Source: Pseudonocardia broussonetiae (GTDB lineage: Bacteria; Actinomycetota; Actinomycetes; Mycobacteriales; Pseudonocardiaceae). Taken from it: DNA of 64,000 nucleotides. Under the pieces are notes generated by a model. The model was not told where the DNA came from and did not search any database. It was given only the letters and a program-made list of their open reading frames with translations. Shown piece by piece: positions 1 through 64,000 of this stretch; position 1 is the first letter of the stretch, and each line of letters starts with the position of its first letter. The stretch is from contig NZ_CP053564.1 in assembly GCF_013155125.1 (NCBI RefSeq), forward strand, positions 441,501 through 505,500. The letters run 5' to 3'. The position numbers and the translations under genes are program-made.

Positions 1-201
1 CAGTCGCAGGACCTCGACACGCACGTCCCAGCCGCGGTCGCCGTCCTGCTGGGCGGCGAGCAGCGCGGGCAGCTCCTCGGCCAGCCGGTGCGCGAGCTCG
101 GCCGGCGCCCCGGGGTCGGCCAGCACACCGACCACCGTGGGGCCGGCGGCGGCGGTGGCCCGCCCGCCCGTCGTCGTCCGCGCCTCCGGCACCCCCGTCA
201 C
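1..201 (-). CDS. Partial unknown protein (N-terminal 67 residues)
   Basis: This is the 5' part of a gene that runs off the left edge. I place the GTG start at 199-201 because it overlaps the stop of the upstream alcohol dehydrogenase by four bases (GTGA), the junction style used through this operon. An in-frame GTG three codons later is the alternative. The visible peptide begins VTGVPEARTTTGG, then a region like PTVVGVLADPGAP and a charged helix-like stretch. I do not recognise the family. It is the last visible gene of the operon that starts at 3584. Confidence 0.5.
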   Translation of the reverse strand, partial: MTGVPEARTTTGGRATAAAGPTVVGVLADPGAPAELAHRLAEELPALLAAQQDGDRGWDVRVEVLRL

Positions 202-1373
202 CCGCCCGGACGGAAGACCGCTCGGACGCACCCGTCCTCCTTCTCCTTGAACATGCGGTAGCCCGTCGGCCCGTCCTCGATCGGCATCACGTGGGTGGCG
301 AGGTGCTCGGTCCGGACCTCGTCCCGGCTCATCAGGTCGAGGATCTCCGGGACGTAGCGGTGCCCGTGCTGCTGGGCGCCGCGCAGGGTCAGCGCCTTGT
401 TCATCACCGCGCCGAGGGGGAACTTGTCCACGAGGCCGGCGAACACGCCGAGCGTGAACACCGTCCCGCCCTTGCGGCAGGCCCAGATCGCCTCGCGCAC
501 CGCCGTGGGCCGGTCGGTCTGCAGCCGCATCTGCTGCTTGACCTGGTCGTAGAGGTACTGCGGACCGGGGCTGTGCGCCTCCATCCCCACCGCCTCGATG
601 CAGACGTCCGGACCGCGGCCGCCGCTCATCTCGCGCAGCTCGGCGGGAACGTCGACCTGCTCGTAGTCGAGGGTCTCCGCCCCGATGTGCGTGCGGACCT
701 GCTGGAGGCGGTTGTCGAACCGGTCGATGACGACGACCCGCTCGGCGCCCATGAGCATGGCCTTGCGGGCGGCCATCTGGCCCACCCCGCCCGCACCCCA
801 CACCGCGACGACGTCACCCTGCTTCACCTCGGCCTGGTGGGCACCGGTCCAGCCGGTCGGCGCGGCGTCGGAGGCGAACAGCGCCCGCTCGTCGGAGACG
901 CCGTCGGGGATGGTGAAGGCGCCGTTGTCGGCGTAGGGCACGCGGATGTAGCGCGCGTGGCTCCCCGCCCAGCCACCCATGGCGTGGGAGTACCCGAAGC
1001 AGCCGCCGATGGACTGGCCCCAGAGCGCCTCGGTGATCCCGGGGTTGGGGTTGCCGTTGTCGCACAGCGACCACAGCCCCTGCCGGCAGTACCAGCACTG
1101 CCCGCAGCCGATGAAGGAGACCACCACCACGCGGTCGCCCACCCGGTGCTTCGTCACGCCGCGGCCGACCTCGGCCACCGTGCCCATGAACTCGTGCCCG
1201 AGCACGTCGCCGGCGCGCATGGCCGGGACGTAGCCGCCCACCAGGTGCAGGTCCGAGCCGCACGTCGCGCTCAGCCCCACCTCGAGGATGATGTCGTGGT
1301 CGTTGAGGATCCTGGGCTCGGGGACGTCCTCGACGCCGATCTCGTTGACGCCCCGCCAGGTCACGGCCTTCAT
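198..1373 (-). CDS. Zinc-dependent alcohol dehydrogenase, formaldehyde-dehydrogenase-like (MDR family)
   Basis: A 391-residue medium-chain dehydrogenase/reductase. It starts MKAVTWRGVNEIGVEDVPEP. The catalytic zinc region is CGSDLHLVGGYVP followed by GHEFMGTVAEVG. A second, structural-type cysteine set is CGQCWYCRQGLWSLC. The NAD(P) fold carries GAGGVGQMAARKA. The long substrate-loop region and length match the glutathione-independent formaldehyde/threonine-dehydrogenase-like subgroup. The ATG overlaps the stop of the upstream gene (ATGA) and its own stop overlaps the next start, so the whole set is one transcript. Substrate is not predictable. A second paralogue lies three genes upstream at 2412-3584. 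Confidence 0.9.
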   Translation of the reverse strand: MKAVTWRGVNEIGVEDVPEPRILNDHDIILEVGLSATCGSDLHLVGGYVPAMRAGDVLGHEFMGTVAEVGRGVTKHRVGDRVVVVSFIGCGQCWYCRQGLWSLCDNGNPNPGITEALWGQSIGGCFGYSHAMGGWAGSHARYIRVPYADNGAFTIPDGVSDERALFASDAAPTGWTGAHQAEVKQGDVVAVWGAGGVGQMAARKAMLMGAERVVVIDRFDNRLQQVRTHIGAETLDYEQVDVPAELREMSGGRGPDVCIEAVGMEAHSPGPQYLYDQVKQQMRLQTDRPTAVREAIWACRKGGTVFTLGVFAGLVDKFPLGAVMNKALTLRGAQQHGHRYVPEILDLMSRDEVRTEHLATHVMPIEDGPTGYRMFKEKEDGCVRAVFRPGG

Positions 1374-1855
1374 CGCACACCGGCCTTCGGAGCGGACCGG
1401 GTCCACGACTCCAGGAGCGCGCCGCCGGGGGTCGGGGTCCGCTCGCCGTGCGGTGCGGGGTCGACGGCCAGCACCTCGCCCACCTCGAGGAGCTGCTTGG
1501 CCCGGCGCAGCGCGGACCGCAGGTCGGCCTGCGCGTCGTTGCCGCCCAGCCGGCGCGCCGCGGTCCCCGACGCCTGGTCGCGCAGCCGGGCCGCCAGCTC
1601 GGTGCCCTTGCCGTCGGCGGCCGGGCGGACGCGCACCTCGATGCGCTCGCCGAACTCGGCGAGGGGCGCGGGCAGCGCCGCGCTGTCGATGTCGGTCAGG
1701 TCGCGGAACACGGTCACCACGAGCCAACCCGACGCCGGCCCGCCCGCGCCGGCGGGCCGGGAGGCGGAGGGGTCGATCGTCCACCGCACCAGGCGGACGA
1801 CGGTGCCGCCGGCGCGGGCGGCGAGGGTCGCGGCGGTCCCGATGGCGGAGGTCAT
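1370..1855 (-). CDS. Conserved hypothetical protein
   Basis: A 161-residue protein starting MTSAIGTAATLAARAGG. The middle reads like a small alpha/beta domain (GWLVVTVFRDLTDID, then ERIEVRVRPAADGKGTEL), followed by a helical tail with LRRAKQLLEVGEVL. A ligand-binding SRPBCC-like fold is possible but I cannot support it from motifs. It overlaps both neighbours by 4 nt, which ties it to the dehydrogenases and the PfpI protein. Alternative upstream in-frame starts would run deep into the PfpI gene and are unlikely. Confidence 0.7.
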   Translation of the reverse strand: MTSAIGTAATLAARAGGTVVRLVRWTIDPSASRPAGAGGPASGWLVVTVFRDLTDIDSAALPAPLAEFGERIEVRVRPAADGKGTELAARLRDQASGTAARRLGGNDAQADLRSALRRAKQLLEVGEVLAVDPAPHGERTPTPGGALLESWTRSAPKAGVR

Positions 1856-2427
1856 GACCCACCCCCTGCGGCGGCGGGCTGCGGGGCCCGGGCGAACTCC
1901 TGCACGATGCGCTCGCAGAAGGCGGGCAGGTCGTCCGGCGACCGGCTCGTCGTGATGTTGCCGTCGGTGACCACCTCCTCGTCGACCACCTCCGCCCCGG
2001 CGTTGCGCAGGTCGGTGCGCACGCTCGGGTACGAGGTCAGGCGACGGCCCCGCGCGACGTCGGCCTCGACGAAGTTCCACGGGCCGTGGCAGATCGACGC
2101 GACCGGCTTGCCCGACCGGACGAAGTCCCGGACGAACCCCACCGCGGCGGGTTCCATCCGCAGCTTGTCCGGGTTCACCGTCCCGCCCGGCAGGAGCAGC
2201 GCCTCGTAGTCGTCGACCGACGCCGCGCCGACCAGCTGGTCCACCGCGAAGGTGCCGGCGTCGGCGAGGTCGTGGTCGCGCGCCTGGATCTCACCGCTCG
2301 AGATCGAGACGACGACGGTGCGGGCCCCTGCGTCCTCCAGCGCCTGCCGCGGCTGCTCCAGCTCCACCCGCTCGACCCCGTCGGCCGCGAGTATCGCCAC
2401 TCTCCGTCCGCTCAGTTCCCCTGCCAT
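1852..2427 (-). CDS. DJ-1/PfpI family protein (type 1 glutamine amidotransferase-like)
   Basis: A 191-residue DJ-1/PfpI protein. The nucleophile elbow is ASICHGPW, with the cysteine in the usual position after the GKPVASIC strand; the preceding ALLLPGG and the N-terminal GRRVAILAADGVE match the family. Members include proteases, deglycase-like and stress proteins that deal with reactive aldehydes. The ATG is one base downstream of the ancestral stop of the alcohol dehydrogenase upstream, and its stop overlaps the next start. Co-transcription with two dehydrogenases fits aldehyde or carbonyl stress, an inference from context only. Confidence 0.88.
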   Translation of the reverse strand: MAGELSGRRVAILAADGVERVELEQPRQALEDAGARTVVVSISSGEIQARDHDLADAGTFAVDQLVGAASVDDYEALLLPGGTVNPDKLRMEPAAVGFVRDFVRSGKPVASICHGPWNFVEADVARGRRLTSYPSVRTDLRNAGAEVVDEEVVTDGNITTSRSPDDLPAFCERIVQEFARAPQPAAAGGGS

Positions 2428-3584
2428 GTCACGCTCCCGCCGTCGTCGGGTGGAGGACGACCTTGGTCCAGCCGTCGTCCCGCTTGTCGAAGTGCTCGTA
2501 GGCCTCGGGGGCCCCGGTCCAGCGGCAGCTCGTGGCTGACGATGAAGGACGGCTCGGCCTTGCCCGCGGCGATGAGGTCGCGCAGCTGCCGGTTGTACTT
2601 CTTGACCGGGGCCTGGCCGCTGCCGATGTGCTGGCCCTTGAACCAGAACGTGCCGTAGTCGAAGGCGAGCTTGCCCTGCTTCGCCAGCTCGTCGGAGGCT
2701 CCGGGGTCCTGCGGCACGAAGACGCCGACGTTGCCGATCCTCCCGGTGAAGCGCACCGAGGCGACCAGCCGGTTCATGGTCAGGTTGGCCTGCTCCTGGC
2801 CGTCGGGCTCGTGCGCCTGGTAGCCGACGCACTCGCAGCCGTTGTCCGCACCCAGGCCCATGGTCTGGTCGAGGACGGCCTGCACCGGGTCCACCTTCGA
2901 GTCGTCGATGGCGATCGCCCCGATCGACTCGGCCAGGCGCAGCCGGTCGGGGTGCCGGTCGACGACCATCACCTTGCCCGCGCCGCGGATCGTGGCCGAG
3001 AGGGCCGCCATCAGCCCGACCGGGCCGGCGCCGTAGATCACGGTCTGGTCGCCGGGCTGCACACCGGCCAGCTCGGTGGCGTGGTAGCCGGTCGGGAAGA
3101 TGTCGGCGAGCATCACGTAGTCGGTCTGCCGCTGCTCGGCGTCCTCGCCGAGCCGCAGGCAGTTGAAGTCGCCCCAGGGCACGCGCAGCAGCTCGGCCTG
3201 ACCCCCGCCGTAGGGGCCCATGTCGGCGAAGCCGTACGCGGCGCCGGCCATGTTCGGCTCCGGCTGCGCGGTGAGGCAGTAGTTCGTGAGCTGGTGCTCG
3301 CAGTTCTTGCAGTGCCCGCAGGCGATGTTGAAGGGGAGGACGACCCAGTCGTCCACCTTGATCTTGTCGACCCCCGCTCCGACCTCGACCACCTGGCCCA
3401 GGTTCTCGTGCCCGAACCAGCGGCCGGGCTCGAAGTCCGTCCGCCCCTCGTACATGTGCAGGTCCGAACCGCAGATGTTCGCCGACGTGATCCGCACCAG
3501 GACGTCGGTCGGGCGCTCGATCCGAGCGTCCGGTACGTCCTTGACACTGACCTGCCGCGGCGCTTCGTACACCACTGCCTTCAC
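2412..3584 (-). CDS. Zinc-dependent alcohol/formaldehyde dehydrogenase with a frameshifted C-terminus
   Basis: An MDR dehydrogenase starting with GTG (VKAVVYEAPRQVSV), preceded by GAGGAG at good spacing. Catalytic zinc motifs CGSDLHMYEGRTDF and GHENLGQVVEVG, structural cysteines CGHCKNCEHQLTNYC, cofactor motif GAGPVGLMAALSA. The frame breaks near 2510-2516, where the strand reads GGGGCCCCC: the current frame ends in an Arg/Pro-rich tail and stops at 2412, inside the next gene. Removing one base restores a family-like ending (RAPEAYEHFDKRDDGWTK...) with a stop at 2429-2431, one base before the next ATG. Either a recent frameshift or a sequencing error in the homopolymer; the catalytic core is intact. 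Confidence 0.85.
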   Translation of the reverse strand: MKAVVYEAPRQVSVKDVPDARIERPTDVLVRITSANICGSDLHMYEGRTDFEPGRWFGHENLGQVVEVGAGVDKIKVDDWVVLPFNIACGHCKNCEHQLTNYCLTAQPEPNMAGAAYGFADMGPYGGGQAELLRVPWGDFNCLRLGEDAEQRQTDYVMLADIFPTGYHATELAGVQPGDQTVIYGAGPVGLMAALSATIRGAGKVMVVDRHPDRLRLAESIGAIAIDDSKVDPVQAVLDQTMGLGADNGCECVGYQAHEPDGQEQANLTMNRLVASVRFTGRIGNVGVFVPQDPGASDELAKQGKLAFDYGTFWFKGQHIGSGQAPVKKYNRQLRDLIAAGKAEPSFIVSHELPLDRGPRGLRALRQAGRRLDQGRPPPDDGGSVTWQGN

Positions 3585-3708
3585 GCTGCCTCCTCGTCCG
3601 TGTGCTTCTCGCGCAACCTGGATCGGTGATCTCGATTGCACCCGTCGCGACGCGTGAGCCGCTATCGGCAGATCTGCCGATCTGAGGGAGCGGCCGGAGG
3701 CGGGACGG

Positions 3709-4638
3709 TCAACGGCGACGCGAGACGAGGACGTCCGGGTCGTCGACCGCGTCGAGGAGGTGGTCGACGAGGCGCCGGACCGCAGGGCGGATCGGCGGGC
3801 GCCAGACGACCTCCAGGTCGAGCAGCAACGGCGGGTGGAGCGGCCGCACGACGATCCCGTCGACGTCCATGTGCTCGGCGACCCCGAGGATGCCCGGGGC
3901 CACGCCCGATCCCGCTGCGACCGCCCGCAGCATCGCCTCGGGACTGTTGATGAGGTCCGGCTCGACGACGACCTGCCCCGCGTGCGCCCCTCCCGGCAGG
4001 AGGTGGTCGACGGTCCGCTGCCAGACGCCGGAGAAGGGGGACCACGGGAACATCACGACCGTCACCGCCGACCCGTGGCCGAGCTCGGTGACCGGGACCT
4101 CGGACCGGTCGGCGAGCGGGTGCGCCTGCGGCAGGACGACCCCGAACAGCACCGACCCGAGGACGACGCCGTGGAGGTCGCGGTGCTCCTGCGGCCGGTT
4201 CCAGACGACGGCCGCATCGGCGCGGGCCTGCCGGACGGCCTCGACGGCGTCGTCGCCGGGACTGGAGGTCACGACGACCTCGGTGCCCGGGACGGCGACG
4301 CCGACGAGCCGCAGCGGCCCGTCGAGGACCCGCTCGGCCATCGTGCAGACCCGCAGGGTCACCTGCTCCCGACGGTCCGGCCCCACGGACCGCACGTCCT
4401 CGCGCGCCCGGTCCACCTCGGCCAGGATCACCCGTGCCCGCTCCAGCAGGACGCGCCCCGCGGGCGTCAGCTCCGCCCCGCGGGGGGTGCGGTCGAACAG
4501 CGTCACGCGCAGGTCCCGCTCCAGCGCGCGGATCTGCTGGGACAGCGACGGGGTGGCGATGTGCAGCCGGCGCGCGGCCGCGGAGAAGCGCCGCTCCTCC
4601 GCCACGGCCACGAAGTACCTGAGCCGGCGCAGTTCCAC
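3709..4638 (-). CDS. LysR family transcriptional regulator
   Basis: A 309-residue LysR-type regulator. I choose the GTG at 4636-4638 (VELRRLRYFVAVAEERRFSAAARRLHI), which puts the N-terminal winged helix at residues 1-60 as usual; a longer frame to 4755 would add an atypical extension. The helix-turn-helix is ATPSLSQQIRALERDLRVTLFDR, followed by the effector-binding region (LPQAHPLADRSEVPV, then NSPEAMLRAVAAGSGVAPG). It is read in the same direction as the dehydrogenase operon from 3584 and away from the LuxR gene, so either could be its target. Confidence 0.9.
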   Translation of the reverse strand: MELRRLRYFVAVAEERRFSAAARRLHIATPSLSQQIRALERDLRVTLFDRTPRGAELTPAGRVLLERARVILAEVDRAREDVRSVGPDRREQVTLRVCTMAERVLDGPLRLVGVAVPGTEVVVTSSPGDDAVEAVRQARADAAVVWNRPQEHRDLHGVVLGSVLFGVVLPQAHPLADRSEVPVTELGHGSAVTVVMFPWSPFSGVWQRTVDHLLPGGAHAGQVVVEPDLINSPEAMLRAVAAGSGVAPGILGVAEHMDVDGIVVRPLHPPLLLDLEVVWRPPIRPAVRRLVDHLLDAVDDPDVLVSRRR

Positions 4639-4829
4639 AACGCCGCACGGTACGCCGGGCGAGGCGGTGCGGCCGGTGTTAGGCGGGGCCTCACGGACCG
4701 GTGGACCTGCGTCACGGCGGGCGCGGTGCACGGGGCTCCGCGGGGTACCTGCCACTGGTCAGCACCTCCCGACAGGTCGATGAGCCGGTCTCGGTGGGGC
4801 TGGGATCGGCCGGCTCGTGAGGGGGAGAC

Positions 4830-5816
4830 GTGCGTTCGTACCGGGCGGGTGAGCTGCTGCTCGCCGAGACCGCCACCTCGCCCGGCAGCACGTCCGAGCG
4901 CGCGCAGGCCCTGCTCGAGGTGCTCCGCCGGGTCGTCCCGTTCGACGGGGCGTGGCTGGCGCTGGCCGACCCGCTCGGTCGCGGCTACCACTCGCTGGCG
5001 AGCGTCGACGTGGACGTCCCGACCGTCGAGCACCTGTCGGGGGCGCTGATGTCGCGGAAGGTCGGGTGCGTGCATCCGACGTCGGCCCCGCCGGAGCTGC
5101 CGCACCCGCCCGAGGAGCTGCCGAGCACCCCTTTCGCCTTCCACGAAGCGCTGGCGCTCGCCCTCTTCGCGCCTTCCGGGCGGCACGTCGGCTTCCTCGC
5201 GCTGCTGTCGGGAAGCCGTCAGCCGTCGCCCTCGGCCACCCGCCGTCGGCTCCGACGACTCGCCCCGGTGCTCGCACGCGGCATCGACCCGATGCGTTCG
5301 CTGCTCGGCACCGCGCACCTGGTGCGTGGGGCCACCGCCGGCGCGGTGCTCCGCGCGGACGGCGGCTGCCAACCGCTGCCGAGCCTGCCGGCGCACCCCC
5401 TGCTGGACCCCGGCTCGTCCGTCCTGGCCGTGGCGCGGGAGCGCATCGACGACGGACACCTGCACTCGTCGTTCCTCTGGCCGCGGGGCGGCCCGCACGC
5501 CCCCGACGGGCACGTCCGCGTCACGGTCCTGTCGGCACCCGAGGACGTGCCGCCCGGGCTGACCGGCCTGGCCCTGCTGTCACCGGCGACCGACCTGCGC
5601 GGGCTGACCCCGCGGGAGATCGAGGTGCTGGGGCTGCTGGTCGAGGGCCGCTCGAACCAGGAGATCGCCCGGACGCTGGTCGTCGCCCCGCGGACCGTGG
5701 CCTCCCACGTCGAACACGTCCTCGGCAAGCTCGGGGCGTCGACGAGGACCCTCGCGGCGGTCCGGGCGGAGCGGGAGGGGCTCTACGTCCCGCACCGGGA
5801 GCGCCGGTGCGGGTGA
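4830..5816 (+). CDS. LuxR family transcriptional regulator (helix-turn-helix, GAF-like sensor)
   Basis: A 328-residue protein with a GTG start behind GAGGGGGA. The C-terminal 65 residues are a LuxR/GerE DNA-binding domain: LTPREIEVLGLLVEGRSNQEIA, then VAPRTVASHVEHVLGKLGAS. The N-terminal part (VLRRVVPFDGAWLALADPLGR, VGFLALLSGSR) resembles a GAF-type sensor, but no ligand residues can be named. It is divergent from the LysR gene and convergent with the MetF-like gene, 7 bp away. A decayed copy of its DNA-binding end lies at 6892-7008. Confidence 0.88.
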   Translation: MRSYRAGELLLAETATSPGSTSERAQALLEVLRRVVPFDGAWLALADPLGRGYHSLASVDVDVPTVEHLSGALMSRKVGCVHPTSAPPELPHPPEELPSTPFAFHEALALALFAPSGRHVGFLALLSGSRQPSPSATRRRLRRLAPVLARGIDPMRSLLGTAHLVRGATAGAVLRADGGCQPLPSLPAHPLLDPGSSVLAVARERIDDGHLHSSFLWPRGGPHAPDGHVRVTVLSAPEDVPPGLTGLALLSPATDLRGLTPREIEVLGLLVEGRSNQEIARTLVVAPRTVASHVEHVLGKLGASTRTLAAVRAEREGLYVPHRERRCG

Positions 5817-5823
5817 GCTCTCC

Positions 5824-6780
5824 TCACCGGTGGGCCTCGTCCCTCCGGTCCAGCAGGCTGCGGACCTCGCGGGCGAGGTCGATCGAGGCGTCGATCTCGA
5901 CCTTGCGGTTGGTGAGGCTCTCGACGTTGATCCCGAACGGCAGCCCGAGCCGGCGGCAGAACGCGACGAGGACCCGGGCGTTGACGACGCACTGCTCGGA
6001 GGACACCGTCAGCGGGTCCCCGGACCGGGTGATCTCGGTCCGCAGCCAGCCGGGGACGTCGATGCCGAGCCAGGACATGAACTCCAGGGTCGTCACCGAG
6101 CCGCACGGCGCCAGGGTCAGCACGACCGGCCGCGGCTCCAGACCGAGGTCGCGGCAGCCGTAGGCGTAGTCCGACAGCAGGTTCCGGGTGCGGTCCAGGT
6201 CGTAGCAGACCTGCGAGACGAAGAACTCGCAGCCGGCGTCCTGCTTGCGCAGCATGCGCCGGTGCTCCGCCCCCGCGTTCGCGTGCCGCTCGGCGATGAC
6301 CACACCGCCCATGCGCGGCGCACGCGGGAGCTCGGCGTGCCGGCGGTAGGCCTCGGGCAGGCTCGTCCGCACCACCTGGTCCCGCGACGCGGCCCCGACC
6401 AGCACGGTCAGCACCCGGTCGCGGCGGGTCTCCGACAACCACCGGCCCAGCTCGTCCCCGCTGTACTTGCTCACGGCGCGGTAGACGACCACCGGCCCGG
6501 CCCAGCCGCTGAGGTGCCGGTCGAGGAAGACGGCCGGATCCATCATCGGCATGAACGGGAACGGCCGCGGGGTCGCGGACCGGTCCACCTCGGCGTCCAC
6601 GTCGTAGAGGATCAGCCCGTCGACCCGCACCGACCGGAGCCGGCTCAGGGCCGCCTCGGCGACGGCGTCCGCCTGCTCGGCGGTGGTGGCCGCCCGCGGC
6701 GGGGTCAGGCCGTAGAGCAGGACGCCGTCCCGGGTCCTGGCCAGGAGATCGGCGGCACTGGTGGTCTCGTGGGGCGCCAT
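5824..6780 (-). CDS. Methylenetetrahydrofolate reductase-like protein
   Basis: A 318-residue protein of the MetF/methylenetetrahydrofolate reductase-like TIM-barrel group. Seen in the sequence: an N-terminal LLYGLTPPRAATTAEQADAV strand-loop, LILYDVDAEVD, the central GGVVIAERHANAGAEHRRML, and FFVSQVCYDLDRTRNLL, which matches the FAD-barrel region. It is shorter and more divergent than canonical MetF, so the activity may differ. The ATG at 6778-6780 is the family-length start. Role in one-carbon metabolism is a family inference. Confidence 0.75.
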   Translation of the reverse strand: MAPHETTSAADLLARTRDGVLLYGLTPPRAATTAEQADAVAEAALSRLRSVRVDGLILYDVDAEVDRSATPRPFPFMPMMDPAVFLDRHLSGWAGPVVVYRAVSKYSGDELGRWLSETRRDRVLTVLVGAASRDQVVRTSLPEAYRRHAELPRAPRMGGVVIAERHANAGAEHRRMLRKQDAGCEFFVSQVCYDLDRTRNLLSDYAYGCRDLGLEPRPVVLTLAPCGSVTTLEFMSWLGIDVPGWLRTEITRSGDPLTVSSEQCVVNARVLVAFCRRLGLPFGINVESLTNRKVEIDASIDLAREVRSLLDRRDEAHR

Positions 6781-6891
6781 CGGTGAATCATGGCGGGGCG
6801 AGGGGTCGCGTCGCAGGAACGTCCACCTCGCGGGCGAGCCGGTGCAGCGCTCCAGGCGCCTCGACGGCCGCCCGAGGACCGGTCGGATCGA

Positions 6892-7008
6892 TCTCGCCCC
6901 GCGGACCGTGGCCGCCCACCCGGAGCACGTCCTAGGCGAGCTGGGGGCGTCGGCGCGGACCTTCGCGGCGGTGCGCGCGCAGCGGGAGGGGCCTGTACGT
7001 TCCGGCCA
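6892..7008 (+). pseudogene. Remnant of a LuxR-type DNA-binding domain
   Basis: About 117 bp are closely similar to the 3' end of the LuxR gene at 4830-5816. The readable fragment LAPRTVAAHPEHVLGELGAS, then RTFAAVRAQREG, parallels VAPRTVASHVEHVLGKLGAS, then RTLAAVRAEREG in the intact gene. The start and sensor part are missing and the match ends with an indel (gggcctgtacgtt versus gggctctacgtc). This is a truncated duplicate or the relic of a lost paralogue. The rest of 6781-7038 shows nothing else except the promoter region of the next gene. Confidence 0.7.
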
Positions 7009-7038
7009 GATCCCTGCTCTGGACACAGGAGGTGGCAC

Positions 7039-7782
7039 ATGACCGACGGCAGCGGCCTGCAGCGCCGACCCCTCCAGGGTGTGGTCAACATGGTCGCCCG
7101 GACCCTGCTGCGCATCCCGCTCCTGTCCCGGCTCGTGGGGAGGGGGCTGATCGTCCTGTACGTCGTCGGGCGCAAGTCCGGGAACCGGTACACGGTGCCG
7201 ATGGCGTACGTGCGACACGAGGGCGCCCTCCTGCTCGGGTCGGGGTTCGCCTGGGGCAAGAACCTGCGCACCGGCGATGCGCTGGAGGTCCGTTACAAGG
7301 GCGAGCGCCGTGTGGCCGATGTCCGGGTCCTGACCGATGAGGCGTCGGTGGTCGAGCACTACGCCGTGATCGCGCGCCGCAATCCCGGCTTCGCGAGGTT
7401 CAACGGTGTCGGGTTCGGCGCCGACGGAGATCCCGATCCCGACGACCTGCACGGCGTGGACGAACGGTGCTCGGGTCTTCCTGCTGACACTGCGCTGATC
7501 ACGCGCAGCACCTCTCGCCGCGGACCGGGTCCGTCGCGGTCAGGCGGAGTGCGTGGTGCCCAGCCCTGCCCGGCGCACCTTCCCGCTCTCCGTGCGCGGC
7601 AGGTGGTCGACCGACTCCCTGCGCGACGTGCGCGAGCCGACGCGGCGCGCTGGGCGCGGCTCCGGCGACCGTCACATGCTCGTCAACCGCAATGGCCGAC
7701 CGGGCGCAGCACCTCGCCCGCCGCGGCGGCAGCACGTGGACCGGCCGGGATGATCCCGCGCAGTCGTGACGACGCTTCGTGA
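7039..7782 (+). CDS. Deazaflavin (F420)-dependent nitroreductase-family protein, 3' end frameshifted
   Basis: ATG preceded by AGGAGG. The first ~140 residues fit the DUF385/Ddn-like family of F420-binding oxidoreductases: VGRKSGNRYTVPMAYVRHEGALLLGSGFAWGKNLRTG, then VVEHYAVIARRNPGFARFNGVGFGADGDPDPDDL. After that the open frame becomes an Arg/Pro-rich tail to 7782. A neighbouring frame from about 7455 gives WTNGARVFLLTLR and a stop at 7496-7498, the normal family ending (~153 residues). So the gene most likely ended at 7498 and has a frameshift near 7453-7456; the tail is probably not native. Between 7783 and the att repeat I see no gene. Confidence 0.7.
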   Translation: MTDGSGLQRRPLQGVVNMVARTLLRIPLLSRLVGRGLIVLYVVGRKSGNRYTVPMAYVRHEGALLLGSGFAWGKNLRTGDALEVRYKGERRVADVRVLTDEASVVEHYAVIARRNPGFARFNGVGFGADGDPDPDDLHGVDERCSGLPADTALITRSTSRRGPGPSRSGGVRGAQPCPAHLPALRARQVVDRLPARRARADAARWARLRRPSHARQPQWPTGRSTSPAAAAARGPAGMIPRSRDDAS

Positions 7783-7925
7783 GCCGGCCTTGACCGGCGC
7801 GGGCCATGACCCGGACCGACCCGGTGGCAGCTGCTCGGGGCGGCCCGTCGGGCGAGCTCGGTGTCCCGGACTGTGGAGCTCGAGATGCGAGCCCCGAGGT
7901 CACGCGGAAGCCTGCGGGGGATGGA

Positions 7926-7976
<51 letters not shown>

Positions 7977-8198
7977 GAAAGCCGTGCGCCGTCTCCAATG
8001 CCTCTACCAGCAGCTTTAGCACCCACTCTCGCCCCGGCCTGCCCCTCCTGCCGCACCACGCGCCGACAGTTCGCACCACGCAGTGCACCACGCGAGGTGC
8101 GAGCGGTTCAAGCTTCGTGGCGGCCCCGGACGAGGCAGGGCGCGCCGTCGTCGGATGTCACCGCAGGAACGGTCTCTAGCGCTACCGCGAGCGCCTAA

Positions 8199-9689
8199 TC
8201 ACTGAATAAAACATAGATCAGACCCCTTCTTGATAAGCACGCCCTTCCCAATACCGTAGGCGCGAGGGGCGGCAAAATCACTCAGATCCATCAGAAGTTG
8301 ACCTCCCATGATGTCGTACAGTCGCCCGTTGAGATAGAGGGCATCTTGCACAAGAACGGGACGATCAACCGGACCAGAAGGAATATCGACCTGCCAGCGA
8401 ACCCGACCAGTCTCAGACTCTACTGCAGCCAACTTGGATTTCGACGCGCTATCTACTCCGTTCGAGCTCGCTATGTACAGCATTTTTCCGTCAAAGGCGG
8501 GAGGGGATGCCCAGATTTCACCAATCAATTTGCGCCAGCGGAGTTCACCACTGCTTACCTCGCACGCTGCAACCAAGCCGCCATCACACGGAAACACTAC
8601 AAGATCGCCGATAACTGTCGGCCCGAATACTGTGGTTGCGACGGCAGCGCGTCCTGTTGTCCAGAGTTGCTCCCCCGTTGCGAGGTCCAGCCGAACGCAG
8701 CCTAGGCTCAGGTGGGAAACGAAAACCGAGTCCCCGTCGCAGGCCGGTTCGGACACTGCCTTACTCGCCTCGTGCCGGTACTCCTGGTCATACTCCGAGA
8801 AGTATCTGTGCGATACAGCTCCACCCTTCCACTGCCAGACCCGTTTTCCGTCTTTTGTGTTGAGCAGAGAGATGTCACCATTCACCGTCCCAACCAAGAC
8901 CTGGTCAACACTAACTGAAACGGGGGAGTCCTCGCAGTTGGACTCCAGTGGCTTCTGCCAAAGAATATGGCCCAGCGGGGCCTTGACCGCGACGATCTCT
9001 CCGAAGCCGCCGGCCGAAACCGTCAGGAAGATTGTTTCGCCCGATACAGCTACGCCAGCTAGGGACACTTTTCCGTCGACGTACCCAAAATCGCTCGGGC
9101 CGAATCTCGATAGGACCTGCTTCTGGCGCGCGTCCAAGATCTCAACCTGAAAAGTTCTCCGGCTTGAACCGAAGGTGTAGTTCGTATAGATTGCGACGAG
9201 GCGATCCGCGCCCAACTCCCTCGCACCGGCAAGTTCTGAAGCGCCATCCGCCTCGCCTCTAGCGATCTGCCACTGCACACGAGGATTGTCATCCAAATCG
9301 GGTGCACGATCCAATTTTGGTCGTCGCGCGTCCTCCTGTCGCACGACGATCTTTTCGAGCGCAGTGATACTACCCAAAAGCATCGGACGGAGGTGATGCT
9401 CCTGCAAGTAACCCCTGACCACTAGATCAACGGCATCATGGTTCGACCCCCTCGCAAGTCGACCATCACGCACCAGATAATAATCTTCAGGACTATCGCG
9501 CGAGTCCGAATCTGGATGCTTGGTCCATAGTTTGTAGGCAGAATGCGATTTCCCTTTAAAAATGCCCCGCCGGAACTCGCGGATTGAAACGTAGCGCAAG
9601 CCCTTTAACGCTTCGCCATCTGATAGAACAAGTCTGGCGAGTTCATCGAACCGCCTCCAAAGGTCATCCAGTGATTGACCTGCATGCAT
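8199..9689 (-). CDS. PQQ-like beta-propeller protein without signal peptide (element cargo)
   Basis: A 496-residue protein. Residues ~180-490 contain propeller blades with the hydrophobic-Gly-W pattern: GHILWQKPLESN, GKRVWQWKGGAV, GEQLWTTGRAAV, GELRWRKLIGEI, GRVRWQVDIPSG, each followed by a strand such as GDLVVFPCDGG. The N-terminal ~170 residues (LDDLWRRFDELARLVLSDGEAL; YKLWTKHPDSDSRDSPEDYYLVRDG) are unrelated to anything I recognise. No signal peptide or membrane segment is visible, so it is probably cytoplasmic, unlike exported BamB or PQQ dehydrogenases. Codons are much more A/T-rich than the flanks. First gene inside attL, a typical cargo position; function unknown. Confidence 0.75.
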   Translation of the reverse strand: MHAGQSLDDLWRRFDELARLVLSDGEALKGLRYVSIREFRRGIFKGKSHSAYKLWTKHPDSDSRDSPEDYYLVRDGRLARGSNHDAVDLVVRGYLQEHHLRPMLLGSITALEKIVVRQEDARRPKLDRAPDLDDNPRVQWQIARGEADGASELAGARELGADRLVAIYTNYTFGSSRRTFQVEILDARQKQVLSRFGPSDFGYVDGKVSLAGVAVSGETIFLTVSAGGFGEIVAVKAPLGHILWQKPLESNCEDSPVSVSVDQVLVGTVNGDISLLNTKDGKRVWQWKGGAVSHRYFSEYDQEYRHEASKAVSEPACDGDSVFVSHLSLGCVRLDLATGEQLWTTGRAAVATTVFGPTVIGDLVVFPCDGGLVAACEVSSGELRWRKLIGEIWASPPAFDGKMLYIASSNGVDSASKSKLAAVESETGRVRWQVDIPSGPVDRPVLVQDALYLNGRLYDIMGGQLLMDLSDFAAPRAYGIGKGVLIKKGSDLCFIQ

Positions 9690-10023
9690 CTTTGCGCCAG
9701 CCCTTCTGGCGGCCAGTGCAACCGCCCACCAACGACCAATCGCTTAAGGCCATCCAAACGTTACCAGCACGACTGAACGAATCCAAGGACGAGATGAACC
9801 AAGAATACTGGAGCGTCTCCGCCGCTTGCCGAAATGAGCACCGACTCACGGAATCAAAGTTGCCGACCGGCTCGCTCGGTCAGCAACTCAAACTGGCGCC
9901 GGCAGAGAAGATCGACTGTCAACGTTTCCGCTAGGGGACGTCGGGGCAGGGGCTCATCGCCGGAGCATGCAATCGGCCCACGTCCTAGCCGCAGTGGTAC
10001 CGACCTTGCCCTAAATTGTCGCT
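9690..10023. other. Intergenic region between divergent cargo gene and HD gene
   Basis: About 334 bp without a convincing gene. Short frames here show neither family motifs nor typical codon bias. It must hold the promoters of the two divergent genes, but I cannot assign boxes with confidence. Confidence 0.4.
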
Positions 10024-10587
10024 ATGAGATCGACACGTTCGGCCGAGCAGGCGGCAGAGCAACACCTGGGCGCGACCATGCCGCGACGCTGGTGTCACGT
10101 GCGGTCCGTCGCCGCCGAGGCCAATCGAATCGCGCCAGCGTTCGGCGATGGCGAACTGCTGGTCACCGCGGCCGTCCTGCACGACATCGGCTATGCGCCC
10201 GACCTGGTCATGACGGAGTTCCATCCCCTCGATGGCGCCAGGTTCCTGCAGACGCAGGACGCGCCGGCCCGGCTCTGCGCTCTAGTCGCCCGCCACTCGT
10301 GTGCCATCAAGGAAGCGGAGTTGCGGGGCTGCCATGCCGACGTCGCCGAGTTCCCCGACGAGGAGACACCTCTCCGCGATGCCCTCTGGTACTGCGACAT
10401 GGTCACGGGCCCGGACGGCCAGCGGCTGACGGTCGACGACCGTCTGGCCGAGATCCGGAACCGCTACGGGTCGGAAAGCCTCGTCGGCCAGTTCCTCGAC
10501 ATCGCGCGCCCCGAGCTGATTGCCGCGGTCGACCGGACCATCGAGCGCTACACCGCGGCTGGGATCCCTCAGCCCAAGTACGGCTGA
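10024..10587 (+). CDS. HD domain protein (putative metal-dependent phosphohydrolase)
   Basis: A 187-residue protein with the HD signature: H in HVRSVAAEANRIA, then AAVLHDIGYAPDLV (the HD pair), a later histidine in FHPLDGARFLQ, and an aspartate in WYCDMVTGPDG. HD proteins hydrolyse phosphate esters of nucleotides or signalling molecules; the substrate is not evident. The 3' end overlaps the convergent NUDIX gene by 19 bp. Inside an integrative element next to NUDIX and XRE genes, it may act on a nucleotide signal (inference). Confidence 0.85.
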   Translation: MRSTRSAEQAAEQHLGATMPRRWCHVRSVAAEANRIAPAFGDGELLVTAAVLHDIGYAPDLVMTEFHPLDGARFLQTQDAPARLCALVARHSCAIKEAELRGCHADVAEFPDEETPLRDALWYCDMVTGPDGQRLTVDDRLAEIRNRYGSESLVGQFLDIARPELIAAVDRTIERYTAAGIPQPKYG

Positions 10588-11039
10588 GGGTCTCCACGAA
10601 GTCCGTCCTCGATTCGGACCCGCATTCGCGGGTGCATGGCGAGCCCTTCGATCGCCGCCGGCTCCAACCAGTGCACCTGGGTCGACTCGTCGCTGGTCGT
10701 CGCTGACCCACCCACCTGCCGCGCCCGGAAGCAGATCGAGAACTCCTGGCGTACCTCGCCGTCGTCGTAGGCGATGACGTGACCCGGGTACGAGTAGATG
10801 CCGACCAGCCCGGTGATCTCGATGCCGATCCCGGTCTCCTCCAGGGTTTCGCGCACTGCGGCAGCCGGGGTCGACTCCCCCACCTCCTGGCCGCCGCCGG
10901 GCAAGGCCCACTGGCCGTTATCGGCGCGCTCGATCAGCAGCACGCGGCCGGCGTCGTCCTGGACGAATGCGGTCACCCCGACGACGAGGCTGTTCGGCCG
11001 GGGCGCGGACGGGTCGTCGAGGTAGTCGGTCTTCGGCAC
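10569..11039 (-). CDS. NUDIX hydrolase (Pif-like position)
   Basis: A 156-residue NUDIX protein with a complete box, GGGQEVGESTPAAAV followed by RETLEETGI (G-x5-E-x7-REUxEExGU). The N-terminus VVGVTAFVQDDAGRVLLIERADNGQWALPGG fits the fold. NUDIX enzymes cleave nucleoside diphosphates linked to another moiety. In the Streptomyces element pSAM2 the immunity factor Pif contains a NUDIX motif (established knowledge), and this gene sits in a comparable control block, directly downstream of the XRE regulator in the same orientation (9-bp gap). A role in element control or immunity is an inference. Confidence 0.88.
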   Translation of the reverse strand: MPKTDYLDDPSAPRPNSLVVGVTAFVQDDAGRVLLIERADNGQWALPGGGQEVGESTPAAAVRETLEETGIGIEITGLVGIYSYPGHVIAYDDGEVRQEFSICFRARQVGGSATTSDESTQVHWLEPAAIEGLAMHPRMRVRIEDGLRGDPQPYLG

Positions 11040-11048
11040 GCCGCCTTG

Positions 11049-11795
11049 CTACCACTTCGGAGGCTTGGCCGTCTCCCAGACGCGGTCGAAGCTCTGCGCG
11101 TAGGTCCCGAAGAGGTCGCCAGCCGACAGCCGGCGCAGGTGCAGCGCCGGGGCGTGCGGTGCCGTGATCCCGAGGACGTGCGGGTTGACGATCATCTCGT
11201 CGTCGTAGCGGTAGATCGAGTTGTAGAGCGTCGTCGAGTGGCACCGGATCTCGACGCCGGGCTCACCGTCGAGCGGCCGGACCAGCGCGAGCGCGTTGCG
11301 GATCTTCGCCGAGATCGCAGACTTGCCGATTCCCTCGTCCGTGCTCCGTCGGATGACCTCGCGGCTGGTGGGCTCCCCGTAGAGCAGGCGCACGCGCGCG
11401 CCGGCCGCGGCCTTCGCGCGGACCGCGGGAACGAACGCCGGGTCCTCCATCAAGAACATGCCGACGTAGACGAGCACGTCGACCCGCGCCGTTGCCGAGC
11501 TGAGCAGCCGGCTCCACAGCTCGTGCGGGATGTCGTTCCGGTGCGGGTAGATGCGGACGACCTCGGACTCGTCAGCTGCTGCCGCCCGGTCCGGACTGAA
11601 CGCGTCGGGCCACAGGTAGCGCTCGGTCTCGCGGAGCATCGCCGCAAGCTTGCCGCGGTACTTCGGGTACGGAGAGCGGCCCTGGGTGATCCACCGTTCG
11701 ACCGTCTTGGCGTCGACCTTCAACTCCTCGGCGACGTTGTCGGCGCTCATACCAGCGCGTTGCAGCGCGTCGCGCAGGCGTTCATTTACTGGCAC
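11049..11795 (-). CDS. XRE-type regulator with PLD-like (DUF5919-like) C-terminal domain
   Basis: A 248-residue protein. Residues ~5-60 are a Cro/C1-type helix-turn-helix: LRDALQRAGMSADNVAEELKV, DAKTVERWITQGR. The remainder (IPHELWSRLLSSATARVDVLVYVGMFLMED; GARVRLLYGEPTSREV; IRCHSTTLYNSIYRYDDEMIVNPH) resembles the phospholipase-D-like sensor domain in actinobacterial element regulators. The H-x-T-x-L-Y-N region is PLD-like, but a full HKD pair is not seen, so catalysis is doubtful. It is divergent from the excisionase-like gene across 11796-11950 and leads the NUDIX gene, so it probably controls both promoters. Confidence 0.82.
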   Translation of the reverse strand: MPVNERLRDALQRAGMSADNVAEELKVDAKTVERWITQGRSPYPKYRGKLAAMLRETERYLWPDAFSPDRAAAADESEVVRIYPHRNDIPHELWSRLLSSATARVDVLVYVGMFLMEDPAFVPAVRAKAAAGARVRLLYGEPTSREVIRRSTDEGIGKSAISAKIRNALALVRPLDGEPGVEIRCHSTTLYNSIYRYDDEMIVNPHVLGITAPHAPALHLRRLSAGDLFGTYAQSFDRVWETAKPPKW

Positions 11796-11950
11796 GACTG
11801 CCTCCCGTGGACGTATAGGGACGACTTATCGTAGCAAGGACGTCTGTAGAAGTCCTGATGTGCGGTGTGGAAATCCCAGCGATCTGTTGAGAGTAGGGAG
11901 CCGACGGACCCGGGTTGGCCGAGTCCGCGGACTCGACAGGGGTCGGGCAG
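11796..11950. promoter_or_regulatory. Divergent control region between XRE regulator and transfer/excision operon
   Basis: This divergent spacer should carry both promoters. I see imperfect symmetrical GGAC/GTCC elements: GGACGTATAGGGACGAC near 11809-11825, and AGGAC (11837-11841) facing GTCCT (11852-11856). These are candidate operators for the XRE protein. AGGGG at 11938-11942 is a ribosome site that favours the ATG at 11951 for the downstream gene. Confidence 0.35.
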
Positions 11951-12235
11951 ATGCAACCGAACGAAACCGAGAAGCCGAGGTGGATGCCCACCCGGGCCGG
12001 GCGTGACGCACGAGCAGTGAGCACCGCACCGCGGTTCTACAGCGTGGCGCAGGTGGCCCGAATCTTCGGCATGTCGTCGATGACGGTCTACCGCGCGATC
12101 GCGGACGGGCAGTTCCCTGCGCTGAAGGTGCGGGGTCGCCTGATCGTCCCGGCGAAGGTCGTCGACGAGATGACCGAGGCCGCGATGGCCGAGGGCGTCG
12201 TCATCGACGCCGCCAGCTGGGTGGTGGAGCGATGA
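11951..12235 (+). CDS. Excisionase-like helix-turn-helix protein (MerR/BldC-type HTH)
   Basis: A 94-residue DNA-binding protein. The HTH is FYSVAQVARIFGMSSMTVYRAIADGQFPALKVRGRLIVPAKVV, the compact Xis/BldC/HTH_17 pattern. I choose the ATG at 11951, which has AGGGG 8 bp upstream; an in-frame TTG at 11915 would add 12 residues. First gene of a plus-strand operon with 4-nt overlaps up to the relaxase, and divergent from the XRE repressor, as expected for an excisionase or an operon activator. Confidence 0.8.
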   Translation: MQPNETEKPRWMPTRAGRDARAVSTAPRFYSVAQVARIFGMSSMTVYRAIADGQFPALKVRGRLIVPAKVVDEMTEAAMAEGVVIDAASWVVER

Positions 12236-12552
12236 GCAGCGTCCTGATGCACCTCGACGAGGCGCTGGAGCGGGTCATCCGACTGCGGGAGCGCCTTCTG
12301 GCCGACCCGTTCGCCGAGGCACGGGCGGAGCGCCTGGCGCTGCTGTTCGAGTCCGAGGCGCGGGCGTGGTCGCAGCTGTTCGAGCTCACCCGGCTGCGGC
12401 CGGTGTGGCGGGCGGCGCTGGCCGCCGAGCTGCTGGCGCGGCAGCAGGCCGCGCGGTGGCGCGAGCGCGCCGCCGTCGAGCGGGCGATTCGCGTGCACCC
12501 GCCAGAGGACGTGAGCGCCGTCCGGTCGCTCGCACACATCGGGCAGGGGTGA
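12232..12552 (+). CDS. Hypothetical protein, helical
   Basis: A 106-residue, Ala/Arg/Glu-rich, mainly helical protein (LMHLDEALERVIRLRERLLADPFAEARAERL is one continuous amphipathic stretch, cited in part). No recognised domain or membrane segment. The ATG overlaps the stop of the excisionase-like gene (ATGA), so it is translationally coupled to it. Probably an element-specific accessory protein; function unknown. Confidence 0.65.
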   Translation: MSSVLMHLDEALERVIRLRERLLADPFAEARAERLALLFESEARAWSQLFELTRLRPVWRAALAAELLARQQAARWRERAAVERAIRVHPPEDVSAVRSLAHIGQG

Positions 12553-12559
12553 CGGGGCC

Positions 12560-12793
12560 ATGGAGAACGTCGGAGCACTCATCTTCTTCGCGGTGCTGGC
12601 CGCGTTCATCTGCGCGAAGGCGCGGGTTCCGGCCGGGGCGGTCGTGTTCGCCCTGATCGCGCTCGTGCTGTTCGTGGGCACGCCGGTCGGCGAGGGCCTG
12701 CCCGGCGCGGTCGCGACGTTCGTGGGTGTCGTCGACGACGCCGCGACGCCGGCCCTGACCAACGCTCCCGCCGAGACGGGAGCGGTCGGGTGA
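12560..12793 (+). CDS. Small membrane protein
   Basis: A 77-residue protein. One or two hydrophobic segments are visible, VGALIFFAVLAAFI and AVVFALIALVLFVG, with a short hydrophilic tail rich in Ala/Thr. No family recognised. It lies in the transfer operon, and its stop overlaps the GTG of the whiB-like gene. Small membrane proteins are common in actinobacterial spread (spd) clusters; that link is contextual only. Confidence 0.6.
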   Translation: MENVGALIFFAVLAAFICAKARVPAGAVVFALIALVLFVGTPVGEGLPGAVATFVGVVDDAATPALTNAPAETGAVG

Positions 12794-13194
12794 CCGCGCG
12801 GGAGTGGCGGTCACGGGCCGCGTGCCGAGACGTCGACCCGGAGCTGTTCTTCCCCGTCGCCGACTCGGGACCGCTCGTGGAGCGCCAGGTGCAGGAGGCC
12901 AAGGCGGTATGCGCCGGCTGCCCGGTCCGCGCGGAGTGCCTGGCGTTCGCGCTCGGCGCACTGGCCGACGGGATCGCCGGTGGCTTGACCCCGGCCGAAC
13001 GCCGTCGACACAGCCGGCGCCTGGCCGCGGGTGGCCGCCCCAGGGTCGTTCGTGGGTCGGCGGACGCAGGCCGCGCCGCCATCCGGGCCGGTGGCCGCGT
13101 CGTCGAGGTGGCTGCGGCCTTCGGGGTGACGGTGCGGACGGCGGAGCGGTGGGCGCAGGACGTCCGCGCCGCCAGGCAGCGGGGTGCGGCGTGA
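12790..13194 (+). CDS. WhiB family transcriptional regulator
   Basis: A 134-residue WhiB-like protein. The four cluster cysteines are in AACRDVDPELFF and VCAGCPVRAECLAFAL, and the downstream turn is GIAGGLTPAERRRHSR (the usual G[VI]WGG position, here GIAGG without the tryptophan). WhiB proteins bind an oxygen- and NO-sensitive [4Fe-4S] cluster and act with sigma factors. The C-terminal extension (AGGRVVEVAAAFGVTVRTAERWAQDV) looks like an added helix-turn-helix, unusual for the family. GTG start overlaps the previous stop; in the transfer operon it may tie transfer to redox state (inference). Confidence 0.9.
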   Translation: MTAREWRSRAACRDVDPELFFPVADSGPLVERQVQEAKAVCAGCPVRAECLAFALGALADGIAGGLTPAERRRHSRRLAAGGRPRVVRGSADAGRAAIRAGGRVVEVAAAFGVTVRTAERWAQDVRAARQRGAA

Positions 13195-13538
13195 ACGCGG
13201 CCGAGCATGCCGACCTGGGCGCCACGTCGTGGGTCGAGGCGGTGCGGGCCCAGCTCGACGCCGCGCCGGACCACGCCGACTTCTACGCGCTGGCCGGGGA
13301 GATGGCGGCGACGCTGTCGGCCCTGCAGGACGGCGTGAACGTGCTGCGCCGCCAGGTGGCCCACTACGGCGAGGGCCGCGACGTCTACGACGACACCCGG
13401 ACCGTGGACCCGCACACGCGGTTGGCCGAGGCCGCCGAGCTGCTGGCGCTGCTGCGCGACGACCTCACCCCCGCCCTGCGGAGGACGCACGCGTTTTGGG
13501 CGTCGATCTCGCACATCGGCGTCGAGGTGCCCTCGTGA
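13191..13538 (+). CDS. Hypothetical protein of the transfer operon
   Basis: A 115-residue protein with a GTG start overlapping the whiB stop (GTGA) and a stop overlapping the next GTG. Sequence is helical and acidic (HADFYALAGEMAATLSALQ, then GVNVLRRQVAHYGEGRDVYDD). Proteins like this recur upstream of DUF2637 genes in actinobacterial elements, but I cannot name a family. No membrane segment. Confidence 0.65.
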   Translation: MNAAEHADLGATSWVEAVRAQLDAAPDHADFYALAGEMAATLSALQDGVNVLRRQVAHYGEGRDVYDDTRTVDPHTRLAEAAELLALLRDDLTPALRRTHAFWASISHIGVEVPS

Positions 13539-14107
13539 GGGCCCGGGCCGTGCTCTACGGACTGCTCGCGGTGGTGGCGAGCGCCGCAGCGGTGCTGTCG
13601 TTCGCTGCACTGCGCGACCTGGCCCTGCTGTGCGGCTTCGCCCCGGCGCTGGCCTGGCTGCTGCCGGTGGTCGTCGACGCGGGCGCCGCGGCCGGATCGC
13701 TGGTCTGGCTGGGCGGTCCGGCCGCCGACGCCGCACGGCGGTTCGCCCGCACTCTCGCGCTGACGCTGCTCGCGCTGTCGGTCGCGGCCAACGCGCTCGG
13801 GCACGGCTTGGCCGCCTACACCGTCGCGCCCGCGTGGTGGGTGGTCGTCGCGGTCTCCTCCGTCGCGCCGGCCGTCCTCGGGGCGGTCGTGCACCTGGCC
13901 GTCCTCGTGGGCCGACCGGCCGACACCCCGCCTGAGTCCCGACAGGAACAACCGCACGACTTGGCCGGCGACCTCATCGCGGCTGGGGCAGGACGGCGCC
14001 GGCTCTCCCGGGAGTTGGGCGTCACCGAGCACGAAGCGCGGCAGCTGCTGCAACGCACCCGTGCCACCACCAACGGGCACGTCCTCGACTCAGGAGATCC
14101 AGAATGA
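13535..14107 (+). CDS. DUF2637-like membrane protein (spread/transfer associated)
   Basis: A 190-residue protein with four predicted membrane helices (AVLYGLLAVVASAAAVLSFA; FAPALAWLLPVVVDAGAAAG; ARTLALTLLALSVAANALGH; WVVVAVSSVAPAVLGAVVHL) and a C-terminal helix-turn-helix-like segment (RRRLSRELGVTEHEARQLLQ). This arrangement is that of DUF2637 proteins found with actinobacterial transfer genes. GTG start overlaps the upstream stop; its own stop overlaps the ATPase start. Confidence 0.8.
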   Translation: MRARAVLYGLLAVVASAAAVLSFAALRDLALLCGFAPALAWLLPVVVDAGAAAGSLVWLGGPAADAARRFARTLALTLLALSVAANALGHGLAAYTVAPAWWVVVAVSSVAPAVLGAVVHLAVLVGRPADTPPESRQEQPHDLAGDLIAAGAGRRRLSRELGVTEHEARQLLQRTRATTNGHVLDSGDPE

Positions 14108-15873
14108 ACGGCTCGACGCTCGTGATCCTGCTGGCCCTGCTCGCCGGGTCGGCCCTGGCCTGGCGGCGCGGTGCGCGCGCCCTGGCGACCGCACTGGTCC
14201 TCGTGGCAGCGCTCCCAGCCGTCACTCTGCTCAAGCAGACGCCGATCTGGGCGGTCGTCGCCGTCGGCGTCGTCCTGGTGGGCGTGCTGTGGCACCGGCA
14301 CGCCCGCACCGCCGCCACGATCACCCGCTGGAGCGCCATGTCCCGGCGCAAGGCGGGCGTCGCCTCGACGATGGACATCGCCCGGGTGGCGAGCGCGCCG
14401 GCCATGCGCCGCAAGGCAGCCAGCGTCCGCCCATCCCTCGCGCAGACGACCCGGCTCGCGCGGTGGCTCCAGCTCGTTCGGCTCCCGGCCGTCGAGGTGG
14501 CGGTGCGGCTGTGCCGCGTCGGTGCGCAGTCGGTGTGGGCGTCGGTCGAGGACTTCATCGTCGTGTTCGGCGGGCCGCGGACGGGCAAGACCCAGTGGCT
14601 CGCCGGGCGGATCATCGACGCCTCCGGAGCGCTGCTGGTCACCAGCACCCGGACCGACCTGCTCGACATCACCGCATTGCTGCGCGCCCGCAAGGGCCCG
14701 GTCTACGTGTTCAACGCCGTTGGGCTGGCTGGCCTGCCGTCCACGATCACGTTCGACCCGCTCACCGGGTGCACCGATCCCACGACCGCGGCGGAGCGGG
14801 CGGCCGACATGCTCGGCGCCTCCCGCGGCGGGAGCGGCGACCGGGAGTTCTGGGACGCCCAGGGCCGGCGGGTGTTGGCCGCGCTGATGCACGCTGCCGC
14901 GCTGGGCGGGCTGCACATGCGCGACGTGCTGGGCTGGGTCGCCGACCCGGACAGCGCCGGACGGGTGGAGTCGCTGCTGCGCCGCTCGCCCGAGGACGCG
15001 TTCGTGCAGGAGGCCCGGCAGTTCATCTCGACCAACGACCGCACCCGCAGCTCGATCACCTCCACGATCATGCCCGCGCTCGGTTGGCTGACCAGCTCCG
15101 CCGCCGCAGCCGCCGCCGAGGGCTCGACGCCGTTCGACGTCGCCGAGCTGCTGGCCTCCCGCGCGACGGTGTACCTGCTGGGTGCCGAGGAGACCCAGGC
15201 CGCGCCGCTGGTGTGCGCACTGACCGGGCACGTCGCCCGCGAGGCCCGCCGGATCGCTGCCGGCTGCCCGGGTGGGCGGCTCGACCCGCCGCTGACCCTC
15301 GCGCTCGACGAGGCCGCGCTGATCTCGCCGGTCCCGCTCCAATCGTGGAGCGCCGACATGGGCGGGCGCGGGGTGACGATCATCAGCGCGTTCCAGTCCC
15401 GGGCGCAGCTACTCGCCCGCTACGGCCAGCACGACGCCGCGACGACCCTCAACAACGCCGGGTCGGTCATGGTGTTCGGCGGCACCCGTGACCGGGACGA
15501 CCTCAACTTCTGGGCCACGCTCGGCGGAGAGCGCGACGAGCCGATCACGACCACCGACCTGCACGGGCGGGTCGCCTCCCGCACCGTGCGCAAGGTCCCG
15601 GTCGTGGCACCCGCGCAGATCGCGAACCTGCCCGCCGGGCGCGTGGTGACCTTCCGCCGCGGGATGCCCCCGGTCGTCGGGACCGTCGACATGGCGTGGC
15701 GACGCCGCGACGTCCGCGCACTGTCCCGTCCAGGCGGGCGGTGGGAGCGGTCGCGCCGCGCGTGGGCGTGGCTCACCCGCCCGCCCCTCTCCCCCGCCCA
15801 CCAGGTGGCGCCGGTCGCCCGGGACCTCCCGCCGTGGGCCACCGCCCGACCCGATGACGGCTGGTGCAACTGA
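14104..15873 (+). CDS. VirD4/TraG-like type IV coupling ATPase
   Basis: A 589-residue protein. Two N-terminal membrane helices (residues ~3-20 and ~30-60) are followed by a RecA-like ATPase: Walker A FGGPRTGKTQWLAGR near residue 156 and Walker B LTLALDEAALISP near residue 400, then a motif like VTIISAFQSRAQL. The order and length match TraM-recognition/VirD4-type coupling proteins that hand the relaxase-DNA complex to a secretion channel. The element has a MobF relaxase but no visible channel genes, so it may recruit a partner's apparatus (inference). ATG overlaps the DUF2637 stop. Confidence 0.87.
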   Translation: MNGSTLVILLALLAGSALAWRRGARALATALVLVAALPAVTLLKQTPIWAVVAVGVVLVGVLWHRHARTAATITRWSAMSRRKAGVASTMDIARVASAPAMRRKAASVRPSLAQTTRLARWLQLVRLPAVEVAVRLCRVGAQSVWASVEDFIVVFGGPRTGKTQWLAGRIIDASGALLVTSTRTDLLDITALLRARKGPVYVFNAVGLAGLPSTITFDPLTGCTDPTTAAERAADMLGASRGGSGDREFWDAQGRRVLAALMHAAALGGLHMRDVLGWVADPDSAGRVESLLRRSPEDAFVQEARQFISTNDRTRSSITSTIMPALGWLTSSAAAAAAEGSTPFDVAELLASRATVYLLGAEETQAAPLVCALTGHVAREARRIAAGCPGGRLDPPLTLALDEAALISPVPLQSWSADMGGRGVTIISAFQSRAQLLARYGQHDAATTLNNAGSVMVFGGTRDRDDLNFWATLGGERDEPITTTDLHGRVASRTVRKVPVVAPAQIANLPAGRVVTFRRGMPPVVGTVDMAWRRRDVRALSRPGGRWERSRRAWAWLTRPPLSPAHQVAPVARDLPPWATARPDDGWCN

Positions 15874-16109
15874 TGACTGACAAGCCGACCGTGCGCGAGA
15901 TCGCCGCGCTCACCGCCCGCCTTCGCGACCTGACCCGCCCCGGTGCTGTCGCCGACGATGCCGCCCGGGCCGAGTTCCTGGCCGACAAGGAGGCGCTGCT
16001 GGCCCGCATCGCCACCAACGAGGAGGAGCAGGAACGCGCCGAGCAGCTCGCGATCTGGCACATCGACGACACCACCACCGAGACCGGCGACTACCGGGAG
16101 CCGACATGA
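15873..16109 (+). CDS. Small acidic coiled-coil protein
   Basis: A 78-residue protein, MTDKPTVREIAALTARLRDL..., charged and helical throughout (FLADKEALLARIATNEEEQERAEQL). I choose the ATG at 15873 because it overlaps the upstream stop by one base; an in-frame GTG at 15864 would add three residues. No family recognised. Lies between coupling ATPase and DUF4913-like gene, coupled to both. Confidence 0.65.
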   Translation: MTDKPTVREIAALTARLRDLTRPGAVADDAARAEFLADKEALLARIATNEEEQERAEQLAIWHIDDTTTETGDYREPT

Positions 16110-16738
16110 CCGCGCCGGACGCCCATGACGCCGCGATGGGCCGGGAGCACGCCCGCACCGTGCGCCGCGTCAGCGAGCTGGAGACGCTCGTCCAGCAGCT
16201 CTGCGCCGACGTCCACACGATCGCCCGCCGTGTCGGCGGTGCGGCCGAGCCGGAGGCGAAGCAGGTACCGGGGTCCTGGCTGCTCGCCGACGACCCTGTC
16301 GGCGCCGCGGCCCAACTGGGCGAACTCGTGGAGTGGCTGTACCGGGTCTATCTCCGCTACCAGGGCACCTGGCTGCCGACATGCTGGCTCTGGCACGCCG
16401 ACGCCGTCGAGGAGCTGTGGTGGCTGCGCTGCGCGCACGCCGACGCCTACGACCCCGACCGCGGTTCCTGGCAGCGCGCCGCCGACTGGCACGACCGCCA
16501 GCGCCCCGGCGTCGTCCGGCGCCTCACGAAGGAGATCGGCAGCTGCGAGCTGTCGCTGCACCTCCCCGGCGCCCGCCGCGCGGTACCACCCACGCCGGTC
16601 CCGCTGGCTCCAGCCGCCGCGCAGATCGCCGCGTCCTGGATCGACTCCGGCCGACACGCCCCGGCACCCGTACCGACGCCCGACCAGCTGGCAGCAGCCG
16701 AACGACACGATCACGACCAGTACCGGAGCCAACGATGA
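16106..16738 (+). CDS. DUF4913-like protein of the transfer operon
   Basis: A 210-residue protein. The core LGELVEWLYRVYLRYQGTWLPTCWLWHADAVEELWWLRCAHADAYD has the Trp-rich pattern W-Y-x(n)-W-x-P-C-W-x-H-x(2)-A seen in DUF4913 proteins of actinobacterial plasmids (quoted here in pieces: LVEWLYRVYLRYQ, WLPTCWLWHADAVEELWW). An N-terminal coiled coil precedes it. Always near relaxases in my recollection; function unknown, perhaps a relaxosome accessory. ATG overlaps the preceding stop. Confidence 0.68.
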   Translation: MTAPDAHDAAMGREHARTVRRVSELETLVQQLCADVHTIARRVGGAAEPEAKQVPGSWLLADDPVGAAAQLGELVEWLYRVYLRYQGTWLPTCWLWHADAVEELWWLRCAHADAYDPDRGSWQRAADWHDRQRPGVVRRLTKEIGSCELSLHLPGARRAVPPTPVPLAPAAAQIAASWIDSGRHAPAPVPTPDQLAAAERHDHDQYRSQR

Positions 16739-17007
16739 CGACCTCACCGAACGCGACTACCGATCAGAACCACACGACCCGATCACTCACGACCACGACA
16801 CACACGAACGACGACCACCAAGCACCCGAAGATCAATCGACAGACAAAGACCAAGATCCGAATTTCCAGCACACCCAGGCATCCGGATCCCCTGGTACCC
16901 GCCGCGAGCCCTGGCGGGCCGCGGCGAAGATCAACTGCAGGGCCCGGTGCGACGCCTCGCGCTCGACTACGGACGGTCACCGGATCGGCCGGGTGTCGTC
17001 GTGCTGA
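16735..17007 (+). CDS. Candidate small Thr/Asn/Asp-rich protein before the relaxase
   Basis: A 90-residue frame whose ATG overlaps the DUF4913-like stop (ATGA) and whose stop lies just inside the relaxase start. The peptide is of low complexity (TTSPNATTDQNHTTRSLT). Its codon pattern is weak, and the alternative relaxase frame across the same bases (with GIRIPWYPPRALAG) also looks protein-like, so this may be a leader or simply the region of an N-terminal relaxase extension. Low confidence. Confidence 0.35.
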   Translation: MTTSPNATTDQNHTTRSLTTTTHTNDDHQAPEDQSTDKDQDPNFQHTQASGSPGTRREPWRAAAKINCRARCDASRSTTDGHRIGRVSSC

Positions 17008-20000
17008 GCCTGGCGACCGGCCACGACGTCGGCTACCTGACCGGAGCCGTCGCGGCTGGCCGGGAGAGCTACTACACCGGCGCCGTCGACGCCGGCGAGC
17101 CGCCGGGGCGGTGGGCCGGCGCCGGGGCCGAGCGACTGGGCCTGCACGGCACGGTCGACGCCGACCTGATGGAAGCGGTCTACACGCACCTCCTCGACCC
17201 CCGCGACGCCGCGACGCACTCGCGGGCAACGTGGAACGAGGCGGCCGCGCTGGCTGCCCCACACCGCAAGTACCGGACGCCGGAGCAGATTTACGAGCAG
17301 CTGCTGGAGGCTCAGCCGGAGGCCGGCCCCGAGGAGCGCGCCACATTGCTGGCCCAGGCTGAGCGGTCCGCCCGACAGGCCGTGTCGTTCATCGACGCCA
17401 CGTTCTCCGCGCCGAAGTCGGTCACCGTCCTGGCCGTCGCGTTCGAGCGGGCCGCCAGCGACGCTGCCGCAGCCGGCGACCACGAGGCCGCCGCGGCGTG
17501 GGCGGCGCACGCCAAGGCCGTCGAGGACGCGGTGCTGGCCGGCGCGACCGCGGCGATCCGCTACCTGGAGGACGAAGCCGGCTACTCCCGCGTGGGGCAC
17601 CACGGCGGCGGCGCCGGGCGGTGGATCGACACCGAGGGGTTCGTCGTCGCGCAGTTCCTGCAGCACGACTCCCGCGACCGCGACCCGCAGCTGCACGTGC
17701 ACCAGGCGATCCTCAACCGCATCCTGTGCGCCGACGGGGAGTGGCGCACGCTCGACTCCCGCGCGATCCACGCCATGCGCGCTGCCGCCGGGGCCATCGC
17801 GGAACGGGTGATGGAGGCCCACCTGACGCAGGCGCTCGGCGTGCGGTTCCAGACCCGCGCCGACGGCAAGGCCCGCGAGGTCGTCGGGGTGCAACAGGAG
17901 GTCATGGACCTGTTCTCCTCCCGCCGCCGGGCGGTGTCCGCCCGCACCCGGGAGCTGGTCGACGCCTTCCAGACCCGGTACGGGCATAAGCCGAACGCGC
18001 TGCAACGGACCCGCCTCGCCATGCAGGCCACGCTCAGCACCCGCGCGGCCAAGTCGCACGAGGGCGAGACCCGCGACCAGCAGCTCGACCGGTGGGCCGC
18101 TGCGCTTGAGGCCGAGGTGGGCACGACGCTGGGCCAGGTGGCCCGCGATGTGCTCTCGCTGCGCCAGCAGGCCGACCCGGCGGCCACCTGGTCACCACAG
18201 GACGTCATCGACCGCGCTCTGGCGCGGGTGGCGCAGACCGGGTCCTCGTTCACCCGCTCCGACCTGATCCGGGCGGTGTCCGACGAGCTGCCCGCCCACC
18301 TGGGCGTGGCTCCCGAGGAGGTGCGGGCGTTGCTCGACGGAGTGAGCGACGACGCCCTGGCCGGCGCGGTGTGCCACGTGCAGGAGACGGATGTGAGCGA
18401 GTGGCCCGAGGAGCTGCGGCTGCGCGACGGCCGGTCGGCGTTCGACGGGCCGGGCTCCGCCCGCTACAGCACCGACGAGCAGTTCCGGGCCGAGGCCGCG
18501 CTGCGCGCCGCGGCAGTCACGCGAGGCGCCACGGCGCTGAGCGACGTGCAGGCGACCGCCGTCGTGGAGAGCTACACCGCAGCCGGCCGCGCGCTGGGCG
18601 TCGACCAGGCCGCCGCGCTGCACGGCGTGCTGACCTCCGGCGCGTGGGTCGAGGTGCTCTCTGCCGCGCCCGGCACCGGCAAGTCGTTCGTCGTCGGCGC
18701 ACTGGCCGAGTCATGGACCACCCCGACCGCCGACGGGGAGCAACGGCGGGTGTTCGGGCTCGCGCCGTCCCAGATCGCCGCCCGAGTGCTGACCGAGGAG
18801 GGTGTGTCCGCCGCGGCCAACACCACCGCGTGGCTGGGCGCGCAGCGCCGGCTTGACGGCGGGTCCGCCGCGGACGAGGCGTGGCGGCTGCGCGGCGGGG
18901 ACCTGGTAGTCGTCGACGAGGCGAACATGGCCGGTACCGACCAGCTTGCCGAGATCCAGCGCCGCTGTGGCGCGGCGGGCGCGAAGCTGCTGCTGGTGGG
19001 CGACCCTCGCCAGCTCGCCGCGGTCGGGCCGGGCGGAGCGTTGGCCGACGTCGCCGAGCACGGGCTGCGCTACGAGCTGGCCGAGGTGCGCCGGTTCTCC
19101 GCCGAGTGGGAGCGCGCGGCGTCGCTGCGGTTGCGCGCCGGGGACGCGTCCGTGCTCGACGAGTACGCCAAGCACGGCCGGCTGCGCGACGGCGGCACCG
19201 CCGAGCAAGCCGAAGCCGCCGCGGGGCGGGCGTGGCTCGCCGACACCCTGTCCGGGCGGGAGTCGCTGCTGATGGTGCGCGACAACGCCACCGCCGCCCG
19301 AGTCTCGGCGCAGCTGCGCGCAGAGCTGGTCGACCTGGGCAAGGTCGACGAGGCCGGCGTGTCGCTGGGGATGGCCGGCTGGGAGGGAGTCACCGCCGGG
19401 GTCGGCGACCTCGTCCAGGCCCGACGCAACGCCTGGCACCTCGCCGGGTTCGAGGGCAACGAGCGCGCTCCGATCAACCGCGACACCTTCCGCGTCGTCG
19501 CCGTTCGCGCCGACGGCGGGCTGACCGTCGCTCCGATCACCGGCCGCGCCGCAGACGACACCCCGCCCGAGCAGGTGAGCGCATTCGGCGAGGCCCTGGG
19601 CACCCCGATGCAGCTGCCCGCCCGCTACGTCACCGAGCACGTCACCCTCGCCTACGCCGCGACCGCCCACGCCGCCGAGGGACGCACCGTCGACACCGCG
19701 CACGGGGTGTTCGGCGCCGGGACCGACACCGCCGGCCTGCTCGTCCCGATGACCCGCGGCCGCGACGCCAACACCGCGTGGGTCGTGACGACCGCACTCG
19801 CCGCCGACGCACCGACCGGCGAGGCCACGACGACGATGGCCCGCACCCCACGCGCCGTCCTGGCCGAGGTGCTCGACAACGACCGCGCCGAACGCACTGC
19901 GACCGCCGACCGCGAGGCCGCCGAACTCGCCACCCGCTCGACCATGACCCACCTTGACCGCCTCATCGACCTCTCCGCACAGGTCACTGCCGGCCGCACC

Positions 20001-21347
20001 GCCGCCACCCTCGACCAGCTCGCCGCGAACGGCGCCCTCTCCCCCGCCGACCGTCGCGCCCTGGCCGCCGACGAGGCGCTCGGCAGCCTGGAGCGGCTGC
20101 TGCGCACCGCCGAGCTGGCCGGCCACGACCCCGCCCAGGTCCTCACCACCGCCGCCGAGGCCCGCAGCCTCGACGGCGCGACGTCCCCGGCGAAGGTGCT
20201 GCACCACCGCATCACCCATGCCCTGCACGGTCAGCTCACCCCGCGGATCGACAGCGCCACCGACCTCATCCCCACCCAGGTCGACCCCGGCCGCCGCCGC
20301 GACTGGCTCCAGGCCCGCGCCGACGACGCCGAGACCCGCCGCCACGAGCTCGGCGCCCAGGCCGCCGCCGATCCCCCGCGCTGGGCCCTCGACGCACTCG
20401 GCCCGGTCCCCGGCGAGGGCGACGACGTGACAGCCCGCCTGGAGTGGGAGCGCCGCGCCGGCTGGGCCGCCGCGTGGCGCGAGCTGGCCGGCCACACCGA
20501 CGAAGACGACCCGCTCGGCCGCGCACCCGCCCGCGGGCTGATCGAGAAGTCCGCGCTGTTCCGCAAGGCGCACGAGGAGCTGCGGCTGCTTGACGTCGGA
20601 GCAGAGGAGGCCGACATGTCCGACGGCCGCCTACGCGCTCGCGTCCGTGCGATGCAACTGGAGGAGGAACGCGCCCCCGCCGACGTAGCAGACGAGCTGG
20701 CCGCCGCGCACGAGCTGGCAGACAAGGCCCGCGTCGACGCCACGGTCTGGGCCGCCCGCGCCGAGGCCGCCACCGGCCCCGACCGCGAGCAGCTCCAGGC
20801 CGCCGCCGAGCAAGCGGCCCGCACCGCCGCCGAGACGGCCGACCGCATCAACGGACTCGAGGCCGCCGACGAGGCCCGCGGGCAGTGGTACCTCGACTCG
20901 GTGGTCACCCGTGACTACGCCCACCGCTCCGCCTCCGAACTCCGCGCCCGCGGCATCGACCCCCACGACACCAGCGACCACGTCACCGGTGACGACTGGC
21001 TCGACGCCCACCGCGCCGCCCAGGCCGACGACGACCAGCACCGCGAGATCCACCCCGACGACCTGGCCAACGAACACGACGACCCCCGTACCGCCGTCCT
21101 GGAGCCCCGGGAGCGCCAGCCGATCCGGGAGGTCGACCAGACGGCCGAGATGGTCGCGCAGGCCCAGGAGACCCTGCGCATGATCGAGGAGCGCCGCGCC
21201 GCCGAGGTCGAACAGGCTGCCCACGAAGCAAGTCGGGTCGCCGAAGAGGAAGCCCGCGCAGCCCAGCTCACCCAGTGGTCGCAGGAGGACAACCAGACCG
21301 TCACCGACACCGCGGAGGTCGACGACAGCCAGGCCCTCGAACGCTGA
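17001..21347 (+). CDS. MobF family conjugative relaxase-helicase (TrwC/TraA-like)
   Basis: A very large protein, 1,448 residues from the GTG at 17001 (VLSLATGHDVGYLTGAV). N-terminal TrwC relaxase: catalytic tyrosines in ESYYTGAV at residues 24-25, and the metal-binding three-histidine motif HDSRDRDPQLHVHQ near residue 222. Then a RecD-like helicase with Walker A SAAPGTGKSFVVGAL near residue 555, DLVVVDEANMAG (Walker B) and VGDPRQLAAVGPGG. The C-terminal third is a long, charged, coiled-coil-rich tail. It nicks at oriT and unwinds the strand to be transferred. The start is uncertain: the frame is open upstream to 16125, but the tyrosine position supports 17001. Confidence 0.92.
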   Translation: MLSLATGHDVGYLTGAVAAGRESYYTGAVDAGEPPGRWAGAGAERLGLHGTVDADLMEAVYTHLLDPRDAATHSRATWNEAAALAAPHRKYRTPEQIYEQLLEAQPEAGPEERATLLAQAERSARQAVSFIDATFSAPKSVTVLAVAFERAASDAAAAGDHEAAAAWAAHAKAVEDAVLAGATAAIRYLEDEAGYSRVGHHGGGAGRWIDTEGFVVAQFLQHDSRDRDPQLHVHQAILNRILCADGEWRTLDSRAIHAMRAAAGAIAERVMEAHLTQALGVRFQTRADGKAREVVGVQQEVMDLFSSRRRAVSARTRELVDAFQTRYGHKPNALQRTRLAMQATLSTRAAKSHEGETRDQQLDRWAAALEAEVGTTLGQVARDVLSLRQQADPAATWSPQDVIDRALARVAQTGSSFTRSDLIRAVSDELPAHLGVAPEEVRALLDGVSDDALAGAVCHVQETDVSEWPEELRLRDGRSAFDGPGSARYSTDEQFRAEAALRAAAVTRGATALSDVQATAVVESYTAAGRALGVDQAAALHGVLTSGAWVEVLSAAPGTGKSFVVGALAESWTTPTADGEQRRVFGLAPSQIAARVLTEEGVSAAANTTAWLGAQRRLDGGSAADEAWRLRGGDLVVVDEANMAGTDQLAEIQRRCGAAGAKLLLVGDPRQLAAVGPGGALADVAEHGLRYELAEVRRFSAEWERAASLRLRAGDASVLDEYAKHGRLRDGGTAEQAEAAAGRAWLADTLSGRESLLMVRDNATAARVSAQLRAELVDLGKVDEAGVSLGMAGWEGVTAGVGDLVQARRNAWHLAGFEGNERAPINRDTFRVVAVRADGGLTVAPITGRAADDTPPEQVSAFGEALGTPMQLPARYVTEHVTLAYAATAHAAEGRTVDTAHGVFGAGTDTAGLLVPMTRGRDANTAWVVTTALAADAPTGEATTTMARTPRAVLAEVLDNDRAERTATADREAAELATRSTMTHLDRLIDLSAQVTAGRTAATLDQLAANGALSPADRRALAADEALGSLERLLRTAELAGHDPAQVLTTAAEARSLDGATSPAKVLHHRITHALHGQLTPRIDSATDLIPTQVDPGRRRDWLQARADDAETRRHELGAQAAADPPRWALDALGPVPGEGDDVTARLEWERRAGWAAAWRELAGHTDEDDPLGRAPARGLIEKSALFRKAHEELRLLDVGAEEADMSDGRLRARVRAMQLEEERAPADVADELAAAHELADKARVDATVWAARAEAATGPDREQLQAAAEQAARTAAETADRINGLEAADEARGQWYLDSVVTRDYAHRSASELRARGIDPHDTSDHVTGDDWLDAHRAAQADDDQHREIHPDDLANEHDDPRTAVLEPRERQPIREVDQTAEMVAQAQETLRMIEERRAAEVEQAAHEASRVAEEEARAAQLTQWSQEDNQTVTDTAEVDDSQALER

Positions 21348-21353
21348 CCGCCA

Positions 21354-21908
21354 TCAGGAGCGGGCTGCCCACCTCACGAAGTAGCCGGCCTGCTCCAACA
21401 TTTCCGCGGTGGCCGCCACGTCGTCGTCGATGCCGCGCCGCCACGTGCTCAGCAAATCCTCAACGGGCAGCGGCAGGGGCGCCTCCGGGAACCGGCCAAC
21501 TGAGCCCCACTCCGCCAGGCCGGACGCAACCCGGAACGGCTGCCACCGGACCGCGTGGTCGGTCATCGACGCCTCGACGACGACAAGCCCCGTCGGCGCC
21601 CGGACGCCGGACGGCTCCAGCGCGGCATGCAGCGAGGCGTACTCCCACACGATGACGAGGTGCGTCGCCGCCACGACCGCCGGAAGCCGACCCAGCAGCC
21701 CGACCGCGCTCGCCGTATCCCGGCCCGCTGCCGACGCTCGACAGGTCAGGTAGCCGACGTAAGGGCCTTCCAAGTCCGCACAGAGAATGTGGACTGTCGG
21801 CAGCGGCAGTCCTGCGCCGGCTCGAAGCAGCTCGTCGGCGCTGGCCACCGCAGACTCCGCGATCCGGTTCACCACCCCGGCGACGTCAGCGACTCCCGCC
21901 CTCGTCAT
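21354..21908 (-). CDS. Hypothetical protein
   Basis: A 184-residue protein with no domain I recognise. It has a hydrophobic centre (AVGLLGRLPAVVAATHLVIVWEYASLH) and a C-terminal helix ending EMLEQAGYFVRWAARS. It converges on the relaxase gene with a 6-bp gap. An upstream ATG-initiated frame and element-like composition support a real gene. Confidence 0.6.
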   Translation of the reverse strand: MTRAGVADVAGVVNRIAESAVASADELLRAGAGLPLPTVHILCADLEGPYVGYLTCRASAAGRDTASAVGLLGRLPAVVAATHLVIVWEYASLHAALEPSGVRAPTGLVVVEASMTDHAVRWQPFRVASGLAEWGSVGRFPEAPLPLPVEDLLSTWRRGIDDDVAATAEMLEQAGYFVRWAARS

Positions 21909-22321
21909 TCACACAGTGTGCCTACGACCACCGACAAGAACGACAAGCAACAAGCTGGGCTCCGCCCAGACCCGTCCCTCCCTCCGGCGGCGGCGGCGGC
22001 CACGGCATCAGCTCGCGGTTCGGGGTGGCGCGGGTGGTTCCGCCGTCGATCGGTCGCCCTGAAGGGATGCCACACCACCGGTAGGGCCGCAAGCAAAGTG
22101 CGCGCTTGCACCCCTACCGCCGGCGCGGCCTTGCTACGCACGCCCGACCGACGGCGGAACATCTGTGGCAGAGATCTGTGCGCGCCGCTCATCCACGTAC
22201 GGAGGCCGACCGCTGCTCACCCAAAAGAGGCGCGCCGTAACGGAGCGTGCAACCGCCAGGAGACACCTACTACCCTTGGAGCACTCCGCGCCACTGCCGC
22301 GGACTTCGATCGAGGGGGTAC
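21909..22321. other. Divergent intergenic region with a 14-bp-stem hairpin
   Basis: About 413 bp between divergent genes. No convincing ORF. The notable structure is an interrupted inverted repeat at 22079-22119. GAGGGGG at 22312-22318 is the ribosome site of the following TcmP gene. This is the only long non-coding stretch next to the relaxase, so it is a candidate location for oriT. Confidence 0.45.
22079..22119. repeat. Nested inverted repeat (candidate oriT or regulatory hairpin)
   Basis: Outer arms CGGTAGGG (22079-22086) and CCCTACCG (22112-22119) enclose inner arms GCAAGC (22089-22094) and GCTTGC (22104-22109), separated by 2-nt bulges, with a 9-nt loop. Both arm pairs are perfect. It lies 730 bp past the relaxase stop in a non-coding stretch between divergent promoters, so it is unlikely to be a terminator. 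MobF oriTs contain inverted repeats next to nic; assignment here is speculative. Confidence 0.4.
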
Positions 22322-23569
22322 GTGTTGGAGCCGCACGACGAATCGTCCGATGATCAGGACAACGCTGAGACGACGGTCGACTCCCAGCAGCCGTTCTTCA
22401 GGAGCAGGCGCGCAGCCGCCGTGCTCAAGCACGCGATCCTCGCGAAGTACGTCGTCCCCTTTGCATCGAAGACCGGATCGACCTCGACCGGCAAGCGTGT
22501 CGTCATCGTGGACGGCTATGCCGGCGCAGGCCGCTACGAGGACGGCTCACCCGGGTCGCCGGCCCTCATCGCGGAGGCAGCTCGCAGCCCCGCGTTGAGC
22601 GGGCGCATCGTCGAGTGCCACTTCGTCGAGCAGGACGCCGCCACCTACAGGGGCTTGCGCGAGGTGCTTGAGGAGGTCGACACCGACGGCAGCACCCTCG
22701 TGTGGAAGGCGCGGCACGGCAACGTCGCCGAGCACCTCGACGAACTGCTCGCTTGCGCCGAGGGAGTACCACTATTCCTGTTCCTTGACCCGTTCGGACT
22801 CGGCCTGCCGTTCGATGTCATCGTCGACATCTTTGACGGCAGGCCGTCGGGCCAGTACGTGCCCGCGACGGAAGTGCTGTTCCGCTTCGATGCGAATGCG
22901 GTCCGCCGCATCCGTGGCGTGCTACATAAGAACGACGGCACCAATAAGGGTCGAGAGAAGACGCTCGAAAGGCTGGACCACGCCGCCGGCGGTACCTGGT
23001 GGCGGGACGAGGATGACCCGACCCTCAATAACACCCAGTACCTTGAGTGGTTCGAGCAGCGCCTGCTCACTGAGATTACCAGCCGCGCAAAGTGTGCCGG
23101 ATGGACCGCCGTTGTCAAGCAGCGGGAGGACTTGCAGCCGGCCTACTGGCTTGTGTTCCTCACCCGTCACCGTGACGGAATGGAGGTTTTCGGCGAGACG
23201 CTCAGCAAGGCGCAGGAGACATGGCGGCGCGCCGTGTTTGACGAAGCTTTCGCCGCGAGGCAAGACGGCGGCCAGGATGCATTGATCACACTCGATGCCG
23301 ACGCGATCTTCAAGCGCCAGGAGGCCGAACTCACGGAGCAATTACAGGACCAAATCGAGCTAAATCTTCGTGCACTATTGCGGGATCACGAGAGGTTCAT
23401 CGTTCGAACCAAGTTTGAGGAGGTCTACAAGAGCGTCGAGGGAATTGCACGTACGACGCATCTGCGTAAGGCGCTCAAGAGACTGCATGACGCCGGCATC
23501 ACCACTTCGAACCAGGTCGGCGACGTCTACTCAAAGCAGGTGATCCGTCGGCCCGGTGCTCAGCCATGA
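22322..23569 (+). CDS. tcmP: Three-Cys-motif partner protein TcmP
   Basis: A 415-residue protein from the GTG at 22322 (a TTG at 22325 has better spacing to GAGGGGG). It matches the TcmP family: FRSRRAAAVLKHAILAKYVV at the N-terminus, VVIVDGYAGAGRYEDGSPGSP (a Rossmann methyltransferase-like glycine loop), HFVEQDAATYRGL, LFLFLDPFGLGLPF, and a C-terminal winged-helix-like region (GIARTTHLRKALKRLHDAGI). TcmP proteins are defined by their genomic pairing with a three-Cys-motif protein, here the convergent gene overlapping by 10 bp. Biochemical role unknown; nucleic-acid modification or defence are guesses. Position beside the integrase marks it as cargo. Confidence 0.88.
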   Translation: MLEPHDESSDDQDNAETTVDSQQPFFRSRRAAAVLKHAILAKYVVPFASKTGSTSTGKRVVIVDGYAGAGRYEDGSPGSPALIAEAARSPALSGRIVECHFVEQDAATYRGLREVLEEVDTDGSTLVWKARHGNVAEHLDELLACAEGVPLFLFLDPFGLGLPFDVIVDIFDGRPSGQYVPATEVLFRFDANAVRRIRGVLHKNDGTNKGREKTLERLDHAAGGTWWRDEDDPTLNNTQYLEWFEQRLLTEITSRAKCAGWTAVVKQREDLQPAYWLVFLTRHRDGMEVFGETLSKAQETWRRAVFDEAFAARQDGGQDALITLDADAIFKRQEAELTEQLQDQIELNLRALLRDHERFIVRTKFEEVYKSVEGIARTTHLRKALKRLHDAGITTSNQVGDVYSKQVIRRPGAQP

Positions 23570-24336
23570 CCCGCGAGAATCGACTCCGCCCAGCGCGAGC
23601 TTGCGACCGGCATCTCGTCAAAGGTCCGGCCGCCTAGCAGCCGTCCGCCGGCCTTGGGGGTGCGCCCGCCCCACTGCTTGAAGAAGAACGCGACGCCGGC
23701 GTCGCCGCACGCGGCGCGGAGGCCCTCGATCCACAGCGGATCGACGATTCTGTGATTCGGACCGGACTCGCCGCCGGCGATCAGCCAGTCGATCCCGTCG
23801 AGGTCGAGGTCGTCGAGCGGGCCGAGCAGCGGCTCTGCAGAGACGAAGCGGACCGCTGCAGGCACCTCGCGCAGCCGGTCGGCACGCCAGCCCTGCTCGA
23901 TCCTCTCGACGCTTACACCCATCCACACGTTACTCGGCCACGGCAGCGAGTTGGCCATCCGGGCCAGCCGCTTCGGCCGCTTCGTAAGTAGCTGGTAGGT
24001 GTGGCGAGGCGTCTCGGCCATCACGTCAAAGACGCGGCGAACGAAGGCGTCGGGCACGCGGGCGTGAAAGAGGTCCGACATCGAGTTGACAAAGACCACC
24101 CGCGGCGCCGCCCACCGCTTTGGCACCTCGAGCGCATCCTCGTGGATCTGCACGCCGAAGCCGGGACCGCTCGTGCGCGGATCGCCGTCGACCTGATACT
24201 TCGGGTTCCCCATCGCCTTGAGCCGCTTCGCCAGGGTCAGGGCGTAGCAGTTGTCGCAGCCTGAGGTGATGCGGTCGCACCCCGTCGTCGGATTCCACGT
24301 GGCTTCGGTCCACTCGATCGAACTCTTGTCTGCCAC
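23560..24336 (-). CDS. Three-Cys-motif protein, phage Gp37/Gp68 (DUF5131) family
   Basis: A 258-residue protein. It opens SSIEWTEATWNPTTGC, then DRITSGCDNCYALTLAKRLKAMGN: cysteines spaced C-x6-C-x2-C, which defines the three-Cys family and resembles a radical-SAM-like FeS site. Further family signatures: FVNSMSDLFHARVP, YQLLTKRPKRL, NVWMGVSVE, RFVSAEPLLGPL, LIAGGESGPNHR, FFFKQWGGRTPK. It is convergent with and overlaps tcmP by 10 bp. The pair is recurrent in bacterial and phage genomes with no established function that I know. Confidence 0.92.
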   Translation of the reverse strand: MADKSSIEWTEATWNPTTGCDRITSGCDNCYALTLAKRLKAMGNPKYQVDGDPRTSGPGFGVQIHEDALEVPKRWAAPRVVFVNSMSDLFHARVPDAFVRRVFDVMAETPRHTYQLLTKRPKRLARMANSLPWPSNVWMGVSVERIEQGWRADRLREVPAAVRFVSAEPLLGPLDDLDLDGIDWLIAGGESGPNHRIVDPLWIEGLRAACGDAGVAFFFKQWGGRTPKAGGRLLGGRTFDEMPVASSRWAESILAGHG

Positions 24337-24773
24337 CCCTACAGTCTCGCAGCCGGATCAACCCGAGGCGCGCAGACCCGCCGAACACATGTTCGAATCA
24401 GTCCAAACGACCTCCCCGGACACAGAGACTCGCTCGTTGCCGACCCCCGCTGCAGCGCTGCACGCCCGCGCTCGCGGACGGCGGCCTGCGTGGCACCGAG
24501 CACGACTGACCAGCATGCCCGCCCTCGGCACGCGACGGGCATGCTGCTGAGATTGGTGCATGACCGCCGTTGGCCCTCGTAGAGGCGGGCGACCGTTTGC
24601 GGACTATTGCGGATCACAGGTCGACTGAGCCAGCAAATGCCAGGCCCCAGAAGGATCAGTTCGGCGGGACTGGTGGATGCAACTCCGCAGGAGCGCGAGC
24701 TCGCTCCTGTAGCGGCAGCCACTCGATCCTGGCCCGCCCGTAGTGCAGCAGGCGGCGGGAGCGATAATCAGCC
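24337..24773. other. Divergent intergenic region with inverted repeat
   Basis: About 437 bp between the three-Cys gene and the pentapeptide-like gene, which diverge. A 127-codon frame across it on the minus strand lacks family features and was not accepted. The clear element is the inverted repeat at 24511-24546. Promoters for both genes must lie here but are not resolved. Confidence 0.4.
24511..24546. repeat. Inverted repeat, 11-bp arms
   Basis: CAGCATGCCCG (24511-24521) and CGGGCATGCTG (24536-24546) are perfect complements with a 14-nt spacer. In a divergent promoter region it may be an operator or cruciform rather than a terminator. Confidence 0.5.
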
Positions 24774-25787
24774 GTGGCCGTTAACAACCCGAACCCGACC
24801 GTGAAGCCCGAGCGTGTTCTGTCCGTGCGCTCGATCGTGCTTGGCTCCCTCCTGTTACTGGTCGTGGCGATCGCGTCGGCGTGGGCTCTGCTGAGCTTCT
24901 ATGGCGGGGGCACAGCCACCGATTCCGCCAGACTCGACGCGATACGAACGACAGCCAACATCGTCCTCGGAACGGGCGGTGCCGCCGCCCTACTCCTCGC
25001 CGCGCGGCGGCAGAGATCGACAGAGCAAACCCTCGAACACCAACGCGAGGTTGCGGCTGCGACAGATCGAGACAATATCGAGCGCAGAATTACCGAGCTG
25101 TACACCAAAGCTGCCGAACAACTGGGAAGTGACAAGGCCCCGGTCCGCCTTGCCGGCGCCTACGCACTAGAGCGACTAGGTCAGAATAATCCAGATCAAC
25201 GCGAGCTTGTCATGAGTATCCTTTGTGCATACCTTCGCATGCCGTTCGAATCCTCTCCAGAAACAAGAGAAGAGGCAGAGGTTCGACTAGCTGTATTCAG
25301 CATTATTGGGAGGCATGTGTCCAACAGGAACTCTAACGAGTCCGAGAAGTTCTGGCCAGGACAAGTCCTCGACCTACAGGGTGCCCGATTGCTAGCGCTG
25401 AACTGGATGGATGCCGAGCTCAGGATCCTAAATATTGATCATGCCACTTTCGACAAGGGCCTCTCTCTTCGTAGATGCAAACTGAACATCCTAAGCGCCT
25501 CGGGGTGCACGTTCAACGGACCCTTCTTAATAAGCGAGACCGAGATTGAAATGATGGCCTTCTTCGACGACGCCGATTTCAATTGGACGACCGCCGCGAG
25601 CATCCGCGACACACGCCTACCGGACACCACTGAGCTGTCCGGAAACTTTCGCGTTCCGCCTGATCTCTATGGCTCGTCGATGAAAGACTCGCCGGACGGG
25701 GCCTTCCGCGATGCTCCGGACGGCTGGAGACTCCATCAGGATCAGGATCGCGATAGCAGATGGTACTTCGTCTCGGAATCAAACTAG
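24774..25787 (+). CDS. Membrane-anchored pentapeptide-repeat-like protein (element cargo)
   Basis: A 337-residue protein from a GTG. Two N-terminal membrane helices (VRSIVLGSLLLLVVAIASAW; ANIVLGTGGAAALLLAA), then a charged helical linker (TEQTLEHQREVAAATDRDNI; RRITELYTKAAEQLGSDK; VRLAGAYALERLGQNN), then a degenerate pentapeptide-type region (DLQGARLLALNWMDAEL; DHATFDKGLSLRRCKL; SGCTFNGPFLI). This architecture is common in actinobacteria and phage-rich islands. Role unknown. Lower GC than the transfer operon, like the other cargo. Convergent with the integrase. Confidence 0.72.
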   Translation: MAVNNPNPTVKPERVLSVRSIVLGSLLLLVVAIASAWALLSFYGGGTATDSARLDAIRTTANIVLGTGGAAALLLAARRQRSTEQTLEHQREVAAATDRDNIERRITELYTKAAEQLGSDKAPVRLAGAYALERLGQNNPDQRELVMSILCAYLRMPFESSPETREEAEVRLAVFSIIGRHVSNRNSNESEKFWPGQVLDLQGARLLALNWMDAELRILNIDHATFDKGLSLRRCKLNILSASGCTFNGPFLISETEIEMMAFFDDADFNWTTAASIRDTRLPDTTELSGNFRVPPDLYGSSMKDSPDGAFRDAPDGWRLHQDQDRDSRWYFVSESN

Positions 25788-26149
25788 CTATCCACCAATG
25801 CAGATGGAATGACTTGTGAAAGCTCATCGCCGGACGCGCGCGCTCTGACGTGTCACACTCCGACGAGAATCCCCAACGCCGCACTGGCGCAGTACATGGC
25901 ACCCTGCGGCGTAGCAACGCGATCTACGTGATGGCTGCGTCATCCCCAACACAACCACCTTGCGACCAGAGCAGCCAGGACAAGGACGTAGTTCCCCAAG
26001 ATCACATCTCAGTCCCTCAGGAAGCCTGAAACGACACCACCGCGGCTTGAACGCCAGTGCTCAGCAGTGCTTCGACGGCGACCGGCGCCGTACGGGACAC
26101 GATCCAGGAACCTCCCGGCCGCAGGTGTTCTATGGAGCACGCTCCACAT
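25788..26149. other. Intergenic region between convergent cargo and integrase genes
   Basis: About 362 bp of relatively A/T-rich DNA. I see no gene with family support and no strong terminator hairpin. Overlapping plus-strand frames that continue into the integrase gene are shadows. Confidence 0.4.
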
Positions 26150-27967
26150 CTATGCGAAAGCCACAAAGGTTATTACCGCTGCCATATCGGTGGGCAGTCG
26201 TACGTCCATCTCGTACTCATCGATCTGGGCTGGATCTCCGCCGCGCCGACGTACCGCGGCGACGAGCAGTTTCCGCAGGTCTGCTCCGGAGTTCAGATCG
26301 ACCTCCGCGGAGAACCGAGCAAAGTCCGCCCCAAGGTGCCGAACGTGCATATCTGCCATGAAACGCTCCACGGCCGGGAACTCGCCTACTGTCAACTGCC
26401 GATCCAGACCGCTTCCACGAATCAGACTCATCGTCGTCACAGGTTGCGCGACCTCGCCACACTCGACGACATCGAGCACGACTGCGCGACGCCCTTGACG
26501 GACATCGACAATTCCCCACTCACTGAGTAGCGCAGTCGCGCGATGTGCAGTCCCAGTAGCCACTCCGTACTGACGGGCCAGCTCGACGTTGCTGGGGAGC
26601 AGCGAGCCTGAGGGTAGCCGGCCATCCAGGATCTGCGCACGCAACTCAGCGGCGACGAGTTCGTATGGACTGCGCGCCCCACGCTCGGCCGAGTTGGTCG
26701 AACCCGGCGAACTCGACGGCCGCTGAGGCAGGCGATCGAGGAGTCCAGCAGACGCCCTCTGGTCCGCCTCCGACACCCACGCCGCGTAAACCCGTAGCGT
26801 TGTCGTCCCGCCGCCCCCGTGCCCGAGCCGGCCCGCCACCGTCCGCACGTCGACGCCACCCGCGATCAGCTCCGTCGCCGAGTAGTGCCGCAGCTTGTGG
26901 ATCGTTGTCTTGATGCCGATCCGGCGCGCCAGGCGCGAGTACCGCTGCCCCACTGTCGCCGGCTTCAGGTGCGTCGAGCCGTCCACGTCGCGGGAGAACA
27001 TGAACCCGTCGGCGGGAAGCTCGAAGCCCAGGCCGGCGCACAGGTCCATGTAGCGCTGCCGGTGGCCGGCCAGCAGCATCACCGTGTCCGGGTCCAGGGC
27101 GATCCGGCGGTGCTGGTGGGTCTTGGTGTCCTTCTCCCACGTCTCCCCGTCGAGCTGGGCGATCGAGCGGGCGACCGTCAGCACCCCGTTCACGACGTCC
27201 AGGTCGTTCCAGCGCAGGGCACACAGCTCGCCGCGGCGAAAGCCGGTCACCATCGTCAACCACACGAGCACGGCCCAGTCCGGATCCGACCACGCCTCGT
27301 TCAGGATGCGGGCCGCCTCGTCCGCGCTGGGCGGCTGCGGCTTGGCCGCCGGCTGCGGCGGGGCCTGGGCGTGCTCGATGGGGTTGGTCGAGAGCCAGCG
27401 CCAGCGCACGGCCCGTTTCAGGGCACCGCTGAGGATGACGTGGATCTGCCGGATGGTCGACCGGGACAGGCCACGGCAGCGGTGCGGGCCGCACCTGTGG
27501 TCGCAGTTGTGCGGTCGCACAGTCCGGTGCTCGACGAAGGGCCGGCGGTCGCAGTGCGCCCGGCAGCGGCGGAGCTCCGCGTAGAAGGAGTCGAACACCG
27601 CGGCCCGCAGCGCGCCGACCTTCTGCTTGCCGATCAGCGGCACGATGTGGGTCCGGGAGAGCGTCCGGTACGTCGACAGCGTGCTGGGCTCGACCTCGAG
27701 CAGCTCGAAGTGCTCGGTCAGCAGCTGCTCGACCGTCGCCGTGGTGCGCGGGTTGCGCTGCTCGTCGACCTGGACGGCGAGCCGGCGCAGGGCCTTGTCC
27801 GCCTCGATGGCCGCGCGGGGGCCGGCTGGGATGATCTCGCGCAGGTAGTGCCGACGCTTCGTGAGCGGGTCCTGGCCGGCGTAGACGACGACGCGTAGGG
27901 ACCCGCTGGGGAGCTGCTCGATGCGGCCCTTGGAGCGGGCCCGGCGTCGCGGCGCCGTGGAGGTCAT
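26150..27967 (-). CDS. Tyrosine integrase fused to a GntR-type DNA-binding domain
   Basis: A 605-residue protein. Residues ~10-400 are a tyrosine recombinase: SAM-like arm domain, the Cys/His insertion typical of actinobacterial element integrases (HNCDHRCGPHRC), then the catalytic set R in TGFRRGELCALRW, K in KDTKTHQHRRI, H-x-x-R in HKLRHYSATELIAGG, H in GRLGHGG and Y in TTLRVYAAW. Residues ~433-498 form a GntR winged helix (SPYELVAAELRAQILDGRLP; SNVELARQYGVATGTAHRAT; LLSEWGIVDVRQGRRAVVL), followed by a ~105-residue unknown tail. It integrates the element at tRNA-Ala, 93 bp away. Integrase-GntR fusion is unusual; single uninterrupted frame. Confidence 0.92.
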   Translation of the reverse strand: MTSTAPRRRARSKGRIEQLPSGSLRVVVYAGQDPLTKRRHYLREIIPAGPRAAIEADKALRRLAVQVDEQRNPRTTATVEQLLTEHFELLEVEPSTLSTYRTLSRTHIVPLIGKQKVGALRAAVFDSFYAELRRCRAHCDRRPFVEHRTVRPHNCDHRCGPHRCRGLSRSTIRQIHVILSGALKRAVRWRWLSTNPIEHAQAPPQPAAKPQPPSADEAARILNEAWSDPDWAVLVWLTMVTGFRRGELCALRWNDLDVVNGVLTVARSIAQLDGETWEKDTKTHQHRRIALDPDTVMLLAGHRQRYMDLCAGLGFELPADGFMFSRDVDGSTHLKPATVGQRYSRLARRIGIKTTIHKLRHYSATELIAGGVDVRTVAGRLGHGGGGTTTLRVYAAWVSEADQRASAGLLDRLPQRPSSSPGSTNSAERGARSPYELVAAELRAQILDGRLPSGSLLPSNVELARQYGVATGTAHRATALLSEWGIVDVRQGRRAVVLDVVECGEVAQPVTTMSLIRGSGLDRQLTVGEFPAVERFMADMHVRHLGADFARFSAEVDLNSGADLRKLLVAAVRRRGGDPAQIDEYEMDVRLPTDMAAVITFVAFA

Positions 27968-28050
27968 GGTGCAACGCTAGAGCGGGTTCGCACCACGAAC
28001 GGCACCATGACCGTCGGTATGGATAACTCGAGCGGAGTGTTTCCGCTGGT

Positions 28051-28132
<82 letters not shown>

Positions 28133-28214
28133 TTGCCCCGAAGAAGTTACACGAGCCCCGGCACCCCACGACAACCGGGTCGACTCCGTCGGCCCCTCCC
28201 CCTACGTTCTCGGC

Positions 28215-30179
28215 GTGCAGCCCGCCGACATCGCCCGCATCGTCTCCGTCTCCTCCCCCGCGCTCTCCCCGGACGGGCGGCGGGTGGCGTTCGTCGTCGG
28301 CCGGATCGACCTCGACGCCAACCGCCAGCGCAGCGCCGTGTGGCTGGCCGACGTCGACGGGGCGACGGCGCCGTACCCCCTGACGGCCGGGGAGCACGGG
28401 GACGGGGCGCCGGCGTGGTCGCCGGACGGGCGGCGGCTGGCGTACACGAGCGGGGACGCCGACGGCGGTGGGTCGTTGCGGGTCGTGCCCGTCGACGGCC
28501 CCGGGGAGACCGTGACGGTGTGCGCGCGGAACGAGGCCGTGGAGGCGCCGGTGTGGTCGCCCGACGGCTCGCGGATCGCGTTCGCCTCCCGGGAGCGGGC
28601 CGCGCGCTACCGCCACGGCGACGACGAGCGCGCCCGGCCCCCGCGCCGCATCGACCGCCTGCTCTCCCGCGTCGACGGCACGGGCTGGACGATCGACCGG
28701 CCGCGCGGGGTGTTCGTCGTGGCCGCCGACGGGACGGGCGCGCCGGTGCTCGTCGCGGGCGGGCCGTACGAGCACGGCGACCCGGTGTGGGCGCCGGACG
28801 GGGGGCGGCTCGTCGTGTCGGCGGTCCGCCGGCCCGGCGGTGACCTCGACGAGCGCGCCGACCTCCACGAGCTCGACCCCACCGGCCGCACCGACCCGCG
28901 CCCGCTCACCGACTCCGCGCTGTCGCTGTGGATGCCCGCCTTCTCCCCCGACGGCACGCGGATCGCCGTGCTCGCCGGCGACGCGCGGATCGTGCCGTCG
29001 CACCACCAGGTCGTCGTGGTCGACGTCGCCACCGGCGCGGAGAAGCCGGTCAGCGCGGCGCTGGACCGCCAGTGCGCCCCGTTCCCCGGCGCCCGCCCGC
29101 CGCTGTGGGTGGGCGAGGACCTGCTGTTCCCGATCGAGGACCACGGCACCGTGCCGGTCCTGCGCGCCCCGGCCGACGGCACGCGCGCGCCGGAGGCGGT
29201 GCTCGGCGGCACCCGGGCGGTCCGCGCGTTCGACGCCGTCGGCGACACCGTCGCGTTCGTCGCTTCCACGCCCACCGCGCTGGGCGAGCTGTTCGTCCGC
29301 GACGCCGACGGCACCGAGCGGCAGCTCACGCACCTGGCCGCGCCGTTCCACGCCGACGTCGTGCCGTTCGCGCCCGAGCCCTTCACCGTCGACGGGATCG
29401 ACGCATGGGTCATCCGACCCGAGGGCGGCGACCTCCCGGTCCTGCTGTCGATCCACGGCGGCCCGATGACGCAGTACGCCACCGCCTGGTTCGACGAGTT
29501 CCAGCTCTGGGCCGGCGCCGGGTACGCCGTCGTCTGGTGCAACCCGCACGGCTCCACGGGCGACACGCAGGCGTTCTCCCGGGAGATCCGCGCGCCCGAG
29601 GCGGCCGAGCACCCGGGCTCGGGATGGGGCGGGCGCGCCGCGCAGGACGTCCTCGCCGTCCTCGACGCCGCGCTCGACCGCGACCCCGGCCTCGACCGCG
29701 ACCGCGTCGGCGTCCTCGGCGGCTCCTACGGCGGCTACCTGACGACGTGGCTCGTCGCGCACACCGACCGCTTCGCCGCCGCCTGCAGCGAGCGCGCCGC
29801 GAACAACCTGGAGTCGCTGGAGTGGGACTCCGACGCCGCGGGCCTGTTCCGCCACGAGATCGGCGTGGGCCACGTCGACGCGCCGGAGGTCTACCGTGCG
29901 CAGTCGCCGGTGCACCGGGTGCGCGAGATCCGCACGCCGCTGCTGATCGTGCACTCCGACGACGACCTGCGCTGCCCCCCGAGCCAGGCCGACCAGCTCT
30001 TCGTCGCGCTGCGCCTGCTCGGGCGCGAGGTGGAGTACTGGCGGTTCCCGGAGGAGGGCCACGAGCTCTCGCGCAACGGCTCGCCGCGCCACCGGATCCA
30101 GCGCGCCGAGCTCATCCTCGACTTCTTCGGACGCCACCTCGGCGGTCGACGCCCGGAGGCGGACTGGCTCTCCGGGTGA
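28215..30179 (+). CDS. S9 family serine peptidase (prolyl oligopeptidase/acylaminoacyl-peptidase type)
   Basis: A 654-residue protein. N-terminal ~390 residues are WD40/TolB-like propeller repeats (ALSPDGRRVAFVV, AWSPDGRRLAYTS, VWSPDGSRIAFAS). The C-terminal alpha/beta hydrolase has the nucleophile GVLGGSYGGYLTTW, acid in LLIVHSDDDLRCPP and histidine in FPEEGHELSRNGSPRHR. Such peptidases cleave short or N-acylated peptides in the cytoplasm. Start GTG at 28215; no signal peptide. First chromosomal gene right of the element. Confidence 0.92.
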   Translation: MQPADIARIVSVSSPALSPDGRRVAFVVGRIDLDANRQRSAVWLADVDGATAPYPLTAGEHGDGAPAWSPDGRRLAYTSGDADGGGSLRVVPVDGPGETVTVCARNEAVEAPVWSPDGSRIAFASRERAARYRHGDDERARPPRRIDRLLSRVDGTGWTIDRPRGVFVVAADGTGAPVLVAGGPYEHGDPVWAPDGGRLVVSAVRRPGGDLDERADLHELDPTGRTDPRPLTDSALSLWMPAFSPDGTRIAVLAGDARIVPSHHQVVVVDVATGAEKPVSAALDRQCAPFPGARPPLWVGEDLLFPIEDHGTVPVLRAPADGTRAPEAVLGGTRAVRAFDAVGDTVAFVASTPTALGELFVRDADGTERQLTHLAAPFHADVVPFAPEPFTVDGIDAWVIRPEGGDLPVLLSIHGGPMTQYATAWFDEFQLWAGAGYAVVWCNPHGSTGDTQAFSREIRAPEAAEHPGSGWGGRAAQDVLAVLDAALDRDPGLDRDRVGVLGGSYGGYLTTWLVAHTDRFAAACSERAANNLESLEWDSDAAGLFRHEIGVGHVDAPEVYRAQSPVHRVREIRTPLLIVHSDDDLRCPPSQADQLFVALRLLGREVEYWRFPEEGHELSRNGSPRHRIQRAELILDFFGRHLGGRRPEADWLSG

Positions 30180-30180
30180 C

Positions 30181-30585
30181 TCAGTCGACGACCGCGGTCA
30201 CCTCGGCCTCGACCAGGATCCCCGGCTCGAACAGGATCTCGACGCCGATCAGCGCCGCGGGCGGGGTCGTGATGCCCAGCTCCCGCCGCGCCTGCTCGAC
30301 GCCGGCGCTGAACGCGTCGTACATCTCACGCTTCCAGCCCGCCGCGTACCAGGTGAAGCGGACGACGTCGTCGAACGTCGCCCCCGCGGCGGCCAGCGCG
30401 CGGGCCACGTTGCGGTAGACCTGCACCACCTGGCCGGTGAGGTCCCCGGGCGCGACGAGCTCGCCGGCGCCGTCCCACGCCACCTGCCCGGCGACGTGGA
30501 CCTGCCTGCTCCCGGTCGCCACGGCGACGTGGTGGTAGAGCGGGACCGCCACGTGCCCATCGGGGTTGATCAGCGAGACCGTCAT
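30181..30585 (-). CDS. RidA family protein
   Basis: A 134-residue RidA/YjgF protein: LYHHVAVATGSRQVHVAGQVAWDGAGELVAPGDLTGQ, QVYRNVARALAAAGATFDDVVRFTWY and PPAALIGVEILFEPGILVEAEVTAV. The usual catalytic arginine of enamine/imine deaminases (R in P..R..V..L) is replaced by A-L-I-G here, so this belongs to a divergent subgroup and may not deaminate. AGGAG precedes the ATG. Divergent from marR-like gene across two matching operators, so likely its regulated target. Confidence 0.88.
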   Translation of the reverse strand: MTVSLINPDGHVAVPLYHHVAVATGSRQVHVAGQVAWDGAGELVAPGDLTGQVVQVYRNVARALAAAGATFDDVVRFTWYAAGWKREMYDAFSAGVEQARRELGITTPPAALIGVEILFEPGILVEAEVTAVVD

Positions 30586-30602
30586 CGTCACTCCTCGACT
30601 GG

Positions 30603-30651
30603 ACTTCATGCTTGAAGTGATCCCCACCCTCCATCACTTCAGACTTGAAGT
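30603..30651. promoter_or_regulatory. Two MarR-type palindromic operators
   Basis: Two copies of ACTTCA-N4-TGAAGT, at 30603-30618 (spacer TGCT) and 30636-30651 (spacer GACT), 33 bp apart, about three helical turns. They lie between the divergent ridA-like and marR-like genes. The symmetric 16-bp size suits a MarR dimer, so autoregulation and control of the RidA gene are likely. Confidence 0.75.
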
Positions 30652-30676
30652 CAAACGGCGCCGGTACAGTGACCCG

Positions 30677-31141
30677 GTGACCGCGACGCCCTGGCTCGGC
30701 CCCGAGGAGAAGGAGGCCTGGACCGGGCTGATCTCGATGGTCCTGCTGCTGCCCGGGCAGCTCGAGGCGCCGCTGCAGCACGAGGCGGGCCTGACGCTGT
30801 TCGAGTACATGACGCTGAGCCACCTGTCCGAGGCCCCCGAGCGCCGGATCCGGATGAGCGGGCTGGCGTTCCTCGCCAACGGCTCGCTCTCGCGCCTGTC
30901 GAACGTCGTCACGCGGCTCGAGCGGCGGGGCTGGGTGCGGCGCACGCCGGACCCCGACGACGGCCGCTACACGCTCGCCGTGCTCACCGACGCCGGGCAG
31001 GAGGTGGTCGTCGCCGCGGCGCCGGTGCACGTGCGGTCGGTGCGGGAGCTCGTGCTCGACCCCCTCACGAAGGCCGACCGGCAGGCGCTCGTCCGCATCG
31101 CCGCGAAGCTGAGGGTCCGTCCCGGCGACCAGCCGCGCTGA
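30677..31141 (+). CDS. MarR family transcriptional regulator
   Basis: A 154-residue winged-helix MarR protein from the GTG at 30677. LFEYMTLSHLSEAPERRIRMSGLAFLANGSLSRLSNVVTRLERRGWVRRTPDPDDGRYTLAVLTDAG (quoted in pieces) shows the recognition helix LSRLSNVVTRLERRG and wing DPDDGRYTLAVLT. Regulates itself and the divergent RidA gene through the twin palindromes at 30603-30651 (inference). Confidence 0.92.
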   Translation: MTATPWLGPEEKEAWTGLISMVLLLPGQLEAPLQHEAGLTLFEYMTLSHLSEAPERRIRMSGLAFLANGSLSRLSNVVTRLERRGWVRRTPDPDDGRYTLAVLTDAGQEVVVAAAPVHVRSVRELVLDPLTKADRQALVRIAAKLRVRPGDQPR

Positions 31142-31148
31142 CGCCCGC

Positions 31149-31901
31149 TCAGGCGCCGAGCGCCTTCTGCAGCCAGCCGGTGTCGCTGATGTCGACGCGG
31201 GCGCCGTCGAGCAGGACGGTCGGCGTCCCGAAGTTGCCGTCGGCGTTGCGCAGCGCGGGGTCGTCGACCGCGGCGCGGGTCATGGCCGTCACGGCGTCGG
31301 CGTTGGCGCCGCCGGTGATGCAGGCGCCCATGTCGGCGCCAAGCTCCGTGCCGAACGCGACGAGCTGCACGTCGGTGAGGCCGGCACTGCCCTCGGCGGG
31401 CTGCTCGGCGAACAGGCGCTGGTGGTAGGCGGGGTGGATGCCGGCGGGCACCGCGCAGAGCGCCGCGTTGGCCGCGCGCGAGGAGTAGCCGACGGGGTCG
31501 GTCTGCTGGTCGAGGATCGCCACCGAGTGGTACCGGACGGTGATCCGGCCGGCGTTGAGCGCCTCGGTCAGCTCCTCGCCGTAGCGCTCCTCGAAGCGCT
31601 CGCAGACCGGGCAGAGGAAGTCCTCGTAGACGTCGACGACCATCGGCCCGGTGCCCGCGGTGACGACGCCGCCCGCCGCGGTCGTGGTGTACGTCGGCAC
31701 GGCCGCGGTCTCGCCGGAGTCGCGCGTGAGCAGCACGACCACACCCACCACCAGCGCGACGACCGCCAGCGCGGCCACCGCGATGAACGTCGTGCGCTTC
31801 GAGTCGCGCGCCTGCGTCGGGGGCGTGATGCCGGCCGCCCGCAACCGCGCGTTCGCCGCCTCCTGCCTGCGCTTCTTCTCGTTGCGCGACGCGCCGCCCA
31901 T
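31149..31901 (-). CDS. DsbA/thioredoxin-like membrane-anchored protein
   Basis: A 250-residue protein with a cytoplasmic basic N-terminus, one membrane helix (FIAVAALAVVALVVGVVVLL) and an extracytoplasmic DsbA-like thioredoxin fold. The redox motif is DFLCPVCERF (CPVC), the cis-Pro region is FGTPTVLLDG. Likely a thiol oxidoreductase acting outside the membrane. Co-oriented with and 8 bp downstream of a MauE-like membrane protein, a common pairing for redox relay. Confidence 0.9.
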   Translation of the reverse strand: MGGASRNEKKRRQEAANARLRAAGITPPTQARDSKRTTFIAVAALAVVALVVGVVVLLTRDSGETAAVPTYTTTAAGGVVTAGTGPMVVDVYEDFLCPVCERFEERYGEELTEALNAGRITVRYHSVAILDQQTDPVGYSSRAANAALCAVPAGIHPAYHQRLFAEQPAEGSAGLTDVQLVAFGTELGADMGACITGGANADAVTAMTRAAVDDPALRNADGNFGTPTVLLDGARVDISDTGWLQKALGA

Positions 31902-31909
31902 GCCTCTCC

Positions 31910-32362
31910 CTACACCCGTGAGTCCACCGCGGCCACCGTCCGCGGCCGCACCACCAACCACACCGCGAGGGCCAGGAAGCCCGTGTCGCGGACGATCTCC
32001 TGCAGGTACGCCGTCTGCCCGGGCTCGACCTGGCCGCCGCCGCCGAAGCAGCCGCAGTCGATCGAGAGCCCGCGCGCCCACGCCTGCGCCACCCCGGCGA
32101 GGAACACCAGCAGCAGCAGCGCCGACGCCACCGCGACCGCCCGCGTGCCCAGCCCGAGCAGCAGGAGCACGGCCAGCGCGATCTCCAGCCACGGCAGGAT
32201 CCCGGCCACCAGCTCGACGCCCAGCCGCGGGAGCACGTCGTACGCCCGGACCGCGACGTAGGTCTGGTCGGGGTCGAGCGCCTTCGGGATCCCGGACAGC
32301 AACCAGACCGCGGCCAGCCCCAGACGCGCGAGCGTGCCGACGACGTCGAGCGATCGCTGCAC
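31910..32362 (-). CDS. MauE/DoxX family redox-associated membrane protein
   Basis: A 150-residue protein with four membrane helices and the motif SIDCGCFGGGGQVEPGQ, the CxC(F)GG signature of MauE-type proteins. These pair with extracytoplasmic thioredoxin-like proteins, here the downstream DsbA-like gene. GTG start. Role in disulfide chemistry is a family inference. Confidence 0.88.
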   Translation of the reverse strand: MQRSLDVVGTLARLGLAAVWLLSGIPKALDPDQTYVAVRAYDVLPRLGVELVAGILPWLEIALAVLLLLGLGTRAVAVASALLLLVFLAGVAQAWARGLSIDCGCFGGGGQVEPGQTAYLQEIVRDTGFLALAVWLVVRPRTVAAVDSRV

Positions 32363-32383
32363 GCGACCAGCCTAGGGACCCCC

Positions 32384-33862
32384 TCAGAACTCCTCGCGCG
32401 CGGACTCCTGCTCCAGCACGGCCTCGAGGTCGCCCAGCCGGTTCATCGACGCCACGGCGCGGGAGGTGCGGTTGTTGGCGGCGAGCAGGTCCCGGTGGCG
32501 GTGCGTCCAGGCCCAGTACCCGGCGGTGTACGGGCAGGCGTCGTCGCCCAGGCGCTTCTTCGGGTCGTAGGCGCAGCCGCCGCAGTGGTCGGACATGCGG
32601 TTCACGTACGCGCCGCCGGAGCTGTAGGGCTTCGTCGCGAGCCGCCCGCCGTCGGCGTGCTGGCTCATCCCGATCACGTTCGGCGGCATCACCCACTCGA
32701 ACCCGTCGACGAATGTCTCGCGGAACCAGTCCGACAGCGCACGGGGGTCGTAGCCGCGCTGCAGGGCGTGGTTGCCGAGGATCATGAGCCGCTGGATGTG
32801 GTGGGCCCAGCCGCGGTCGCGGACGCCGGCCAGTGCCGTCGACAGGCACTTCGCGGTGACGGCGTCGGCGTCCAGCGTCGCCCACCACTCCGGCAGCGGC
32901 GTGTGCGCGCGCAGGGCGTTGTTGTCCATGTAGTCGCGGCCGAAGCGCCAGTAGAGCTGCCACATGTACTCGCGCCACCCGAGCACCTGGCGGACGAAGC
33001 CCTCCGCGCTCGGCAGCGGCACGTCGCCCGAGCGGTAGGCCGACTCGGCCTCGCGCGCCACGTCGAGCGGGTGCAGCAGGCCGAGGTTGAGCGGGACCGA
33101 GAGCAGCGAGTGCGCCATCGCCCAGTCCCCGGTGAGCATCGCGTCCTCGGGCGGGCCGAAGTGCGGCAGCCGCTCCTGGACGAAGTGCGCGAGCGCGCGG
33201 CGGGCCTCCGCGGCGGTGACGGCGAACCAGCGCGGGCCGTCGGCGCCGACCGTGGGCAGGTCGAGCGCGTCGAGGTCGCGGCGGACCCCGTCGTCGATCG
33301 CGTCCTCCGGCGGCTGCCACGGCCCGGCGACGTCCAGGCGCTCGACGCCCTTCGGCGGCGGCTCCCGGTTCTCCTTGTCGTAGTTCCACGTGCCGCCGAC
33401 CGGCTCCCCCGCCTCCATCAGCACGTCGAAGCGGCGGCGCTGGGAGCGGTAGAAGTCCTCCATGCGGAACGTGTCGCGGTCGCCCGCCCACTCGTCGAAG
33501 TCGGCGCGGGGCAGCGCGAACGTCGGCGTCGGCAGGACCTCCTCCACCAGCCCCTCCGCCCGCAGCCGCTCGACGAGGTCGACCGCGGCGAACGACGTCG
33601 GCTCGTGCACGACGACCGGGCGCCCCACCTGCTCCAGCGCCTCGCGGTAGGTGTCGGTGCGCAGGTAGGTGGCGCGGTCGCCCAGCTCGTCGGCGAGGTG
33701 GCGCATGCCGGAGAGCACGATGTGCAGCTTCTGGCGGTGGAACGGGCGGCTGCGCAGGACGCGGGCGGACTCGACGAGCACGACCTCGCGGTCGCGGTGC
33801 GCGTCGGTGTCGTGCACGTGCGGGCCGAGCTGGTCGGCGAACAGCCAGAGCGGAGCGGGCAC
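32384..33862 (-). CDS. Cryptochrome/photolyase family protein, FeS-type (PhrB-like)
   Basis: A 492-residue protein of the prokaryotic FeS-BCP/CryPro group. N-terminal LWLFADQLGPHVHDTD replaces the classic photolyase domain; the C-terminal FAD/cluster half has GWREYMWQLYW, WAHHIQRLMILGNHALQRGYDP, VMPPNVIGMSQHADGG, ATKPYSSGGAYVNRMSDHC and the cysteines CGGCAYDPKKRLGDDACPY plus an earlier AKCLSTAL. Four Cys bind a [4Fe-4S] cluster. PhrB of Agrobacterium repairs (6-4) photoproducts (established). GTG start. Confidence 0.92.
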   Translation of the reverse strand: MPAPLWLFADQLGPHVHDTDAHRDREVVLVESARVLRSRPFHRQKLHIVLSGMRHLADELGDRATYLRTDTYREALEQVGRPVVVHEPTSFAAVDLVERLRAEGLVEEVLPTPTFALPRADFDEWAGDRDTFRMEDFYRSQRRRFDVLMEAGEPVGGTWNYDKENREPPPKGVERLDVAGPWQPPEDAIDDGVRRDLDALDLPTVGADGPRWFAVTAAEARRALAHFVQERLPHFGPPEDAMLTGDWAMAHSLLSVPLNLGLLHPLDVAREAESAYRSGDVPLPSAEGFVRQVLGWREYMWQLYWRFGRDYMDNNALRAHTPLPEWWATLDADAVTAKCLSTALAGVRDRGWAHHIQRLMILGNHALQRGYDPRALSDWFRETFVDGFEWVMPPNVIGMSQHADGGRLATKPYSSGGAYVNRMSDHCGGCAYDPKKRLGDDACPYTAGYWAWTHRHRDLLAANNRTSRAVASMNRLGDLEAVLEQESAREEF

Positions 33863-33915
33863 GGCGCCAGTGTCGGTGCCGGGCGCCGGGGGCGCGACCG
33901 GAGCAGGATGTCGCC

Positions 33916-34644
33916 ATGACCCAGGCCCCCGGCCCCGCCGAGTTCGCCGCGCACGAGCACGCCCACCACTCCGACGTCAGCGGCGGCTGGCTGCGCGCGG
34001 CCGTGTTCGGCGCGATGGACGGGCTCGTCACCAACATCGCGCTGGTCGCGGGCGTCGGCGGCGGCGGGGGCGACCGGTCGCTCGTGATCCTCACCGGGAT
34101 GGCCGGGCTCGTCGCGGGGGCGTTCTCGATGGCGCTGGGCGAGTTCGCGTCGGTCGACACCCAGAATGACGCCGTCCGCCACGAGGTCGACGTCGAGCGC
34201 GCCGAGATCCGCCTGCACCCCGACGCCGAGCGGGCCGAGCTGGCCGGGATGTACGAGGAGATGGGGCTGACGCAGCCCACCGCGGAGGCGGTCGCCCGCG
34301 AGGTCCACGGCGACCCCGAGCTCGCGGTGCGCGTCCACATCACCCAGGAGCTGGGCGTCGACCCGGACGACAAGCCCTCGCCCTGGGTCGCCGCGCTGTC
34401 GTCGTTCCTGTGCTTCGCCGTCGGCGGGATCGTGCCGCTGGTGCCGTTCCTGCTGGGCTCGTCGTCGCTGGTGCTGGGGCTGCTCGTCGGCGGGGTCGGG
34501 CTGGTCGTCGCCGGTGCGCTGACGGCCCGGTTCACCACCCGTCCGTGGTGGCTCGCCGGGCTGCGCCAGCTCGCGTTCGGGGCGATCGCGGCGGGGGCGA
34601 CGTTCCTCGTCGGCGCGCTGATCGGGGTGAACGTGGCCGGTTAG
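33916..34644 (+). CDS. VIT1/CCC1 family transporter (Fe/Mn)
   Basis: A 242-residue protein. N-terminal EHAHHSDVSGGWLRAAVFGAMDGLVTNIALVAGVGG is the VIT signature, followed by GAFSMALGEFASVDTQND, an acidic cytosolic metal-binding loop, and three C-terminal helices (FAVGGIVPLVPFLL; LVLGLLVGGVGLVVAGALTA; AFGAIAAGATFLVGALIGV). Such proteins move Fe2+ or Mn2+ out of the cytoplasm. Divergent from the FeS photolyase. Confidence 0.9.
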   Translation: MTQAPGPAEFAAHEHAHHSDVSGGWLRAAVFGAMDGLVTNIALVAGVGGGGGDRSLVILTGMAGLVAGAFSMALGEFASVDTQNDAVRHEVDVERAEIRLHPDAERAELAGMYEEMGLTQPTAEAVAREVHGDPELAVRVHITQELGVDPDDKPSPWVAALSSFLCFAVGGIVPLVPFLLGSSSLVLGLLVGGVGLVVAGALTARFTTRPWWLAGLRQLAFGAIAAGATFLVGALIGVNVAG

Positions 34645-34651
34645 GACCGGT

Positions 34652-35893
34652 TCACGTCTCGGGGCACGACACCGTGACGGGCGGTTCGACGAGCCGCGGC
34701 AGGGTCTCCGGGGCGCGGAGCCAGAAGGCCCAGCCCACGGCCAGCACGACGCCGGTGATCCCGAAGGCCGGCCCGTAGCCGACCAGCTCGGCCAGGCCGC
34801 CGGCCAGCACCGGGCCGAGGATCGCGCCGGTGTCCGACGCCATCTGGAACCCGGCGAGCACGGTGCCGCCGCGCCCACCCGTGCCGATGACGTCACCGAC
34901 GGCGGCCTGCAGCGGCGGGTTGACCAGTCCGCTGCCCAGCCCGGCGACCAGGCTCGCCGCGAGGAACAGCACCGGGTCCGCGATGTAGCCGAGCACGCCC
35001 GTGCCCACGGCGGCGACGGCCAGCCCGACGAGCATCGGCGGGCGGCGGCCGAAGCGGTCGGCGAACCGGCCGGACACGACGAGCGTGGCCGCGTTGCCGG
35101 CCGCGAAGACGGCGAGCGCGATGCCCGACCAGGCCTCCGGCTGCCCCAGCGCCTCGACGACGAACAGCGGCACCAGCGCGACGCGCGCCCCGAACACCGC
35201 CCAGCCGACGCCGAAGTTGGCCACCAGCGCGGCGCGGTACGTGCGGTGGCGCAGCGCCTCGCGGAACGTGACCGTGGGGATCGGGGCCGCACCGGGAACG
35301 GGCGCCGCCACGTCGGTCCGCCCGCGCAGCAGCACCGCGCTGACGACCACCACGACGACGAGCACCGCCGCGTACACGAGGAACGGCGCGCGCAGGCTGA
35401 TCGCGACGAGCCCGCCGCCGGCCAGCGGCCCGACGATGTTGCCGAGCAGGAACCCGGTGGCCCACATGCCCGACGCGCGTCCGCGGATCTCCGGCGGGGA
35501 CAGGCGGATCAGCAGCGAGACCGCCGAGATCGTGAACATCGTCGATCCGATGCCGCCGAACGCGCGCAGCGCGAGCAGGTGCCAGTACTCGCCGGCGAAC
35601 GCCATCGCCGCCGTCGACACCGCGACGATCAGCAGCCCGGCGTTGAACACCCTCAGCTCGCCGATCCGGCCGACCAGCCACCCGCTCGACGGCGCGAACA
35701 CCAGCCGGGCCAGGGCGAACACGCTGATGACGAGCCCGGCCGCGGCGATGCCGACGTCGAAGCTGCGGACGAAGACCGGCAGCGTCGGCGCGACGAGGCC
35801 GAAGCCGATGGCGATCAGGAACGAGGCGCCGACCAGCACCCAGATCTCGCGCGGCAGGCGCGCGGGGGCGCGCGGGGCGTCGACCTCGACCAC
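34652..35893 (-). CDS. MFS transporter (drug efflux type)
   Basis: A 413-residue major facilitator with about 12 membrane helices. Motif A-like loops ALARLVFAPSSGWLVGRIGE and SGRFADRFGRRPPMLVG are visible, as is FLLGNIVGPLAGGGLV (motif C-like). GTG start (VVEVDAPRAP) with AGGAG upstream. Substrate unknown. Convergent with the VIT gene, 7 bp apart. Confidence 0.9.
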   Translation of the reverse strand: MVEVDAPRAPARLPREIWVLVGASFLIAIGFGLVAPTLPVFVRSFDVGIAAAGLVISVFALARLVFAPSSGWLVGRIGELRVFNAGLLIVAVSTAAMAFAGEYWHLLALRAFGGIGSTMFTISAVSLLIRLSPPEIRGRASGMWATGFLLGNIVGPLAGGGLVAISLRAPFLVYAAVLVVVVVVSAVLLRGRTDVAAPVPGAAPIPTVTFREALRHRTYRAALVANFGVGWAVFGARVALVPLFVVEALGQPEAWSGIALAVFAAGNAATLVVSGRFADRFGRRPPMLVGLAVAAVGTGVLGYIADPVLFLAASLVAGLGSGLVNPPLQAAVGDVIGTGGRGGTVLAGFQMASDTGAILGPVLAGGLAELVGYGPAFGITGVVLAVGWAFWLRAPETLPRLVEPPVTVSCPET

Positions 35894-36029
35894 CCGCGAC
35901 TCCTCTCACATCCGTGCCACTGCTAACGGAAACGACCCTACGCCCCGCCGTGGCCCGCCCGCTCCGCCCATCGATCTCGCCCATCTGTCACTGTGGAGCC
36001 ACACGGAGCAGACCGACAGGGGCGTGGCA

Positions 36030-36704
36030 GTGACCGCAGGGCCGGCCGTCGAGGACGGGTTGGGGGCGAGCAGCCTCGTCGAGCTCGCCGTGCGGCGGCT
36101 GCGCGGCGAGATCCTCAGCGGAGCGCTGGCGCCCGGCGAGCGGCTGGTCGAGGAGCAGCTCACGCGCCGCTTCGGCACGAGCCGCGCACCCCTGCGGGAG
36201 GCGCTGCGCCTGCTCGGGCAGCAGGGCCTCGTCGAGCACCTGCCGCGGCGCGGGGTGCGCGTCACGGAGCTGTCGGCGCGCGACATCGACGAGCTGTTCA
36301 GCCTGCGCGACGCCCTCGAGCGCTTCGCCGTCGAGCGCGCTCTGCGTTCCGGCGCCCGCCCGTCCACCGCGGCCCTGCGCGCCGCCACCGAGCAGATGGA
36401 GCGGGCCGCGCAGGGGGGCGACGCCGCCGAGCAGGCCGCCGGGCACCGCGCGTTCCACCTGGCCCTGGTCGGGCTGGCCGACCACCGCCAGCTCCTGCGC
36501 ACCTATGAGCCCGTGCTCACCCAGCTGCAGCTCTACATGGCCACGAACCTGCGGCGCGAGGCCGTCGCCGCGTCGCCGCAGGAGGGCGCGCACCGCCACC
36601 GCCGGCTGTGCGACGCCGTCGACTCCGGCGACCTCGACGCCGTCCTCGCCGAGCTCGGCCACCACGGCGCCCGCACCTACCTCGCCCCCGAGCTGGACGG
36701 CTGA
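36030..36704 (+). CDS. GntR family (FadR-type) regulator
   Basis: A 224-residue protein from the GTG at 36030, which has AGGGG 7 bp upstream; GTG at 36024 is an alternative. N-terminal winged helix (LVELAVRRLRGEILSGALAP; QLTRRFGTSRAPLREALRLL; GLVEHLPRRGVRVTEL) and C-terminal FCD all-helical sensor (ELFSLRDALERFAVERAL; HRAFHLALVGLADHRQLL). It directly precedes the allophanate/biuret operon and is the probable local regulator. Confidence 0.9.
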   Translation: MTAGPAVEDGLGASSLVELAVRRLRGEILSGALAPGERLVEEQLTRRFGTSRAPLREALRLLGQQGLVEHLPRRGVRVTELSARDIDELFSLRDALERFAVERALRSGARPSTAALRAATEQMERAAQGGDAAEQAAGHRAFHLALVGLADHRQLLRTYEPVLTQLQLYMATNLRREAVAASPQEGAHRHRRLCDAVDSGDLDAVLAELGHHGARTYLAPELDG

Positions 36705-36771
36705 GGGACCCGTCACACGGGCTTAACGCAGCAGACCTGCCGTCGACACCAAACGGTCGACAATCGACAGA

Positions 36772-38100
36772 ATGCAGATCGCGACCGTCGCCCTCGGAGT
36801 GCGCTCCCTGCGCGCCGCCTACCGGTCGGGTGCGCTGACCCCGCACGACGTCGTCGACGAGGTCCTCGCGCGCATCGCCGCCCGCGGCGACGACGGCGTC
36901 TGGATCTCCCGGTCCACGCGCGCCGAGCTGCACGAGCAGGCCGCTGCGCTGCGCTCGGTGGACCAGCCCCTCTACGGCGTGCCGTTCGCCGTCAAGGACA
37001 ACATCGACGTCGCCGGCCTCCCGACGACCGCCGCCTGCCCCGCCTTCACCCACGACCCGGCCGCCGACGCCACCGCCGTGCGGCTGCTGCGGGAGGCGGG
37101 GGCGATCGTCGTGGGCAAGACCAACCTCGACCAGTTCGCGACCGGGCTCAACGGCGGCCGCTCCCCCTACGGCGCGCCCGAGTCGGTGTTCGGCGGCGAC
37201 CTCGTCTCGGGCGGCTCCAGCTCGGGCAGCGCCGTCGCCGTCGCCGCGGGCGAGGTCGCGTTCTCCCTGGGCACCGACACCGCCGGGTCCGGGCGCGTCC
37301 CGGCCGCGATGAACGGGATCGTCGGGCTCAAGCCGACGCGCGGCCTGGTGAGCACGGCGGGAGTGCTGCCCGCGTGCCGCTCGCTGGACTGCGTCAGCGT
37401 GTTCACCCACGACCTCGACGACGCGGCCGACGTGCTCGCGGTCCTGGCGCACCCCGATCCGGCGGATCCCTGGTCGCGCCCCGTGAGTGGATACGAGTGC
37501 TCCAGCACTCGTATCCACTCACGGGTGCTCGTCCCCACCGGACTCGACTTCGAGGGCGACACCGCCATGGAGGCGGCCTTCGCCGCCGTCGCCGAGCGCG
37601 CGGAGCCCGTCGGCACCACCCCGGTCGGGCCGCTGCAGGAGGCGGGTGACCTGCTCTACACCGGGCCGTGGGTGGCGGAGCGGCTCGCCGGGCTGGAGTC
37701 GTTCCTGGCCGAGCACCCCGACGACGTGCTCCCCGTGACGCGCGCCGTGATCGAGGCCGGCCACGGGTTCAGCGCCGTCGACGCCTTCCGCGGCCGCCAC
37801 CGCCTCCAGGAGCTCCGCGCCTGGTGCGACCGCCTCTGGGACCGCGCCGACGCCCTCCTGCTCCCCACCGTCCCGACGACGTTCACGCGCGCGCAGCTCG
37901 CCGAGCAGCCCGTCGCCCGCAACCTCGTCCTGGGCCGCTACACGCAGTTCGCCAACCTGCTCGACCTCGCCGCCGTCGCGGTGCCCGCCGGCACGACCGC
38001 CGACGGCCGTCCCGTCGGCGTCACCCTGCTCGGTCCCGCCTTCTCCGAGGACCGCCTGATCGCCACCGCACGCCGGATGACCACCTGGGAGGCCGCATGA
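36772..38100 (+). CDS. Allophanate hydrolase, amidase domain only (AtzF-like)
   Basis: A 442-residue amidase-signature enzyme. Ser-Ser-Lys triad: K in [12 protein letters not shown], Ser in [14 protein letters not shown] and [15 protein letters not shown]; this last motif with [10 protein letters not shown] is typical of allophanate hydrolase. It releases ammonia from allophanate. Canonical AtzF is ~600 residues; the C-terminal domain is missing here and is found as a separate gene at 41555-41995. A 44-bp hairpin repeat is embedded in frame at 37481-37524, adding the residues [16 protein letters not shown] in a surface loop. Stop overlaps the next ATG. Confidence 0.9.
37481..37524. repeat. 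Hairpin repeat, copy 1 (inside amidase gene)
   Basis: Perfect 20-bp arms CCGTGAGTGGATACGAGTGC at 37481-37500 and its complement at 37505-37524, loop TCCA. Arms are identical to those at 53841-53884. It is translated in frame. Confidence 0.9.
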
Positions 38101-38807
38101 CCGCGTCAGTCACCACGAGGGCCCGCATCGGGCCCGTCGCCGCCAACCCCTACCCGTGGCCCTACGACGGCAGCGTCGACGCCGCCCGCACCGCGCTGGT
38201 CTGCATCGACTGGCAGGTCGACTTCTGCGGACCCGGCGGCTACGTCGACCGGATGGGCTACGACATCGGGCTCACCCGCGCCGGGCTGCCGGCCACCGCG
38301 GCGATGCTCGCGCACGCCCGCGCCACCGGGATGCTCGTCGTCCACACCCGGGAGGGGCACGCGCCGGACCTGTCGGACCTGCCGGCCAACAAGCGCTGGC
38401 GCAGCGCCCGGATCGGCGCCGAGATCGGCTCGCCCGGGCCCACCGGGCGGATCCTCGTGCGCGGCGAACCGGGCTGGGAGATCGTGCCGGAGGTCGCGCC
38501 GGTCGAGGGCGAGGTGCTGCTCGACAAGCCGGGCAAGGGCGCCTTCTACGCCACCAACCTCGACCTGGTCCTGCGCACGAGGGGGATCACGCACCTGATC
38601 CTCACCGGCATCACGACCGACGTCTGCGTGCACACGACCATGCGCGAGGCCAACGACCGCGGCTACGAGTGCCTGGTCCTGTCCGACTGCACCGGCGCCA
38701 CCGACCCGTCCAACCACACCGCGGCCCTGCACATGGTGACCATGCAGGGCGGGGTGTTCGGCGCCGTCGCCACGTCGACCGCCGTCATCGAGGGGACCAC
38801 CACGTGA
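38097..38807 (+). CDS. Biuret hydrolase-like cysteine hydrolase (isochorismatase family)
   Basis: A 236-residue cysteine hydrolase. Catalytic Asp in [15 protein letters not shown], Lys in [15 protein letters not shown], nucleophile Cys in [28 protein letters not shown]. The [17 protein letters not shown] motif is close to biuret hydrolase (BiuH), which converts biuret to allophanate. ATG overlaps the amidase stop. Product would feed the allophanate hydrolase genes in the same operon. Confidence 0.87.
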
Positions 38808-39484
38808 GCACCGTGCCCGCCGACCCCTACCCCTTCGTGTTCGACCCGGCGTCGACCGCGCTGGTGATCATCGACATGCAGCGCGACTTCGTGGAGCCCG
38901 GCGGGTTCGGCGAGACGCTGGGCAACGACGTCTCGTGGCTGCAGGCCGTCGTGCCGCCGCTGCAGAAGGTCCTGGCCACCGCCCGCGACGTCGGCCTCAC
39001 GGTGATCCACACGCGTGAGGGTCACGTCCCCGACCTGTCGGACTGCCCGCCCGCCAAGCTCAACCGCGGCGACCCGTCGCTGCGGATCGGGGCGCCCGGG
39101 CCCAAGGGCCGCATCCTGATCCGCGGCGAGTACGGCCACGACATCATCGACGAGCTGCGGCCGGTCCCGGGCGAGCTCGTCATCGACAAGCCGGGCAAGG
39201 GCTCGTTCCACGGCACCGCGCTCGGCGCGGAGCTCGCCCAGCGGGGCATCACCAGCCTCGTCGTCACCGGCGTCACCACCGAGGTGTGCGTGCACACCAC
39301 CGTCCGCGAGGCCAACGACCGCGGCTACGAGTGCCTCGTGCTGTCGGACTGCGTCGGCTCGTACTTCCCGGAGTTCCAGCGCGTCGGCCTCGAGATGATC
39401 TCCGCCCAGGGCGGGATCTTCGGCTGGGTCGCCCCCTCGGAGTCGTTCCTGCACGCCCTCACCCCCCAGGAGATCCCGTCATGA
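38804..39484 (+). CDS. Second biuret hydrolase-like cysteine hydrolase
   Basis: A 226-residue paralogue of the preceding gene. Asp in [15 protein letters not shown], Lys in [16 protein letters not shown], Cys in [20 protein letters not shown]. Both catalytic sets are intact, so the pair may act on different ureides or form a hetero-oligomer. GTG start overlaps the previous stop. The two share the arrangement HTREGH.PDLSD, showing tandem duplication. Confidence 0.86.
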
Positions 39485-41115
39485 CGACCACCGAAGCCGA
39501 ACCCGTGAAGCTGTCCTGGTGGGTAGCGGGTGACACCAACGCGTTCTTCGGGCTGGGGTTCAACACCCTGGTGAACGTGCTGGTGCTGTCCGGGCTCTGC
39601 CTGGGCGTCGTGAACATCCCGGGCGCCGACGTGTTCGGGGTGATCCTCCCGGCGCTGGGCGTCCAGCTGCTGATCGGCAACGTCTACTACACCTACCTCG
39701 CGCGGCGGCTGGCGAGGAGGGAGAACCGCACCGACGTCTGCGCGATGCCCTACGGGCCGTCCGTGCCGCACATGTTCATCGTCGTCTTCGTGATCATGCT
39801 GCCGATCTACCTGGCGACGGGCGACCCGATCGTCGCGTGGACCTCCGGGCTCGCCTGGTCGTTCATCATCGGCGTCATCGTGCTGATCGGGGCGTTCGTC
39901 GGCCCCTACATCCGCAAGTACACGCCGCAGGCCGCCATGCTCGGCACGCTCGCCGGCATCTCGATCGCGTTCATCTCGATGCGCCCGGCCGCCCAGATGT
40001 GGGAGGCGCTCTGGATCGCGTTCCCGGTCATGGTGATCATCCTGATCGGCTTCTTCACCGACCTGAAGCTGCCCGGCAACATCCCTGTCGGGCTCGCGGC
40101 CCTGCTCGTCGGCTCGGCGATCGGCTGGATCGGCGGGTACATGTCGGTGCCCGACGTGATCGACGCCGCCGGCAACGTCGCGCTCTCGCTGCCGACGTTC
40201 GACATCCCCCGCCTGGTCGACGGCCTCGCCAACGTCGCCCCGCTGCTCGCCACCGCCATCCCGCTGGGCATCTACAACTTCACCGAGGGCATGGCCAACG
40301 TCGAGAGCGCGGCCGCCGCGGGCGACGAGTACAACCTGCGCGCGATCCTCGGTGCCGACGGCGCGGGCGCGATCGTCGGCGCGGCGCTGGGCTGCCCGTT
40401 CCCGCCCGCCGTCTACATCGGCCACCCGGGCTGGAAGGCCGCGGGCGGCCGCACGAGCTACTCGCTCGCGTCGGGCGTCTTCATCGCCCTGATGTGCTTC
40501 CTGGGCATGTTCTCGCTGCTCGGGGCCCTGCTGCCGCTGCCGGCGATCGTCCCGATCCTGCTCTACATCGGCCTGCTGATCGGCGCGCAGGCGTTCCAGG
40601 AGGTGCCCAAGCGGCACGCGATCGCCGTGGTCTTCGCGATCATCCCGAACATCGCGTCCTGGGCGGGCGGGCTGATGACCAACGCCGTCGGGGCCGCCGG
40701 GAGCACACCGGCCGAGGTCGGCGAGGAGGGCTTCGCGAACGCCGGGCTCGTCTACCACGGCACGCTGCTGCTGGGCGGCGGCGCGATCCTGGCCGGCATG
40801 GTGCTCGGCTCGATCGTCGTGTTCATCATCGACAAGAAGTTCGTGCCGGCCGCGATCTACTGCTTCGTGGGCGCCGCGCTCGGCTTCGTCGGGCTCATCC
40901 ACGCCGAGTCGGTGGGCTGGAACGTCGGCGGGCAGATCGCGCTGGGCTACCTGTTCGCCGGGATCATCCTGCTGGCCTTCGCGGCCTTCACCCGGGGCAC
41001 GCCGGTGGACGGGGAGACCGACGACCCGTCGGAGGTCCCGGCCCCGCGCGCGGAGGAGGAGGCCCCGGCCCCGGTGCTGGCGCCGATCGACACGACCCGC
41101 CCGGCGACGGCGTGA
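39481..41115 (+). CDS. NCS2-like permease (xanthine/uracil family)
   Basis: A 544-residue integral membrane protein with roughly 12-14 helices. [39 protein letters not shown] and [23 protein letters not shown] fit the nucleobase/ureide permease group. C-terminal tail is Pro/Glu-rich and cytoplasmic. In this operon it is the probable importer of biuret or a related N-rich compound (inference). ATG overlaps the upstream stop; its stop overlaps the next GTG. Confidence 0.87.
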
Positions 41116-41558
41116 CGTCGCAGGCTCCCGGATTGCAGGAAAGCCACGTTCCCGCAACCACGGGGCAGGAACGTGGCTTTCCTGCAACGGGGCCGAGCCC
41201 GACCGACGAGGTCCGCGCCGCCTTCGAGCGCTACGAGCAGGCCCTGCTCGACGGCGACGTCCCCGTCCTCACCGAGCTGTTCTGGGACGACCCCCGCTGC
41301 CGCCGCTTCGGCGTCGCCGACCGCCAGGACGGCGCCGCGGAGATCGCGGCGTGGCGCCGCGCCCACCCGACCGTGCCCGCCGGGCGCCGGCTCCGCGAGA
41401 CCGCGGTGCTGGCGCTGGGCGCGGACACGGCGGTGGTCACGACCCTGTTCGACCACCCCGGCTCCGGCACCGAGGGCAGGCAGAGCCAGACCTGGTTCCG
41501 CTTCCCCGAGGGCTGGCGGATCGTCGCGGCGCACGTGTCCGAGGTGCCCCTCGGATGA
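41112..41558 (+). CDS. AtzH-like protein (DUF3225/HpxZ, NTF2-like)
   Basis: A 148-residue small protein. The core EVRAAFERYEQALLDGDVPVLTELFWDDPRCRRFGVADRQ...AAHVSEVPLG matches DUF3225, the family of AtzH and HpxZ. AtzH helps amidases of the cyanurate/biuret pathway (established for AtzG/E/H systems). The N-terminal ~28 residues are encoded across a 20-bp-arm hairpin (41133-41187), so they are probably not native to the fold; no other start codon precedes the core. GTG overlaps the permease stop. Confidence 0.82.
   Translation: MTSQAPGLQESHVPATTGQERGFPATGPSPTDEVRAAFERYEQALLDGDVPVLTELFWDDPRCRRFGVADRQDGAAEIAAWRRAHPTVPAGRRLRETAVLALGADTAVVTTLFDHPGSGTEGRQSQTWFRFPEGWRIVAAHVSEVPLG
41133..41187. repeat. 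Hairpin repeat at the 5' end of the AtzH-like gene
   Basis: Perfect 20-bp arms TTGCAGGAAAGCCACGTTCC (41133-41152) and complement (41168-41187), 15-nt loop. Distinct in sequence from the CGTGAGTGG family. It is translated as part of the N-terminal extension. Confidence 0.88.
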
Positions 41559-41995
41559 CGGCCCGCGATCAGGGGCGGGGGGCTCCCCCGGCCTCCCGCC
41601 CCGCCCTGCTCGCCGTGGTGGCCGCCCACCGCACGGGTCAGCCGCTGCATCCCGAGCTCGTCGCGCTCGGGGCGGAGTTCGTGCGGCGGGCGCGCACCGC
41701 GCCGGTCTACCGGCTCGTGGCGCTGCCCGGTCCGGGGGTGCCGCGGGGCGGGCTGGTGGCCGTCGACGACGGGGGCGCGGCCGTCGAGGTCGAGCTGCAC
41801 CGGCTCCCGGTGGCCGCGCTGGGCGCGCTCGTGTGCGCCCTGCCCGCGCCGCTGGGGATCGGTCCGGTCGAGCTGGCCGACGGCGAGGCGCTGGGGATCG
41901 TCTGCGTCCGCAGGCCCCCGGGCGCGATCGACGTCAGCGCGCACGGCAGCTGGCCCGCCTACCTGGCCTCGCTCACAGCACCCGTGAGTGGATAA
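41555..41995 (+). CDS. Allophanate hydrolase C-terminal domain as a stand-alone protein
   Basis: A 146-residue protein. VYRLVALPGPGVPRGGLVAVDDGGAAVEVELHRLP, LGALVCALPAPLGIGPVELADGEALGIVCVRRP and IDVSAHGSWPAYLASL (quoted in part) match the C-terminal domain of AtzF/allophanate hydrolase, which handles the second step (decarboxylation of the intermediate). With the amidase at 36772 it makes 588 residues, about the size of the fused enzyme. The last residues and TAA stop are supplied by a hairpin repeat. ATG overlaps the AtzH-like stop. Confidence 0.83.
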   Translation: MTARDQGRGAPPASRPALLAVVAAHRTGQPLHPELVALGAEFVRRARTAPVYRLVALPGPGVPRGGLVAVDDGGAAVEVELHRLPVAALGALVCALPAPLGIGPVELADGEALGIVCVRRPPGAIDVSAHGSWPAYLASLTAPVSG

Positions 41996-42024
41996 CAGTG
42001 CTGGAGCAACGTTTTCCACTCACG
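41983..42024. repeat. Hairpin repeat, copy 2 (3' end of the allophanate C-domain gene)
   Basis: CGTGAGTGGATAAC...GTTTTCCACTCACG: 14-bp arms with one mismatch and a longer loop; the outer CGTGAGTGG/CCACTCACG is conserved. The TAA stop of the preceding gene is inside the left arm (41993-41995). Confidence 0.82.
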
Positions 42025-42035
42025 AGCGCGGAGCG

Positions 42036-43250
42036 CTAGCCGGTCACCGAGTACGTGTGCCCGGCCGTCACCAGCCGCTCCACCAGCGCCGCACCCATCG
42101 CGGTCGCCGGGGTGAGCGAGCCGGCGCGGTCGGGCAGGTCGTCGAGCGCCAGGCACAGGCCGCTCTCCCCCAGCATGACGGCGGTGGCCGCGTAGCCCGG
42201 GTCGCCCTTCCCCGACACCCGCGCGTGGTAGCGGCGGCCGCTCGTCGTCGTGGCCTCGACGTCCATCCGGAACCAGCCCTTCGCCCGTGCCTCCGCGCTC
42301 GGCCCCGACCCAGGCTTCGGCAGGACGCGGTCGAGCAGGGCGCGGGTGGGCGGCAGCGTCATCCCGGCGAGCCCGGCCGCGAGCCCGACCGTCGTGCCGA
42401 CCGCGGCGACGGCCCCCACCGGGCTCGAACCGAAGCCCATCGTCTCGCCGTAGCGCAGGCCGCGGCCGTAGGCGAAGCCGAGCAGGGCGTTGCTGCGCCG
42501 CACCACGCGGGTGTTGTACGACGCCATGACGAACGGGGCCGTCCACGTGCCGCGCGACCCGCGACGCCCGGGCAGCGGCGCGTCCGACGGCTGGCGCGGG
42601 GTCGGCTCGGCGGCGCGGTCGGGGCTCAGCGAGTGGGGGTCACCGACGATCTTCCGCCGCGACCGATCGGCCCCGACGGCCTCGAGCTGCGCCCGCATCG
42701 AGTCGATCGTGCCGCCGCTGAACCCGCCGCGGGCCGTGGCCACGAGGTCGACGTCGACGAGCTCGCCCGCGCCGTCGGCCGCGGCGCGCTCGTGCAGCAC
42801 GAACACGCCCAGGTCCGACGGGATCGAGTCGTAGCCGCAGGAGTGCACGATCTTCGCGCCGGTGTCCTGCGCGACCTTGTCGAACCCGTCGATCGCGTCG
42901 CGGTGGAACAGCACCTCGCCGGTGAGGTCGGCGTAGTGCGTGCCGGCGCGCGCGCAGGCCTCGACGACCGGCAGCCCGTAGCGGGCGTAGGGGCCGACCG
43001 TCGTGGCCAGCACGCGCGTGCCCTCGGCGAGCGCGCGGAGCGCGTCGGCGTCGCCGGTGTCGGCCACCAGCAGCGGCCAGTCGCGCGCCGCCGCGGGCAG
43101 CCGGCGGCGCACCGCCTCCAGCTTCTCCCGCGAGCGGCCCGCGAGCCCGATCCGGACCCCGGCGGGCGCGTGCTCGGCCAGGTAGGCGGCGGTCAGCTCC
43201 CCGACGAAGCCGGTGGCGCCGTAGACGACGAGATCGTGTGGCCGGTCCAT
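42036..43250 (-). CDS. Saccharopine dehydrogenase/trans-acting enoyl reductase family protein
   Basis: A 404-residue Rossmann protein: LVVYGATGFVGELTAAYLAEHAP at the N-terminus, RIGLAGRSREKLEAVRRRLP, VGPYARYGLPVVEACARAGTHYADLTGE. This matches mycobacterial Rv2449c/Rv2953-type trans-acting enoyl reductases. Rv2953 acts on phthiocerol/phenolic lipids; here no polyketide synthase is near, so the substrate is unknown. ATG at 43248-43250. Confidence 0.88.
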   Translation of the reverse strand: MDRPHDLVVYGATGFVGELTAAYLAEHAPAGVRIGLAGRSREKLEAVRRRLPAAARDWPLLVADTGDADALRALAEGTRVLATTVGPYARYGLPVVEACARAGTHYADLTGEVLFHRDAIDGFDKVAQDTGAKIVHSCGYDSIPSDLGVFVLHERAAADGAGELVDVDLVATARGGFSGGTIDSMRAQLEAVGADRSRRKIVGDPHSLSPDRAAEPTPRQPSDAPLPGRRGSRGTWTAPFVMASYNTRVVRRSNALLGFAYGRGLRYGETMGFGSSPVGAVAAVGTTVGLAAGLAGMTLPPTRALLDRVLPKPGSGPSAEARAKGWFRMDVEATTTSGRRYHARVSGKGDPGYAATAVMLGESGLCLALDDLPDRAGSLTPATAMGAALVERLVTAGHTYSVTG

Positions 43251-43299
43251 GCCGCCCACCCTGCCGCACGTGCCGGGGTCCGGCACGCCCCGGGCGTCG

Positions 43300-44856
43300 T
43301 CAGCGACCGCCCAGCAGACCGCCCAGCACGCCGCCGACGCCGCCCTGCCCGCCGTGCCCGGCCTGCTCGCCGCCGCCGGCACCCGCCACGAGCCCGCCGG
43401 GCGGCAGCTCCGAGGGCTGCACGATGACGAAGCCGCGTCCGGTGAACGACAGCGTGAACCGCTCCCCCGTGCTGCGGCCCATCAGCGTGCCGATGTTGAA
43501 GGTGTCGTTGCTGGTGAGGCCGGTCTGCAGGCTCGCCGACCACGCGACGGCAGCCTGCGGGTCGGCGTAGGTGGGCTGGTCGACGTTGAGGACGACCGGC
43601 GTGCCCTCCGTGGTGATCGCGATCCGGCCGCGGCCGGTGAACTCGCAGTTGAACAGTCCGGCGTTGCTGGCGAACCCGGCGGCGCCGGAGACCCGCGCGA
43701 TGCGGTAGGTCAGCGTCGAGTCGAACGCGAGGACGTTGGCGCCGTTGATGGTGAGGCCGTCGGAGCCGTCGAGGTCGATGAGGTGGACGTCGCTGGCCGC
43801 GTTGGCCAGGAACAGGTCGCCCCGGCCGCTGACCTTCATCAGCGGCACGCCCTCCCCGGTGAGCCGCCGGCGGATCATGTTGCCGATGCCGCCGGAGCCC
43901 AGCGCCTCGAAGCGCAGGTCGCCCTGGTAGGCGACCATCGACCCGGCGCGGGCCATCAGGTCGCCGCCGCCCATCGAGACGCGCGCCATCTTGCCGCCCT
44001 GCTTCTGGATGCCCATGCCGGCGACTTCGGCGTGCTGGGGGCTGAACAGGTCGCTCTGCATGGGAGGGGCTCCTTCGGGCGACGGCGCGAACGGCTGGGG
44101 GGTGGGTGGGGCGGACGGCGGGAACGCCGGAGCCGGGGGAACGGGTGGTGCGGACGGCCAGGCCGCGGCCGGCGCGGACGGCGGTGGCGCGGCGGGGGCC
44201 CGGGGCGCGTCGGGCAGCGGGAGGGCGAACCGGTCCGGGTCCTGAGCGGAGGGAGCGGAGGGCGGCGGCACGACCGGGGGCCAGGACGAGGGCGGCGGGG
44301 CGGCGGCCGGCGGGGCTTGACGGGGCGGCGCGGAGGGCGGGGCGGGCGCAGCAGGCGGGGTGGCCGGCGCGTCGTCGTCGAGGTTCACGCCGTACTCCGC
44401 CGCGATCCCGGCCAGTCCGGAGTCGTAGCCCTGCCCGACCGCGCGCACCCGCCAGCCGCCCTGGCGGCGGTAGACCTCGATGCACACGACGGCGGACTCG
44501 CTGCCGAGCCCGGTCATCTCGAACGTCGACTCCCCGACCGTGGCGACCGGCGGCGGCACCTGCCCGAACGTCGCCGGGCCGCTGCCGTCGAGGCTGGCGG
44601 TGACGACGACCGAGCCGACGTCGGCCGGGACCGCCCGCAGGTCCATCTGGACCAGGTCGCCCCGGCCGCGGCCGTGGTGGTGGGAGACGCCGTCGCCGAG
44701 CGGGTTGTTGAAGAACACGAAGTCGCCGTCGCTGCGCACCCGGCCGGCGGGGCCGAGCAGCAGCGCGGAGACGTCGACCGGGGCGGCGCAGGTCACCGCG
44801 ACCGTGACCAGGTCGACGGTCAGCGGCCGGTTCTCGCCGCGGGTCAGGGGCGTCAC
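43300..44856 (-). CDS. TerD-AIM24 fusion protein
   Basis: A 518-residue single frame. Residues 1-~165 are a TerD/vWA-like tellurite-resistance domain (LTRGENRPLTVDLVTVAV; SDGDFVFFNNPLGDGVSHHH; SAVVCIEVYRRQGGWRVRAVGQGY and GLAGIAAEYGVNLDDD, the Ca-binding type motif). Residues ~175-265 are a Pro/Ala-rich linker. Residues ~275-490 are an AIM24/DUF124 beta-barrel (GGKMARVSMGGGDLMARAGSMVAYQGDLRFE in part; FLANAASDVHLIDLDGSDGLTINGANVLAF; FTGRGFVIVQPSE), with a Gly-rich tail. Start GTG at 44856. Ter proteins act in stress/phage-linked membrane complexes; the fusion is uncommon. Confidence 0.88.
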   Translation of the reverse strand: MTPLTRGENRPLTVDLVTVAVTCAAPVDVSALLLGPAGRVRSDGDFVFFNNPLGDGVSHHHGRGRGDLVQMDLRAVPADVGSVVVTASLDGSGPATFGQVPPPVATVGESTFEMTGLGSESAVVCIEVYRRQGGWRVRAVGQGYDSGLAGIAAEYGVNLDDDAPATPPAAPAPPSAPPRQAPPAAAPPPSSWPPVVPPPSAPSAQDPDRFALPLPDAPRAPAAPPPSAPAAAWPSAPPVPPAPAFPPSAPPTPQPFAPSPEGAPPMQSDLFSPQHAEVAGMGIQKQGGKMARVSMGGGDLMARAGSMVAYQGDLRFEALGSGGIGNMIRRRLTGEGVPLMKVSGRGDLFLANAASDVHLIDLDGSDGLTINGANVLAFDSTLTYRIARVSGAAGFASNAGLFNCEFTGRGRIAITTEGTPVVLNVDQPTYADPQAAVAWSASLQTGLTSNDTFNIGTLMGRSTGERFTLSFTGRGFVIVQPSELPPGGLVAGAGGGEQAGHGGQGGVGGVLGGLLGGR

Positions 44857-44962
44857 ACCGCGGAGTGTGCCACCGGCGCCCGGACCACCGGTAGCCCGCG
44901 CGGGGGCGCGGTGACAGCACCGTGACCAGGTTGTGAGGCGCCGGACGGGGCACCCCGGAGCC

Positions 44963-45415
44963 ATGACGGAGTTCGAGACCGAGCGCACGATGCCGGCGGG
45001 CCCGGACGCGGTGTTCGCCGTGGTGTCCGACCTGGAACGGCTGACCGAGTGGCTGCCCCACGAGATCCGCGTGCGGCCCACCCACGACGACCCGGGCAGC
45101 GACCCGGCCCGCGCGGGCGGCGACGTGACCGAGGTGCACGCCGAGGTGGAGCCGCGCCACGTCGACGCCCACGGGCTCGTCCGGGTGCGCCCCGACCAGA
45201 TGCGCGTCGAGTGGGGCGGCGGCGACTCCACCGACTACGCCGGCTACCTGCAGGTCATGGGCGACGACCCGGACCGCTCGTCGGTGCTGCTGCACCTGTC
45301 CTTCCTCGGCGACCAGCCCGAGACGCGCACCGAGCAGGCCGCCGACGAGGTCCGCCGCGGCCTCGACACGGGCCTGGACAACCTCGCGCGGATGCTGGCC
45401 GAGCGCGCGACCTGA
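44963..45415 (+). CDS. SRPBCC family protein
   Basis: A 150-residue START/Bet v1-like protein: MTEFETERTMPAGPDAVFAVVSDLERLTEWLPHEIRVRP opening typical of polyketide-cyclase-like SRPBCC proteins (quoted in part), ending in an amphipathic helix (GLDTGLDNLARMLAERAT). Small hydrophobic ligand binding is the family role. Followed directly by a strong bidirectional terminator. Confidence 0.85.
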   Translation: MTEFETERTMPAGPDAVFAVVSDLERLTEWLPHEIRVRPTHDDPGSDPARAGGDVTEVHAEVEPRHVDAHGLVRVRPDQMRVEWGGGDSTDYAGYLQVMGDDPDRSSVLLHLSFLGDQPETRTEQAADEVRRGLDTGLDNLARMLAERAT

Positions 45416-45426
45416 GCCCGGACACG

Positions 45427-45463
45427 GGAGAGCCCCCGCCGACGGTGTCGGCGGGGGCTCTCC
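45427..45463. terminator. Bidirectional intrinsic terminator
   Basis: 17-bp perfect stem GGAGAGCCCCCGCCGAC / complement with loop GGT, between the SRPBCC gene (+) and ssrA (-). No long T run, as usual in actinobacteria. Confidence 0.85.
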
Positions 45464-45469
45464 ACGGGG

Positions 45470-45838
45470 TGGAGGTGCCGGGAATCGAACCCGGGTCCTC
45501 CGTCGCTCCACAAGGGCTTCTCCGTGCGCAGTCCGCAATGCCTCTACTCGGATCCACCGGTCACGCGAACAAGCCGGTGTGACGATCCCAGTCGCTGTTT
45601 GCTGTCCCCGTCCACCCCGCGACCGGGCGGACGGGTGAGCTCCCTAGCTGATGCCGGGATCCGCGGCGGGAGCGCCCGCGGGCCGACAGAGTCGCACTCG
45701 CCTCAGGCGGCGAGGGCGAACTCGCGCTGACTGGAGTCGGCGCTTATAGGTTTGCGACGGGTGGTTAACGAGATCATCGTCGCCTTCCTCGGCACGCTTC
45801 CCCTTGATCGACGAACGAAGTCGAAACCGTTCACCCCC
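45470..45838 (-). ncRNA. ssrA: tmRNA
   Basis: 369 nt on the minus strand. The 5' end GGGGGTGAACGGTTTCGACTTCG and 3' end ending GTTCGATTCCCGGCACCTCCA pair as the tRNA-like acceptor; both parallel the Mycobacterium tuberculosis tmRNA. The tag reading frame after ACCTATAAGC is GCC GAC TCC AGT CAG..., giving ADSSQREFALAA and a TGA stop. It rescues stalled ribosomes with SmpB, encoded two genes upstream. CCA is not encoded. Confidence 0.95.
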
Positions 45839-45929
45839 TGGAGCACGCCCGGCCTTCGGACGTTCGTACAGCCTAACGCCTATCGCCGCCGACATCATCC
45901 CGGTTGGCCCGCACACACCTCCCGGGGTC

Positions 45930-45955
45930 CGCACACAGGGCCGGACCTGTGTGCG
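45930..45955. terminator. Hairpin downstream of the amidohydrolase gene
   Basis: Perfect 10-bp arms CGCACACAGG / CCTGTGTGCG, loop GCCGGA; further partial copies of CGCACAC and CTGTGTGCG flank it. Likely ends the prfB-to-amidohydrolase transcript before the ssrA promoter. No T run. Confidence 0.45.
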
Positions 45956-46020
45956 ACCACCGGATCCTGTGTGCGAGCCGCCGGGGGTGGGCGGGGTGGG
46001 GCGGGTCGCGGCGGGGCGGG

Positions 46021-46935
46021 TCAGGTGGACGCGACGCCGAGCAGCCGCGCCGGCGTGTCGTGCAGCACCGCGCGCAGGAACGGGGCGCCGAGCCGCTCGT
46101 CGGCCGCCGCCCACCCCGCGACGGCCGCCACCTGCTCGTGCACGCCGTAGGGGATGTTCGGGAAGTCGCTGCCGTAGACCACGCGGTCGGCGACGTCGAC
46201 CAGCCGCGACGCCCAGTCGTCCGGCAGCGGCGTCATCGCCTGCGTGAACGCGGTGCCCACCATCGTCGTGTCGATGTGCACGCGCGGGTGGCGGCCGACG
46301 AGGTCGAGCGCGCCGGCGAAGTCGGGCATCCCGGCGTGCGCGAGCACGACCGGCAGCGTCGGGTGCTCGGCCAGCACCTCGCCGAACACGTCGAGCCCGG
46401 TGTGCGCGCCGGGGATCGGGCCGTGCCCGCAGTGCACCACCGCGGGCACGCCGGCCTCGGCGAGCAGACCCCAGGCCGGGCGCAGCAGCGGGTCGCGCGG
46501 GTCGAACGAGCCGACCTGCACGTGCACCTTCACCACGCGGGCGCCCGCGGAGACCGCCGCGCCCAGGTAGTCGGTGACGTCGGGCTCGGGGTAGAGCGTG
46601 GCCGTGGGGACCGCGCCGGGCGTGCGTGCGGCGAAGTCGGTGACCCACTCGGTGAGCCAGCGGCCCATGCCCGGCTTGTGCGGGTACACCAGCGGCGCGA
46701 ACGCCCGCACCCCGAGCTTCTCCAGCGTGGCCACCCGCTCGTCGGGCGTGGTGCGGTAGTGGATCGGCCAGGCCGTGCCGTAGTGCTCCGCGGCGCGGTC
46801 GAAGAAGGCCCACACCTTGTCCATCACGCGGTCGGGCAGGAAGTGCACGTGCGCGTCGACGAGCCCGGGCACGCCGAGCTCGTCGAGGAAGCGCGGGACG
46901 TCGGTGTCGTCGAGCGGAGGGGCGGGGACCGTCAC
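46021..46935 (-). CDS. Amidohydrolase family protein (TIM-barrel metallohydrolase)
   Basis: A 304-residue protein. Metal motif [15 protein letters not shown] (HxH) near the N-terminus, later [26 protein letters not shown] and [13 protein letters not shown], which place the other His and Asp ligands as in the amidohydrolase-2/ACMSD-like group. Substrate unknown. GTG start overlaps the smpB stop, so it is cotranscribed with smpB and lies between smpB and ssrA. Confidence 0.87.
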
Positions 46936-47420
46936 CTGCGCAGCTCGCGCGCACGGCCCTTCGCGGCCCGGCCGAACGCCTTCTGGATCTCGCGCTGCGC
47001 GTCGCGCTTGGCCAGGTCGGTGCGCTTGTCGTAGCTCTTCTTGCCGCGCGCCAGCGCCAGCTCGCACTTGACCTTGCCGTCGGAGAAGTACAGCGAGAGC
47101 GGCACCAGCGACAGCCCGCCCTCCTTGATCTTGCCGATCAGGCGGTCGATCTCGCCGCGGTGCAGCAGCAGCTTGCGCGTGCGGCGCGGCTCGTGGTTGG
47201 TCCAGCTGCCCTGCGTGTACTCGGGGATGTGCAGCCCGCGCAGCCAGATCTCGCCGTCGTCGACGGTGGCGAACGCGTCCACCAGCGACGCCCGGCCCAG
47301 CCGCAGGCTCTTCACCTCGGTGCCGAGCAGCGCCACCCCGGCCTCGTACTCGTCGAGCACGGCGTAGTCGTGGCGCGCGCGGCGGTTCTGCGCGATCACC
47401 TTGCGCCCCGTTTCCTTCAC
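46932..47420 (-). CDS. smpB: SsrA-binding protein SmpB
   Basis: A 162-residue Smp[72 protein letters not shown] and [17 protein letters not shown] (each cited in part), with the basic C-terminal tail [19 protein letters not shown]. Binds tmRNA for trans-translation. In the order prfB-ftsE-ftsX-smpB common in actinobacteria. Confidence 0.97.
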
Positions 47421-47458
47421 CCCTCCAGCTTACGCGGAGGGGCCACCCGGTTGCCGCG

Positions 47459-48357
47459 CTACAGGCGCACGTAGAGGCGCAGCGTCACGTAGCCGGTGAC
47501 GGCCGCGATGCCCGCGCCGACCATGAGCAGGATCGGCGAGACCCACACGATGTCGGCCAGCTCGATCGGCGGCACGACGCCGTTGCTGACGATCCCCGAC
47601 AGCAGCTGGTCGATGAACAGGAACTTGCCCGCGACCAGCCCCGCCGACGCGATCAGCGCACCCACGACGCCGGTGACCACGGCCTCGATGAGGAACGGCA
47701 GCTGCGTGTACCAGCGCGTGGCGCCGACCAGCCGCATGACGCCGACCTCCGTGCGCCGCGTGTACGCCGAGACCTGCACGGTGTTGGAGATCAGCAGCAG
47801 CGCCGCGACGGCCTGCACCAGCGCGAGCGCGAACGTCACGTTCCGGACGCCGCCGAGGAAGTCGAACAGCTTGGCGACGACGGCGCGCTGGTCGATGACG
47901 TTGCGGACGCCGACCTGCCCGGTCATCGCCTGAGTGACGGCCGTAGCGCCCGCCTCCTGGTCGGCGAGCCGCACCCGCAGGGTGGCGGGCAGCGACTGCG
48001 GCCGCACGACGTCGGCCAGCGCCTGCCCGGCGAACAGCTCCAGGTAGCGCTCGTAGGCCTGCTGCTGGCTCTCGAACCGGACGGAGTCGACGAGCGGCGA
48101 GCCCTCCAGCGTCGCCCGCAGCCCCGAGCACACCGGCTGGCTGCAGTCGGTGTCGGCGGCGGACACGTCGGCGGTGAGCGCGACCTGCACCTCGACGCGG
48201 TCGCTGTAGAGCTGCTCGGTGCGGTCGATCGTGCGCACGGCGAGCAGGCCGGTGCCGACCAGGCCCAGCGAGATCGCGGTGGTCAGCACCATCGCGATCG
48301 TCATCGTGACGTTGCGGCGCAGGCCGGTGAGGACCTCCCGCGTGACGAAGTCGGCCC

Positions 48358-48361
<4 letters not shown>
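47459..48361 (-). CDS. ftsX: Cell division protein FtsX
   Basis: A 300-residue permease-like FtsX. Four membrane helices: one at residues ~20-43 before the large extracellular domain (with a Cys pair [10 protein letters not shown]), then three after residue 170 ([56 protein letters not shown]). It regulates peptidoglycan hydrolases with FtsE. ATG overlaps the ftsE stop. Confidence 0.95.
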
Positions 48362-49047
<686 letters not shown>

Positions 49048-49098
49048 GCGGCGTGACGATACGCAGGTGCCCGCGACGTTCCGCCGCCGCCCCGCGGG

Positions 49099-50211
<1,113 letters not shown>

Positions 50212-50235
50212 AACGCTCCAGGGTACGCGGCGGGC

Positions 50236-50751
50236 TCAGACGTCCGGGACGGCGTCCAGCAGGCGCAGCACGGCCCGGGTGTGGGCGACGACGAAGTCGG
50301 CGACGGCCTTGCGGTACGGGTCCTGCTCGCCCTTGGCGGTGGCCTTCGCGGCGGCGAGCCGCTCGCTGTAGGCCTCGCGGGCGCTGCCGACGAGCGCGGC
50401 CCGCTGCTTGGGCGAGAGCGACCCGGCGTGCAGCAGCCGGAGCACCAGGGGGCTGCGGACCGGGTCGGACGGAGGCCCCGACGCCAGCCAGGCGGTGAAC
50501 GAGCGCCTGCCCGCGGCGGTGATCGCGTACTGCTGCGACGCCCGGGGGCCCTGCTTGCCGAGCTTGAGCAGCCCGGCCTCCGCGAGCGCGGGGAGCTCGC
50601 GGTAGACCTGGCTGCGGGTGACCGCGAAGAACGCGCCGAACCGCTCCCCCGCCTGCGCCACGAGCTCGCCGCCGCTCATCGGACCGGCGTGCAGCAGGCC
50701 CAGCAGTGCGGCGGCGGTGGCGTTGACGGGCGTCGCCCTGGCGGGTGGCAT
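50236..50751 (-). CDS. PadR family transcriptional regulator
   Basis: A 171-residue protein. N-terminal winged helix ALLGLLHAGPMSGGELVAQA, FAVTRSQVYRELPALAEAGLLKLG and YAITAAGRRSFTAWLASGP (in part), then a C-terminal dimerisation helix region as in PadR-s1/Vir-type regulators. GGAGGG precedes the ATG at 50749-50751. Effector unknown. Confidence 0.9.
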   Translation of the reverse strand: MPPARATPVNATAAALLGLLHAGPMSGGELVAQAGERFGAFFAVTRSQVYRELPALAEAGLLKLGKQGPRASQQYAITAAGRRSFTAWLASGPPSDPVRSPLVLRLLHAGSLSPKQRAALVGSAREAYSERLAAAKATAKGEQDPYRKAVADFVVAHTRAVLRLLDAVPDV

Positions 50752-50842
50752 CCCTCCACCGTGCCATCCCCTCGGCACGCCTGCAGGCCGACCGGGGCCG
50801 GACGGCGTAACGCCCGGAGGACCACTCCCGCCGCGATCAGCC

Positions 50843-50884
50843 CGTGAGTGGCGATCGTGGCCCTGGCCACGATCGCCACTCACG
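50843..50884. repeat. Hairpin repeat, copy 3
   Basis: Perfect 20-bp arms CGTGAGTGGCGATCGTGGCC and complement with a 2-nt loop (CT). It sits 5 bp past the stop of the acyl-CoA dehydrogenase gene. Only the outer 9 bp match the other copies; the inner stem differs on both sides. Confidence 0.88.
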
Positions 50885-50889
50885 AGGGG

Positions 50890-51906
50890 TCAGCCGATGG
50901 TCAGCTCCGCGATCCGGGCGCGGTGGGCGTCGGCGTCGCCGAACTGGCCGGCGAGGCGCTTGGCGCGCTTGTAGAAGAAGTGCGCCTCGTGCTCCCACGT
51001 GTACCCGATGCCGCCGTGGTACTGGATCATCGCCTGGGTCGCCGCGACGGCCGCGTCGCCCGCCTTGGCCTTGGCGACGGCGACGGCGAGGTCGGCCCCG
51101 TCGAGCCCGGTGTCGACGGCGTGCGCCGCGTAGAGCACCGCGTGCTCGGCCAGGGTGACCGCCACGTGCAGGTCTGCCAGCGCGTGCTTGATCGCCTGGA
51201 ACGAGCCGACGGGCACGCCGAACTGCTGGCGGTCCTTGTCGTAGGCAACGGTGCGCGTGATCGCCTCGCGGGCGATGCCGGCCAGGTCTGCGGCCACGAG
51301 CACGACCGCCCGCGCCTCCAGCTCGGCGACGACCTCGGCGGTGGCGCCGGGCAGCGCCTCCCCCTCGCCCGCCTCGACGGACGCGAGCCGCGTCGTGCCG
51401 TCGTAGGAGCCCTGCGGGGTGGCGGTGGCGCCGGTGACGAGCACGAGCCCGTCGCCGGAGCGGGCGACGACCACGTCGGCCAGCGCCCCGTACTCGACGG
51501 CCGGGAGCGTGCCCGGCGCGCTGCCGCGCAGGGTGAACGCGCCGACGGCGTCGCCGGAGGCGAGCCGCGGCAGCCACGCGGCCTGCTGCTCGGGCGAGCC
51601 GGCGAGCCGGATCGCCTCCGCGGCCAGCACGGTGCCGCGCCACGGCCCGGGCGCGGCGCCCGCGCCCAGCGCACGGCCGATCACCTGGGCCTCGACGAGC
51701 CCGAGGCCGAGGCCGTCGTGCTCCTCGGGGACGGTGACGGCGAGCCAGCCCTGCTCGGCGGCGGCCTTCCACAGCGAGGCCGGGTGACCGTCGCCGGACG
51801 GGTCCTCGAACACGCCGCGCACGGCCTCGAGATCGAACCGCCCGGCCAGGTAGGAGCGGACCGCGCCGTCGAACGCCTGCTGGTCCTCATCGAGGGCGAA
51901 GAACAC
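50890..51906 (-). CDS. Acyl-CoA dehydrogenase, short partner subunit
   Basis: A 338-residue acyl-CoA dehydrogenase-like protein from the GTG at 51906. LWKAAAEQGWLAVTVPEEHDGLGLGLVE, YDKDRQQFGVPVGSFQAIKHALADLHV and QYHGGIGYTWEHEAHFFYKRAK are family signatures (in part). It is shorter and more divergent than its neighbour, with a weakly conserved middle domain. Unequal adjacent pairs of this kind form alpha2beta2 enzymes in actinobacterial steroid side-chain degradation (established for FadE28/29). GTG follows the upstream gene by 8 bp. Confidence 0.88.
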   Translation of the reverse strand: MFFALDEDQQAFDGAVRSYLAGRFDLEAVRGVFEDPSGDGHPASLWKAAAEQGWLAVTVPEEHDGLGLGLVEAQVIGRALGAGAAPGPWRGTVLAAEAIRLAGSPEQQAAWLPRLASGDAVGAFTLRGSAPGTLPAVEYGALADVVVARSGDGLVLVTGATATPQGSYDGTTRLASVEAGEGEALPGATAEVVAELEARAVVLVAADLAGIAREAITRTVAYDKDRQQFGVPVGSFQAIKHALADLHVAVTLAEHAVLYAAHAVDTGLDGADLAVAVAKAKAGDAAVAATQAMIQYHGGIGYTWEHEAHFFYKRAKRLAGQFGDADAHRARIAELTIG

Positions 51907-51914
51907 GGTGACTC

Positions 51915-53084
51915 CTATCGGGGCAGGCCGAGCACGCGCTCGGCGGTGACGTTGCGCTGGACCTGCGAGGAGCCGCCCCAGATGGTGACCGACCGCGACC
52001 ACATCGCCTGGGCGTGCAGCGGGCGGAGGTCGAGGTCGCCGAGGGAGTCGAGCGTGGCGTCGTCGCCCAGGATCTCGTCGAAGACCTCCCAGAGGTCCTG
52101 CGAGGGCTCCGACCAGATGAGCTTGGTCATCGACGCCTCGAAGCCGAGGTCGCGACCCTGCTCGACCTGGGTCTGCACGTGCATGGCGTGGTAGCGCAGG
52201 CACTCCAGGTCGGTGAGGACGCGGGCGAGCTTGCCCCTGATGACGGGGTCGGTGTCGCGGCCCAGCCGCTTCGCCACGTCGACGACCTCGTCGTACTGGC
52301 GGCGGAACTCGGTGTACTGCGCGATGCCCGAGGCGCCGCGCTCGAAGGACAGCAGGAGCATGGCGGTGCGCCAGCCCTCGCCGATCTCGCCGAGGACCTC
52401 GGTGGCGGGCACGCGGGCGTCGGAGAAGAAGACCTCGCCGAACTCGCTCGCGCCGCTCATCTGCTTGAGCGGGCGGGCGTCGACGCCGTCCTGGTGCATG
52501 TCGATGAGCAGCATCGAGATGCCGCGGTGCTTCTGCGAGCCCGCCTCGGTGCGCACGAGCGTGAAGATCTTGTCGCCGTGCACGGCGTTGGTGGTCCACA
52601 CCTTCTGCCCGTTGACGACGAAGTCGTCGCCGTCGCGCACGCCCTTCGTGGCCACGGCCGCGAGGTCGGAGCCGGCGCCGGGCTCGGAGAAGCCCTGGCA
52701 CCAGATGACCTCGTTGCGCAGCAGCGGGCCGATGATCTCCTTCTTCTGCGCGTCCGTGCCGATCGCCATCACGGTCGGGGCGAGGAACGTCAGGGCCAGC
52801 GGGTTGACCGAGCGCGGCGCGTTCGCCAGGACCATCTCGGCGTCGTAGATCGCCTTCATGCCGGGCGTGCCGCCCCGGCCGCCGTACTCGGTGGGCCACT
52901 GGATGCCCGCGAAGCCGGCGAGCGCCTTGTCGCGCTCCCAGTCGCGGCGCAGCCGGAAGCTCTCGTCGTCGTCGAGGGACTCCCAGAAGCCGGGACGCGT
53001 CCACTCGTTCGGGATGTTCGCCGAGAGCCAGGAGCGCAGCTCGCTGCGGAACTCCTCCTCGGCGGCGGTGTAGGTCAGATCCAT
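51915..53084 (-). CDS. Acyl-CoA dehydrogenase, large partner subunit
   Basis: A 389-residue acyl-CoA dehydrogenase: FAGIQWPTEYGGRGGTPGMKAIYDAEM, WCQGFSEPGAGSDLAAVATKG (FAD/substrate loop), FVVNGQKVWTTNAVHGD and IWGGSSQVQRNVTAERVLGLPR (each in part). I choose ATG 53084, with AGGAGG 8 bp upstream, over GTG 53090. Forms a likely heteromer with the next gene. Substrate unknown; a steroid or long-branched acyl-CoA is possible. Confidence 0.92.
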   Translation of the reverse strand: MDLTYTAAEEEFRSELRSWLSANIPNEWTRPGFWESLDDDESFRLRRDWERDKALAGFAGIQWPTEYGGRGGTPGMKAIYDAEMVLANAPRSVNPLALTFLAPTVMAIGTDAQKKEIIGPLLRNEVIWCQGFSEPGAGSDLAAVATKGVRDGDDFVVNGQKVWTTNAVHGDKIFTLVRTEAGSQKHRGISMLLIDMHQDGVDARPLKQMSGASEFGEVFFSDARVPATEVLGEIGEGWRTAMLLLSFERGASGIAQYTEFRRQYDEVVDVAKRLGRDTDPVIRGKLARVLTDLECLRYHAMHVQTQVEQGRDLGFEASMTKLIWSEPSQDLWEVFDEILGDDATLDSLGDLDLRPLHAQAMWSRSVTIWGGSSQVQRNVTAERVLGLPR

Positions 53085-53184
53085 GTTCACGGCCTCCTCG
53101 CGCGGTACCGCCCACCTTGGCATACCCGGCAGTAACCCTGCAGCGCCGTGTGCGTGAACGGTGGCCTCCCCGTACCCTCCGGCC

Positions 53185-53427
53185 ATGCGCAGCGAGCGTG
53201 TGACGGTGAGCCTGCCGGCCGAACTGGTCGCCGAGGCCCGCGGCGCGGTGCGCCGGGGCGCGGCGTCGAGCATGTCCGCCTACATCGCCGAGGCCGTGGC
53301 CGCGCGCCAGGTGCGGGAGCGGACCCTGGCCACCCTCGAGGACCTCTACGGCGGCCCGCCGCCGCCCGACGAGCTCGACGAGGCCCGGCGCACGCTGCGG
53401 CTCGCGCCGCCCGCGGCCGCGGTCTAG
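53185..53427 (+). CDS. Ribbon-helix-helix antitoxin-like protein
   Basis: An 80-residue protein from ATG 53185: RSERVTVSLPAELVAEARGA is a ribbon strand plus helix of the MetJ/Arc type, followed by a short acidic tail (DLYGGPPPPDELDEARRTL). A PIN-like gene follows 26 bp downstream in the same direction. The pair reads as a VapBC-type toxin-antitoxin. Confidence 0.78.
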   Translation: MRSERVTVSLPAELVAEARGAVRRGAASSMSAYIAEAVAARQVRERTLATLEDLYGGPPPPDELDEARRTLRLAPPAAAV

Positions 53428-53453
53428 GGGCGGCCGCGCATGGGTACCACCCT

Positions 53454-53846
53454 GTGATCGGCGGCCGCGTCCTCGACGCCTCCGCCCTCATCGCCTTCGC
53501 CACCGGCCGCCCGGTCTACGTCCGCGCGCTGGTCTGGGCCGCCGTCGAGGCCAACATCGTCCTGGCGGTGCCCAGCGCCGCGCTCAGCCGAGCGTGGTCG
53601 GTGCTCTCCCCCGAGCACCACGCCGCGCTGGGCGTGCTGCTCGACCTGCCCATCACCGTGATCGACCAGCTCGACCCGCGCGCCGCGCAGGAGTCGGGCC
53701 TGCTGATGGCCGAGTCCGGGGGCGACGACCTGTCAGCCGGGCAGGTCACGCTGAGCGCCCGGCGGCGCGGGTGGCCGGCGGTCACGGGCGAGCCGTGGGC
53801 GCTGCGCAAGCTCGACACCGGGGTGGCGATAGAAGAGCTGCCGTGA
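53454..53846 (+). CDS. PIN-domain-like protein (putative VapC toxin)
   Basis: A 130-residue protein from a GTG. VIGGRVLDASALIAFATGR holds the first acidic residue of a PIN nuclease; the last strand region DDLSAGQVTLSARRRGWPAVTGE gives a second acidic site, but a full D/E/D/D set is not certain. VapC toxins cleave RNA. The TGA stop lies inside a CGTGAGTGG hairpin repeat (53841-53884), so the natural C-terminus may have been altered. Confidence 0.75.
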   Translation: MIGGRVLDASALIAFATGRPVYVRALVWAAVEANIVLAVPSAALSRAWSVLSPEHHAALGVLLDLPITVIDQLDPRAAQESGLLMAESGGDDLSAGQVTLSARRRGWPAVTGEPWALRKLDTGVAIEELP

Positions 53847-53884
53847 GTGGATACGAGTGCCAGGGCACTCGTATCCACTCACGG
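53841..53884. repeat. Hairpin repeat, copy 4
   Basis: Arms CCGTGAGTGGATACGAGTGC and complement, loop CAGG. Arms identical to copy 1 (37481-37524). Contains the stop codon of the PIN-like gene and lies 6 bp from the stop of the convergent phosphatase gene. Confidence 0.9.
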
Positions 53885-53889
53885 GTCGG

Positions 53890-54651
53890 CTAGGTGAGCC
53901 GCCCGCGTAGGCGCTCGAGCGCGGCGTCGTCGAGGCCGTTGGCGCGCAGCCAGCCGGCCGCGCCGCCCGTCCCGTCGGTGCCGTACTCCGCGTCGAGGTG
54001 GGCCAGCACGGCCTCCATCACGACGGCGCGGGGCAGGTGCGGGGTGAGGTCGGCGGGCATCTCCTCGCCCGCCGCGGTGGTCCAGCGCCGCCACATCGCC
54101 TCGACGTTCTCCGCCGACAGCGCGTAGTCGGCCACCACCGCCTCCCGCTCCACGCCGACCGCGTCGAGCACGAGCGCGACGAGGACGCCGGTGCGGTCCT
54201 TGCCCGCGGCGCAGTGCACGAGCGCGGGCCCGGCGTCCTCCGCGGCCAGGCGGCGCACGGCCTCGGCGACGTTGGCCGGGTGGTCGCCCAGGTAGCCGAG
54301 GTAGTTGCGCAGCAGCGGGTCGGTGTCGTCCCCGGTCTCGGGCAGGTAGTCGCGGCTCTCGCCGATGAACGTCAGCGGCACCGTCTCGACACCCGCGGCC
54401 GACACCGGGGTCGGGCCGTCGCGGTCGATCTCGCGGGGCGTGCGGAGGTCGAGGACCAGCGTCAGGCCGAAGCCGTCGACGAGGCGGGTGACGTCGTCGG
54501 CGGTGGCGTGGTGCAGCGACCCGCTGCGCAGCAGGACGCCGGAGCGCGTCGTGCCGCCGTCGGCGAGCGGGAGGCCGCCGACGTCGCGGACGTTGTCGAT
54601 GCCCTCGAACGGCAGGGTGCGCGTGGTGTACTCGGGCGTCTCGTCGATCAC
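53890..54651 (-). CDS. Tyrosine/dual-specificity protein phosphatase (MptpB-like)
   Basis: A 253-residue phosphatase. NVRDVGGLPLADGGTTRSGVLLRSGSLHHAT is the family N-terminus (in part), LVLDLRTPREIDRDGP follows, and the P-loop is ALVHCAAGKDRTGVLVAL (C-x5-R with K-D-R as in MptpB). Lipid or phosphotyrosine substrate. GTG start at 54649-54651; divergent from the acyl-CoA ligase. Confidence 0.9.
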   Translation of the reverse strand: MIDETPEYTTRTLPFEGIDNVRDVGGLPLADGGTTRSGVLLRSGSLHHATADDVTRLVDGFGLTLVLDLRTPREIDRDGPTPVSAAGVETVPLTFIGESRDYLPETGDDTDPLLRNYLGYLGDHPANVAEAVRRLAAEDAGPALVHCAAGKDRTGVLVALVLDAVGVEREAVVADYALSAENVEAMWRRWTTAAGEEMPADLTPHLPRAVVMEAVLAHLDAEYGTDGTGGAAGWLRANGLDDAALERLRGRLT

Positions 54652-54676
54652 TTGCTCAACGCTAACCGGAGGGACG

Positions 54677-56128
54677 ATGGACGACCACATCCCCGTGGGC
54701 CAGGGTTTCGACCGCCTCGCCGCGCTGGACCCCGACGCCGTCGCCCTGCACGCGCCCGACGGCGACGTCACCCGCGCGGAGCTGGCGGCCGCGTCGAACC
54801 GGGCCGCGCGGGAGTTCCGCTCCCTCGGCGTGCGGCAGGACGACCTGGTCACGATCGGCCTGGGCAACGGCTTCCCCTTCTACGCCGCCGTGCTCGGGGC
54901 GTGGAAGCTCGGGGCGGTGCCGCAGCCGGTGTCGGCGAAGCTGCCGCCCGCGGAGCTCGCCGCGCTGCTGGAGATCGCGGACTCGCCCGTCGTCGTCGGG
55001 CTGGCGGCGGCCGACCGCCCGTCGCTGCCCCCGAACTGGAGGCCCGACCCGGCGCAGTCGGCCGACCCGCTCCCCCCGGCGCTGCCGCCCAGCTGGAAGG
55101 CGCCGACGTCGGGCGGCAGCACCGGGCGTCCGAAGATCATCGTCGCGGGCCAGCCCGGCTGGACCGACGCCGTGACCGAGCGCGCGGAGCGCCTGCGGAT
55201 CGGCGGTCCGGGCGACGTCTTCGCCGTGACGGCCCCGCTCTACCACAACGCGCCGTTCATGTTCTCGCTGATCGCGCTGCTGCGCGGGTGCCCGCTGCTG
55301 GTGCTCGACCGGTTCGACGGGGCGCACGTGCTCGAGGCCGTGAGCCGCCACCGCGTCCACTGGTTCTACGCCGTGCCGACGCTGATGGGGCGGATCCTGC
55401 GCCTGCCCGAGGAGGTGCGGGCGGCCGCCGACCTGTCGAGCGTGCAGACGCTGCTGCACGTCGGCGCGCCGTGCCCGGAGCCGGTGAAGCGCGCCTGGAT
55501 CGCGTGGCTGGGGCCGGAGAAGGTGGTCGAGCTGTACGCGGGGACCGAGTCACAGGCCGGCTGCCAGATCGACGGCGTCGAGTGGCTGGCACACCCGGGC
55601 TCGGTCGGCCGCACGACGTGGGGCGAGATCCGCATCGGCGACGAGGAGGCGCGGCCGCTGCCGGTGGGCGAGGTCGGCGAGGTGTGGATGCGCTACCCGC
55701 CCGACGCCGTGCCCTACCGCTACCTCGGGGCGACGGCGCGGGCCCACGACGGCTGGGAGACGATCGGCGACCTCGGGCACGTCGACGAGGAGGGCTACCT
55801 CTACCTCGCCGACCGCCGCAGCGACCTCATCCTCGTCGGCGGCTCGAACGTATACCCGGCCGAGGTCGAGGCGGCGCTGGCCGACCACCCGCAGGTGCTG
55901 TCGTGCTGCGTCATCGGCCTGCCCGACGAGGACCTCGGGGCGCGGGTGCACGCGCTGGTGCAGGTGGACGGGGAGGTGACCGACGAGGACCTGCGCGCCC
56001 ACGTCGCCGCCCGGCTCACCGCGAACAAGGTGCCGCGGACGTGGGAGCGGGTGGACGGGCCGCTGCGGGAGGACACGGGGAAGGTCCGGCGGTCGGCGCT
56101 GCGGGCGGCGCGGTTGCACTCACAGTAG
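54677..56128 (+). CDS. AMP-binding acyl-CoA ligase
   Basis: A 483-residue adenylate-forming enzyme with GGAGGG before the ATG. Core motifs: PTSGGSTGRPKIIV (P-loop), VVELYAGTESQAG, GWETIGDLGHVDEEGYLYLADRRSDLILVGGSNVYPAEVEAAL (in part) and the catalytic Lys in REDTGKVRRSAL. Resembles bile-acid/steroid or medium-chain acyl ligases. With the two acyl-CoA dehydrogenases nearby it fits lipid or sterol catabolism (inference). Confidence 0.9.
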   Translation: MDDHIPVGQGFDRLAALDPDAVALHAPDGDVTRAELAAASNRAAREFRSLGVRQDDLVTIGLGNGFPFYAAVLGAWKLGAVPQPVSAKLPPAELAALLEIADSPVVVGLAAADRPSLPPNWRPDPAQSADPLPPALPPSWKAPTSGGSTGRPKIIVAGQPGWTDAVTERAERLRIGGPGDVFAVTAPLYHNAPFMFSLIALLRGCPLLVLDRFDGAHVLEAVSRHRVHWFYAVPTLMGRILRLPEEVRAAADLSSVQTLLHVGAPCPEPVKRAWIAWLGPEKVVELYAGTESQAGCQIDGVEWLAHPGSVGRTTWGEIRIGDEEARPLPVGEVGEVWMRYPPDAVPYRYLGATARAHDGWETIGDLGHVDEEGYLYLADRRSDLILVGGSNVYPAEVEAALADHPQVLSCCVIGLPDEDLGARVHALVQVDGEVTDEDLRAHVAARLTANKVPRTWERVDGPLREDTGKVRRSALRAARLHSQ

Positions 56129-56245
56129 CCAGTGTGACGGTGTGTGACTTTATTTACGGCGCTGTCATCGTGTCGACGTCTTCGGCAACTTGTTACTCCA
56201 TATGGTGGATGAGTCCGCGCTCCCCGCGTCCGTTCGGAGTAACAC

Positions 56246-57337
56246 GTGTCCCCCTCGCGATCCCGGCTGCGCCTCATGGCCGCTGCCTTCACCGTCTGCG
56301 CCACCGCGATCCCCCTGGCGGTCTTCGCCGGCACCGCGTCCGCCCTCCCCGAGGACGCGCTGCCCGGCGACCCGTCGCTGTCGGACTACAGCGCCCCCGA
56401 GTCCGACGAGGACGTGACGGTCACCCCGATCGACTTCCAGGTCTCCAACCAGCTCGAGCCCGGCTCGTCGTACACGCTGCGCGGGTTCCTCTACGAGCCC
56501 GCGGACGCAAAGGGCTGCACCACGGTGCTGCAGGCGAACCACGCGCTCACCACCGGCGCCTGGTACTGGGACATCCCTTTCGAGCAGGACCGCTACTCGA
56601 TCGCCCGCACCATCGTGAAGGAGTCGGGGATCTCGTTCCTCGCGCTCAACAAGCTCGGCTACGGCCAGCCCGACCACCCCTACCGCTCGTCGGACCGGCC
56701 CAACGGCTACACCGTCACGGTCGAGGCGCTGGCCGACGCCAGCCACCAGGTCACCCAGCAGCTGCGCGAGGACGGCTACGAGCACGTCGGCCTGATCGGG
56801 CACTCCGCGGGCAGCGAGGAGTCGGAGCTGCAGGCCGGGCTCTACCAGGACGTCGACGCCCTGATCCTCTCCGGGTTCACCCACCTCGCCACCGAGCGCT
56901 TCACCGCGCAGATCGCCACGCAGGAGGTGCCGCGGACCCTCACCGACGACTACCCCTTCTTCTTCGGCGACCACGAGACCCGCGACAGCTTCCTGTTCAC
57001 CGACCTCGCCGACCCCGAGCTCGTGAAGGCCCTGCACCCGCTCGTGAACGAGACCCCCGCCGGCGAGATCCTCTCGATCGGACCGCAGCCCTCGCGCGCC
57101 GTCGCGCCGCTCATCGACGTCCCGGTGCTCACCCTCATCGCGGAGGCGGACGAGATCTTCAACGCCGCCGGCGCCCCGATCGACGAGGCGACGTTCCTGA
57201 GCAGCGACGACGTCACGTTCAACAGCTACCCGGGCATCGGCCACGGGGTGGAGTTCCACCGCAACGGCCCGGAGATCACGCAGGACGTCGCGGACTGGAT
57301 CACCGCCCGCCCCGGCGCACTGCCCTCCTGCCGCTAG
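56246..57337 (+). CDS. Secreted alpha/beta hydrolase
   Basis: A 363-residue protein with a Sec signal peptide (basic SRSRLRL, hydrophobic AAAFTVCATAIPLAVFAG, cleavage after ASA). Nucleophile in VGLIGHSAGSEESELQ, acid likely in LTLIAEADEIF, His in YPGIGHGVEFHRNGPE. Two cysteines may form a disulfide. Substrate not predicted. GTG start. Followed by a strong hairpin terminator. Confidence 0.87.
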   Translation: MSPSRSRLRLMAAAFTVCATAIPLAVFAGTASALPEDALPGDPSLSDYSAPESDEDVTVTPIDFQVSNQLEPGSSYTLRGFLYEPADAKGCTTVLQANHALTTGAWYWDIPFEQDRYSIARTIVKESGISFLALNKLGYGQPDHPYRSSDRPNGYTVTVEALADASHQVTQQLREDGYEHVGLIGHSAGSEESELQAGLYQDVDALILSGFTHLATERFTAQIATQEVPRTLTDDYPFFFGDHETRDSFLFTDLADPELVKALHPLVNETPAGEILSIGPQPSRAVAPLIDVPVLTLIAEADEIFNAAGAPIDEATFLSSDDVTFNSYPGIGHGVEFHRNGPEITQDVADWITARPGALPSCR

Positions 57338-57372
57338 CCCAGCAGGCACGACCGGACCCCGACACGGTCACC

Positions 57373-57418
57373 ACGAGACCCCGACTCGCGGGCTTTCCCC
57401 CGCGAGTCGGGGTCTCGT
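57373..57418. terminator. Hairpin terminator between convergent genes
   Basis: Perfect 20-bp stem ACGAGACCCCGACTCGCGGG / complement, 6-nt loop CTTTCC, between the hydrolase (+) and soxR (-) ends. A second small palindrome GTGAGTCGCGCTCAC follows at about 57424. Confidence 0.8.
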
Positions 57419-57434
57419 TGCGCGTGAGTCGCGC

Positions 57435-57905
57435 TCACACCCCCTCCGCCGGCGTCCTCCGCAGCATCGGGGGCAGCAGGCGGGCGCCGGGGCCGGCCGC
57501 GGCGGCCCGGTCGTCGGGGTTGTAGAGCCGGCAGCGGGCCAGGGACAGGCAGCCGCACCCGATGCACGAGTCGAGCCCGTCGCGCAGCGCCACGAGCGCG
57601 TCGATCTGCTCGTCCAGGCGCCCCCGCCACGCCTTCGACAGCCGCGACCAGTCGGCCTTCGTCGGCGTCCGGCCGTCGGGCAGGCGGTCGAGGCCCTCGC
57701 GCACCTCCTCCAGCCCCACCCCGATCGTCCGGGCCGCGCGGATGAACGCGAGCCGCCGCAGCACCGACCGCTCGTAGCGCCGCTGCCCGCCCGATGTCCG
57801 CGTCGTCCGCAGCAGCCCCTCCCGCTCGTAGAACCGCAGCGCCGACGCCGGGAAGCCGCTGCGCGCCACCACCTCGCCGATCGTGAGCAGGTCGTGCCCG
57901 TCCAT
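57435..57905 (-). CDS. soxR: Redox-sensitive regulator SoxR
   Basis: A 156-residue MerR-family protein: LLTIGEVVARSGFPASALRFYEREGLL is the HTH and wing (in part), and the C-terminal CIGCGCLSLARCRLYNP is the four-cysteine [2Fe-2S] signature of SoxR. ATG at 57903-57905 has GGGGGA upstream; a GTG at 57920 would extend it. Divergent from the SDR-QueA pair, with a palindrome between. Confidence 0.94.
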   Translation of the reverse strand: MDGHDLLTIGEVVARSGFPASALRFYEREGLLRTTRTSGGQRRYERSVLRRLAFIRAARTIGVGLEEVREGLDRLPDGRTPTKADWSRLSKAWRGRLDEQIDALVALRDGLDSCIGCGCLSLARCRLYNPDDRAAAAGPGARLLPPMLRRTPAEGV

Positions 57906-57930
57906 CCGTCCCCCGATCACGAAACCCGAC

Positions 57931-57953
57931 TTGACCTGAAGCTGACTTCAGCT
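57931..57953. promoter_or_regulatory. SoxR-box-like operator
   Basis: TTGACC (57931-57936, -35-like) leads into CTGAAG-CTGA-CTTCAG (57936-57951), a dyad like SoxR boxes that lie in a long spacer between -35 and -10. It faces the SDR gene. SoxR activation of the SDR-QueA operon is the likely reading. Confidence 0.7.
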
Positions 57954-57967
57954 TGCACGGTAGCTCC

Positions 57968-58693
57968 ATGACACCCACGACCACCACAGGCACCGCCATC
58001 GTCACCGGCGCGGGCGCCGGCTTCGGGCTCGCCCTCGCCACCGCGCTCGCCGCCCGCGGCACCACCGTCCTCGCCACCGGCCGCGACGCCGCCCGCCTGC
58101 GCGCCGCCGTCGCCGACCTCCCCCGCGTCGTCGCCGTCCCGGGCGACGTCACCGACCCCGCGCACCGCGCCGACCTGGTCGCCACCGCGCGCCGCCTGGG
58201 CGGGCTCGACCTCCTGGTGCACAACGCGGGCGAGCTCGGCCCGTCGCCGCTGCCGCCCCTCGCCGCCTACCCCCTCGACGCCCTGCGCGCGGTCCACGAG
58301 ACCACCGTCGTCGCCGCGCTCGCACTCACCCAGCTCGCGCTGCCGCTCCTGCGCACCGCCGCGGCGCCCGCGGTCGTGACCCTCAGCTCCGACGCCGCCG
58401 TCGAGGCCTACCCGGGCTGGGGCGGCTACGGCAGCGCGAAGGCCGCGCTCGACCACCTCGCCGCCGTGCTCGGCGTCGAGGAGCCCGGCGTGCGGGTCTG
58501 GGCCGTCGACCCCGGGGACATGCGCACGGCCATGCACCAGCGCGCGTTCCCCGGCGAGGACATCTCCGACCGGCCCGAGCCCGGGACCGCCGTGCCGGCG
58601 TTCCTGCGCCTGCTCGACGAGCGCCCGCCCAGCGGCCGCTACCGGGCGGCGGACCTCGTGGTGGCACCGGCCGCCGGGGCGGTGGCCCGGTGA
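57968..58693 (+). CDS. Short-chain dehydrogenase/reductase
   Basis: A 241-residue SDR. AIVTGAGAGFGLALATALAARG is the cofactor site, LVHNAGELGPS the NAG motif, VVTLSSDAAVEAYPGWGGYGSAKAALDHL holds Ser and the YxxxK. NADP preference is suggested by ATGRDAARL. The ATG has little leader, so translation may be near-leaderless. A candidate SoxR target that reduces a redox-active compound. Confidence 0.9.
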   Translation: MTPTTTTGTAIVTGAGAGFGLALATALAARGTTVLATGRDAARLRAAVADLPRVVAVPGDVTDPAHRADLVATARRLGGLDLLVHNAGELGPSPLPPLAAYPLDALRAVHETTVVAALALTQLALPLLRTAAAPAVVTLSSDAAVEAYPGWGGYGSAKAALDHLAAVLGVEEPGVRVWAVDPGDMRTAMHQRAFPGEDISDRPEPGTAVPAFLRLLDERPPSGRYRAADLVVAPAAGAVAR

Positions 58694-59745
58694 CCCGCGC
58701 GCAGCCGGCAACCCGGTTCACCCCCGGGCCGTCCGCGACCCGCCCGCCCGCCGTCCGCGACGGGGTGCGCCTGATGGTCGCCGGCGACGCCGTCGCACAC
58801 CGCCGCTTCCGCGACCTGCCCGACGCCCTGCAGCCGGGCGACCTCCTCGTCGTCAACACCTCCGACACCGAGCCCGCCGCCGTGCCCGGCCGCCGCGCCG
58901 ACGGGCGCCCGGTCGTGCTGCACGTCGCCGGGCCCGGCCGCGAGGGCGGCCTGGTGGTCGAGCTCCGCACGCCCGACGGCGGCCGCGTCACCGACGTCGT
59001 CGCGGGCGAGGCCGTGGCGCTGCCGGCCGGGGTGGTCGCGGTGCTGCACTCCCCCGTCGCCGGGGCGACGCCCGGGCGCATGTGGCGGGCGACGGTCCCG
59101 GTCGAGGGCGGGCTGCGCGCCTACCTGGGGGCCGTCGGCGCGCCCGTCCGCTACTCCTACGTGCCGCGGCCGTGGCCGCTCGCCGAGTACCGCACGGTGT
59201 TCGCGCGGCCCGTCCCCGGCGAGTTCGGCAGCGCCGAGATGCCGAGCGCCGGGCGCCCGTTCACCCGCGCCGTCCTCGACGCCCTGCGCGCCCGCGGCGT
59301 GCGGACCGCGGAGATCGTGCTGCACACGGGCCTCTCGTCCCCGGAGGCCGACGAGGTGCCGCTGCCCGAGCGGTACCGCGTGCCCGCCGCCACCGCCGAC
59401 GCCGTGGGCCGGACGCGTGCGGCGGGCGGGCGGGTGGTCGCCGTGGGCACGACCACGACCCGCGCGCTGGAGTCGGCCGCCGGACCGGACGGCACCGTCG
59501 TCGCGGCCGGGGGATGGACCGACCTGGTGCTCGGCCCGGACCGCCCGGCCCGGGTCGTCGACGGGCTGGTCACCGGGTGGCACGAGCCGGAGGCCTCGCA
59601 CCTGCTGCTGCTCGAGGCGGTGGCCGGTCCGGAGCTCGTGGGACGGGCGTACGCGGCTTCCGCCGAGCGGCCGTACCGGTGGCACGAGTTCGGCGACTCC
59701 TGCCTGCTCCTTCCGCCACGCAGCGTCACTCGTCGCGCTCGGTGA
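58690..59745 (+). CDS. QueA-like S-adenosylmethionine:tRNA ribosyltransferase-isomerase
   Basis: A 351-residue QueA-family protein, GTG overlapping the SDR stop. LQPGDLLVVNTSDTEPAAVPGRR, EIVLHTGLSS, VVAVGTTTTRALESA, and a C-terminal HLLLLEAVAGPELVGRAYAAS match the family. QueA attaches the epoxycyclopentanediol part of queuosine to tRNA. No other queuosine gene is in the window, and the protein is co-transcribed with an SDR under SoxR, so a different substrate is possible. Confidence 0.87.
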   Translation: MTRAQPATRFTPGPSATRPPAVRDGVRLMVAGDAVAHRRFRDLPDALQPGDLLVVNTSDTEPAAVPGRRADGRPVVLHVAGPGREGGLVVELRTPDGGRVTDVVAGEAVALPAGVVAVLHSPVAGATPGRMWRATVPVEGGLRAYLGAVGAPVRYSYVPRPWPLAEYRTVFARPVPGEFGSAEMPSAGRPFTRAVLDALRARGVRTAEIVLHTGLSSPEADEVPLPERYRVPAATADAVGRTRAAGGRVVAVGTTTTRALESAAGPDGTVVAAGGWTDLVLGPDRPARVVDGLVTGWHEPEASHLLLLEAVAGPELVGRAYAASAERPYRWHEFGDSCLLLPPRSVTRRAR

Positions 59746-59984
59746 CCGTTGGCCGTCGCCGCCCGGCACACATCGCAACCCTGTCGGGCACGACGAACGG
59801 CACGTCAGCTGCGCCGACAGGCAGCGTGTCACCTTGTGGGGCCGTAACGGGACCTCGTAAGGTCCTGCCTCAGCGTTACGAACCGATCACGACGCCACGG
59901 GCCGGAACTCCCCATCCGGCCCACCGGACCCCCGACCGGGCCGTCGTGATCGGTTCGCTCCCCCGAGCGCTGAGAGGCTGGACC
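59746..59984 (+). promoter_or_regulatory. Structured 5' leader of the transglycosylase gene
   Basis: 239 nt with several perfect stems: CGTAACG (59843-59849)/CGTTACG (59874-59880) enclosing GGACCT-CGTA-AGGTCC (59850-59865), then CGAACCGATCACGACG (59879-59894) with its complement at 59942-59957, enclosing a GGGCCGGA/TCCGGCCC hairpin. The stems share bases 59879-59880, so two alternative folds compete. Candidate riboswitch or attenuator; not a recognised consensus. Confidence 0.5.
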
Positions 59985-60776
59985 GTGGCTGGACATCGTT
60001 CTCCGCATGGCGCACGCGCCCGTCGCGCCTCCGGCGCGGCCCGGCACCACGCCGCCGAGCGCCCCGCGCCCACCGGCCCCTCGCTCCGCAACACCGTGGT
60101 CGCCTCGGCCGCCGCCGTCGGCGCGGTCGCCACCGGCACCTTCACCGCCCTGCTCCCCACCCCCGGCGACACGGCCACCACCGCGGGCGCCGCGGAGACC
60201 ATCGACGCCACGCTCGTCTCCGCCGACTCGGCCTTCATCGCCGACCTGCCGGCCACGGCCACCGGGATGCTCGCCCCGGTCTCCTTCGCGACCGCCGCCG
60301 ACGGCGCCGAGATCGCCGAGCTCGCGTTCCTGGACAAGGGCCACGCGATGGCGCAGGAGCTCGCGGAGCGGCAGGCCGAGGAGCAGCGCATCGCCGCCGA
60401 GCGGGCCGAGCTCGACGCGCTGATCGCCAGCGGCGGGCTCGACGGCTGGATCGCGCAGGCGCTCGACATCCTCGACCTGTCGCAGTCGCTCGCCCCGTCG
60501 GTCAAGAACATCATCATGAAGGAGTCGGGCGGCAACCCCCGCGCGATCAACAACTGGGACTCCAACGCCCGCGCCGGCACGCCGTCGCAGGGGCTCATGC
60601 AGACGATCCCCTCGACCTTCGAGCACTACGTGCACCCGAGCCTCGCCGACGAGTCGATCACGCACCCGGTCGCGAACATCACCGCCGGCATCCGCTACAT
60701 GATCGACACCTACGGCCTCGACACCCTCGAGGCCGGCGGCCGCACCAACTCCAGCGGCGGGTACGTCGGCTACTGA
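59985..60776 (+). CDS. Secreted/membrane-anchored transglycosylase SLT-domain protein
   Basis: A 263-residue protein from GTG 59985 with GAGAGG 7 bp upstream. A basic N-terminus and a signal-like helix (NTVVASAAAVGAVATGTFTALL) are followed by a coiled coil (AQELAERQAEEQRIAAERAEL) and an SLT lysozyme-like domain: IIMKESGGNPRAINNWDSNA with catalytic Glu, then GTPSQGLMQTIPSTFEHYV and ITAGIRYMIDTYG. Cleaves peptidoglycan during growth or resuscitation. Confidence 0.9.
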   Translation: MAGHRSPHGARARRASGAARHHAAERPAPTGPSLRNTVVASAAAVGAVATGTFTALLPTPGDTATTAGAAETIDATLVSADSAFIADLPATATGMLAPVSFATAADGAEIAELAFLDKGHAMAQELAERQAEEQRIAAERAELDALIASGGLDGWIAQALDILDLSQSLAPSVKNIIMKESGGNPRAINNWDSNARAGTPSQGLMQTIPSTFEHYVHPSLADESITHPVANITAGIRYMIDTYGLDTLEAGGRTNSSGGYVGY

Positions 60777-60991
60777 GCCGCCACCGGGCGGGCCTTGCGC
60801 CCGCCGACCGCCACGACGTCACCGGCCTTGAGCTGCGCGCCCCGGCGCGCCTCGGGACGGCCGTTGACCTGCACCTCTCCCGCCTCGATCAGCTCGCGCG
60901 CGTGGCTGCCGTCCTCGGCGAGCCCGGCCAGCTTGAGGAACTGACCCAGGCGGATGGGCTCACCGCTGAGCGGGACGTCGTCGATGCGCAT
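60770..60991 (-). CDS. RNA-binding S4 domain protein
   Basis: A 73-residue S4-domain protein: IRLGQFLKLAGLAEDGSHARELIEAGEVQVNGRPEARRGAQL (in part) is the alpha-L fold that binds structured RNA, similar in size to RqcP/YbcJ-type proteins. Overlaps the convergent transglycosylase stop by 7 bp. Confidence 0.87.
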   Translation of the reverse strand: MRIDDVPLSGEPIRLGQFLKLAGLAEDGSHARELIEAGEVQVNGRPEARRGAQLKAGDVVAVGGRKARPVAAQ

Positions 60992-61038
60992 GAGACCATG
61001 GTGCCCGCCCCCCACGCAGTGAAGGAACTCCGCACGGC

Positions 61039-63024
61039 ATGACCAGCACCGGACCCGCCCCCGCGGCGCCCGGGCCCTCCGTCGCGGCGCCGCGGCGGTT
61101 CCGCCCCGAACTGCAGGGGCTGCGCGCGGTCGCCGTCGCCCTCGTCGTCGTCTACCACGTCTGGTTCAACCGGGTCTCCGGCGGCGTCGACGTCTTCTTC
61201 GTCATCACCGGCTTCCTGCTCACCGGGCAGCTGCTGCGCGCGACGGGCCGCACCGCCGTCCCGGTGCTGCGGCAGTGGGCGCGCACGCTCGGGCGCCTGC
61301 TGCCGGCGGCGCTGGTCGTGCTCCTGGGCACCGTCGTCGGCGGCGCGCTGGTCCTGCCGGAGTCGCGCTGGATGCAGGCCGTGCGCGAGGTGCTGGCGTC
61401 GTCGCTGTTCCTGCAGAACTGGCGGCTCGCGGCCGACTCCGTCGACTACGCCGCCCGCAACGACGGGGCGAGCATCGTCCAGCACTTCTGGTCGCTGTCG
61501 ATCCAGGTGCAGGTCATGCTGGCCGCGCCGGTGGTGATGCTGGGCGTCGTGGCACTGGCCCGGGCCCGCGGCACGTCGCCGCGCCGCCTGCTGGCGGCCC
61601 TGCTCGGCGCGGTCCTGCTCGGCTCGCTCTGCTGCTCCGTCCTGCTGACGGCCACCGACCAGCCCTTCGCCTACTTCCACACCCTCACGCGGTTGTGGGA
61701 GTTCGCGCTCGGCGGCCTGCTGGCGCTGGTGATCGACCGCGTCCCGCTCGGCGCCCGGCTGCGGGTGCGGCTGGGCTGGATCGGCCTCGTCGGGCTGGTG
61801 GCGTGCGGGATGGTCCTGCAGGTCGACGCCGTGTTCCCCGGCTACGCCGCGCTCTGGCCGACGACGTGCGCCGCGCTGGTGCTGCTGGCGGGCGACACCG
61901 GATCGCGCTCGGGGGCCGACCGGTTCCTCGCGAGCGCGCCGCTGCGGCGCCTCGGCGACCTCAGCTACGCCCTCTACCTGTGGCACTGGCCGCTGCTGGT
62001 GCTCGCGCTGGTGTGGTCGCGCGAGGACCAGCTGGGCGTCGGCGCCGGGCTGGCCGTCATCGCGGTGGCGCTGGGCCTGTCGGTGGTCACCGAGCGGCTC
62101 GTGGAGCTCGCGAGGGACCCGTTCCGGGTGGGAGTGGCCGGGCTCGCGGTCGTCCTGGCCGTCACGGGGTGCTGGCAGTTCGTGGCCGTCTCCCGCACCA
62201 CCTCCGACGCCGTCGTGGGCAGCGACCTGCACCCGGGCGCCGTGGGCGGCGACGTGCCGCTCGCCGACCTGCTGCCCGCACCCGCCGGCGTCACCGAGGA
62301 CTGGGTGCGCCTGGAGCAGTGGGACTGCGCCCCGCTGCGCGGCATCGCGTGGGACGCGTGCCGGCTCCCCGTCGAGGACGAGCCGGAGCGGCGGATCGTG
62401 CTGGTCGGCGACTCGCACGTGCAGCAGCTCGCGGGCGCGCTCGTCCCGATCGCCGAGCGCTCGGGCTGGCAGCTCATCTCGATGGTGCTCGGCGCCTGCC
62501 CGTACTCGACGGCGTCGGAGGTCGACAAGGGCGCGGGCGAGCAGGCCTGCCTCGACTGGAACGAGGCCGCCGCCGCCGAGATCGCCGACCTGCGACCCGA
62601 CGCGGTCGTCACCCTGGCCAGCCGCGACGTCCGCCCCGGCCTCACCGAGCAGACCCCCGTCGGCTTCGTGGAGCGCTGGCGCCAGCTCGACGACCTCGGC
62701 ATCCCGGTCCTCGCCGTGCGCGACAACCCCCGCTTCGACTACTCCCCCGCCGACTGCATCCAGCAGCTCGGGCGCGGCAGCGTCGTGTGCGGAGTGGCCC
62801 GCGAGGAGGTCTACTCCCCGGAGCCGCCCTACGCGCAGCTCGGCGACGTGCCGCCGAACGTCTCGTTCCTCGACATCGCCGACGCCGTCTGCGACGACGC
62901 CCTGTGCCCCGCGGAGCGCGGCAACGTCCTGGTCTACATGGACGACAACCACCTCACCGCCACCTTCAGCACCTCGATGGCCCCGCTGCTGGAGGACCGG
63001 ATCCGCGGGTCGCTGGGCTGGTAG
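61039..63024 (+). CDS. OafA-like acyltransferase with SGNH domain
   Basis: A 661-residue protein. N-terminal acyltransferase-3 domain: RFRPELQGLRAVAVALVVVYHVW with the catalytic His, GGVDVFFVITGFLLTGQLL, about 10-11 membrane helices, then LGDLSYALYLWHWPLLVL. The C-terminal extracytoplasmic SGNH domain starts at IVLVGDSHVQQLAG (GDSH). Transfers acyl groups to cell-envelope glycans. Family and length match. Confidence 0.92.
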   Translation: MTSTGPAPAAPGPSVAAPRRFRPELQGLRAVAVALVVVYHVWFNRVSGGVDVFFVITGFLLTGQLLRATGRTAVPVLRQWARTLGRLLPAALVVLLGTVVGGALVLPESRWMQAVREVLASSLFLQNWRLAADSVDYAARNDGASIVQHFWSLSIQVQVMLAAPVVMLGVVALARARGTSPRRLLAALLGAVLLGSLCCSVLLTATDQPFAYFHTLTRLWEFALGGLLALVIDRVPLGARLRVRLGWIGLVGLVACGMVLQVDAVFPGYAALWPTTCAALVLLAGDTGSRSGADRFLASAPLRRLGDLSYALYLWHWPLLVLALVWSREDQLGVGAGLAVIAVALGLSVVTERLVELARDPFRVGVAGLAVVLAVTGCWQFVAVSRTTSDAVVGSDLHPGAVGGDVPLADLLPAPAGVTEDWVRLEQWDCAPLRGIAWDACRLPVEDEPERRIVLVGDSHVQQLAGALVPIAERSGWQLISMVLGACPYSTASEVDKGAGEQACLDWNEAAAAEIADLRPDAVVTLASRDVRPGLTEQTPVGFVERWRQLDDLGIPVLAVRDNPRFDYSPADCIQQLGRGSVVCGVAREEVYSPEPPYAQLGDVPPNVSFLDIADAVCDDALCPAERGNVLVYMDDNHLTATFSTSMAPLLEDRIRGSLGW

Positions 63025-63043
63025 GTCCCGCTACGGTCACCCC

Positions 63044-63673
63044 GTGGACGACCGGACCGACGAGCTGCGCCACGCCCACGACTCGCTCGCGGAGCTCTAC
63101 GCCGAGCTGTTGCACTCGGTCGTCGACGAGATCCCGCAGGACCGGGCGGTGCTCGCGCTGTTCCACGAGCTGCTCGACGGGCGCACGCAGGTCGCGGACA
63201 TCGGGTGCGGGACGGGGCGGATGGCGGGCCACCTCGCCCGGCTCGGGCTGGAGCCGCGCGGCGTCGACCTCTCCCCGGAGATGGTGCGCGTGGCCCGTCG
63301 CGACCACCCCGGCATCCCGTTCGAGGTCGGTGACCTGCGCCGGCTCCCCTACGCCGACGGCGAGCTCGCGGGCGCGCTGTGCTGGTACTCGCTCATGTAC
63401 CTGCCGCCCGAGGAGCGGGAGCGCGCGTTCGGGGAGGTGGCGCGCGTCGTGCGACCGGGCGGCGTCGTCGCGGTCGCCTTCAAGATGGGCGACGACGCGC
63501 ACCGGCGCGGCGGGGCGGCCGTCGGCGTCGCGTTCGACATCTGGTGGCTCTCGATGGCGGAGGTCGAGCGCCGCCTCGCCGACGCCGGGTTCCGGGTCGT
63601 CTTCACGGCCACCCGGCCGGCGCGGCCCGACGAGCCGCAGCCGCAGGGCTACGTGGTGGCGGAGCGAACCTGA
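63044..63673 (+). CDS. SAM-dependent methyltransferase
   Basis: A 209-residue class I methyltransferase from a GTG: VADIGCGTGRMAGHLARLG (motif I), GVDLSPEMVRVARRDHP, LPYADGELAGALCWYSLMYLPPEE, VVRPGGVVAVAF. UbiE/Methyltransf_11-type. Target unknown. Confidence 0.9.
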   Translation: MDDRTDELRHAHDSLAELYAELLHSVVDEIPQDRAVLALFHELLDGRTQVADIGCGTGRMAGHLARLGLEPRGVDLSPEMVRVARRDHPGIPFEVGDLRRLPYADGELAGALCWYSLMYLPPEERERAFGEVARVVRPGGVVAVAFKMGDDAHRRGGAAVGVAFDIWWLSMAEVERRLADAGFRVVFTATRPARPDEPQPQGYVVAERT

Positions 63674-63720
63674 GCCACCCTTGAGCCATTTCTGAGCCAC
63701 GCCTGAGCCGTTTCTGAGCC
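63671..63720. repeat. Array of five TGAGCC repeats at 11-bp spacing
   Basis: TGAGCC at 63671, 63682, 63693, 63704 and 63715, each exactly 11 bp apart; the first overlaps the methyltransferase stop codon. One-turn phasing places all copies on the same face of the helix, as in a protein-binding array. Confidence 0.75.
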
Positions 63721-63744
63721 AGAGTGGTGCCGTAGTTCTTGCTA

Positions 63745-63764
63745 GTGGCACCGTGTTGTGCCAC
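63745..63764. promoter_or_regulatory. Inverted repeat GTGGCAC-N6-GTGCCAC upstream of the last gene
   Basis: Perfect 7-bp arms with spacer CGTGTT, flanked by two GTGGTGCC copies (63724-63731 and 63766-63773). The second copy abuts the start codon. Candidate operator for autoregulation. Confidence 0.6.
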
Positions 63765-63773
63765 AGTGGTGCC

Positions 63774-64000
63774 ATGGACCTGACCCCGTACGTGGCCTCC
63801 CTCGGCCGCGAGCTGCTGACCGCCGTCGAGGCGGGCGGCGAGGACGCCGGCGCGGTGATCGACCGGCTCACGGCGTCGATGGAGTCGGCGATCCGGCTCG
63901 CGCTGCTGGAGGCGCTGTCGGCCGCCGCGGACGAGATCACCCGCGAGCTCGCCCCCGGCGCGGTCCAGGTGCAGCTGCGCGGGCGTGACCCGCGGTTCGT
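63774..64000 (+). CDS. Partial protein resembling actinobacterial HicB-family antitoxin-like proteins
   Basis: Frame runs off the right edge; 75 residues visible: MDLTPYVASLGRELLTAVEAGG, then DRLTASMESAIRLALLEALS, then ITRELAPGAVQVQLRGRDPRF. From memory this resembles actinobacterial proteins whose C-terminus is a ribbon-helix-helix domain; that part is outside the window. The palindromes upstream would fit an autoregulating DNA-binding protein. Confidence 0.5.
   Translation, partial: MDLTPYVASLGRELLTAVEAGGEDAGAVIDRLTASMESAIRLALLEALSAAADEITRELAPGAVQVQLRGRDPRF

Follow-up and report, generated by a model that had tools for sequence, protein, structure and literature searches.

Within the window analysed here, by which we mean the whole stretch of 64,000 nucleotides from Pseudonocardia broussonetiae, whose genome comprises 7.29 Mb in 4 contigs, the adjoining genes for TcmP and for a DUF5131 (Gp37/Gp68) protein form a pair that is real, strongly conserved and already listed as a defence candidate. 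We interpret this pair as a two-enzyme nucleic-acid modification module, which is carried as cargo by a mobile element and most likely protects the host against phage, and we give this interpretation an approximately even chance of being correct. Its observed basis consists of the two protein families, their linkage, the RlmJ-like fold and residues of TcmP, the radical-SAM-type fold of DUF5131, the contexts in which the pair occurs and the pattern of its divergence. What is new in this work is the RlmJ-like identity proposed for TcmP together with its catalytic residues, the split between a conserved and a diverging protein, the location between repressor and integrase, and the link by sequence of the partners of TcmP to radical SAM proteins, including the swapping of these partners.

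The TcmP gene (22322-23569, + strand) has a GTG start and codes for a protein of 415 aa, which matches TIGR04474 with 132.8 bits, above the curated cut-off of 53, and no Pfam family at E <= 0.01; its closest named relatives are Pseudonocardia proteins with 84% and 77% identity. The DUF5131 gene (23560-24336, - strand; 258 aa) codes for a protein that covers the full PF07505 model (1-243 of 243) with 315.5 bits, the gathering cut-off being 28.9, and TcmP thus has as its neighbour a three-Cys-motif protein (PF07505), as membership of the TcmP family expects. Judged by these profile matches, the family assignments of both genes are unambiguous, and they agree with those of the original prediction. 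That prediction had also noted that the two genes are convergent with overlapping stops, and the overlap of the stop ends is indeed exactly 10 bp (23560-23569; TCAGCCATGA on the + strand).

The pair is located in a 20.2-kb integrative element, which is bounded by an exact direct repeat of 51 bp. The left copy of this att repeat is at 7926-7976 and the right copy, at 28051-28101, lies inside the tRNA-Ala gene that is the site of integration (28058-28132, - strand) and just beyond it. The tRNA-Ala gene is abutted by a tyrosine integrase with a C-terminal GntR domain (26150-27967, - strand; PF00589 and PF00392), and the element also carries genes for a TraG/VirD4-type coupling protein (14104-15873, + strand; PF12696, PF02534) and a MobF/TrwC relaxase (16947-21347, + strand; NF041492 with 177.8 bits, PF08751), the start of the latter being that of the gene caller, while its longest frame begins at 16125. 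With an integrase, a tRNA att repeat, a relaxase and a coupling protein, the element has by its sequence features the anatomy of an integrative mobilizable element. The pair was expected to occupy a cargo slot beside the integrase, and this is where it was found, flanked by the MobF relaxase and the integrase on the tRNA-Ala side, between the two 51-bp repeats. The GC content of the element is 69.2%, and that of the sequence to its right is 74.2%; because the GC content of the pair is only 64.8%, it looks foreign even inside the element. Some other features of this region may be mentioned. ARAGORN predicts a tRNA-Val at 7932-8018, overlapping the left att copy, and this may be an att remnant of the tRNA-Ala instead of a working tRNA. 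To the left of the same copy, the stretch 7763-7827 repeats with 75% identity a 5' portion of the integrase gene (27845-27909), and tblastn detected no second integrase. The space that separates the DUF5131 and integrase genes contains an ORF (24774-25787) which was passed over by the gene caller and has a weak similarity, below the cut-off, to pentapeptide repeats.

Both the sequence of TcmP and its AlphaFold model (pLDDT 91.5) indicate that it is similar to RlmJ, the 23S rRNA m6A2030 methyltransferase, and in the structural comparison of the model RlmJ-family structures take ranks 1-10. In sequence searches against solved structures, neither TcmP nor DUF5131 had a credible match. The catalytic Lys (motif X) and Asp (motif IV) of RlmJ are both retained in TcmP. 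In the hhalign alignment, K36-H37 (22427-22432, + strand) is the counterpart of K18-H19 of RlmJ (motif X), and in the ungapped rows of the alignment of TcmP relatives K36 is present in 54/54 and H37 in 40/53. Motif I extends from D64 to G70 (DGYAGAG; 22511-22531, + strand), with D64 found in 52 and G68 in all 53 of the ungapped rows, whereas in motif IV (D156-G159; 22787-22798, + strand) the sequence DPFG takes the place of the RlmJ sequence DPPY, and D156, which aligns with D164 of RlmJ, is present in 54/54 ungapped rows. Many of the invariant positions of TcmP are those of methyltransferase motifs. The two proteins also differ in that the helical subdomain insert of RlmJ is absent from TcmP, where about 45 RlmJ residues between motif I and GSP are unmatched, in the additional C-terminal region of TcmP, and in the occurrence of TcmP on mobile DNA, where a radical-SAM-type protein adjoins it in most of the loci examined. 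In view of the differences in motif IV and in the insert, we rejected the placement of TcmP within RlmJ, and the comparison is limited to a protein that would work like RlmJ.

For the DUF5131 protein, a radical-SAM-like arrangement of cysteines had been predicted, and its three-Cys motif, C20-x6-C27-x2-C30 (24247-24279, - strand), proved to be invariant in all 110 aligned close relatives. Among its fold matches the radical SAM superfamily fold is present, with spore photoproduct lyase and viperin at the top. These two enzymes share with DUF5131 a radical-SAM-type fold and three cysteines, but their cysteines are spaced as C-x3-C-x2-C, in contrast to the non-canonical C-x6-C-x2-C of DUF5131. 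The window protein did not match the Pfam Radical_SAM family at E <= 0.01, its matches being PF07505 and, weakly, PF17338, and its weak similarity to Radical SAM mobile pair protein A (TIGR04471; 73.6 bits, with a cut-off of 355) led us to reject that assignment. From its fold and cysteines, DUF5131 is regarded as a radical-SAM-type protein, for which binding of a 4Fe-4S cluster and cleavage of SAM are predicted. Another reading is a function in repair or stress, with the pair as a module for nucleic-acid repair, similar to spore photoproduct lyase, that has been acquired by mobile DNA; we consider this very unlikely, as the Z-values of spore photoproduct lyase and viperin are tied, a methyltransferase would be an unexpected partner in direct repair, and the location between repressor and integrase described below is left unexplained.

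The linkage of the two genes was examined in several datasets. In 396 actinobacterial genomes (E <= 0.001), TcmP was detected in 41, DUF5131 in 43 and both in 29. Where the match to DUF5131 was strong (>= 278 bits; 29 genomes), TcmP was also present at E <= 0.001 in 26 (Fisher p 5.5e-27, a value that is indicative only, as the genomes are related). The pairing of the two genes exceeds chance. A search of genome contigs with an alignment of TcmP, where a search with a single TcmP protein found nothing, yielded 89 stretches with a TcmP relative, and in the best 80 of these, which were retrieved through TcmP alone, DUF5131 was present in 80/80. The frames of the two genes, measured from stop to stop, overlap or lie <= 100 bp apart in 73 of these 80 loci; the genes are convergent in 65 and co-directional in 15 (10 with DUF5131 first and five with TcmP first). 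Among viral contigs, 529 stretches contained a DUF5131 relative, and of the best 80 of these, 46 had TcmP nearby, as detected by a broader TcmP profile, and 34 had no TcmP within the stretch; when the TcmP alignment itself was used to search viral contigs, it gave five loci only. The two genes are within 100 bp of each other in 44 of the 46 viral pairs, of which 20 are convergent, 20 have TcmP first, five have DUF5131 first and one is divergent. The convergent overlapping layout therefore stands for the window and is found in 65/80 genome loci, but it is not universal, and because the linkage persists while orientation changes, the overlap of the stops is not itself a conserved feature. Complete genomes of E. 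coli gave no match to a Pseudomonas TcmP/DUF5131 pair.

As some TcmP genes appeared to lack a strong DUF5131 neighbour, their surroundings were also inspected. Of 15 actinobacterial genomes of this kind, 11 were examined, the matches in the other four being for the most part short or weak; together with genome G047 this gave 12 loci. The pattern C-x3..9-C-x2-C detected almost nothing near these loci. Among 11 of these loci (L272 to L282), a Pfam Radical_SAM match above the cut-off was found in four loci (L272, L274, L277 and L278) and a PADLOC B-model match of 29.5 bits in L273; the neighbour in L276 has the Cys motif only, that in L279 is just under the Pfam cut-off, that in L275 is weak, L280 and L281 have sub-threshold PF07505 matches, and the two neighbour frames scanned in L282 include no radical-SAM partner. 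In L272, L273, L274, L276, L277 and L278, TcmP is beside an alternative radical-SAM neighbour with the spacing C-x3-C-x3-C, and it is through these neighbours that sequence similarity connects DUF5131 with PF04055 and with spore photoproduct lyase. The view that TcmP sometimes stands alone is weakened by these radical-SAM-type neighbours in several of the 12 loci. Because TcmP occurs beside different radical-SAM families, it appears to have a constant role, with joint chemistry on one substrate. These observations also bear upon the proposal that the pair is an addiction module, in which one gene would be toxic and the other neutralising, so that the element is retained in the cell. A tightly linked two-gene unit on mobile DNA is what such a module would look like, but both proteins resemble complete enzymes, TcmP is found beside different partner families, and a convergent orientation is unusual for addiction modules; we regard this proposal as highly improbable.

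The two proteins have diverged to very different extents. A sample of 1,200 locus pairs was drawn from the 112 loci in which the two genes are adjacent, and in the 1,052 that passed the length filters the mean identity was 66.8% for DUF5131 and 35.0% for TcmP. The identity of DUF5131 was above that of TcmP in 1,048 of the 1,052, and the two identities are correlated (r 0.67). Two TcmPs with a single DUF5131 are present in Sinorhizobium meliloti pSymA, B. glumae, an integrating conjugative element of P. aeruginosa and Amycolatopsis (locus L052). In the P. aeruginosa element (L265, 7184-7983), the DUF5131 between the two TcmPs is split over two overlapping frames. The divergence and the doubled TcmPs may reflect specificity of TcmP or a diversifying pressure upon it, although relaxed constraint would look identical. 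There are radical SAM enzymes whose substrates are partner proteins, and the near-obligate linkage and the much greater conservation of DUF5131 would also be expected if DUF5131 matured the TcmP protein (or a small peptide), with TcmP as the effector. This explanation is decidedly unlikely in our estimation, as the many invariant positions in the methyltransferase motifs of TcmP argue against it, and so do S. meliloti and B. glumae, where one DUF5131 accompanies two different TcmPs.

The pair had further been described as recurring on mobile DNA, and this is borne out by its presence on phages, plasmids and integrative elements. In nine of nine temperate Gordonia phages, several of which are near-identical and hence do not represent nine independent cases, the order of genes is repressor, TcmP, convergent DUF5131 and integrase. 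This set comprises BaxterFox and eight of nine distinct TcmP-bearing phages, the ninth, an unannotated faecal record, being excluded; the TIGR04474 match was verified directly in two of the nine. TcmP adjoins the repressor in seven of the phages, and in Jablanski and Pytheas a single gene separates the two; the Jablanski repressor was assigned by the Pytheas labels, another gene being named repressor in the Jablanski record. In the BaxterFox record (L261, 4722-5750), a full DUF5131 frame is unannotated and small opposite-strand genes are annotated instead. In mycobacteriophage Typha, the sole non-Gordonia case examined among 156 DUF5131-matching phage records, no methyltransferase is annotated beside DUF5131. 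Ten plasmid regions, hand-picked and not sampled, were also inspected. On S. meliloti pSymA (L264, 6000-11820), a compact cluster, which is unannotated in the sequence record, contains DUF5131, two different TcmPs and, 28 bp past the second of them, a protein of 852 aa that matches PADLOC PDC-S28 with 1,016.9 bits. In the accessible part of a published study, the TcmP SMa2243 is listed straight after the Hna protein SMa2245, with the same two-fold change (PMC12445080), and for this reason the 852-aa protein is taken to be Hna (SMa2245), an abortive-infection exonuclease according to the accessible text of a study (PMC13381803) which does not mention TcmP in that text. Other plasmids show drmC at 0.7 kb from TcmP (Nocardioides pNOCA01), a consecutive series of integrase, TcmP, convergent DUF5131 and MobF (Nocardia pPE-7), and divergent TcmP and DUF5131 genes (Mycolicibacterium pMYCCH.02).

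A survey of the genome neighbourhoods was less informative. Integrase-like frames were present in 11 of the 80 loci and in one of 20 control stretches chosen by the analyst from genomes of the same phylum, and matches to any of nine queries for integrase, recombinase, relaxase and coupling protein in 13/80 and 1/20; because nine queries were used, 11/80 and 1/20 are lower bounds. We do not find an enrichment of integrases near the actinobacterial loci convincing on these counts, but the phage and plasmid contexts are telling, so that the original prediction, which was to be refuted by a lack of enrichment near mobile or defence genes, receives a mixed answer. Pfam and PADLOC models were also compared with 136 of the 378 proteins encoded nearby, which belong to 20 of the 54 non-redundant loci (nine of the 145 proteins in the first group, eight of L058 and one of L047, being left out). 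Among the families listed (the best 25 of 139 and 25 of 68) were two integrases and scattered defence-model matches, but little weight is given to this uncontrolled scan. The contexts also admit self-protection or counter-defence, in which the pair would modify the DNA or RNA of the element or phage itself, thereby escaping host restriction on entry. The carriers are phages and relaxase-bearing elements, the pair of pPE-7 lies between integrase and MobF relaxase, and TcmP adjoins DUF5131 in 46 of the best 80 of the 529 viral loci. Nevertheless, this alternative appears unlikely, as the TcmP gene of the Gordonia phages is on the strand of the repressor, adjoining it or one gene off, which is a lysogenic position, the S. 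meliloti pair adjoins hna, and 67/80 genome loci are without an integrase, relaxase or coupling-protein match nearby.

Under the interpretation that we prefer, that of a modification module protecting the host, an integrative mobilizable element carries the pair, and protection of the host would be protection of the element. TcmP would carry out a SAM-dependent, RlmJ-type methylation of an exocyclic amine, most likely the N6 of adenine, in a structured RNA, and DUF5131, with a 4Fe-4S cluster on C20, C27 and C30, would act by radical-SAM chemistry on the target of TcmP to produce a base that is modified or hypermodified. In this scheme, the choice of target would rest with the fast-changing TcmP, and the chemistry held in common would come from the conserved radical-SAM partner. 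That the pair performs modification chemistry is likely, and a candidate role in defence is plausible; catalysis, RNA as the substrate, joint action and defence are all parts that we infer. A more far-reaching proposal, which we put forward tentatively and think possible but doubtful, is that of an uncharacterised antiviral principle, in which an RlmJ-related methyltransferase and a radical-SAM enzyme hypermodify host or phage RNA, with TcmP selecting the target and interchangeable partners (C-x6-C-x2-C, C-x3-C-x3-C or C-x3-C-x2-C), carried by prophages, plasmids and integrative elements, performing the second step. If this is true, a methyltransferase and a radical-SAM enzyme would together make up an antiviral system that works through the modification of RNA. 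A widespread pair in any event gains a concrete biochemical prediction, which specifies the catalytic residues, the kind of nucleoside change to be sought and the natural lysogens suited to testing it. That RNA m6A can matter to phage is indicated by E. coli lacking RlmF and RlmJ, in which, according to the accessible part of the report, infection by T5 was reduced and that by other T phages and lambda was not; no effect was seen with a mutant of Vibrio (PMC11619597).

In relation to known systems, the description of the pair as an undescribed system was too strong and has been rejected, since PADLOC-DB 2.0.0 already includes it as the phage-defence candidates PDC-M30 and PDC-M41. The DUF5131 protein of the window strongly matches PDC-M41B (339.5 bits) and PDC-M30B (322.9 bits), whereas TcmP matches the A models of PDC-M30 and PDC-M41 weakly and with partial coverage (28.6 and 19.1 bits; best E 2.1e-7 and 2.1e-4), and the actinobacterial branch of TcmP is on this account poorly covered by these models. 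PDC systems are candidates by "guilt-by-embedding" and are mostly unvalidated, as stated in the accessible text of PMC12988326. Of 100 P. aeruginosa strains, 32 were predicted to carry PDC-M30, which we equate with the TcmP/DUF5131 pair through the PADLOC models, and 68.8% of these 32 were phage-resistant, which is a correlation only (PMC10855318, accessible part). Among the literature matches listed, from a coverage outside which most subscription papers and preprints fall, and in the parts accessible, no work on the function of TcmP or of DUF5131 was found. S. meliloti pairs one DUF5131 with both an M30A-type and an M41A-type TcmP. A defence system with a comparable setting is that of Gordonia phage CarolAnn, where, by the accessible account, the prophage defence proteins gp43/gp44 are co-expressed with the immunity repressor in lysogeny (PMC6426606). 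The CarolAnn proteins are RexAB-like (a membrane protein and a DUF4747-like protein) and unrelated to TcmP and DUF5131, but they are likewise the products of two genes adjoining the immunity repressor (PMC6426606).
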